From contig VGMN01000013.1 in NCBI GenBank assembly GCA_016866355.1, positions 1 through 33,240 on the forward strand: a stretch of DNA of 33,240 nt, written 5' to 3'. Position numbers and translations under genes: made by a program. Below are positions 1-33,240 of the stretch, in pieces. Source of the DNA: Bacteroidota bacterium (GTDB lineage: Bacteria; Bacteroidota; Bacteroidia; Chitinophagales; Chitinophagaceae). Below the pieces are notes generated by a model. It saw only the letters and a program-made list of their open reading frames with translations. It was not told where the DNA came from and made no database searches. Every line of letters begins with the position of its first letter. The stretch's first letter is position 1.

Positions 1-121
1 CCATTGAGGTTTCGAGTAACACATCTCTTTTTCTGTCTCGTTTTGTAACGACACTGTCTTTTTGTGCCAGGGTATGAATGGCTAGCGAAAAAGAGAGTGC
101 CAGCAGTAGTATTTGTTTCAT
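1..121 (-). CDS. Secreted protein, N-terminal fragment (possibly cyclophilin-type peptidyl-prolyl isomerase)
   Basis: The gene starts with ATG at 121 on the minus strand and runs off the left edge, so only about 40 codons are visible. They begin MKQILLLALSFSLAIHTLAQ, a clear signal peptide with a likely signal peptidase I cut after the AQ. A short charged stretch follows, KRDRKRDVLLETSM. Secreted cyclophilin-type isomerases of Bacteroidota often have a similar RDVxLET strand at the start of the mature domain, so that family is a plausible guess, but the decisive residues lie outside the window. The start codon lies 3 bases past the stop of the upstream hypothetical gene, so the two are probably cotranscribed. 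Confidence 0.55.
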   Translation of the reverse strand, partial: MKQILLLALSFSLAIHTLAQKDSVVTKRDRKRDVLLETSM

Positions 122-124
122 GGT

Positions 125-520
125 TTAAAATTCATTTTTTTCAAAATACAATAACACGTGATCCTTTATAAAATTTTCCTGCTCGATCATATTCAGTTCA
201 GGTAAAGCTTTTAACTGTTTAAAATGTGGCCAGCCATCTTCATCTACTTTTTCCAGTTCGTAATATCCACTCTCTGATAATAATTGGCATACTGCTATGT
301 GCATCAGATCTTGCTTTTGTTCTTTGGTGAACTTTTCGCGGATATCGCCAAATTCCTGGACACCAACCAGAAATAAAATAGTCTCCAAGTCTGGTTTTTT
401 ACCAAATCGCTCTACCAGTTTGCTCTCTAATTGCCACCACCTGGATTGTAAATCGTCTGTTGCCCGCATAAAACAAAGATAAGTAAGGGTCGATCCTAAC
501 TGACTTTGACGTTCAGCCAT
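125..520 (-). CDS. Conserved hypothetical protein, 131 aa
   Basis: I do not recognise a characterised family. The product is a soluble, acidic, mostly helical protein of 131 residues with no signal peptide or membrane segment. It begins MAERQSQLGSTLTYLCFMRA and contains two adjacent Trp residues near position 28 (SRWWQLE). An in-frame TTG at 523 precedes the ATG at 520; I chose the ATG. The gene is divergent from serS with only 26 bases between the two start codons, and the serS promoter overlaps its first codons. It is followed after 3 bases by a gene for a secreted protein. The function is unknown. Confidence 0.7.
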   Translation of the reverse strand: MAERQSQLGSTLTYLCFMRATDDLQSRWWQLESKLVERFGKKPDLETILFLVGVQEFGDIREKFTKEQKQDLMHIAVCQLLSESGYYELEKVDEDGWPHFKQLKALPELNMIEQENFIKDHVLLYFEKNEF

Positions 521-532
521 CAATTATCTTTG
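505..532 (+). promoter_or_regulatory. serS promoter, Bacteroidota type
   Basis: A TTTG (-33 element, 505-508) is followed after 16 bases by TATCTTTG (525-532), a perfect match to the Bacteroidota -7 consensus TAnnTTTG. The serS ATG lies 14 bases downstream, so the leader would be only a few bases long. The -33 part lies inside the start of the divergent gene at 520. Confidence 0.6.
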
Positions 533-546
533 AGCAAATTATCTTC

Positions 547-1818
547 ATGCTTACGTTACCGCAGATTCGTCAAAATCCCGATGCAGTAAAAACTGGTCTC
601 CTCAAAAAGTATTTTGGGCAACCCGAACTAGTGGATTTAATTATTAGCCTGGATGACCAGCGCAAAAAGTTACAATTGGAGTCTGACAATTTACAAGCAA
701 AAATAAATAGTGCGTCCAAAGAAATTGGTATGCTAATGGGGAAGAGGCAAATAGAGGAGGCCGAACAAAAAAAACAGGAGGTGGCTTCCTTCAAAGCAGC
801 CTTGCAACCCTTGGCCGAGCAATTGGCAATTCGGGAACAGGAACTACAGCAAGAATTAGTCCGATTACCCAACTTACCTGCCGCTGAGGTTCCCAATGGG
901 AAAGCCGCCACTGATAATGTTGTGGTCCGCGAAGGAGGCAATAAACCCAGCTTGGCTGTTGATGCCGTGCCGCATTGGGACTTGATCAAAAAATATCAGT
1001 TGGTAGATTTTGAAACAGGTGCAAAAATTACAGGAAGTGGATTCCCGCTTTACAAAGGAAAGGGTGCCAAACTACAACGTGCCCTGGTACAATATTTTTT
1101 AGATTTCAATATCACGGCTGGTTACACAGAGTACTTACCCCCTTTGCTGGTTAATGAGGCTTCTGCTTATGGAACGGGTCAGCTTCCTGATAAAGAGGGG
1201 CAGATGTATCACATGTTGTTGGATAATTTGTATTTGATTCCCACGTCTGAAGTGCCGGTGACTAATATTTACCGGGACGAGATTGTTCCGTTTGCTTCAC
1301 TGCCTATTCGGATGACTGCTTTTTCCGCTTGTTTCCGAAGAGAAGCCGGTAGTTTTGGGGCAGATGTGCGTGGGTTAAATCGGGTACATCAATTTGATAA
1401 AGTAGAGATTGTTCAGATTGTAGATCCTGAAAAAAGTTACGCTGTGTTAGACGAGATGGTGGCACATGTGGAGCAATTATTACAATCACTAGAGTTGCCT
1501 TACCGTATTCTTCGCTTGTGTGGAGGTGATATGAGTTTTGCTTCGGCACTTACGTATGATTTTGAAGTATATAGTGCCGCGCAGCAAAAATGGTTAGAAG
1601 TAAGTTCGGTCAGCAATTTTGAATCTTTTCAAGCCAACCGACTTAAGCTTCGATTTAAGGACGAAAAAGGCAAATCACAATTGGCACATACCCTCAATGG
1701 TAGTTCATTGGCACTGCCTCGTATCATGGCTTCCTTATTGGAGAATAATCAACAGGCCGATGGCATACGTTTACCTGCTTGTTTGCAATCCTATATGGGG
1801 ATGGATAAAATCAACTGA
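547..1818 (+). CDS. serS: Serine--tRNA ligase
   Basis: SerS charges tRNA-Ser (and tRNA-Sec where present) with serine in the cytoplasm. The 423 residues match the usual length of bacterial SerRS. Residues about 1-105 form the N-terminal helical tRNA-binding arm, a long coiled coil rich in Lys, Glu and Gln. The class II catalytic core follows, with TSEVPVTN, the motif 2 region FRREAGSFGADVRGLNRVHQ, and the motif 3 region HTLNGSSLALPR near the C-terminus. The ATG at 547 is the natural start because the conserved opening MLTLPQIRQNPD begins there. The gene has its own promoter and ends 4 bases before the stop of the convergent AlkB gene. Confidence 0.97.
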   Translation: MLTLPQIRQNPDAVKTGLLKKYFGQPELVDLIISLDDQRKKLQLESDNLQAKINSASKEIGMLMGKRQIEEAEQKKQEVASFKAALQPLAEQLAIREQELQQELVRLPNLPAAEVPNGKAATDNVVVREGGNKPSLAVDAVPHWDLIKKYQLVDFETGAKITGSGFPLYKGKGAKLQRALVQYFLDFNITAGYTEYLPPLLVNEASAYGTGQLPDKEGQMYHMLLDNLYLIPTSEVPVTNIYRDEIVPFASLPIRMTAFSACFRREAGSFGADVRGLNRVHQFDKVEIVQIVDPEKSYAVLDEMVAHVEQLLQSLELPYRILRLCGGDMSFASALTYDFEVYSAAQQKWLEVSSVSNFESFQANRLKLRFKDEKGKSQLAHTLNGSSLALPRIMASLLENNQQADGIRLPACLQSYMGMDKIN

Positions 1819-1822
1819 GGGG

Positions 1823-2878
1823 CTACCTGTTAGCGATCTGCTTTTCAATCCGACGATTCATGATGGAGAACCACAGCGGTGGAACTAAGGAAAGCAACAT
1901 CATGCCCGGATAACCGGTGGGCATTTGAGGCGCATTATCATGATGACGCAATACTTGATATTTACGACTAGCTAAATAGTGGTGATCCGAGTGGCGGCTC
2001 AGTTCAAACAATATTAATCGACCCACCACATGATTACTGTTCCAGGAATGAACAGGCATGGCGCGTTCGTATCTACCGTTTTCCTTTAGTTGTCGCTGTA
2101 AACCATAGTGCTCAATATAATTGACGGTTTCAAGGAGTAAAATACCCATCAAGGCTGCTCCTAGAAAACAGGTCAACACAAAAAATCCAAAGAACCAGTA
2201 GATCAAAAACAGAAAGGCTGCCTGTATCAATTGAAATTGAATCATTTCATTTTTCCAGGATAAAGCCGTTCCATTTTTTTTACGTGATTCCACATTGGCA
2301 ATTTCCCAGGCACTGATAAATCCCATGAAAATAGTTCGGAAATAAAATAGGTACACCCATTCTCCTTTGCGAGCACTGCTGGGATCTTGGTGCGTTGCTA
2401 CATGAGTGTGGTGTCCTTTATTGTGCTCAGTAAAAAAGTGCATGTAGAGAGAAGTAAGCAGTAAAAATTTTGCGAGTGTTTGCTCGTATCTATTCACTCG
2501 ATGCCCCAACTCATGTGCCACGTTGATACCAAAACTACCGCAAAGAATACCCATCACGGTAATTCTTCCAACACGATCCCAGGTGTCAAGTGTAGGATCT
2601 TGCATCGATACCAGAAATTGATAGAGTAGTACATATTGAAGCGGGACTACCAGATGTAAAATCCAATCGTAAAAAGAATCTTTTTTTACTAACTCCTCCT
2701 CGGCTGTTTCTAAATTAGTGGGGTTGGGTTTGAATACCAACTCCAATACCGGGACCAGTATCCAAGCAATGATCATATTGATCCAAACGGTCCATCCGGT
2801 TGTTTGGAATGAAATAGTGGCCCCAATGAAAAAGATAAAGGGGGTCAGGTATTTTAAGGCTTTCACACGTTGTTGCAT
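1823..2878 (-). CDS. alkB: AlkB-type membrane non-heme di-iron monooxygenase (alkane 1-monooxygenase family)
   Basis: The 351-residue integral membrane protein carries the histidine boxes of the AlkB family: HELGH at residues 122-126, EHNKGHHTHV at 151-160 and SRHSDHH at 294-300. It also has the AlkB signature NYIEHYGL at 253-260. These His residues hold a di-iron centre that hydroxylates terminal methyl groups with O2 and electrons from rubredoxin. Several hydrophobic segments surround them, as expected. No rubredoxin or rubredoxin reductase gene is nearby, so the electron donor must be encoded elsewhere. The gene sits 20 bases behind the OPT transporter gene on the same strand. Family membership is clear, but an alkane substrate is not proven; many Bacteroidota carry AlkB proteins of unknown substrate. 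Confidence 0.9.
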   Translation of the reverse strand: MQQRVKALKYLTPFIFFIGATISFQTTGWTVWINMIIAWILVPVLELVFKPNPTNLETAEEELVKKDSFYDWILHLVVPLQYVLLYQFLVSMQDPTLDTWDRVGRITVMGILCGSFGINVAHELGHRVNRYEQTLAKFLLLTSLYMHFFTEHNKGHHTHVATHQDPSSARKGEWVYLFYFRTIFMGFISAWEIANVESRKKNGTALSWKNEMIQFQLIQAAFLFLIYWFFGFFVLTCFLGAALMGILLLETVNYIEHYGLQRQLKENGRYERAMPVHSWNSNHVVGRLILFELSRHSDHHYLASRKYQVLRHHDNAPQMPTGYPGMMLLSLVPPLWFSIMNRRIEKQIANR

Positions 2879-2898
2879 AGAATAAAGTTACATGCCTT

Positions 2899-4956
2899 TT
2901 ATTTCTTGTTAGGTTGCATAGCCACTCGATATAGTAACAATGCCATTAGTGCAAAAAAGCCAACGCCCAACCATTTGTAACCCTCTTCTCCTACTTTTTC
3001 ACTAAGGCCGTGTTCTGCATTCCAATTACCAAGGGTGGTGCTTACACTTTCCTTGGAAGATAGAATTGCTACTAGCACGCCAGCTAATGCTCCACCTGCC
3101 ACCAGTCCTGTTGCAAATAAGTTTCCTTTGCCGAGGTCTTCCTCCTCTGCGCTGACTACAATATTCTTTTGCTTCTGTCTCCATTCTACCAATCCACGTA
3201 CGGCGCCGCCAATAAAGATGGGGAAAGTGGTAGAGAGCGGTAGGTAAATTCCAATGGCAAAGCTGAGCGCTTTGATGCCACAGAGTTCCATTACTATTGC
3301 AATGAATACGCCAACCAATACAAATTGCCAATCGAGATTGAAGGATAAAATTCCTTTAATCAGCGTTGCCATCAACGTTCCTTGGGGTGCTGGATATTTA
3401 TCAGTACCAATAACATGTTGAATTCCTTGTGCTACCATTTCTGCCGTAGGCTGATCCAATACTTTGATGGTTGCACCAATAGCAATGGACGAAACTATGG
3501 CCCCTATGAATAAAGAGAGCTGTTGAAATTTAGGAGTAGCGCCCACTATATAACCCGTTTTTAAATCTTGTGAAGTAGCTCCTGCATTAGCTGCAGCAAT
3601 ACAAATCATGCCACCCACTACCAATGCCATGGGTTCATAAAAATGCCCGGTCCATTTTACTGCAATGAAAATCAAACAGGTTCCCATCAGTGTTGCAATG
3701 GTCATACCGGAGATAGGATTATTGGACGAACCAATCAACCCTACAATGCGAGAGGATACCGTTACAAAAAAAGCACCAAAAATGATTACCAGTAAACCCA
3801 GTAAAAGTTTGCTTCCTACGTTGGCACCGGGTATCAATGTGTTGGGCATTAAAGCGATGATAGCAATGAGAATCAAACTACCTATTCCAACTACTTTGAT
3901 TGAAAGATCTTGCTCCGTACGTGTTGTGGTTGCGGCAACACCACCAGATTGCTTTAGTGAGCCAATACTTCCTTTGACTGATGAAACGATTGTAGGAATT
4001 GTTTTAATGAGTGTGATAAATCCTCCCGCAGCAACGGCACCTGCACCAATTTGTCGAATATATGCGCGGTAAATAGCCGCAGACCAATCTGCAAATTGTT
4101 CGGTTGCCGGATTCCAACCCCCAGGTCCTCCTGATACAGAAACATCTTTTAAATAACCCAGCTTTACTAATTGCGCAGCAATAATGATTCCATTATCGTT
4201 AAGTAAACTGGCAAGTAAGGGGGTAAACACAAACCAGCTGAGTACACCACCCGCTACCAATACACCTGCAATTTTGGGTCCGATAATGTAACCTACACCC
4301 AGGTACTCGGGTGTGATTTCTCCACTCACTTTTGCAGATGGAAAAAACTTTTGTGTTTGCCTGGTCATGAATGAAGGGGCTTCGGCAATCACATGAAAAA
4401 TTTTCTGTAAGAGCGCGTAACCAAATGCAACACCCAGTCCCAAAAAGGCAGTACGTGCAAAATCACCACCTTTTTCTCCTGCTTTAAGTACGGAAGCGCA
4501 AGCTGTTCCCTCCGGATAGGGCAAGGTTTTGTGTTCTTGTACAATCAGGGATCGACGTAGTGGAATCATCATCATGGTTCCCAGCATTCCTCCAACGATA
4601 GCCAAGGTTAGAATGGTGAAATAATTAAAGAAGCTGGCACTTCCCGCCTCGCTCAAAAACAAAAAACCAGGGAGTGTAAATACTACACCCGCTGCTATAC
4701 TTTCTCCTGCGGAACCTGTTGTTTGGATAATATTATTTTCTAGAATGGTTGTTTTCAAAAATTTTCTACCCAATGTAATGGCCAGTACGGCAATGGGAAT
4801 TGATGCGGAAACAGTTAATCCGGCTTTGAGTGCCAGGTAAACGGTGGAGGCACCGAAAATAATTCCAAAGGCAGCACCCGTTAAAATAGATTTCAGGGTG
4901 AACTCTGCCATTTTTGTTTCCGGTGAAATAAAGGGTTTGAAGGGTTGGTCAGCCAT
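2899..4956 (-). CDS. OPT-family oligopeptide transporter
   Basis: The 685-residue polytopic inner-membrane protein has more than a dozen hydrophobic segments. Its opening is typical of bacterial OPT proteins: residues about 15-60 contain EFTLKSILTGAAFGIIFGAS and YLALKAGLTVSASIP. Other family-like stretches are the glycine-rich TTGSAGESIAAGVVFTLPG and GATSQDLKTGYIVGATP. OPT proteins import peptides or metal chelates by proton coupling; the substrate here cannot be read from the sequence. The gene lies 30 bases behind the POT peptide transporter gene and 20 bases before the alkB-like gene, so the three probably form one transcript. Confidence 0.92.
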   Translation of the reverse strand: MADQPFKPFISPETKMAEFTLKSILTGAAFGIIFGASTVYLALKAGLTVSASIPIAVLAITLGRKFLKTTILENNIIQTTGSAGESIAAGVVFTLPGFLFLSEAGSASFFNYFTILTLAIVGGMLGTMMMIPLRRSLIVQEHKTLPYPEGTACASVLKAGEKGGDFARTAFLGLGVAFGYALLQKIFHVIAEAPSFMTRQTQKFFPSAKVSGEITPEYLGVGYIIGPKIAGVLVAGGVLSWFVFTPLLASLLNDNGIIIAAQLVKLGYLKDVSVSGGPGGWNPATEQFADWSAAIYRAYIRQIGAGAVAAGGFITLIKTIPTIVSSVKGSIGSLKQSGGVAATTTRTEQDLSIKVVGIGSLILIAIIALMPNTLIPGANVGSKLLLGLLVIIFGAFFVTVSSRIVGLIGSSNNPISGMTIATLMGTCLIFIAVKWTGHFYEPMALVVGGMICIAAANAGATSQDLKTGYIVGATPKFQQLSLFIGAIVSSIAIGATIKVLDQPTAEMVAQGIQHVIGTDKYPAPQGTLMATLIKGILSFNLDWQFVLVGVFIAIVMELCGIKALSFAIGIYLPLSTTFPIFIGGAVRGLVEWRQKQKNIVVSAEEEDLGKGNLFATGLVAGGALAGVLVAILSSKESVSTTLGNWNAEHGLSEKVGEEGYKWLGVGFFALMALLLYRVAMQPNKK

Positions 4957-4986
4957 GGTTTATTTTATTGGGGTAGGAACAAGTCA

Positions 4987-6489
4987 TTAATTGTTCATCA
5001 GTTTTTGAAGTTTGCGTGTCAGTATTAATAACATACCCGCTGCTATTCCAGACATGATTACAAATAAAATGAAGAAGTCATATAAATTATTCATCTCATA
5101 GCCCATGAATGTGGTGGTTTTCCCATCAGGGTATAACGCGCTGAGCACACCTGCTAATTTATTAGCGGCAGCATTTGCCAAAAACCAAACTGCCATTAAC
5201 AAGGAAGCAAATTTTATTGGGGCTAGTTTATTAACCAGGGAAAGTCCAATTGGAGACAAACAGAGTTCACCCCAAGTATGCAAGGCATACATGCCGAGTA
5301 ACCAGATCATACTCACTTTTGTTCCCACTGCCACATCTTTTACACCAAATGCAATCCATAAATAACCCAGTGACAATAGTAAGAGTCCTAATGACATTTT
5401 GGTGGGGGAAGAGGGTTCTCTTTTTCCCATCTTTAGCCATAACCAGGCAAATAGTGGCGCAAATAATACTACATAGATCGAGTTCAATGAGGCAAAGAAA
5501 CTTGCAGGTACATTGAAAAAGCCTAAATCACGCTGCGTTTGTTCTTCTGCAAAAAAGGTAAGAGAGGCGCCGGCTTGTTCAAAAGCACTCCAGAAAAACA
5601 CCACAAAAAAGGAAACACTGAATATCACTGCCACACGCTGTTTTTCGATTGTGCTCAAAGCTTTGTCTGAGAAAATGATAAAACCAATTAATAAAGGGGA
5701 GGCCACTAAAACATAAGTTAAGTAATCCACTACGCGTGTATCAATGTAGAGCGCTGCAATCATAATGGCAGATAATAAGGTTAGACCGCCCAACATACTC
5801 AATGGACGAATCCAAGCTGCCGGTGCATTGGCCGGGGTCAGTCCCAACACGTTGTTATCTGGGTCCAGCACATATTTTTTATGATAAACAAGCTGAACCA
5901 TTACACTTAGCAACATAGCAATTCCACCAGCCAAGAATGCCCATTTGAAGTCTTCGGGATTGCCCGTATCTCCCACCAAACCACAAATGATGGGACCCAG
6001 GGCTCCTCCTACATTGATTCCCATGTAAAAAATAGTGTAAGCAGAATCTGTTCTCCGGTCCCCTTTTGGGTAGAGTTGACCAACCAGCGCAGAAATATTG
6101 GGTTTGAAAAATCCATTACCAGTAATCATAAACCCCAGTCCTGTAAAAAATAAAAGCGTAGAAAGTTCTGAGGAAGTTTGGTAGATGGAGGCGCAGAAAA
6201 AAAGCACAAATTCGCCCAAAGCCATCAAGAGGCCTCCGGCAATAATTGAACGTTGATTACCCCAATACCTGTCTGCAACATAGCCGCCCAACAAAGGAGT
6301 CAAGTAGACTAAGCTAGTATAACTACCATATATGTTAGAGGCAAAGGCTTTGTCAAATAGTAAGGCCTTTGTTAAAAATAAAACTAGGATGGCTCTCATG
6401 CCATAATAGTTAAAGCGTTCCCACATTTCAGTGGCAAACAACACAGCCAATCCTTTAGGATGACCCGTTGTGTTAGCGTTTGCAGGCAT
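4987..6489 (-). CDS. POT-family proton-coupled di/tripeptide transporter
   Basis: The product belongs to the POT/PTR branch of the major facilitator superfamily, which imports di- and tripeptides with protons. The family signature region is present near the N-terminus (LFATEMWERFNYYGMRAILV), and a second one, FFKPNISALVGQLYP, lies near residue 140. About 12-14 hydrophobic helices are visible. I chose the ATG at 6489 (MPANANTTGHPKG), which gives 500 residues; a TTG at 6516 would add nine residues but fits the family less well. It is the first gene of the probable POT-OPT-AlkB run. Peptide import by both transporter types side by side suggests amino acid and peptide feeding. Confidence 0.92.
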   Translation of the reverse strand: MPANANTTGHPKGLAVLFATEMWERFNYYGMRAILVLFLTKALLFDKAFASNIYGSYTSLVYLTPLLGGYVADRYWGNQRSIIAGGLLMALGEFVLFFCASIYQTSSELSTLLFFTGLGFMITGNGFFKPNISALVGQLYPKGDRRTDSAYTIFYMGINVGGALGPIICGLVGDTGNPEDFKWAFLAGGIAMLLSVMVQLVYHKKYVLDPDNNVLGLTPANAPAAWIRPLSMLGGLTLLSAIMIAALYIDTRVVDYLTYVLVASPLLIGFIIFSDKALSTIEKQRVAVIFSVSFFVVFFWSAFEQAGASLTFFAEEQTQRDLGFFNVPASFFASLNSIYVVLFAPLFAWLWLKMGKREPSSPTKMSLGLLLLSLGYLWIAFGVKDVAVGTKVSMIWLLGMYALHTWGELCLSPIGLSLVNKLAPIKFASLLMAVWFLANAAANKLAGVLSALYPDGKTTTFMGYEMNNLYDFFILFVIMSGIAAGMLLILTRKLQKLMNN

Positions 6490-6589
6490 AAGGATGTACT
6501 CTTTAAAGTCACTCAAAATAAAGATTATTATCTAACCCTCAATTATCCGCAGGCTAATTACTTTCGCAACTAACTTTCTGCCCTTTAAT

Positions 6590-7867
6590 ATGAGAATACT
6601 TTTATTAGGCTCCGGAGGAAGAGAACATGCCTTTGCCTGGAAAATCAGCCAAAGCCCTCTCTGTAAATCTTTATTTATAGCGCCGGGTAATGCAGGTACA
6701 AAAGAGTTTGGGCAGCATTTTTCATTTGGTGTTACTGATTTTGAAGCCATCCGTGCTTGCTGTATTGAACACGCAATTGATATGGTGGTAGTGGGTCCGG
6801 AGGAACCCCTGGTAAAAGGGCTGGTTGAGTATTTAAGGGCTGAACCGCTTCTCAAGTCCTTATTAATTATTGGTCCCGGACAACAGGGTGCCGCGCTTGA
6901 GGGTAGTAAAGCTTTTGCCAAAGCATTTATGCAACGGCATGGAATTCCAACGGCATCTTACCGAGAGTTTACGAAAGAAAATTACCAGGAAGGGTTAGCC
7001 TATTTACAAGCACATCCCTTACCAATTGTGTTGAAAGCAGATGGGTTGGCAGCTGGCAAAGGAGTTTTAATTTGTAACACACACCAAGAAGCAATCCTTG
7101 GTTTTGAAGAAATGATACAGTCCTCCAAATTTGGAGAGGCAGGAAAAAAAGTAGTTGTAGAAGAATTTTTACAGGGTATCGAGATCTCTGTATTTGCACT
7201 CACAGATGGTACACATTATGTGCTATTACCAGAGGCAAAAGATTACAAAAGAATCGGGGAGGGAGATACTGGCTTGAATACGGGCGGAATGGGTGCCGTA
7301 AGCCCCGTACCTTTTGTAGATACCATTCTCTGGGAAAAAATAAAAACGCGGGTGGTGGAGCCCACGATTATGGGTTTGCAAAAAGATGGCATTCCATATT
7401 GTGGTTTTATTTTTATCGGATTTATGATTGTTAAGGGCGAACCCTTTGTAATTGAGTATAACTGTAGAATGGGAGATCCTGAAACAGAAGTAGTGATGCC
7501 CCGTCTGCAATCTGATTTGCTGAAATTATTGACAGCAGCGGCCAACGGGGAGTTGAATAATTATACAATAAAAACAGATCCAAGAACGGCTTGTACCGTG
7601 GTGGCTGTAAGCGGAGGGTATCCCGAAGATTATAAAAAAGGATTTCCCATTCAGGGGCTGGATCAGTTATCCAATGCTGCGATGGTATTTCACATGGGTA
7701 CACAGCAAAAAGGGGGGCAGATTATTACCAATGGTGGCCGCGTTTTTACGGTAACTGCTTTTGGTAACTCAATCACCGAAGCTGCTGCGGCAGCCCGTAC
7801 AATTCAAACTGCTATCCAGTTTGAAGGAAAGTATTACCGACGTGATATAGGGTTTGAATTCAAATAA
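6590..7867 (+). CDS. purD: Phosphoribosylamine--glycine ligase (GAR synthetase)
   Basis: PurD joins 5-phosphoribosylamine and glycine with ATP, the second step of purine synthesis. The 425 residues match the normal length. The N-terminal PurD motif MRILLLGSGGREHAFAWKI is intact, GPEEPLVKG follows, then an ATP-grasp domain with KADGLAAGKGV and the metal-binding region EYNCRMGDPETE. A weak -7 box, TAACTTTC (6571-6578), lies 11 bases before the ATG. The last 34 bases overlap the end of the convergent MFS gene. Confidence 0.96.
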   Translation: MRILLLGSGGREHAFAWKISQSPLCKSLFIAPGNAGTKEFGQHFSFGVTDFEAIRACCIEHAIDMVVVGPEEPLVKGLVEYLRAEPLLKSLLIIGPGQQGAALEGSKAFAKAFMQRHGIPTASYREFTKENYQEGLAYLQAHPLPIVLKADGLAAGKGVLICNTHQEAILGFEEMIQSSKFGEAGKKVVVEEFLQGIEISVFALTDGTHYVLLPEAKDYKRIGEGDTGLNTGGMGAVSPVPFVDTILWEKIKTRVVEPTIMGLQKDGIPYCGFIFIGFMIVKGEPFVIEYNCRMGDPETEVVMPRLQSDLLKLLTAAANGELNNYTIKTDPRTACTVVAVSGGYPEDYKKGFPIQGLDQLSNAAMVFHMGTQQKGGQIITNGGRVFTVTAFGNSITEAAAAARTIQTAIQFEGKYYRRDIGFEFK

Positions 7868-9048
7868 ACCCATAACCATCCCGCTGCAATTATTGCAGCC
7901 ACTGCTGTAGTGATAAAGGTGGCCACTGGGCCCCAAGTGTTCCAGATAAATCCGGCAAGTATACTGGCACCCAATGCTCCAATACTTTCGGTTGAACTAA
8001 AAAAGCCAAGTGCAGTTCCTCGCTCCTCAGTAGCCGACTGATTACTGATCCATGCTTTGATCAATCCTTCTGTAGCCCCTGCATAAAGCCCATAGCACCC
8101 AAATAAAAAAAGTAGTCCGTTGATTCCCGGATTGCTTGCCAGTCCGGCATAGACCATTGCATAGAGAAAAAAGCCACCAATTAGTACTGGCTTATACCCC
8201 ATTTTATCTGCAAGCGAACCTAAAAATGGGGCACTGCCGGCATAGACCAAATTGTAAAAAATATATACAGCAATGGTAGCTGTATCCGCATCCAATTGCA
8301 CTTGTCCCCAATTGAAATGTTGTCCATCCAGCAGGGTTCTGGTAAATAGAATCAGAAAAAAATCAGCACTATTAAACAGCAAAAAAATCCAAAAACCTGG
8401 CATCACCTTTCGAAAATTGGGAGTGGCTCTTTTCCAATAATGGAAGTAGGAAAGGAACCCCTTTTTTTGAGTGACCAGCGGAGGGAATTTTTTCTCACGA
8501 ATCAAAAAGGTCATCAACACGGAGAGTATCCCGGGAATGAAGGCAAGAAGAAATAGCGTTTTGTATTCTCTGGGGTATGCGTAAAGAAAGGCGAGTGCCA
8601 ATAATGGGCCCAAGGCAGCTCCGAAAGTGTCCATTCCTCGATGAAACCCAAAAACCCGTCCTCGATTTTCCGGGCTGGCTTCTTGGGCCAACATGGCATC
8701 TCGAGCAGCCGTGCGTACTCCTTTCCCTAAACGATCCGTGGTTCGTACTAAAAATACCCCGATGACACTACTTGTCAGCCCCAGCAGCGGTTTGGAGAGG
8801 GCACTTAATAAATAACCCCATTGTACAAACGGAAGTCGGGAGCCCTTTCGATCACTCCAGGCGCCAAAACTTCCTTTGCTGATACCGGCTACAAAATTGA
8901 CCACCCCTTCCAGTGTGCCAATCAATAATACGCTAAATCCTATTTGTTTCAAGTAAACCGGGATAACGGGATATAGCATTTCGCTGGCCACATCAGCTAC
9001 CAGGCTTACTAGTGATAAGATCCAAATGGTTCGGGTTAAAATCCGCAT
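7834..9048 (-). CDS. MFS transporter (DHA1-like drug/solute efflux type)
   Basis: The product, about 404 residues, has roughly 12 transmembrane helices. It carries an MFS motif A between helices 2 and 3 (GAWSDRKGSR) and RTTDRLGKGVRTAARDAML in the middle of the N-terminal half. A longer frame opens at 9108, but the sequence before MRILTRTIWILS is polar and would cross the mreB promoter region, so I chose the ATG at 9048. The substrate is unknown. Proteins of this type are usually annotated as efflux permeases. The gene is divergent from mreB and its 3' end overlaps purD by 34 bases. Confidence 0.85.
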   Translation of the reverse strand: MRILTRTIWILSLVSLVADVASEMLYPVIPVYLKQIGFSVLLIGTLEGVVNFVAGISKGSFGAWSDRKGSRLPFVQWGYLLSALSKPLLGLTSSVIGVFLVRTTDRLGKGVRTAARDAMLAQEASPENRGRVFGFHRGMDTFGAALGPLLALAFLYAYPREYKTLFLLAFIPGILSVLMTFLIREKKFPPLVTQKKGFLSYFHYWKRATPNFRKVMPGFWIFLLFNSADFFLILFTRTLLDGQHFNWGQVQLDADTATIAVYIFYNLVYAGSAPFLGSLADKMGYKPVLIGGFFLYAMVYAGLASNPGINGLLFLFGCYGLYAGATEGLIKAWISNQSATEERGTALGFFSSTESIGALGASILAGFIWNTWGPVATFITTAVAAIIAAGWLWVYLNSNPISRR

Positions 9049-9071
9049 GCCTGAAGTTACAGTGAAACGGC

Positions 9072-9102
9072 TTTGAGAAGTTCTCAATTTCCCGCACCTT
9101 TG
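9072..9102 (+). promoter_or_regulatory. mreB operon promoter
   Basis: TTTG at 9072-9075 is followed after 19 bases by CACCTTTG (9095-9102), one mismatch from the TAnnTTTG consensus. The mreB ATG is 26 bases downstream. Two inverted repeats overlap this promoter and are listed separately. Confidence 0.55.
9073..9087. repeat. Perfect 15-bp palindrome over the mreB -33 element
   Basis: TTGAGAA-G-TTCTCAA is a perfect 7-bp inverted repeat with a single central base. It covers the -33 TTG of the candidate mreB promoter and lies 25 bases upstream of the divergent MFS start. Its position fits an operator for a dimeric repressor; no regulator gene is adjacent. Confidence 0.5.
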
Positions 9103-9120
9103 TCCCACTACAAAAGGTGC
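9094..9120. repeat. Inverted repeat between the mreB -7 box and start codon
   Basis: GCACCTTTGT (9094-9103) is repeated in inverted form as ACAAAAGGTGC (9110-9120), with a 6-base spacer and one extra A in the right arm. The left arm contains the -7 box, so this could be an operator or, if transcription starts upstream, a leader hairpin. The right arm read on the minus strand also gives CACCTTTTG, which might serve the divergent MFS gene. Confidence 0.45.
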
Positions 9121-9128
9121 GATAGAAT

Positions 9129-10154
9129 ATGGGACTTTTTAATTGGTTTACACAGGAGATTGCAATTGACTTGGGCACGGCTAACACGCTCATTATTCAT
9201 AACGATGAAGTGGTGGTGAATGAGCCTAGCATTGTTGCCTTAAATAGAAATAATCCAAAGGAAGTATTGGCTGTGGGTAAGAAAGCGTTGATGATGCATG
9301 AAAAAACCCATGAGAGTATACGTACGGTGCGTCCATTACGTGACGGTGTAATTGCTGATTTCAACGCAGCAGAATTAATGATCCGTGAGTTGATCAAATT
9401 GGTCTATCCTAAACGTCCTTTGTTGCCACCTAGTTGGAGAATGATGATTTGTATTCCTTCCTCCATCACTGAAGTAGAAAAGCGTGCAGTGAGAGACAGT
9501 GCTGAACAAGCAGGGGCCAAAGAAGTGTATTTGATTCATGAACCAATGGCCGCTGCGTTGGGAATTGGAATTGATGTAGAGGAGCCAGTGGGTAACATGA
9601 TCATTGATATTGGGGGTGGTACAACTGGTATCACCGTGATTGCATTGGCTGGTATTGTTTGTGATCAATCTATTCGTATTGCGGGAGATGAATTCACTGC
9701 AGATATAATGGAAGCATTGCGTCGGTATCATTCCTTATTGATTGGAGAACGTACAGCGGAGCAAATTAAAATTCAAGTAGGGGCTGCCTTAAAAGATATC
9801 GATAATCCTCCGGATGATTTTGCAGTGAATGGTCGTGACTTGGTTACGGGTATTCCAAAGCAAATCATGGTGAGTTATCAAGAGATTGCGGAAGCGTTGG
9901 ATAAAAGTGTATTCAAAGTTGAAGAAGCTATCTTAAAGGCGTTGGAGCAAACTCCGCCTGAATTAGCTGCAGATATTTATCGTCGTGGTTTGTATATTAC
10001 GGGTGGAGGTGCATTACTGCGTGGCCTCGATCGTAGATTGAGTAGCAAGATCAAACTTCCCGTGCATGTGGCAGATGATCCACTGAAAAGTGTGGTACGC
10101 GGTACGGGTATCGCGTTGAAGAATTATGATCGGTACCCATTTGTTATGCGTTAA
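9129..10154 (+). CDS. mreB: Rod shape-determining protein MreB
   Basis: MreB is the bacterial actin that forms filaments under the inner membrane and guides the elongation machinery. The 341 residues match the family length. The phosphate-1 motif IAIDLGTANTL is at residues about 11-21, the phosphate-2 region DIGGGTTGITVIAL is present, and the adenosine-side motif YITGGGALLRGLD lies near residue 290. The short amphipathic N-terminus (MGLFNWFTQE) fits membrane attachment. It is the first gene of the mreBCD-PBP2-rodA operon, 25 bases before mreC. Confidence 0.97.
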   Translation: MGLFNWFTQEIAIDLGTANTLIIHNDEVVVNEPSIVALNRNNPKEVLAVGKKALMMHEKTHESIRTVRPLRDGVIADFNAAELMIRELIKLVYPKRPLLPPSWRMMICIPSSITEVEKRAVRDSAEQAGAKEVYLIHEPMAAALGIGIDVEEPVGNMIIDIGGGTTGITVIALAGIVCDQSIRIAGDEFTADIMEALRRYHSLLIGERTAEQIKIQVGAALKDIDNPPDDFAVNGRDLVTGIPKQIMVSYQEIAEALDKSVFKVEEAILKALEQTPPELAADIYRRGLYITGGGALLRGLDRRLSSKIKLPVHVADDPLKSVVRGTGIALKNYDRYPFVMR

Positions 10155-10179
10155 AGGATGTAATTAAAACGGAACCACG

Positions 10180-11058
10180 TTGCGTAATGTCATCCTATTT
10201 ATTGGTCGCTATCTTACCTTTTTTACTTTCCTGTTTTTACAGATCGTATCACTCTGGTTTTTGTATAGTTTCAATCAATTTCATCAAGCGCGGTTTTCAC
10301 AAACTGCCAACGAATTAACGGGAGCAGTCAACAAGCGGTATAAAAATTTTGAAAACTTTTTCTTACAAGGAGAAGAAAATCGTCGGTTGCATCGCGTGAA
10401 TGATTCTTTATTAAATCTCTTGTCTCAACAAGTAGCTACAACAGATACTTCTAGTCGGTTAGTGACTGATACTTTATTGATAGATTCCACGCGGCAATAC
10501 AGACGCTACTTTTTTAGGCCTGCCAGTGTTGTGTTTAACTCTACGAGTAGCGAAAAAAATTATATCCAGTTAGATCGTGGTTCCCTGCATGGGATAACAG
10601 AAAATATGTCTGTGTTAAATGCAGATGGGAGTGCTGTGGGAATTGTGGTTCATGTAAGTCCGCATTTTGCACAAGTCATGAGTTTATTGCACGTACGTCA
10701 AAAAGTGAATGTATCACTTCAGCAAACGGGTGATTTTGGTACACTGGAGTGGGATGGTAAAGATCCGGGCTTATTATTATTGAAAGGTTTGCCAAAAAGC
10801 GTTCCGGTCAAAATGGGGGATCCGGTGGTGGCCAGTAAATACTCGTATAATTTTCCTCCAGGTTATCCTGTAGGTACCATCGCCGAAATTATTATTGATA
10901 AGAGTACAAACTTTTATTTATTGAAAGTAAAGCCGGCAGCTCGATTCAATAACCTGCAATATGTATTTGTGGTGGAAAATCTTCAATATGCAGAGCAGAC
11001 CACCTTGGATCAGGAAACACGTAAAAAAATTGAGGACGCAAAAAGGAGTAGTAGATGA
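10180..11058 (+). CDS. mreC: Rod shape-determining protein MreC
   Basis: MreC is a single-pass membrane protein whose periplasmic part joins MreB and MreD to PBP2 and RodA. The 292 residues show a transmembrane segment at about 7-28, a coiled-coil stretch at about 45-90, and a beta-rich domain from about 115 onward with LDRGSLHGITENMSV and KSVPVKMGDPVVAS. The start is TTG at 10180: the conserved Bacteroidota opening MRNVILFIGRY begins there and an in-frame stop lies at 10165, so no ATG is available. Its last codons overlap the mreD start (ATGA at 11055). Confidence 0.93.
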   Translation: MRNVILFIGRYLTFFTFLFLQIVSLWFLYSFNQFHQARFSQTANELTGAVNKRYKNFENFFLQGEENRRLHRVNDSLLNLLSQQVATTDTSSRLVTDTLLIDSTRQYRRYFFRPASVVFNSTSSEKNYIQLDRGSLHGITENMSVLNADGSAVGIVVHVSPHFAQVMSLLHVRQKVNVSLQQTGDFGTLEWDGKDPGLLLLKGLPKSVPVKMGDPVVASKYSYNFPPGYPVGTIAEIIIDKSTNFYLLKVKPAARFNNLQYVFVVENLQYAEQTTLDQETRKKIEDAKRSSR

Positions 11059-11591
11059 GAGAAATAATCAGAAACCTTATTCGGTTACTTCTTTTTTTAT
11101 TTATTGAAGTGTTTGTGCTTCATAAAATGCCCCATTTGCATCGCTTTATCTCTCCCTCTCTCTATTTTCTCTTTCTACTTTGGTTGCCCTTTTCTGTATC
11201 TCCTCGTTTCCTACTCTGGATAGGACTTGCCACAGGGTTAGTGATTGACTATTTTTTACAAAGCCCGGGTCTACATGCCTCAGCTTGTCTGTGGCTTTGC
11301 TTTCTTCGCCCCTTTTTGATTGGGGTTTTGGCACCCAGAGAAAGCAGCGAGTTCAATTATCGGGAACCTTCTCCTCAGTCCTTGCTTTGGGCTCCTTATT
11401 TGATATATGTCACGATTTTGACATTGGTGCACCACACCTGGTTGACATTTTTGGAATGGCTGAGCTTTGGATCTTTTGGTGATTTTTTGATAAAGGTATT
11501 TGCCTCCACTGCCATTTCACTTTTAATGATTATTCCCATTGAATTATTATTTCCCCGCAGCCTTCGTTTTAGAACTAATGTGGGTGGCTGA
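11055..11591 (+). CDS. mreD: Rod shape-determining protein MreD
   Basis: MreD is a small polytopic inner-membrane protein of the elongasome. The 178 residues are very hydrophobic, with about five transmembrane segments and the family-like opening MREIIRNLIRLLLFLFIEVF. Similarity in MreD families is low, so much of the call rests on position between mreC (4-base ATGA overlap) and PBP2, plus size and hydropathy. Confidence 0.88.
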   Translation: MREIIRNLIRLLLFLFIEVFVLHKMPHLHRFISPSLYFLFLLWLPFSVSPRFLLWIGLATGLVIDYFLQSPGLHASACLWLCFLRPFLIGVLAPRESSEFNYREPSPQSLLWAPYLIYVTILTLVHHTWLTFLEWLSFGSFGDFLIKVFASTAISLLMIIPIELLFPRSLRFRTNVGG

Positions 11592-11603
11592 TTTTCAAGC
11601 AAA

Positions 11604-11634
11604 TTTGGAAAGCCGTTGTTACCAACTTATTTTG
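11604..11634 (+). promoter_or_regulatory. Candidate internal promoter before PBP2
   Basis: TTTG at 11604-11607 is followed after 19 bases by TTATTTTG (11627-11634), one mismatch from TAnnTTTG. It sits in the 61-base gap between mreD and the PBP2 gene, the only sizeable gap in this operon, 18 bases before the ATG. Confidence 0.4.
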
Positions 11635-11652
11635 CATTTGGTATAGTGATCC

Positions 11653-13758
11653 ATGGCTGTCTATAATCAATCCCGTAGCAATACAATACGCTTAATTGTG
11701 ATTATCACTTTTGTGCTAATTGCTTTGCAGTTATTCTATTTACAATTGGTGGATCGTCGATATGAACAACTGGCTATGGATAATGCGGTATATCCTAAAG
11801 TCATATATCCCGAGCGAGGAATTATTTATGATCGAAATGGGAAGGCTATTTTAAATAATACCATCATTTTTGATTTGATGGTTACACCTGCTGAGGCTAA
11901 AGGAATAGATACCCTTGATTTTTGCAGGCTGCTAAACATCGATACCAGTGAATTTAGAAAACGTATGTTGGATGCGATTGTAAAAAATACTAGCGTTCGT
12001 CCTTCCGTTTTCAAGGCCATGCTCACAAAAGAACTGCAGGCAAGATTTGAAGAAAATAGCTGGCGTTTTCCCGGATTCAATTTGGTGGAGCGTCCATTGC
12101 GTACCTACCCATATCATGCAGCCGCTCATATATTGGGCTATATCCGTGAGGCGGATAAACGTGATATTGAGCGTTCCAATAATTTTTACAGACAAGGTGA
12201 TTACATTGGTAAAACCGGGTTGGAAGCTTATTACGAATCAGTCCTGATGGGACAACGGGGAGTGCAGTACATGATCAAGGACAATAAAAACAGATTAGTC
12301 GGGGCTTATAAGGGTGGCGAATATGATACGGCTGCTATTGCCGGAAGAAGTTTGCGCACACATATTAATATCGAGTTACAACAGTTGGCAGAGGTGTTGA
12401 TGAGTAATAAAGTAGGTGGGTTGGTTGCTATCGATCCTAAAACAGGTGGTATACTTTCCATGGTGTCGGGGCCTAATTATGATCCTAATGATTTATCTGG
12501 TTCAAACGGAAGCAAGAATTTCAGTCGGATGCAATTAGATGTATCGGGGCCCATGCTCAACCGTGCAATTGCAGGACGTTACGAACCCGGCTCAACCTAT
12601 AAACCCTTGGGCGCATTGATTGCACTGAATGAAAAAGTGGTGAGTGCTTCCTATGGTTATCCTTGCGGAGGCAGGTATACTTTATGTGGACATGGAAAAC
12701 CAGAGTGTACGCATGCGGGTGGTGGGCATGCAGCCAATGTTAGATTAGCTATTGCCAATTCCTGTAACGCCTACTTTACGCATATCTATCGATTGACGGT
12801 GGATAATCCAAAATACAGAAATGTTTATGATGGTTATTTGCATTGGAAAGAATATATGAATGCATTTGGATTGGGTGTACGCCTAGGAGTGGATCTTCCG
12901 AATGAAAATACGGGGGGTATTCCTGATACAGTGGTTTACAATAGGGAAAATGCGGGACGTTGGACCTCTTGTACCAATCTTACTTTAGGAATTGGTCAGG
13001 ATAAAATGCAAACCACGCCATTACAAATGGCCAATGCGATGTGTATCATTGCCAATAAAGGCTACTATTACACACCGCATTTTGTAAAAGAGATTGAGGG
13101 GGAGGGCCCCGCTGATGAAGCGCTGCTGCAGCCCTTTCAAAAAAGGCATAATGTATTAACTAACATACCGGATGTTGTATTTAATGAAGTGATTGAAGGT
13201 ATGAGTGATGTAGTAAAAGTAGGTACAGCCAGAGGAGCGCAAATTGAAGGAATAGAAGTTTGTGCAAAGACTGGTACGGCAGAAAACTATACGATACTGG
13301 ATCGTCGTAGAGTTAAGCTTCCTGATAATTCCATGTTTGTTTGTTTTGCCCCCAAAGAAAATCCGAGAATTGCTATAGCTGTGTTTGTTCAAAATGCAGG
13401 CTTTGGGGCAACGTGGGCGGCGCCCATTGCTCGTATGATGATGGAAAAGTATTTAGTGGATACCTTAACTGCTAAAAGCAAATTGGATTCAGCAAGAATT
13501 GCTTCTACTAATTTAATACCCAGTTATTTTAAACGATTACAGTATAAGGAAGATTCTATCCGCGCTTTCAAATGGTTTCAGGTTACTAAAGATAGTTCGT
13601 ACATAGATCGGTTCTCCTGGCAACAATCCAGACAGGGATCAAGTTCTCCCTTCCGAAAAAATCCTGCTGATGAACAACTGCCGGAATGGGTCACCCTTTT
13701 ATCAGCCACCTACTTACCGGAGCGGGGAATAGCAAAATTAAAAATGTTTACGACGTGA
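11653..13758 (+). CDS. mrdA: Penicillin-binding protein 2 (elongasome transpeptidase)
   Basis: PBP2 cross-links peptidoglycan during side-wall growth together with RodA. The 701 residues contain an N-terminal membrane anchor at about 12-32, a dimerisation/pedestal domain beginning near YPERGIIYDRNGKAIL, and a transpeptidase domain. All three active-site motifs are intact: STYK at 314-317 (catalytic Ser314), SCN at 370-372 and KTG at 539-541. The C-terminal tail after about residue 620 is polar and is longer than in many relatives. The stop codon overlaps the rodA GTG start (GTGA at 13755-13758), so the two proteins are probably made in a coupled way. Confidence 0.96.
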   Translation: MAVYNQSRSNTIRLIVIITFVLIALQLFYLQLVDRRYEQLAMDNAVYPKVIYPERGIIYDRNGKAILNNTIIFDLMVTPAEAKGIDTLDFCRLLNIDTSEFRKRMLDAIVKNTSVRPSVFKAMLTKELQARFEENSWRFPGFNLVERPLRTYPYHAAAHILGYIREADKRDIERSNNFYRQGDYIGKTGLEAYYESVLMGQRGVQYMIKDNKNRLVGAYKGGEYDTAAIAGRSLRTHINIELQQLAEVLMSNKVGGLVAIDPKTGGILSMVSGPNYDPNDLSGSNGSKNFSRMQLDVSGPMLNRAIAGRYEPGSTYKPLGALIALNEKVVSASYGYPCGGRYTLCGHGKPECTHAGGGHAANVRLAIANSCNAYFTHIYRLTVDNPKYRNVYDGYLHWKEYMNAFGLGVRLGVDLPNENTGGIPDTVVYNRENAGRWTSCTNLTLGIGQDKMQTTPLQMANAMCIIANKGYYYTPHFVKEIEGEGPADEALLQPFQKRHNVLTNIPDVVFNEVIEGMSDVVKVGTARGAQIEGIEVCAKTGTAENYTILDRRRVKLPDNSMFVCFAPKENPRIAIAVFVQNAGFGATWAAPIARMMMEKYLVDTLTAKSKLDSARIASTNLIPSYFKRLQYKEDSIRAFKWFQVTKDSSYIDRFSWQQSRQGSSSPFRKNPADEQLPEWVTLLSATYLPERGIAKLKMFTT

Positions 13759-15092
13759 GGAATAATCCTGCCATATCAAAAGGGATTGACTGGAGTCTAG
13801 TGTGGATCTATCTAGCGTTAGTGTTGATTGGGTTGTCTGCCATCTTTGCGGCTACCTACCAAGAGGGGGATTCCGTCTTACAAAGTTTCATTGCTTTTAA
13901 AACTGACTATAGTAAGCAATTTTATTTCTGGGGTGTTACCCTGGTAATTGGATTTTTTATTCTTTTAACCGATAGTAAGTTTTTTCCTACAACTGCTAAT
14001 TTCTGGTATGCTATTGGAATCATTTTATTATTACTGGTATTTCCATTTCACTCCCGCATCAAAGGAACTGAATCCATCATACGAATTGGTGCGTTTAATT
14101 TTCAGCCAGCCGAGTTTTGTAAAATATTTGTAGCGTTGGCACTGGCAAAATATTTTTCTCGTCCTGAAACTAATTTTAATCGTCCCGGTAGTCAGTTTAC
14201 TGCCGCATTACTGGTTTTGATTCCAGCTGGTTTGGCAATCCTTCAAAGTGAAACAGGTTTGGCATTGGTCTATTTCTCTTTTTTTCTAATGATGTATAGA
14301 GAGGGATTGCCTTCCATCATACCAACCATTGGTTTTGCATTTGCCATTCTAATTATTGCCAGTATTTTGATTCCTCCTAACATATTGGCCGTATTGCTAT
14401 CGGTCATTGCGGTACTCTTGATTTACTTTTCCCGACGACAAATTCGGAGGCGTAGGCAGATTTTAACCACTGTACTATTTATATGGGCCATTGCAGTAGG
14501 TATTCAGCGATTTGCGGTCCCTTTTATGTTTGAGAAAGTCCTGCAAAAGCACCAGGTAGAACGTATCTATAATTTATTTGGGAAAGACAATCCTTATGAT
14601 CCTCAGCAACGCGTTTTATCTGAGGATGCCTCCAAAAAAAAGAAGGAAAGTGGCAGTAGTTATAATGTTAGGCAGTCCAAAATTGCCATTGGAAGTGGGG
14701 GATTTTTTGGAAAGGGAATCTTTAGCGCCACACAAACTAGATATGATTTTGTACCAGAACAGCGTACAGATTTTATTTTTTGTACGGTAGGGGAAGGATT
14801 TGGTTTTTTGGGAAGCATGCTGCTATTGGGGCTTTATCTGACCTTACTATTGAAAATGATTAATATAGCAGAGCGGCAACGGAGTACCTATAGTCGTGTT
14901 TATGCTTATAGTGTTTTATCCGTTTTCTTTTTTCATATTGCTGTAAACATTGCAATGACAATTGGGTTAGCCCCAGTTATTGGTATTCCACTTCCTTTTA
15001 TTAGCTATGGGGGCACCTCATTATTAACTTTTACTGTATTGCTTGCCATTTTAATCAGATTGGATGCAGACCGTCAGATGGTACTTCGGTAA
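13755..15092 (+). CDS. rodA: Rod shape-determining protein RodA (SEDS glycosyltransferase)
   Basis: RodA polymerises lipid II into glycan strands and works as a pair with PBP2. From the GTG at 13755 the protein has 445 residues (MRNNPAISKGIDWSLVWIYL). An ATG at 13686 in the same frame lies inside the PBP2 gene and would add 23 polar residues, so I prefer the GTG, which gives a 4-base GTGA overlap. About ten transmembrane helices are visible. SEDS motifs are present: QPAEFCKIFVALALAKYFS, SKIAIGSGGFFGKG, VPEQRTDFIFCTVGEGFGFLG and GIPLPFISYGGTSLL. The region around residue 290 contains the lysine run SKKKKES in an extended loop. Confidence 0.94.
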   Translation: MRNNPAISKGIDWSLVWIYLALVLIGLSAIFAATYQEGDSVLQSFIAFKTDYSKQFYFWGVTLVIGFFILLTDSKFFPTTANFWYAIGIILLLLVFPFHSRIKGTESIIRIGAFNFQPAEFCKIFVALALAKYFSRPETNFNRPGSQFTAALLVLIPAGLAILQSETGLALVYFSFFLMMYREGLPSIIPTIGFAFAILIIASILIPPNILAVLLSVIAVLLIYFSRRQIRRRRQILTTVLFIWAIAVGIQRFAVPFMFEKVLQKHQVERIYNLFGKDNPYDPQQRVLSEDASKKKKESGSSYNVRQSKIAIGSGGFFGKGIFSATQTRYDFVPEQRTDFIFCTVGEGFGFLGSMLLLGLYLTLLLKMINIAERQRSTYSRVYAYSVLSVFFFHIAVNIAMTIGLAPVIGIPLPFISYGGTSLLTFTVLLAILIRLDADRQMVLR

Positions 15093-15095
15093 ACC

Positions 15096-15103
15096 TACCT
15101 TTG
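15096..15103 (+). promoter_or_regulatory. -7 box of a nearly leaderless promoter
   Basis: TACCTTTG is a perfect TAnnTTTG match only 4 bases before the ATG at 15108. If transcription starts about 5-8 bases after the box, the mRNA would begin at or within the start codon. I see no good -33 TTG at the expected distance. Confidence 0.45.
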
Positions 15104-15107
15104 CCGC

Positions 15108-15851
15108 ATGAAAGTGATCCCATTGTCTGAGGGCTGGTTTACCGTTGACAAGACCAAACAGTTTGTTCCGTTTCATTCCACACAAGATCAACTGAAGGAT
15201 CGTCCGGCTGGTAGTTTATTAGTGGAAATCCAACCTTTTGTAGTTTGTACTACCAATGAAATTATCCTGCTGGATACAGGGTTAGGCTACCAGGTAGAGG
15301 GAATGTTGCAATTGCATTACAATTTACGCAAGGCAGGAATTGATCCCCTCTCGGTAACAAAGGTTATACTCTCTCATTTACACAAGGATCACTGTGGAGG
15401 TATGATTGAGAGAGAAGGGGATGTTATTAAACCTGCTTTCCCCCATGCAACGTATTATGTACAGGAACCTGAGTTAGCCCATGCCTTGCAACATATCGGT
15501 TCCTCTTATCCTACTGCACCAGTTGAATGGTTGTCTACTTATTCGAATGTAATTCGGTTGCAGGGTACTCAACAAATTGATGAATTAATTACCTGTACTC
15601 CTTCTGGCGGGCATGCCCGGTATCATCAAAGTGTGCTGATCAGCGAGCACAATAAAATTATTTTTTTTGGTGGTGATGAAGCACCGCAGTTACAGCAGAT
15701 GCGCCATCGGTTTGTTGCAAAGTATGATTTTGATGGACGACGTGCCATGGAATTGAGACAACAATGGTGGGCACAGGGCGAACAAGAAGGGTGGACCTTT
15801 CTCTTTTACCACGATGTAAAAAATCCTACTTTTTCTTTCAGCGTATCTTAA
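15108..15851 (+). CDS. MBL-fold metallo-hydrolase
   Basis: The 247-residue protein has the metallo-beta-lactamase fold motif HLHKDH at residues 90-95, preceded by the strand LLDTGLGYQ. Further likely metal ligands are the His residues in SGGHARYHQ, the Asp in FFGGDEAP and a late His in FLFYHDVKN. This resembles the lactonase-like branch, which includes AHL lactonases. Substrates in this fold range from lactones to thioesters and phosphodiesters, so the reaction is undetermined. No signal peptide is seen. It follows rodA after 15 bases but has its own -7 box, and its stop overlaps that of the convergent secreted-protein gene by 4 bases. Confidence 0.85.
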   Translation: MKVIPLSEGWFTVDKTKQFVPFHSTQDQLKDRPAGSLLVEIQPFVVCTTNEIILLDTGLGYQVEGMLQLHYNLRKAGIDPLSVTKVILSHLHKDHCGGMIEREGDVIKPAFPHATYYVQEPELAHALQHIGSSYPTAPVEWLSTYSNVIRLQGTQQIDELITCTPSGGHARYHQSVLISEHNKIIFFGGDEAPQLQQMRHRFVAKYDFDGRRAMELRQQWWAQGEQEGWTFLFYHDVKNPTFSFSVS

Positions 15852-16264
15852 AATCTTCGCGGTGGAGGAGGAGGTCCCATTTTGCCAGGGCCACGTCTAT
15901 CCCGCATGCGTTCTTCCTGTACGTCTCTCAATATAGTGATAAAATCTTCTTGCAAATCATAAATCTGCACTACTCTTTTTTCTCCCACTATAGGGCTAAA
16001 TTCTTTGCGATATTTTATTTGCAACTCAATTAATTGCTGACGTGCCAGCAATCTGTCCTCTCGATTTTTTCTCATGGTTTCTCTCCACTCTTTTTGATAG
16101 CGTGCAAAAACAGGTCCAAATGCTTCACGCTCGCCCCCGCTCATCCGCATTCTTTTTTGAATAAACAGATTCATTTTTTCTGGAATTCTTTCACCAGGCG
16201 GTGGCTGGGCTTGTAGCAATCCAACCGATAGTAAACTGATTAGTAAAATAAAAATAGTCTTCAT
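15848..16264 (-). CDS. Secreted Spy/CpxP-like protein, third gene of a sigma/anti-sigma operon
   Basis: The 138-residue protein has a signal peptide (MKTIFILLISLLSVGLLQAQ). The rest is a highly charged, helical region rich in Arg, Glu and Gln, ending in GPPPPPRRF. Size, helix content and the MSGGEREAFGPVFARYQKEW segment resemble periplasmic Spy/CpxP/ZraP-like chaperones, which respond to envelope stress or metals. The classical LTxxQ motifs are not obvious, so this is a fold-level guess. Its ATG overlaps the stop of the anti-sigma-like gene (ATGA at 16261-16264), placing it firmly in that operon. Confidence 0.7.
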   Translation of the reverse strand: MKTIFILLISLLSVGLLQAQPPPGERIPEKMNLFIQKRMRMSGGEREAFGPVFARYQKEWRETMRKNREDRLLARQQLIELQIKYRKEFSPIVGEKRVVQIYDLQEDFITILRDVQEERMRDRRGPGKMGPPPPPRRF

Positions 16265-16731
16265 GGCATTTCAGTTGCGGGAAGATCATTTAATAAACGT
16301 TGAATTTCCTCTTGCGGAATATCCTGAACCAGTAGTGCCAGATCGTTGCTTTCTAGTTGCCCCGCAGCCCTTACTTGTGTAACGGCATGGGTATTGTCAA
16401 CATACTCAACTATATGTTCAGCTGGAACTTTATTTATCTCTTGTTTAGCCCATTGATTAATAGCGTCATCTCCTTCAGTAGCGGTGAAATAGTAATAGCT
16501 GAAAAAAACTATGCCCATTGTAACCGCTGCTGCAGCAAGGAATTTCCATTGGTTGGATTGTAGCTGGACTATCCTAGCTTTTTTTTCTTGTGCTGTTTTT
16601 GCAGCGACTAGTAATTGCGTGGGGAGTTGTTCAAAATACCCATTTGGTAATTGAAAGGTTGCTTGCTGTTGTAAGGGGAGCCCTGGTGTTAGCTGCCTTA
16701 GTTCGTTTTCAATTTTTTCTTTGCTTTCCAT
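16261..16731 (-). CDS. Single-pass membrane protein, probable anti-sigma factor
   Basis: The 156-residue protein has a cytoplasmic N-terminal half, one transmembrane segment at about residues 63-83 (FLAAAAVTMGIVFFSYYYF), and an acidic periplasmic tail. The N-terminal PNGYFEQLPTQLL motif is common in Bacteroidota proteins encoded behind ECF sigma genes. It lacks the HxxxCxxC motif of zinc-binding anti-sigma factors. It starts 35 bases after the sigma gene and overlaps the Spy-like gene. The inferred role is to hold the sigma factor at the membrane until an envelope signal is sensed. Confidence 0.72.
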   Translation of the reverse strand: MESKEKIENELRQLTPGLPLQQQATFQLPNGYFEQLPTQLLVAAKTAQEKKARIVQLQSNQWKFLAAAAVTMGIVFFSYYYFTATEGDDAINQWAKQEINKVPAEHIVEYVDNTHAVTQVRAAGQLESNDLALLVQDIPQEEIQRLLNDLPATEMP

Positions 16732-16766
16732 GTGCCTTTGCTATGACAAGTTAGGGAGGTATGGGT

Positions 16767-17315
16767 TTAATGATTCAAAATATATTGTTCAATTTTTTTA
16801 GCTGCATGGTGGTAGCTGGCTTTGAGGGCTCCTTCGCTGGTTTCCAATAGCTTACTCATTTGTTCATAGGGCATCTCCTGATAGTAACGAAGTATAAAAA
16901 CTAATCGTTGTCTTTCAGGTAGCTGCTGAATAGCCAACTCTAGTTTCCATTCCAATTTTTGTGCATCAAAATGTGAGTCAGCTTTTACTTGTTCGGCTCT
17001 TTCCTGTTCTTGCTCACTTAGCGATGTCAGCGCTTTTCTTTTTTTCTGTTCTAAGAAGCTAAGGCATTCATTAGTAGCAATCCGATAGATCCAAGTATAA
17101 AGCTGACTGTCCTCTCTGAATTTTTCCAACCCGTTCCATACTCTGATAAAAGTATTTTGTACCACATCGTTTGCATCTTCATGTGAAACCACCATTCTTT
17201 TGACCAGCCAATAAATTTTTTCCTGGTATTTTTTTACCAAATCCGTAAAGGCGGCATCCTTAGTGCTTGGATCACGAAACGCTTGTAAAAGTTGTTGGTC
17301 TGTGTAGGAGGTCAT
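16767..17315 (-). CDS. ECF-type RNA polymerase sigma factor
   Basis: The 182 residues fit the ECF (group 4) sigma family. Sigma region 2 is visible at about residues 20-85 (DLVKKYQEKIYWLVKRMVV, DANDVVQNTFIRVWNGLEKF, YTWIYRIATNECLSFL), and region 4 at about 125-175 (LPERQRLVFILRYYQEMPYE, SEGALKASYHHAAKKIE). It directs RNA polymerase to a small set of promoters and is probably released by the membrane protein encoded next. It lies 39 bases behind the transketolase gene. Upstream is TATCTTCA, a poor -7 box, so it may be read through from upstream or from a sigma-specific promoter. Confidence 0.94.
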   Translation of the reverse strand: MTSYTDQQLLQAFRDPSTKDAAFTDLVKKYQEKIYWLVKRMVVSHEDANDVVQNTFIRVWNGLEKFREDSQLYTWIYRIATNECLSFLEQKKRKALTSLSEQEQERAEQVKADSHFDAQKLEWKLELAIQQLPERQRLVFILRYYQEMPYEQMSKLLETSEGALKASYHHAAKKIEQYILNH

Positions 17316-17354
17316 GTACCGGATTACCGTTAGACCTTGAAGATACGATGAGGT

Positions 17355-18311
17355 TTAACCCTTGCGCTGTAAGGCACGTTCTGCCGCTACTACAATATCG
17401 GGAATATCCAGTCCGTACTTTTTTAACAATTGCGCAGGGGTGCCACTTTCGCCAAAAGTATCCTTGGTTCCTACATATTCAATGGGAACGGGGCAGTGTT
17501 TGGCAGCTACTTGCGCTATGGAGTCGCCTAATCCGCCAATGCTATTATGCTCCTCGGCAGTAACGGCGCAGCCTGTTTTTTGAAGGGAGGCAATAACAGC
17601 TGCTTGATCCAAGGGTTTAATGGTATGGATATTGATAACTTCTACACTGATTCCTTTTTCCTCCAGTTGTGCACCAGCTTGAATAGCATTCCATACCATA
17701 TGACCGCAAGCAAAAATGCTAATATCTTTTCCTGAAGAAAATTGTTGCGCTTTTCCAATTTCAAATGGACGCTCTGTGGTGAAAATGGGCCAGGCCGGAC
17801 GACCAAATCGTAAATAAACCGGTCCAATATATTCTGCTATAGCTTCAGTTGCTGCTTTAGTTTGTGCATAGTCACAGGGAACAATCACCGTCATACCTGG
17901 TAGCATTTTCATCAGACCAATATCTTCCAGGATTTGGTGAGTAGCGCCATCTTCTCCCAAGGTAAGTCCTGCGTGGGAGGCACAAATTTTTACATTTTTA
18001 TCACTGTAGGCTACACTTTGCCGAATCTGATCATATACTCTGCCTGTAGAAAAATTAGCGAAGGTGGTAGTGTATGGAATTTTACCTCCAATTGTGAGTC
18101 CAGCAGCTACACCAATCATATTAGCTTCTGCAATGCCACATTGAATAAAACGCTCAGGAAACTCTTTCATAAATTGATTGAGTTTTAGAGAGCCAGCCAG
18201 GTCAGCTGTCAAGGCTACAATGTTGGGATTTTTTCTGGCAGCGGCCACGATGCCATCACCAAATCCGCTTCTGGTATCTTTTGATCCGGTTGATTGAATG
18301 TCTTTTAGCAT
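17355..18311 (-). CDS. Transketolase, C-terminal subunit
   Basis: The protein, about 318 residues, covers the pyrimidine-binding and C-terminal domains of transketolase, including the GIAEANM motif with the catalytic Glu and the conserved GEDGATHQ and RFGRPAWP stretches. It needs the N-terminal half, which binds the diphosphate of thiamine diphosphate. In many Bacteroidota the two halves are separate genes, often adjacent, but here the upstream neighbour is galE and no N-terminal subunit is in the window. A GTG at 18317 is in frame, but it forms the end of a perfect -7 box, so I chose the ATG at 18311. The role is in the non-oxidative pentose phosphate pathway. Confidence 0.92.
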   Translation of the reverse strand: MLKDIQSTGSKDTRSGFGDGIVAAARKNPNIVALTADLAGSLKLNQFMKEFPERFIQCGIAEANMIGVAAGLTIGGKIPYTTTFANFSTGRVYDQIRQSVAYSDKNVKICASHAGLTLGEDGATHQILEDIGLMKMLPGMTVIVPCDYAQTKAATEAIAEYIGPVYLRFGRPAWPIFTTERPFEIGKAQQFSSGKDISIFACGHMVWNAIQAGAQLEEKGISVEVINIHTIKPLDQAAVIASLQKTGCAVTAEEHNSIGGLGDSIAQVAAKHCPVPIEYVGTKDTFGESGTPAQLLKKYGLDIPDIVVAAERALQRKG

Positions 18312-18316
18312 GGTCA

Positions 18317-18324
18317 CAAAAGTA
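18317..18324 (-). promoter_or_regulatory. -7 box of the transketolase subunit gene
   Basis: Read on the minus strand this is TACTTTTG, a perfect TAnnTTTG match, ending 5 bases before the ATG at 18311. A TTTC lies about 18 bases further upstream inside the end of galE and may act as a weak -33 element. The transcript would be nearly leaderless. Confidence 0.5.
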
Positions 18325-18336
18325 GGGGTTAAGCAA

Positions 18337-19371
18337 TCAATTGAAAACTGTCTTTCCGGCTTTTAATTCTTGTTCCCATTTCCAAGCAGTGGCCATGATA
18401 TCCTCCAGTTTAAATTTGGTTTCCCATCCCAGCACTTCTTGGGCTTTGTCCTTATTGGCGTAAATAGCAATCACATCTCCGGAGCGTCTGGGGCCAATTT
18501 CATAATTCAGTGCCTGGCCACTCACCTTCTCAAACGCCGTGATTGCCTCTAATACTGTATTACCATTTCCAGTACCCAGATTGAATATTTCACAAGATTC
18601 TTTATTCCGTTCCTGTTCCAAATAACCCAAAGCGAGTGTATGCGCATGGGCTAAATCACAAACATGGATATAATCCCTGATACAAGAGCCATCACGCGTG
18701 GGATAATCATTCCCATGTACCCATAGTTTTTCTAATTTTCCGATAGCTGTTTGGGTAATAGCTGGCACTAAATTTTGTGGTTTACCCAGCGGTAGTTCTC
18801 CAATCAATGCTGAGGGGTGGGCGCCGGCCGGATTAAAATAACGCAGTAAAATATGTTCTGCTGCAGAATTTTTGGCGTAGTCCTGTATTATCTGTTCGCT
18901 TATTTGTTTGGTGGAACCGTAAGGCGATTCTGCCATTTTTATAGGTGTTTGTTCCGTCACTGGAATTTTATCCGGGTTGCCATACACGGTACAAGAGGAC
19001 GAGAACACAAAATGAGAAACTCCATATTCGTCCACACACTTTAATAGATTAATTAACGAGAACAAATTGTTTTCAAAATATAACAGAGGCTGATCTACTG
19101 ATTCGCCCACCGCTTTGTAAGCAGCAAAATGAATGACGCCACTGATATCTGTGTGTTCTTCAAATACAGCACAGGTATCCTCATAGTTGCAGAGATCTAT
19201 TTTATACTGTTGAACTTTTTTTCCAGTAATTTTTTGCACGGCATCCAGCGCGGCAGCGTGTGAGCGCGAATTATTATCTATACAGATTACTTCATAGCCG
19301 TTCTCTACTAGATCAATGATGGTATGTGAACCAATGTATCCACAACCACCTGTTACTACAATTTTTGCCAT
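18337..19371 (-). CDS. galE: UDP-glucose 4-epimerase
   Basis: GalE interconverts UDP-glucose and UDP-galactose with bound NAD. The 344 residues match the family. The NAD-binding motif GGCGYIG is at residues 8-14, SSSCTVYG carries the active-site Ser region, and the catalytic pair lies in SPYGSTK (YxxxK). RYFNPAGAHPS and RDGSCIRDYIHVCDLA are typical of GalE rather than other short-chain epimerases. It supplies sugar nucleotides for envelope polysaccharides and glycolipids. Confidence 0.96.
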   Translation of the reverse strand: MAKIVVTGGCGYIGSHTIIDLVENGYEVICIDNNSRSHAAALDAVQKITGKKVQQYKIDLCNYEDTCAVFEEHTDISGVIHFAAYKAVGESVDQPLLYFENNLFSLINLLKCVDEYGVSHFVFSSSCTVYGNPDKIPVTEQTPIKMAESPYGSTKQISEQIIQDYAKNSAAEHILLRYFNPAGAHPSALIGELPLGKPQNLVPAITQTAIGKLEKLWVHGNDYPTRDGSCIRDYIHVCDLAHAHTLALGYLEQERNKESCEIFNLGTGNGNTVLEAITAFEKVSGQALNYEIGPRRSGDVIAIYANKDKAQEVLGWETKFKLEDIMATAWKWEQELKAGKTVFN

Positions 19372-19387
19372 AGGATTAGTTACTCGG

Positions 19388-19418
19388 CAAAACTCTGTAA
19401 TTCCGGCGCTGTTTGCAA
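19388..19418 (-). promoter_or_regulatory. Candidate galE promoter
   Basis: On the minus strand TTG (19418-19416) is followed after 20 bases by GAGTTTTG (19395-19388), one mismatch from TAnnTTTG. The galE ATG is 16 bases downstream. It lies in the 54-base gap between pit and galE. Confidence 0.4.
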
Positions 19419-19425
19419 GAAAAGA

Positions 19426-20637
19426 TTAAAAGAAACGGAGAATCCAGTAAATAAAACCAGCCAATAGTGCACTCACAGGGATGGTAAGTATCCAAGCCCA
19501 TATTAAATTAATGGTTACCCCCCAGCGAACGGCAGATAATCGCTTGGTGGCACCCACGCCCATAATAGCTCCAGTGATAGTATGTGTAGTGCTTACCGGG
19601 ATTTTTAATGCTTCTGTTAGAAAAAGTGTAAGGGCGCCAGCTGTTTCAGCTGCTACGCCTTCAAAAGGACTTACTTTTGTGATCCGTGTTCCCATTGTTT
19701 TTACAATTTTCCAACCGCCACTCATGGTTCCCAAACCAATGGCCGCGTAGCAGGCAATGGGTACCCAGTTGGGCATTTCTTCAAAATTGCTAATCTGTCC
19801 ACCCGCAATAAGTGCAGCCGTGATAATGCCCATTACTTTTTGCGCGTCATTTCCTCCATGCCCGATACTAAATGCCGCAGAGGATACCAGCTGAAGTTTT
19901 TTAAACCACAAATTGGATCGATGTGCGTTTAGTTTATTTAAATAAAGGGCGAAAAAGGCCATGGTAAGCAGGATAAACGCTAACAGAATCCACTTGAAAT
20001 TCTTGGAGTAGAAAATTACTTGCATCCAATAACTTTCATAATCCGTTTTTCCAGCTAATTCAGTAGGATCAGTCAGCAAATTGGATTGCAGAAAATACAC
20101 AACGTAAGCAATTACTACAATGGATATAATGCGGGATTTCCAGCCTTTCCCAAAGGAACTGAGAAACCACAGTGACATAATAAATGCCATTAGCATACCA
20201 ATCATGGGAGCCAATATGATAAAACTGGCAGTCTTTACAATTACCGCAGTATTGACAGCGTCAAATCCTGCAGCAGCAATACCTGCACCTGCAAAACCAC
20301 CAATCAAGGTATGAGAGGACGAAGATGGAATTCCAAACCACCAAGTCAACAAATTCCAAGCAATAGCTGCGATTAATCCGGCAAAAATCACATTCATCAT
20401 GCTGGCACCATTTACAGCATCTGCATTGACAGTTTTGGCAACTGTGTTGGCAACGCCATGGTCCTTAAAAATAAAAAAGGCAATTGAATTGAATATGGCA
20501 GCCCAAAGAACTGCTTGAAATGGAGTTAACACTTTTGTAGAAACTACCGTTGCAATAGAGTTGGCGGCATCATGGAATCCATTGATGTAATCAAACAACA
20601 ATGCCAATACAATTATTGAAATAAGAAAAGTAGTCAT
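19426..20637 (-). CDS. pit: PiT-family inorganic phosphate transporter
   Basis: The 403-residue membrane protein belongs to the PiT family of low-affinity, cation-coupled phosphate transporters. Both family signature repeats are visible: GFHDAANSIAT at residues 20-30 and GHGGNDAQKVMGI in the second half. GIPSSSSHTLIGG and PVSTTHTITGAIMG are the paired substrate-path motifs. It lies 6 bases behind the DUF47/PhoU-like gene, the usual pit arrangement. The intergenic region upstream of the pair is shared with the putative Pho-box of the divergent receptor operon. Confidence 0.95.
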   Translation of the reverse strand: MTTFLISIIVLALLFDYINGFHDAANSIATVVSTKVLTPFQAVLWAAIFNSIAFFIFKDHGVANTVAKTVNADAVNGASMMNVIFAGLIAAIAWNLLTWWFGIPSSSSHTLIGGFAGAGIAAAGFDAVNTAVIVKTASFIILAPMIGMLMAFIMSLWFLSSFGKGWKSRIISIVVIAYVVYFLQSNLLTDPTELAGKTDYESYWMQVIFYSKNFKWILLAFILLTMAFFALYLNKLNAHRSNLWFKKLQLVSSAAFSIGHGGNDAQKVMGIITAALIAGGQISNFEEMPNWVPIACYAAIGLGTMSGGWKIVKTMGTRITKVSPFEGVAAETAGALTLFLTEALKIPVSTTHTITGAIMGVGATKRLSAVRWGVTINLIWAWILTIPVSALLAGFIYWILRFF

Positions 20638-20643
20638 TGCTGC

Positions 20644-21294
20644 TTAAGCGTATTTGAGAACAATCGATTCGATAACATTGCTGGCATCCTCACATTTGTC
20701 AGTGGCCAGTTCCATGACCTGGTAGATCTCCCGAATCTTGATTACCTCTTTTGCATCCGTTTCCATGGCAAATAACCGTTCGATGCTCATGTCGAAAATG
20801 TCATCTGCCTGGTTTTCGATACTATTAATTTTGATCATAGCCTCTGTGATGGCTTTGATATTTTTCATATCGCGGAGTTGTGTCACAGCAATTTTTACTT
20901 GCTGACATCCTTGCTCAATCAACTCTGCAAATTTTTGCATCCCCATGTCATTGGTATTGACACGATAAAAGTTCATTTTTTTTGCAGAGCCGTATATGTA
21001 GTCGGCAATATCATCCAAAGAAGTAGCTAAGTAGTGAATGTCCTCTCTGTCAAAGGGGGTAATGAAATTTCTGCCCAGCTCTGTAAAAAGGCTATGGGTA
21101 AGGTCATCATTTTGATGCTCCAGGTCTTCTATGACGGCTATCAGCTTGGCTCTTTTGTCAATATCCGTTTCTGCCACTACTGCTTTTAGCTGTGTACCCA
21201 TGATGGTAAGGTTTTCAGCTACTTTTTCAAACAGTTCAAAGAACACCGCATTCTTTGGGACAAATATTTTCAATAATGAATTAAAACCTGACAT
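20644..21294 (-). CDS. DUF47/PhoU-like protein, partner of PiT
   Basis: The 216-residue all-helical protein belongs to the DUF47 group of PhoU-like proteins. Repeated acidic patches typical of PhoU metal sites are seen: EHQNDDLTH, SLDDIADYIYG, NSIENQADDIFD and TDKCEDASNVIES. These proteins are encoded beside PiT transporters and are thought to limit their activity or report on phosphate status. This one is the first gene of a two-gene operon. The weak promoter candidate upstream is TTTG, then 17 bases, then TACTTTCA (minus strand, between 21295 and 21355). Confidence 0.93.
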   Translation of the reverse strand: MSGFNSLLKIFVPKNAVFFELFEKVAENLTIMGTQLKAVVAETDIDKRAKLIAVIEDLEHQNDDLTHSLFTELGRNFITPFDREDIHYLATSLDDIADYIYGSAKKMNFYRVNTNDMGMQKFAELIEQGCQQVKIAVTQLRDMKNIKAITEAMIKINSIENQADDIFDMSIERLFAMETDAKEVIKIREIYQVMELATDKCEDASNVIESIVLKYA

Positions 21295-21369
21295 AGGGTC
21301 TATTTAAAAGTGAGCAAACAGTCTGTGAAAGTAGTGTTTTTTTGGATGGTCAAAGGGGGGTGAAAAGGC

Positions 21370-21430
21370 GTAACATTTTGGTAACATTGAGGTAACTATT
21401 GCTTAATAATGTGGTGACTTACCGGTAACA
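21370..21430 (+). promoter_or_regulatory. Putative Pho box: six hexamers with an exact 11-bp period
   Basis: Hexamers lie at 21370 GTAACA, 21381 GTAACA, 21392 GTAACT, 21403 TTAATA, 21414 GTGACT and 21425 GTAACA, each separated by 5 bases. An 11-bp direct repeat is the hallmark of OmpR/PhoB-family response regulator sites, and the hexamer is close to the Bacillus PhoP box. The last unit begins 15 bases before the -7 box at 21440, replacing a normal -33 element (none is seen). A PhoB-PhoR pair is encoded at the right end of the window. Assignment to PhoB is inference; the repeat itself is directly visible. Confidence 0.75.
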
Positions 21431-21439
21431 TGAGCCGAG

Positions 21440-21447
21440 CACCTTTG
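21440..21447 (+). promoter_or_regulatory. -7 box of the receptor operon
   Basis: CACCTTTG is one mismatch from TAnnTTTG and ends 17 bases before the ATG at 21465. No TTG is found at the -33 distance, which fits a promoter that depends on an activator bound to the repeats upstream. Confidence 0.5.
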
Positions 21448-21464
21448 CGTCAAACAAAGGAATT

Positions 21465-24287
21465 ATGCAGGTTCGTTTAACCCTTCTTTTCACCGTTCTC
21501 CTTTTTGCTGCTTCGCAAGCTACAGCCCAATTGATTCCTTTTGTGGGTAAGGTAATCAACATTAAAAATGAACCATTAGTTGGGGCATATGTAACAATTG
21601 AGGGCACTAATGCTACCACCTTATCAACTGACGTTGAGGGTAAATTTTATACAAAATTAGAAGCTGGAAAAAAGTACATTTTCAAGATTACCAACACAGG
21701 ATATGAATCCAAACAGGTTGCTGACATACTTGCAAGCCCCAATCAAGAAAATATCCTTGAGATAGTTATGCAGGAAAGTGCCAAATCTAATCTGCAGTCT
21801 ATCACACTTACCAGTTCTTCTCGCCGTCAGGAAAACACCAGTGCTTTATTGAGTTTTCAACGAAATAATATTTCATTATCTAGTGGTCTGGCTGCTGATT
21901 TTATCCGCCGCACGCCTGATAAAAATACCGGGGAAGTTCTAAAGCGTGTGAGTGGAACCAGTATCCAGGATAATAAGTTTGTAATAGTACGCGGACTAAG
22001 TGATAGATACAATGCGGCGCTAATTAATAATGCGCAGTTACTCAGTTCTGAACCTGACAAAAAAGCATTCTCATTTGATTTGATTCCCTCTTTGATGGTT
22101 GATAATATTATAATTAACAAAACTGCCACTCCGGATCTTACTGGGGAATTTGCAGGTGGACTGGTTCAGATCAATACAAAAGACGTTCCTGCACGAAGCT
22201 TGCTCACAGTAGGTGTAAGCTGGGGTTTCAATAACCAATCAACATCTAAAGATTTCACCAGCAATGCACGCAATAGTAATGATTGGCTCGGATTTGATGA
22301 TGGCACACGTTCATTACCAGCAGGTTTTCCAACTACCCCTCAGGCCTATCGTGTTTTAAGTGGAAGCAATACGGGAATTGCCCAGCAAATTGAATTAAGT
22401 AAGCTTTTCAACAATGAAGTGAGCAAAGAGATCGCCTCCACTGCAGCTCCGATCCAGACATATAATCTTACTTGGGGGATCAATAAGAAATTCAAAAAGG
22501 GAGGTGTATTTGGCTCTATCATTTCCGCCCAGTATCGCAAGAGTATGCTAAAGTTTGCAGTAGAGAGAAAACTGCATCAAGATGATGGCGATTTATTGGT
22601 ACAGTTATTTGATGACCAAAATAAATACTCTATTAATTCTGGTGTAATTGCCAACTTTACCTATGTAAAAGGGAAGCACAAAATTTCCTTCAAAAATCTT
22701 TTCAACCAACTTTTTGAAGACAATTACTACACGCGTACCGGCGTAAGTTTTGATCGTATTCAAGATATTGATTTCAGGTCTTCCGTTCTTAATCAACGTA
22801 GTTTATATACTAGCCAATTGGAAGGAAGTCACCAGTTGACATCAAGTGGCATTAAGTTAAATTGGAATGGTAATATTGGATATAACTGGAAAACGCAGCC
22901 TGACCTGCGTACGTATGCTTATTTCCGTCCAAAAGGAACCAGTGCTCCATTTGAATTCAACGATGATGATACGCGTAGATTTTTTAGTGATTTAAAGGAT
23001 TATAGCTACGGAGCCAACGGGTCTATCCTGATCCCTTTCAAGATGGGAAATTTCAAACAAAGTTTCAAGGCAGGGGGGTCCACATTGATTCGTATCCGTG
23101 ATTTCAGCAGTCGAATCTTTAGATATGAGCCTTCCAGCATTTTTCAATTTAATAGTCAGTTAGTGTATCTGCCATTTGATCAGTTGTTGGCACCTGCAAA
23201 CATGTCTACTCGTGGGTTTAGAATTTTAGATTTCACGAATAATCAAGATAAATATTTTGGAGTCTCTGTTGTGAATGGAGCCTTTGCCATGTTTGATAAT
23301 AAATTGGCAGATGAATGGCGTTTAGTGTGGGGAGTGCGTGCTGAAAATTTTCAGCAATTTTTGACAACCAAGGATGTAACTGCTAAGCGCGTTGTGGTTA
23401 ACACAGAAAAATGGGATATCCTCCCTTCGTTCAATTTAACTTTTTCGCCCTCGCCTAAGCATAACATTCGTCTAGCAGGTAGTCAGACGGTAGCGCGTCC
23501 TGAGTTCCGTGAAATTGCACCATTCTCATTTTTTGATTACGAGGTAAATTATGCAGTGGATGGTAACCCTGATTTGAAGCGTAGTTCAATCATAAACGGA
23601 GATCTTCGTTACGAATTTTATCCTAAGGGTGGAGAAGGTATCACATTAGGGGCCTTTTATAAATCTTTCACGAATCCTATTGAATTACGATTGAATCCTT
23701 CCAGTGTACTCGACAGAAGAAATTATAAGTTTTACAACGCACAAGATGCTACCACCATTGGGGCAGAGTTAGAAATTAGAAAGAATTTGGTTTCACTTCA
23801 AGATGGCGATGCACAGTTAAGCACTTTTGTTAACCTCACCTATATCAGTTCAACGGTAACCCTTGCCTCCACATCTGGCGGTGGTCAAACTGTATCAAGT
23901 AGCCGTCCTTTACAAGGGCAATCTCCTTATCTGATTAATTTGGGATTGCAATTTGACAACAGCAAAAAAGGAATCAGCAGTTCGTTGTTATACAACAGAA
24001 TCGGGCAACGCCTCAGTTTGGTTGGGTTGAATGATTTAGGTTTCCCAGATGTTTACGAGCGTCCTCGTGATCAAGTTGATTTCCAAGTTTCCAAGAAAAT
24101 TTTTGCAGGTAAGGGCGAACTCAGATTAACCTGGTCAGATATCTTGAATCCATATTACTATTTCTATGAAAATGTAAATAAGGAAACTTCCTTCCAGGAG
24201 GGTACAGATCGTTTGTTCTATGCATTCAGACCTGGGTCTACTATTTCTTTTGGTTTTACATATGATTTTAATACTTCTAAAAAATAA
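21465..24287 (+). CDS. TonB-dependent outer-membrane receptor with N-terminal CarboxypepD_reg-like domain
   Basis: The 940-residue protein has a signal peptide (residues 1-22, ending ATAQ), a carboxypeptidase-regulatory-like beta domain at about 25-103 (GKVINIKNEPLVGAYVTIEG), a plug domain at about 125-240 with FVIVRGLSDRYNAAL at 172-186, and a 22-strand-type barrel to the end. TonB-dependent receptors import scarce solutes across the outer membrane. No SusD-like gene follows, so it is not a SusC/SusD pair. Instead a beta-helix lipoprotein gene follows after 24 bases and is probably cotranscribed. The 11-bp repeat array upstream, the divergent pit-DUF47 operon and the nearby Pho genes suggest phosphate control and a phosphorus-related substrate; the substrate is not known. 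Confidence 0.93.
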   Translation: MQVRLTLLFTVLLFAASQATAQLIPFVGKVINIKNEPLVGAYVTIEGTNATTLSTDVEGKFYTKLEAGKKYIFKITNTGYESKQVADILASPNQENILEIVMQESAKSNLQSITLTSSSRRQENTSALLSFQRNNISLSSGLAADFIRRTPDKNTGEVLKRVSGTSIQDNKFVIVRGLSDRYNAALINNAQLLSSEPDKKAFSFDLIPSLMVDNIIINKTATPDLTGEFAGGLVQINTKDVPARSLLTVGVSWGFNNQSTSKDFTSNARNSNDWLGFDDGTRSLPAGFPTTPQAYRVLSGSNTGIAQQIELSKLFNNEVSKEIASTAAPIQTYNLTWGINKKFKKGGVFGSIISAQYRKSMLKFAVERKLHQDDGDLLVQLFDDQNKYSINSGVIANFTYVKGKHKISFKNLFNQLFEDNYYTRTGVSFDRIQDIDFRSSVLNQRSLYTSQLEGSHQLTSSGIKLNWNGNIGYNWKTQPDLRTYAYFRPKGTSAPFEFNDDDTRRFFSDLKDYSYGANGSILIPFKMGNFKQSFKAGGSTLIRIRDFSSRIFRYEPSSIFQFNSQLVYLPFDQLLAPANMSTRGFRILDFTNNQDKYFGVSVVNGAFAMFDNKLADEWRLVWGVRAENFQQFLTTKDVTAKRVVVNTEKWDILPSFNLTFSPSPKHNIRLAGSQTVARPEFREIAPFSFFDYEVNYAVDGNPDLKRSSIINGDLRYEFYPKGGEGITLGAFYKSFTNPIELRLNPSSVLDRRNYKFYNAQDATTIGAELEIRKNLVSLQDGDAQLSTFVNLTYISSTVTLASTSGGGQTVSSSRPLQGQSPYLINLGLQFDNSKKGISSSLLYNRIGQRLSLVGLNDLGFPDVYERPRDQVDFQVSKKIFAGKGELRLTWSDILNPYYYFYENVNKETSFQEGTDRLFYAFRPGSTISFGFTYDFNTSKK

Positions 24288-24311
24288 ACTTAAAAACTCA
24301 AAACCCTGTAT

Positions 24312-25670
24312 ATGAAGTCGATTCTCACAAAAGTGCTTGCGGCAGTATTACTGTTAAGCACATCCGCTTGCGTAAAAGTAAATTTCGAGGATGGAGGCGG
24401 TGGCGGCACTGTCGTTCCTACTGACCCTACCAGCAATGTAATTACTGGTGTGATTTCCTCCAGTAAGTTTTATGCTAAGGGTAAGTGGATTTTAAAAGGT
24501 TATGTATATGTAATTGATGGTGCAACTGTAACCTTTGAAGCAGGTTGTGTGGTGCAGAGTGATGTGACTGAAAAAGGCGCTCTCATCATTGAGCGTGGTG
24601 CAAAAATTATTGCCTCAGGTACAAAAGACAATCCAATTGTTTTCACTAGTGGAAAGCCCATCGGATCTCGTGCACCTGGTGATTGGGGTGGTATCATCCT
24701 TTTGGGTAAAGCGCCTACCAATCGTCCATTAGATCCTGCTCCAATTATTGAGGGTGGGGTAGGTCGTCAATATGGGGGTACTAACCCAACTGATGAAAGC
24801 GGAATACTTCGTTTTGTAAGAATTGAATATGCTGGTATTGCAGCTGAGCCTGGTTCTGAAATTAATGGATTGACTTGTGGTGGTGTAGGCTCAGGAACAA
24901 TTATTGAAAATGTGATGGTTTCTTTTGGTAATGATGATGCATTTGAATTCTTTGGAGGTACTGTTAATGCCAAAAATTTGATAGCATTTGCTACAGCTGA
25001 CGATGATTTTGATTTTGACTTTGGGTACAGCGGTAAGATACAATATGCAATATCCATGCGTAAGCCTGATTTTGTAGATGCAGGTGATGCGGGTAATGGA
25101 ATCGAGTGTGATAACGATGCTAGTGGTACTAATGCTACGCCTATCACTCGTCCTCAGTTGAGTAACTTTACCATGGTAGGCCCTAATGATGCAACTGGAA
25201 CAGCTGCCAACCACAATTACTCAATGCGTTGGAGAAGAAGAACACAATTTGTAATTCGTAACTCCATCATGATTGGCCACCCTGACGCTGGTTTCTCTAT
25301 GGAATCTGATGGAACATTGAATGATTATTATGTAAATGGACTATCAGAGTTCCGGAACAACTTAATACATGCTACTACTAGCATCTACCGTAGTGGCAAT
25401 AATAATATTTGTACAGCTGCTCAAATTCAAGCTAAGGCTGAATCTGAGGGTTGTGTTACCCTGGCAAATAGCGCAGCTGCACGATTGACAAGTCCTTTTT
25501 ATTCAGTTACCCCTAACTTCTTACCAGCCACAGGGTCTCCTGCGCTAACTGGAGCAAGTTTTACAGGTATGAATAGTTTCTTTACTTCAACCACATTCCG
25601 TGGGGCTATGGGAACCACTGATTGGACTTCAGGCTGGACTGCATGGGATCCGCAGAATAAATCTTATTAA
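24312..25670 (+). CDS. Beta-helix lipoprotein paired with the TonB-dependent receptor
   Basis: The 452-residue protein begins with a lipoprotein signal (MKSILTKVLAAVLLLSTSAC, lipidated Cys20) and a Gly-rich linker (GGGGG at about 32). After that come repeating short beta strands with turns, as in right-handed parallel beta-helix proteins: GATVTFEAGCVVQSD, GALIIERGAKIIAS, GTIIENVMVSFGNDDAFEFF. A very acidic segment, TADDDFDFDFGYSG, may bind metal ions. It has no recognised catalytic motif. I recall proteins of this type beside TonB-dependent receptors in other Gram-negative bacteria, but no function is established to my knowledge. It is the second gene of the operon and is followed by a strong terminator. 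It may be a surface ligand-binding partner or hydrolase. Confidence 0.8.
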   Translation: MKSILTKVLAAVLLLSTSACVKVNFEDGGGGGTVVPTDPTSNVITGVISSSKFYAKGKWILKGYVYVIDGATVTFEAGCVVQSDVTEKGALIIERGAKIIASGTKDNPIVFTSGKPIGSRAPGDWGGIILLGKAPTNRPLDPAPIIEGGVGRQYGGTNPTDESGILRFVRIEYAGIAAEPGSEINGLTCGGVGSGTIIENVMVSFGNDDAFEFFGGTVNAKNLIAFATADDDFDFDFGYSGKIQYAISMRKPDFVDAGDAGNGIECDNDASGTNATPITRPQLSNFTMVGPNDATGTAANHNYSMRWRRRTQFVIRNSIMIGHPDAGFSMESDGTLNDYYVNGLSEFRNNLIHATTSIYRSGNNNICTAAQIQAKAESEGCVTLANSAAARLTSPFYSVTPNFLPATGSPALTGASFTGMNSFFTSTTFRGAMGTTDWTSGWTAWDPQNKSY

Positions 25671-25689
25671 TTTACTTTTTTTAAATTTG

Positions 25690-25722
25690 ACGCTCTGTCT
25701 GTAAAGGCAGAGCGTTTTTTTT
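25690..25722 (+). terminator. Rho-independent terminator of the receptor operon
   Basis: ACGCTCTG and CAGAGCGT form a perfect 8-bp GC-rich stem with a 10-base loop, followed by eight T residues. It lies 20 bases after the lipoprotein stop codon. Confidence 0.9.
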
Positions 25723-25739
25723 ATAATCTAGTTTGAGCT

Positions 25740-26171
25740 ATGTACATTTTCCGATACCTGTTATTAGTGAATGTTGTGCTGCTTTTTGCCTTTTGCACAC
25801 CCAAGGGAACGCCCGACCTTTTACCTGAGTTGTCCTTTTGTGACAGTGCTGTAGTTATGTTTTACAAAACTCCAGGTAATCCCAGGTTTTTCAAGATGGT
25901 TAAGATTTATGATAAGACTGAACTGGCTACTATTGCTAATGCAGCTAACCAGCCTGCAAGACTTACAGAACGTAGCTGTACTACGCAGGGCAAAATTTAT
26001 TATTATGGAGACAAGGGGGAGGTGTATGTGCTATATTTCACTTACGATGCTGCTTGTAAGTCAATTAGCTTCATAAAAACGGGTGAAAAGTATGAGGTAG
26101 ACCTTCCTGATGCAGTTTATGAAATTCTTGAAAAAAGGCAAAAGCTGGCTTACGAACCTGCCTCTCGCTAA
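25740..26171 (+). CDS. Small exported protein of unknown function, possible lipoprotein
   Basis: The 143-residue product starts with a hydrophobic export signal ending in a Cys (LLFAFC, Cys19) followed by TPKGTP. The residues before the Cys are not an ideal lipobox because Phe is at -1, so lipidation is uncertain. Four further Cys residues are present, in LSFCDS, RSCTTQ, DAACKS and the signal, so a disulfide is possible. No family is recognised. It follows the terminator at 25722 after 17 bases, and a shortened -7-like TAGTTTG lies 5 bases before the ATG, so it probably has its own start of transcription. An AT-rich hairpin begins at its stop codon. Confidence 0.65.
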   Translation: MYIFRYLLLVNVVLLFAFCTPKGTPDLLPELSFCDSAVVMFYKTPGNPRFFKMVKIYDKTELATIANAANQPARLTERSCTTQGKIYYYGDKGEVYVLYFTYDAACKSISFIKTGEKYEVDLPDAVYEILEKRQKLAYEPASR

Positions 26172-26206
26172 TGTTAAGTTTTTCAAGTCCCTCAAAACTT
26201 AACATT
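26170..26206. repeat. Perfect 13-bp inverted repeat, probable weak terminator
   Basis: AATGTTAAGTTTT (26170-26182) and AAAACTTAACATT (26194-26206) form a perfect 13-bp stem with an 11-base loop. It overlaps the stop codon of the preceding gene. The stem has only two G-C pairs and no strong T run follows, so it could be a weak terminator or an operator for the next small gene. Confidence 0.55.
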
Positions 26207-26235
26207 GAATTTCAAAACCTAATTGTTCAACAATT

Positions 26236-26243
26236 TACTTTTG
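26236..26243 (+). promoter_or_regulatory. -7 box before the 83-aa gene
   Basis: TACTTTTG is a perfect TAnnTTTG match 36 bases before the ATG at 26280. No -33 TTG is found at normal spacing; the nearest is too close (26224-26226). Confidence 0.4.
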
Positions 26244-26279
26244 AGAAGGCTTTATAATTTCACAGCCTATCCCTGCAAT

Positions 26280-26531
26280 ATGAATACCATCATCGAAGCA
26301 ATTCGAAGGGCATCATCTGTCCATGAAGTTTCTAGTTTATTAGACAATTGTTGGCAGGAGAAAAAGAGGTCAGGGCCTGATGTTGGACTGTTTTTTTTAA
26401 GTGAATTAAGGTCGGTGCTCAACCAAATTGACCCCATAGACGTGGCCCAGCCTGATGAATGGACTAACATACAGCATGCCAGAGTTTATCTTCACCGCAT
26501 TACTGCAAAGCAATCTGCTTCGGAAAAATAA
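26280..26531 (+). CDS. Hypothetical protein, 83 aa
   Basis: The frame opens at 26223, but I chose the ATG at 26280 because it lies downstream of a perfect -7 box and the extra residues look non-coding. The product, MNTIIEAIRRASSVHEVSSL onward, is a small soluble helical protein with no membrane segment and no recognised motif. Its last 32 bases overlap the 3' end of the convergent glycosyltransferase gene. Confidence 0.55.
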   Translation: MNTIIEAIRRASSVHEVSSLLDNCWQEKKRSGPDVGLFFLSELRSVLNQIDPIDVAQPDEWTNIQHARVYLHRITAKQSASEK

Positions 26532-27534
26532 GATTTCTATTAGTTGGGGCAGCGCCTACTTCCAGTAAATAGGTTAGCGATTGTTGAATTGATTGGCTAT
26601 AATCACGAGATAGAGTGGCTCCATTTTGTAACCAGGACTCAATAGTTTCAGTATCAAGTGATTTATAAGGGTCTAGGACTTGCACCCCCATATTTTTCAA
26701 AGCAGCTCCATTACAATATTGCTCATATTGCCCCCATATTGGCATAGCTAATATTTTCTTACCCAATTGCAAGGCCTCTGCTGGAGTTTCAAATCCGGCT
26801 CCACATATTATTCCTGCACAGCTAATCAAGCTTTTATTGAAGGATTCCTGATCGATAGGCTTGAAAATTATATTTTTTTGCTGCGTTACTGTTTTTACCG
26901 TCTTGCTAAAAACCTCAAATCGCTGAAGAGGTATTTTTTTAAGTATTGATTGCAGGAAGCTGTCATGCAGTGCGGGAAGGTATACCGTGATGTGCCCTTC
27001 ATTGACCGGAGTGGCTTCTAGTATCTCTTGCTTTATGACGGCTCCAAAAATTGAAGGGTGATACTTTTCAAAGTGCAAGCCTATATGATGTGTGGCTTGA
27101 ACATATTTCTTTAAGAGCAGTTCTCCATGCCAGCTTTTAAAAATAGGTCTGGGCGCCTCAGTATATTGAAAGCTGGCTTGGTGTCCAAAATGCACCGAGG
27201 GAACCTTTTTCAAACTGCAAGCTAAAGAGGTCAAGCAATCAAAGTCATTCAACACCAGATCATATTTTTCAACAGGTAAGGACATTACCTCTTTATAAAC
27301 GCCAAGGGGATTACGCTGAAAGGCAATCTTGGGATAATCCAGTCCACCGGTATTATTGTAGTAAAGACTGATTCCTTTACTTCTGAATTTGACAGGCAAA
27401 TTTGCTTGGAGATGGCTATTATTTCCGCTTAAAAAACAGTCAACTTCTCCCCATTTTTGTAGATGGGGCAGTAGGGTTATGGCTCTACTAATATGCCCAT
27501 TACCGGTAGCCTGTACTGCGTAAAATATTTTCAT
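26500..27534 (-). CDS. GT-B glycosyltransferase (TIGR00661/MJ1255-like), candidate diacylglycerol glycosyltransferase
   Basis: The 344-residue protein has a two-domain GT-B pattern. The N-terminal acceptor motif ATGNGHISRA contains GNGH at residues 11-14. The C-terminal nucleotide-sugar site includes GAGFETPAEAL at 245-255 and GQYEQ at 268-272. GNGH-type N-termini also occur in MurG, MGDG synthase and diacylglycerol glucosyltransferases. It begins 12 bases after the PlcP-like gene and is surely cotranscribed with it. In phosphate-starved Alphaproteobacteria, PlcP makes diacylglycerol from phospholipids and a neighbouring glycosyltransferase (Agt, a different subfamily) turns it into glycolipid. 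I infer the same division of labour here. The donor sugar and acceptor are not visible from sequence. Confidence 0.78.
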   Translation of the reverse strand: MKIFYAVQATGNGHISRAITLLPHLQKWGEVDCFLSGNNSHLQANLPVKFRSKGISLYYNNTGGLDYPKIAFQRNPLGVYKEVMSLPVEKYDLVLNDFDCLTSLACSLKKVPSVHFGHQASFQYTEAPRPIFKSWHGELLLKKYVQATHHIGLHFEKYHPSIFGAVIKQEILEATPVNEGHITVYLPALHDSFLQSILKKIPLQRFEVFSKTVKTVTQQKNIIFKPIDQESFNKSLISCAGIICGAGFETPAEALQLGKKILAMPIWGQYEQYCNGAALKNMGVQVLDPYKSLDTETIESWLQNGATLSRDYSQSIQQSLTYLLEVGAAPTNRNLIFPKQIALQ

Positions 27535-27546
27535 GTGTAGCTTAGA

Positions 27547-28392
27547 TTAAAAAGGAAGTTGGTGTATGTGTAATCCTATTTCATCCGTTTCCACATTTAA
27601 CTCAGGTAACTGTTTTTGCATACTTACCACCGGTGCCAGCTGGTAATCCTCTTCTTTATAGTGGTAGATCTCCCAGTTTTGATTATTGTATTCAAGTGCA
27701 GTTAAATTCTCAATCCAATCTCCACTATTTAGATAAGTGACCTGCCCTTCTGTTGTTGTAACTATTCGTTGCTGGGGTTGGTGTATGTGTCCGCAAATCA
27801 CATAATCATATCCCTTGTTAATGGCCAACTCTGCTGCAGTCTGTTCAAAATCCGCAATCCAGCTAACTGCTTTTTTGACACCATTTTTTACCTTCTTACT
27901 TAAGCTCATCTTAGGTTGTCCCATTTGAGTCAGCATCCAGTTTATAAGTCGGTTTAGAAGAATCAGCCAGTCATATCCCCATCCTCCCAACTTGGCAATG
28001 AACTTTGCACTTCCCTTTGTAGTAGCATCGAAAACATCCCCATGGAAAATCCAGGTACGTTTTCCATTCATTTCAATTACCAGTTTATCGGTAAGCTGAA
28101 AATTTCCCAGGTGTAGTTCGCTATAGCGGCGAAGCATTTCATCATGATTGCCTGTTATGTACACAACCCGAGTACCCTGTGCAAGTAGATTTAGGATCTC
28201 TTTAATAACCTGCATATGGGCAGGGGGGAAGTAGCTTTTGCTAAATTGCCAGCCATCTATAATATCCCCATTTAAAATCAGTAACTGCGGTGTAATGCTT
28301 TTGAGGTAATGCACCAATTCCCTTGCATGACAGCCGTAGGTTCCCAAATGAATATCACTTAGCACCACTACATCGGGACTTCTTTTCTGCAT
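27547..28392 (-). CDS. plcP: Metallophosphoesterase of the PlcP/LpxH2 type, probable phospholipase C for lipid remodelling
   Basis: The 281-residue protein shows all calcineurin-like metal motifs: SDIHLG (Asp13, His15), NGDIIDGW (Asp43), GNHD (81-84), FHGD (His117) and GHIHQP (His202, His204). Annotation pipelines tend to call such proteins UDP-2,3-diacylglucosamine hydrolase. However, GTYGCHARELVHYL, the central VSWIADFEQTAAELA region and NSGDWIENLTAL match what I remember of rhizobial PlcP, a phosphate-starvation phospholipase C that removes head groups from phospholipids. It is encoded directly upstream of a glycosyltransferase and downstream of a four-unit 11-bp repeat array like that of the receptor operon. 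A plain LpxH role in lipid A synthesis remains possible. Confidence 0.75.
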   Translation of the reverse strand: MQKRSPDVVVLSDIHLGTYGCHARELVHYLKSITPQLLILNGDIIDGWQFSKSYFPPAHMQVIKEILNLLAQGTRVVYITGNHDEMLRRYSELHLGNFQLTDKLVIEMNGKRTWIFHGDVFDATTKGSAKFIAKLGGWGYDWLILLNRLINWMLTQMGQPKMSLSKKVKNGVKKAVSWIADFEQTAAELAINKGYDYVICGHIHQPQQRIVTTTEGQVTYLNSGDWIENLTALEYNNQNWEIYHYKEEDYQLAPVVSMQKQLPELNVETDEIGLHIHQLPF

Positions 28393-28405
28393 TACTTACT
28401 GTTTA

Positions 28406-28413
28406 CCGAAGTA
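28406..28413 (-). promoter_or_regulatory. Weak -7 box of the plcP operon
   Basis: On the minus strand this reads TACTTCGG, which keeps four of the six fixed positions of TAnnTTTG and ends 13 bases before the ATG at 28392. A poor core promoter fits activator dependence. It starts 16 bases after the start of the last repeat hexamer, nearly the same distance as in the receptor operon. Confidence 0.35.
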
Positions 28414-28423
28414 AAGCCGCTAA

Positions 28424-28462
28424 CGTTAACTAGGTATTAAGCAGATGTTATGAAACCGTAAA
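28424..28462 (-). promoter_or_regulatory. Putative Pho box: four hexamers with an exact 11-bp period
   Basis: On the minus strand, in order toward plcP, the hexamers are TTTACG (28462-28457), ATAACA (28451-28446), TTAATA (28440-28435) and TTAACG (28429-28424), each separated by 5 bases. The 11-bp period and the TTAACA-like consensus match the array at 21370-21430. The orientation points to plcP. The array also lies upstream of the divergent ppx gene, but in the reverse sense. The repeat is directly visible; binding by PhoB is inferred. Confidence 0.65.
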
Positions 28463-28494
28463 CCATTTTTTTCTTTTTTATTTATTTCAATCTG

Positions 28495-28502
28495 TAAATT
28501 TG
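28495..28502 (+). promoter_or_regulatory. -7 box of ppx
   Basis: TAAATTTG is a perfect TAnnTTTG match ending 8 bases before the GTG start at 28511. No clear -33 TTG lies at the expected distance. The transcript would have almost no leader. Confidence 0.5.
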
Positions 28503-28510
28503 AAGCCGAA

Positions 28511-29410
28511 GTGAAACTGGCAGCTATAGACATAGGAAGTAATGCGGTAAGACTCTTAATTTCTGAGGTAGTCGAACACACCGATCAAAATCCTGATTTT
28601 ATTAAAACAGTATTAGTCCGTGTTCCTTTGCGCTTGGGTTTTGATGTATTTGAAAGGGGATCTATATCTGTGAAAAAGGCAGAACAGTTAGTGAAGACTA
28701 TGCAAGCATATAAATTGCTTCTAGACGTATATGGCGTCAGAAGTTTAAAAGCTTGTGCTACTTCTGCTATGCGTGATGCTGCCAACACAGCAGAGATTTT
28801 ACAGCGGATTAAGCTAGAGGCGGGGATTGCTGTTCGTGTGATTACTGGAGAAGAAGAAGCAACCCTTATTTACGAAAATCACATTGCTGATTATATGGAT
28901 GCTGCCGAGTCCTATCTCTATATTGATGTGGGTGGAGGAAGTACAGAACTGACATTTTTTAGCGATGGCAAACTGGTTTTTAAAAAATCTTTCAACATAG
29001 GAACTATTCGATTGCTTAAGGACCAGGTATCCTCGGAAAATTGGGAGGAGATGAAAATGTATATCCGTCAGAAAACTAAAGGTCATCACCATGTTACCGC
29101 CATTGGTTCTGGGGGAAACATCAATAAGATTTTTAATCTTTCTAAACGAAAAGAAGGAAAACCCATTGATTTGGAGCTATTGAAACAGTACCACAAAGAA
29201 TTGAACGAGCTCAGCATTCCAGAGCGGATGCAACAGTTTCGCATGCGAGAGGATCGAGCCGATGTGATTGTGCCCGCGCTTCAAATTTATATCAATGCCA
29301 TGCGTTGGGCAGATGCCGAAAGTATGTTTGTCCCAAAAATTGGGCTTGCTGATGGGTTGATACATACGCTCTATGAGGAGGTGGTATCCAGAAGGGCAGT
29401 TGCTAGGTGA
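28511..29410 (+). CDS. ppx: Exopolyphosphatase / Ppx-GppA family phosphatase
   Basis: The protein belongs to the ASKHA-fold Ppx/GppA family, which releases phosphate from the ends of polyphosphate or acts on pppGpp. Motifs seen in the 299 residues are AAIDIGSNAVRLLI at the N-terminus (phosphate-1 loop), ATSAMRDAANTAEI, ITGEEEATLIYE and YIDVGGGSTELTFF (phosphate-2 loop). It is the short form without the C-terminal HD domain. The start is GTG at 28511, since the conserved first strand begins two codons later and no in-frame ATG is upstream. Its neighbour ppk1 follows on the same strand after 98 bases, a fitting pair for polyphosphate turnover. Confidence 0.9.
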   Translation: MKLAAIDIGSNAVRLLISEVVEHTDQNPDFIKTVLVRVPLRLGFDVFERGSISVKKAEQLVKTMQAYKLLLDVYGVRSLKACATSAMRDAANTAEILQRIKLEAGIAVRVITGEEEATLIYENHIADYMDAAESYLYIDVGGGSTELTFFSDGKLVFKKSFNIGTIRLLKDQVSSENWEEMKMYIRQKTKGHHHVTAIGSGGNINKIFNLSKRKEGKPIDLELLKQYHKELNELSIPERMQQFRMREDRADVIVPALQIYINAMRWADAESMFVPKIGLADGLIHTLYEEVVSRRAVAR

Positions 29411-29508
29411 TAATCAATTTATTGCCTTAATGTGAAACAATTATTAACTTATTTTACTTTTCTCAGGTTCGTTTTTGATCAATTAGTTTTGTTATATACC
29501 CTGTTTGC

Positions 29509-31590
29509 ATGCTAATTCCACGTGACATCAGCTGGCTGTCATTTAATGGCCGCGTATTACAAGAAGCCAATGATCCTACCGTTCCGCTTCAACAGCGTAT
29601 TCGATTTTTGGGCATATTTTCAAATAATCTGGACGAATTTTTCAGAGTACGTGTAGCTACACTTAAAAGAATGTCTGACTACAGTGCCAGACGAAAAAAA
29701 CTCAACATTGATATTGATGCCAATGCGCAGCAAATCCTGGACGAAATCCAGATGATTGTGTTGCGACAGCAAAATGAATTTGAAAGAATTTGGAAAAATA
29801 TTCTGCAAGAACTCAAACAACACCGTGTTTATTTAAAAAATGAAAAACAGCTTACAAAACCACAACAGCAGTTTGTAAGGGAGTTTTTTGAAACACAGGT
29901 TCGTAATTATGTTATCCCGTTGATGATTGAGGCATTACCCACCTTGCCTTATATAAGAGATAAAAGTATTTACTTGGGTGTGGTAATGCGAAAAAAGAAC
30001 ACAGCCTATCAGGATCAGTATGCCTTAATTGAAGTTCCTGTAACATCCATTGGTCGATTTGTGCTGCTTCCCTCCCCGGGAAACGAAAAACATATTATTC
30101 TTTTAGAAGATATTATTCGTTTTAATCTCCCTCGCATCTTCCCCTATTTTGATTATGATCTGTTTGAGGCTTGGCTATTTAAAGTCACTAAGGATGCCGA
30201 ATTGGAAATAGATCATGACCTGTCTACCAGTTTTGTAGAAAAAATGGCAAAGGGTATTAAAAATAGAAGGAAGGGCAAGCCCGTTCGATTTGTGTATGAT
30301 AAGGAGATGGATAATGGATTGTTGCAGTATTTAATTGGTCGGTTAGGGCTCACAAAAAAAAGTGCCATCATACCCGGTGGCCGCATACATAACTTTAGAC
30401 ACTTTATGGATTTTCCAAAAGTGTTACCAGTTACACAGCAACGTAAGCCCGCTTTCACCCATCCTCTGTTACGTGACAAGCTTCGTGTAACAGATGTGGT
30501 ATTGCAAAGGGATATCATGTTGCATTTTCCCTATCATTCTTTCGACTCCTTGATTGATATGTTGCGTGAGGCAGCGATGGATGCTACAGTTGAAAGAATC
30601 CAACTAACAGCTTATCGGTTGGCTTCTTCTTCCCGTGTTATTCATGCGTTGATCAATGCCGCACGAAATGGAAAGTCTGTAGAGGTAATGCTTGAGTTGA
30701 AAGCCAGATTTGATGAAGAGGCTAACCTGGAATGGAAATCGGTGTTAGAAGAAGAAGGAATTCGGGTTTTGTTGGGAGTTCCTAATATGAAAGTTCATGC
30801 TAAGCTTTGTGTAATTACCCGTCGAGAGAAACAGAAATTACAATACTACGGATTTGTCAGTACGGGGAATCTAAATGAGTCTTCTGCCCGCTTATATGCA
30901 GATCATTGTTTGTTGACATCATCTCCAGCAATCATGCGGGATGCGTTGAGAGTGTTTGAGTATCTGGGAAAATGGCAACGGGGGATGACGCCACTTTGGA
31001 AGTGTAAAACTTTATTGGTATCTCCTGTAACTATGCGTCCCTCTATTGCTCGATTAATTGAGCGGGAAATTAAAATAGCGCATGCAGGGAAAAAAGCAAA
31101 AATTATCATTAAGCTCAATTCACTCAGTGACCTAACCTTGATTAAACTATTGAATAAGGCTGTATCAAGTGGGGTAGAGCTTCATTTAATTATCAGGGGG
31201 ATCTATTGTGCACAGTTCCCGATTTCTAAAAAAAGACTACCTCCACATGCCATAAGTATTGTGGATGAATACTTGGAACATGCACGCGTATTAGCTTTTT
31301 ATAATAAGGGTAAGGAGCGTGTCTTTATCTCTTCGGCGGATTGGATGGTACGCAACCTGGATTATCGATTAGAGGCTGCAGTTGAAATAGTCGATAAGGC
31401 TATAAAAAATGAGTTTTTAAATATATTGGATATCCAGCTTGCCGATAATGTCAAAGCAAGGTTGTTGAACGCTACACTAGATAATCAATATGCAGGTGGT
31501 AACCCCAAGCAATTTATTCGATCGCAGGTTTTGATTGCCGATTTTTTACAACGCGCTTCTTCTAGCCGTTTCAATAAAACTGTTAGCTAA
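29509..31590 (+). CDS. ppk1: Polyphosphate kinase 1
   Basis: PPK1 makes polyphosphate reversibly from ATP. The 693 residues match the family length. The N-terminal domain opens RDISWLSFNGRVLQEA and includes FSNNLDEFFRVRVA. The catalytic C-terminal domains carry the autophosphorylated His at 430 (MKVHAKL) and the second essential His at 591 (YLEHARV), equivalent to His435 and His592 of the E. coli enzyme as I remember them. The 98-base gap before it shows no convincing promoter or repeat array. It ends with an 8-base overlap with the convergent phoR gene. Confidence 0.97.
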   Translation: MLIPRDISWLSFNGRVLQEANDPTVPLQQRIRFLGIFSNNLDEFFRVRVATLKRMSDYSARRKKLNIDIDANAQQILDEIQMIVLRQQNEFERIWKNILQELKQHRVYLKNEKQLTKPQQQFVREFFETQVRNYVIPLMIEALPTLPYIRDKSIYLGVVMRKKNTAYQDQYALIEVPVTSIGRFVLLPSPGNEKHIILLEDIIRFNLPRIFPYFDYDLFEAWLFKVTKDAELEIDHDLSTSFVEKMAKGIKNRRKGKPVRFVYDKEMDNGLLQYLIGRLGLTKKSAIIPGGRIHNFRHFMDFPKVLPVTQQRKPAFTHPLLRDKLRVTDVVLQRDIMLHFPYHSFDSLIDMLREAAMDATVERIQLTAYRLASSSRVIHALINAARNGKSVEVMLELKARFDEEANLEWKSVLEEEGIRVLLGVPNMKVHAKLCVITRREKQKLQYYGFVSTGNLNESSARLYADHCLLTSSPAIMRDALRVFEYLGKWQRGMTPLWKCKTLLVSPVTMRPSIARLIEREIKIAHAGKKAKIIIKLNSLSDLTLIKLLNKAVSSGVELHLIIRGIYCAQFPISKKRLPPHAISIVDEYLEHARVLAFYNKGKERVFISSADWMVRNLDYRLEAAVEIVDKAIKNEFLNILDIQLADNVKARLLNATLDNQYAGGNPKQFIRSQVLIADFLQRASSSRFNKTVS

Positions 31591-32629
31591 CAGGTAATGT
31601 AAATCCAATAGTAGTTCCTACCTGTTCAGTGCTTCTGGCGTGAATAGTTTCTCCATGCGCCTCTATCATATGTTTACAAATGGCAAGGCCTAACCCACTA
31701 CCAGTGATATCACGCGAGCGTCCTGTTTCTGTACGATAAAATCTTTCAAATATTCGACTAATCTCTCTCTCAGCAATTCCAATTCCATCATCTGTGATTT
31801 CAATTAAAATATGTTTGTCATCTGTTTTATACATCGATGCGGTGATGCTACCATTTTGTTTTCCGTATTTACGTGCATTTTCAACTAGGTTGCTTAATAC
31901 CTGTCTAATCTTTTCTTTATCGGCATAAACAGGTAGAGGAGCTTCACATTCCTTTTTAATGCTGCAATGGGTTGTAGTATTATCCGCTGTTAATTCTGTC
32001 ATTTCAAAAACCTCTTTTACTAAGTCTTGAATAATGAAAGATTGTTTGATTAGGGGCAATTCACCTCTTTCTAACTTGGAAATTTGCTCCAGATCGCCCA
32101 ATAAGTTGGAGAGGCGTTCAACATTACGTCCCGCATTTTCCAAATATTTTTTATTAATTTTTGGATCTTCTAGTGCACCATCTAATAAGGTTTCTAAATA
32201 ACCTTGAATGGAAAAAATGGGTGTCTTAAACTCGTGCGATAGATTCTGTAAGAACTCTTTTCGAAACTGTTCATTTTGTCGGAGTAACTCCATTTCTTTT
32301 TCGTTCTCAATAGCCCAGTCTTCAACATCTTTACTGACTTCTTCTAAGGTTTTTGGAGGAAGTATGTATTTGTAATAGGTTTCTTCCTTTTTAGTTGTTT
32401 TAGTCTTGTGAATGAACTTGTATATCAACTTTATTTTTCGGTTTATGAACTGTTCCAACAATGTGTTGATAACAAAGAAGCTGATTGTAAAGAGCACAGT
32501 AAAGGAAAGTAATCCCAGTGCCCACTTGCCAGAAGCCCAAATCACTAATAGACTCTCAGGAATGGAAAGAATTAATGCCGCGGTTAGCGCAATTTGTCGG
32601 GGTGTGATATTGCTTTCTCGATTTGGCAT
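31583..32629 (-). CDS. phoR: Sensor histidine kinase, PhoR-like
   Basis: The 348-residue kinase has two N-terminal transmembrane segments (about 12-31 and 38-58) with almost no periplasmic loop. A linker leads to a dimerisation/phosphoacceptor domain with NLSHEFKTP (His132) and an ATPase domain with the N box NLVENARKYG, the G1 box DDGIGI and the G2 box GSGLGLAI. Lack of a periplasmic sensor domain is typical of PhoR, which senses phosphate through the transporter and PhoU rather than directly. It follows the PhoB-like gene after 36 bases. The PhoR name rests on domain layout and on the Pho-type neighbours, so moderate certainty applies. Confidence 0.85.
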   Translation of the reverse strand: MPNRESNITPRQIALTAALILSIPESLLVIWASGKWALGLLSFTVLFTISFFVINTLLEQFINRKIKLIYKFIHKTKTTKKEETYYKYILPPKTLEEVSKDVEDWAIENEKEMELLRQNEQFRKEFLQNLSHEFKTPIFSIQGYLETLLDGALEDPKINKKYLENAGRNVERLSNLLGDLEQISKLERGELPLIKQSFIIQDLVKEVFEMTELTADNTTTHCSIKKECEAPLPVYADKEKIRQVLSNLVENARKYGKQNGSITASMYKTDDKHILIEITDDGIGIAEREISRIFERFYRTETGRSRDITGSGLGLAICKHMIEAHGETIHARSTEQVGTTIGFTLPVS

Positions 32630-32665
32630 AAAACGTTTCAGTAAAGGTAAGCTTCGAATTTGCTG

Positions 32666-33240
32666 TTATAGCACAAATTTATACCCTACCCCTTTGACCG
32701 TTTTTATGCAGTCGATTCCCAATTTTTGTCTGATTTTTCTGATATGTACATCAATGGTACGGTCACCGACTATCACTTCATTTCCCCATACCTGAGTTAA
32801 AATTTCATTTCTAAGGAACACACGGCCAGGCTTGTTTGCCAGCAAGTAAAGAAGTTCAAACTCTTTCTTAGCCAGTGAAATAGATTTTCCATCTACTGTT
32901 ACTAAAAATTGCTCCGTGTTGATTGATATGGGACCAGCAACTAAAGTAGTGGTTTCAGGTTTAGTTTGTCTTCTAAATAAGGCTTGTAAACGGCTAATCA
33001 ATACTTTGGGGCTGACAGGTTTTCCAATATAATCATCGGCTCCTGTTTCCAGGCCTTTTACTACAGAACCGTCATCGCTTAAGGCCGTTAACATCACAAT
33101 CAACGTTTCACTAAATTGTACTTGCGAGCGTAATATTTTACAAACCTCAACGCCAGATTTTTTTGGCATCATTACATCCAGCAATATCAAGTCCGGTTTA
33201 TTTTTTTTGGCTTTGTCAAGCGCCTCATCTCCATCTTTTG
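32666..33240 (-). CDS. phoB: Response regulator, PhoB/OmpR family (5' end outside the window)
   Basis: The gene runs off the right edge, so the first part of the receiver domain is missing. The visible 190 or so residues include DLILLDVMMPKKSG with the phosphoacceptor Asp, the receiver Lys in GADDYIGKPVSP, and a C-terminal winged-helix DNA-binding domain (LAKKEFELLYLLANKPGRVF, RTIDVHIRKIRQKLG, TVKGVGYKFVL). OmpR/PhoB-family proteins bind direct repeats of about 11 bp, which is the period of the two arrays in this window. It is the first visible gene of the phoB-phoR operon. Confidence 0.92.
   Translation of the reverse strand, partial: KDGDEALDKAKKNKPDLILLDVMMPKKSGVEVCKILRSQVQFSETLIVMLTALSDDGSVVKGLETGADDYIGKPVSPKVLISRLQALFRRQTKPETTTLVAGPISINTEQFLVTVDGKSISLAKKEFELLYLLANKPGRVFLRNEILTQVWGNEVIVGDRTIDVHIRKIRQKLGIDCIKTVKGVGYKFVL

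Follow-up and report, generated by a model that had tools for sequence, protein, structure and literature searches.

A six-unit 11-bp direct-repeat array upstream of a TonB receptor-lipoprotein pair as a probable Pho box of Bacteroidota

We found a six-unit array of 11-bp direct repeats in front of a gene for a TonB-dependent receptor in a member of the Bacteroidota, and conclude that this array is very probably a Pho box at which PhoB binds under low phosphate and switches on the receptor together with a downstream lipoprotein. The evidence for the array, for its conservation and target genes, and for its register with the -7 promoter box is computational. The DNA under study, here called the window, is the whole analysed stretch of 33,240 nucleotides.

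The repeat array and its gene neighborhood

The array occupies positions 21370..21430 on the plus strand. Its hexamers read GTAACA, GTAACA, GTAACT, TTAATA, GTGACT and GTAACA and start at 21370, 21381, 21392, 21403, 21414 and 21425, every step being 11 bp, exactly as a first-pass annotation of this DNA had described. A search of the whole window for any six-unit hexamer repeat at steps of 8-15, with 200 dinucleotide shuffles as the null, returned the array as the top periodic site (52.7 bits, step 11, frame from 21369). The shuffle maximum was 45.9 bits and none of the 200 shuffles matched the array, which bears out the annotation's claim that such phasing would very rarely arise by chance. Tandem Repeats Finder by itself underestimates the array (2.8 copies) because the repeat units differ from one another. 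Direct repeats at an 11-bp step, at least two in number, are a mark of a Pho box, and six such units are present here. Within the organism's own genome (1.76 Mb), the pattern KTAACN6KTAACN6KTAAC with at most one mismatch occurred in this array only. With up to two mismatches, 22 matches were obtained versus 69 for the reversed pattern; these matches, showing no enrichment, were discarded, the weak ones being uninformative.

Nine bases past the end of the array, the distance that had been claimed, lies the -7 box CACCTTTG (21440..21447, plus strand). It is of the TAnnTTTG type, the consensus of the Bacteroidota -7 box, and its TTTG begins 19 nt past the start of the last hexamer. The inferred target gene (21465..24287, plus strand) encodes the TonB-dependent receptor, with a CarboxypepD_reg-like N-terminal domain and a Plug domain. 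It is followed by a lipoprotein gene (24312..25670, plus strand) which, by homology, belongs to a family trailing array-bearing receptors across the phylum. We call this family FII, a label borrowed from Flavobacterium johnsoniae on the basis of a predicted likeness to Fjoh_0546; the protein itself had no match in Pfam or NCBIfam. The same two databases gave no match for a small predicted lipoprotein (25740..26171, plus strand), which by its position is a possible third gene of the operon.

On the other side of the array, the divergent pit-DUF47 operon named by the first-pass annotation was recovered as a DUF47/PhoU_div protein (20644..21294, minus strand; PF01865) and a Pit-type phosphate transporter of the PHO4 family (19426..20637, minus strand; PF01384). 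The phoB-phoR operon that had also been noted was located at 31583-33240. It consists of a PhoR-like sensor kinase (31583..32629, minus strand), for which all NCBIfam matches stayed under their cut-offs, and the adjoining PhoB-like response regulator (32666..33240, minus strand), our proposed binder. The latter lacks its N-terminus, phoB being cut by the contig end with its promoter outside the assembly; its top NCBIfam match was PhoB (TIGR02154, 174 bits with a cut-off of 296). No PstC match was obtained at E 0.001 in this 1.76 Mb, 96%-complete genome, so the regulon may be small here. Phosphate uptake may depend on Pit alone in this organism and the TonB receptor may be the chief output of PhoB.

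A second, weaker array of four units at 11-bp steps (TTTACG, ATAACA, TTAATA and TTAACG) was found on the minus strand at 28424..28462, with a TTCG 19 nt past the start of its last hexamer. Its inferred target is a metallophosphoesterase gene (27547..28392, minus strand; PF00149, PF12850) whose top NCBIfam matches were of LpxH type, under cut-off. A glycosyltransferase gene (26500..27534, minus strand; PF13528, with an MJ1255-type match under cut-off) is likely co-transcribed with it. The first-pass annotation spoke of ten hexamers and had probably counted this second array in.

Occurrence of the array in relatives and across the phylum

We compared candidate promoters with a score whose weights we chose manually on the basis of the arrays in the window and in the genus and kept identical for all spacings; scores are therefore comparable between steps and arbitrary in absolute value, and the thresholds (13, 14, 12 and 11) were picked per script. 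DUF47 was detected in 102 of the 147 genomes searched. Among the best 30 DUF47 loci, window included, the sense strand carried a three-unit array scoring at least 13 in 23 and fell below 13 in 7, compared with 2 of 30 reaching 13 on the antisense strand as control. The gene behind the array, judged from sequence, was a receptor of the window's kind at 10 of the 30 loci. The other 20 comprised 19 with a porin-like gene and one whose contig was too short, and in four genomes (G037, G039, G041 and G060) an array-bearing receptor lay about 1.5 kb from DUF47, past the porin-like gene. Spacers diverge between relatives but the hexamers and their step stay (e.g. L046, L048 and L051). A second conserved pair, TTAATnATTnnTTAAT, also with an 11-bp step and nearly palindromic, was seen near the DUF47 start in many relatives (e.g. 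L046, L048, L051 and L035-L039); it is absent from the window and merges into the longer array in the porin-type relatives.

The 11-bp step stood out at other phosphorus genes as well. For 30 homologs of the window phosphoesterase (window included) the mean best three-unit score was 12.8 at 11 bp as opposed to 3.9-6.2 at 8-10 and 12-16 bp. Among pstC loci of the order, 12 of 30 exceeded 14 at 11 bp and 18 did not, while every other step gave none except for a single locus at 14 bp; of the 14 pstC loci in the class set that were over the cut-off, 6 exceeded 14 at 11 bp and 8 did not, versus 0-1 elsewhere. Of 30 FII-type loci, drawn from 40 genomes belonging to other families, 14 exceeded 13 at 11 bp versus 0-3 at other steps. 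PF12849 was dropped as a test for PstS: its 30 homologs showed no excess (mean 4.9 at 11 bp versus 2.9-5.7) and became a mixed negative set. Fifteen of the 30 came from the genus and are presumably not pst genes. In the genus, this family seems to catch PstS-like proteins outside pst operons, and no PstC match was found in the two genus members checked (G000 and G024). Single PF12849 loci from the same order (L113, L114, L116 and L117) scored 12-17.

In these counts, and in those of the searches with the bare DNA pattern below, related genomes are not independent of one another. A four-unit pattern with at most one mismatch gave 28 matches in 25 of the 147 genomes of relatives, versus 11 for the reversed pattern. 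Of the 25 distinct arrays, including that of the window, 18 preceded an N-terminus that by eye was TonB-receptor-like, two of these receptors (L057 and L061) being of a different, Oar-like type. The exact four-unit pattern was then sought in 395 genomes of the phylum and yielded 53 matches in 43 genomes versus 7 for the reversed pattern; none lay within an open frame of more than 120 codons. With the window excluded and two overlapping registers counted as one, 50 arrays remained. Half of them (25) preceded TonB receptors, identified by BLAST to the window receptor, and five preceded porins, with Porin_O_P among the families recovered. Single arrays stood before an FII-like lipoprotein gene, a PstS gene (256 bits, TIGR02136, cut-off 207) and a PstC gene (251 bits, TIGR02138, cut-off 196), and six before glycosyltransferase-like, glycerophosphotransferase-like or NeuB genes. 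The remaining 11 were found before other genes or none, without an evident phosphorus role, and some of them are probably chance matches; they include near-exact repeats (L148 and L218), arrays at dnaB, dapF and a FecR gene, and an extra array farther upstream of a porin (L166).

If the array is a phosphate-starvation site, as the first-pass annotation proposed, such arrays should be enriched before phosphorus genes. This was found in the relatives, where arrays preceded pstC, porins, the receptor-lipoprotein pair and a PlcP/LpxH-type phosphoesterase, and enrichment within the lineage upstream of phosphate-acquisition genes is a further mark of a Pho box. Among the places that had been singled out for inspection, namely phosphatases, pst and phoB, the phosphoesterase and pst carried arrays and the phoB promoters of six relatives (L253-L257 and L261) did not, their scores being -0.9 to 10.5 with no three-unit array. 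The phoB promoters of L253 and L256 contain TTAATATTAAGTTATCATTAA, two units 11 bp apart, and the other four contain variants of it; a weak autoregulatory site is possible.

TonB receptors are common in the phylum, and we therefore examined the neighbors downstream of the array-bearing ones. At 21 of the 25 array-receptor loci a homolog of the window lipoprotein was present within about 0.6 kb behind the receptor; the four loci without it were L296, which reaches a contig end, L299, L316 and L317. None of 15 regions picked arbitrarily from the same genomes contained the family. As these first controls were arbitrary stretches and not receptors, 20 other receptor loci from eight of these genomes were added; none had the lipoprotein and none had an array scoring at least 13 (top score 12.8). 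In all eight genomes checked, the array-bearing receptor was the top match to the window receptor, with E-values of 1e-97 to 1e-143 compared with 5e-22 for the next receptor. The bare DNA pattern thus selected the closest relative of the window receptor each time. Nineteen of the 21 lipoprotein-positive loci came from genomes labeled as the same phylum and not the same class. PstS was nearby at 3 of the 25 array-receptor loci and in none of the 15 arbitrary regions; a PhoB-like gene was nearby at 3 of the 25, with a PhoB-like stretch in 1 of the 15. In one locus (L314:3515-5992) the two FII queries matched neighboring segments downstream of the receptor, suggesting a tandem pair of FII copies, with PstS and a PhoB-like gene beyond them.

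Register of the array with the -7 box

A Pho box is further expected to stand in place of the upstream promoter element, with constant spacing to the downstream element, and this arrangement was observed. Of 107 collected promoters, 89 passed the array threshold. TTTG or TTCG began exactly 19 nt past the start of the last hexamer in 48 of these 89, that distance being absent in the other 41, whereas any other offset from 10 to 34 was found in at most 3 of the 89. At this spacing TTTG lies 13 bp past the end of the last hexamer. The promoters of array-bearing receptors had the 19-nt distance in 20 of 23 cases with a consensus of TA..TTTG, in a count that also allowed 18 and 20, that favored matches by choosing the last unit for a TTTG at 18-20 and that excluded L215 and L219 (both 18). 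The -7 box played no part in gathering the pst and FII sets, nor was the last unit chosen toward TTTG. Here, a -7-like box was present at 19+11k in 14 of 24 pst arrays (from 44 loci; at most 4 at any other residue) and in 18 of 20 FII arrays (from 30 loci; at most 10 at any other residue), the count of 10 arising from arrays of Flavobacterium type that resemble each other closely and contain a further TTTG. The fixed register fits the need of an activator to be in contact with RNA polymerase.

Phocaeicola vulgatus ATCC 8482 has divergent pstS and pstC genes (TIGR02136, 245 bits; TIGR02138, 297 bits). Each of the two promoters carries a separate array, exactly in register with TTTG, and the units closest to the -7 box are degenerate. 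Many of the porin promoters in the genus possess an array together with a TTGCA element at a different distance, mostly without the 19-nt spacing. Several FII-type genes of Flavobacterium type (L267-L279) have one array unit that is unrecognizable; their last TTAACA is still in the 11-bp register, 19 nt ahead of TTTG.

The regulator, rival readings and related systems

We propose PhoB as the binder, activation as its effect and low phosphate as the trigger. In the proposed sequence of events, PhoR would phosphorylate PhoB at low phosphate, and PhoB would bind the 11-bp repeats head-to-tail with one DNA-binding domain per hexamer on a single face of the helix. The last repeat would then sit about where the missing -33 element would be, and PhoB would hold RNA polymerase on the weak -7 box, thereby turning on the TonB receptor and the lipoprotein, which may serve as an outer-membrane phosphorus-scavenging pair. 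The interpretation of the first-pass annotation, a site for a phosphate-starvation activator, is in this way supported by comparative evidence, with PhoB as the presumed binder.

Direct repeats spaced by about 11 bp serve several OmpR/PhoB-family members as binding sites, and another regulator of this family, for instance an ArcA-like redox type, could bind the array with phosphorus genes as only some of its targets. In line with this, the motif of Riemerella anatipestifer PhoP is reported to resemble that of E. coli ArcA closely (PMC9603813). Against it stand the genes that the bare pattern recovers (PstS, PstC, Porin_O_P porins and the receptor-lipoprotein pair), an array between a receptor and a divergent phoB at L149 (54.5% identity to the window phoB), the arrays of the P. 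vulgatus pst promoters and the binding of Bacteroides fragilis PhoB to a pst fragment (PMC3547664). We consider such a regulator improbable. Even less likely, in our estimation, is that the main role of PhoB at the array is repression, under low phosphate, of the divergent DUF47-pit operon and its low-affinity transporter, the receptor being a secondary target. The array does lie in the intergenic region common to both operons, and a separate TTAAT pair is found near the DUF47 start in many relatives. However, the hexamers point to the receptor, the -7 register was found in that direction, which was the one examined, and no DUF47 match was obtained among the divergent genes of the phylum arrays.

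An array arisen by chance, or a functionless short tandem repeat prone to mutation, would account for a few of the phylum matches, which resemble such repeats (e.g. the near-exact L148 and L218), but as an explanation of the window array it is extremely unlikely in view of the shuffles, the retention of the hexamers as spacers diverge and the constant spacing from the -7 box. Control of the receptor by Fur or iron, common among TonB receptors, was set aside since arrays of this kind also lie upstream of pst and porin genes. We thus favor a PhoB-bound Pho box. More broadly, and with less confidence, we regard it as likely that the phylum shares a Pho-box code of 3-6 head-to-tail [GT]TAACA units in an 11-bp register, placed 19+11k nt ahead of TAnnTTTG without a -33 element, in which the receptor-FII pair and not Pst is the most widely seen target and the number and quality of units set the strength of induction of each gene. 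If so, this pair would be the core phosphorus-scavenging outer-membrane system of Bacteroidota, singled out by its operator, and bare DNA pattern searches could reveal the phosphorus regulon of a Bacteroidota genome. An operator with a fixed promoter register would make regulons predictable from sequence and direct targets easier to separate from indirect ones, in a phylum important to the cycling of phosphorus in soils, the sea and the gut.

The E. coli Pho box stands in for the upstream promoter hexamer, and the Bacillus subtilis PhoP box consists of TT(A/C/T)ACA repeats about 11 bp apart. The B. subtilis box resembles the window array in the kind of hexamer and in the step, but belongs to another phylum and sigma factor, and the 19-nt rule to TAnnTTTG was measured for Bacteroidota arrays only. 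E. coli PhoB likewise recognizes 11-nt direct-repeat units to which it binds head-to-tail (PMC4415409, seen in part); there, two units with a CTGTCAT core make up the box, in contrast to the GTAACA/TTAACA units, about three to six in number, and the Bacteroidota -7 box described here. An E. coli-type Pho box was ruled out for the window, whose units are GTAACA-like and lack the CTGTCAT heptamer core.

Closer to the window is R. anatipestifer of the same phylum, in which DAP-seq of PhoP yielded a motif that 579 of the 583 peaks contain and whose most conserved letters are TTTAACA, a core similar to that of the window units; we liken this regulator to the window PhoB by description. According to the portions of this work available to us, PhoPR is up at low phosphate, a gel shift was obtained with a TonB receptor promoter, the targets given are not phosphate genes and phosphorylation barely shifts the two binding constants given (PMC9603813). 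Its main text, figures and supplements aside, nowhere uses the terms "Pho box", "direct repeat" or "11 bp". For B. fragilis, whose pstS and pstC lie head to head, binding of PhoB to a 512-bp fragment of the pst promoter was demonstrated (PMC3547664); the same divergent layout contains two arrays in P. vulgatus, and the PhoB site in B. fragilis is known at the level of the fragment.

The receptor-lipoprotein pair has a counterpart in F. johnsoniae, where phosphate depletion induced the receptor Fjoh_0545 by 8.0 and the lipoprotein FII, Fjoh_0546, by 9.9 (column FC, taken as log2; PMC8115612, Table 1). Both genes adjoin phoBR; the receptor has PF07715/PF13715 domains and the lipoprotein a pectin-lyase-like fold. 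In the same table, the OprP porin next to phoBR shows no induction (-1.3) and PhoR barely any. None of the terms "Pho box", "motif" or "promoter" is used in the main text of that paper (PMC8115612). A recognition sequence for one phosphate-responsive Bacteroidota regulator has already been published. In the portion of the open literature covered, with subscription papers and regulon databases outside the scope, we found no description of an operator common to Bacteroidota. Our tests add the form that the box takes in Bacteroidota, namely three to six units in constant register with the -7 box, and its phylum-wide link to one receptor-lipoprotein pair.

The second array also has parallels, which we draw by description and not by sequence: putative Pho boxes, that is, predicted PhoB sites, are reported upstream of plcP-type genes at plcP gene clusters of marine bacteria, and plcP was induced under phosphorus starvation in the flavobacterium Dokdonia sp. 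MED134 (PMC4796936, seen in part). PlcP (8.6) and a glycosyltransferase (5.4) responded likewise to phosphate depletion in F. johnsoniae (PMC8115612, same column). In the window, the second array sits in the short gap (28393-28510) between the phosphoesterase on the minus strand and ppx-ppk on the plus strand, and these polyphosphate genes could come under its control too. At three phylum loci (L203, L207 and L169) an array separates a metallophosphoesterase gene, assigned by Pfam at L203 and L169 and from its sequence at L207, from a divergent gene of glycosyltransferase-like or NeuB type; this arrangement may reflect phosphorus-sparing changes of the cell surface.
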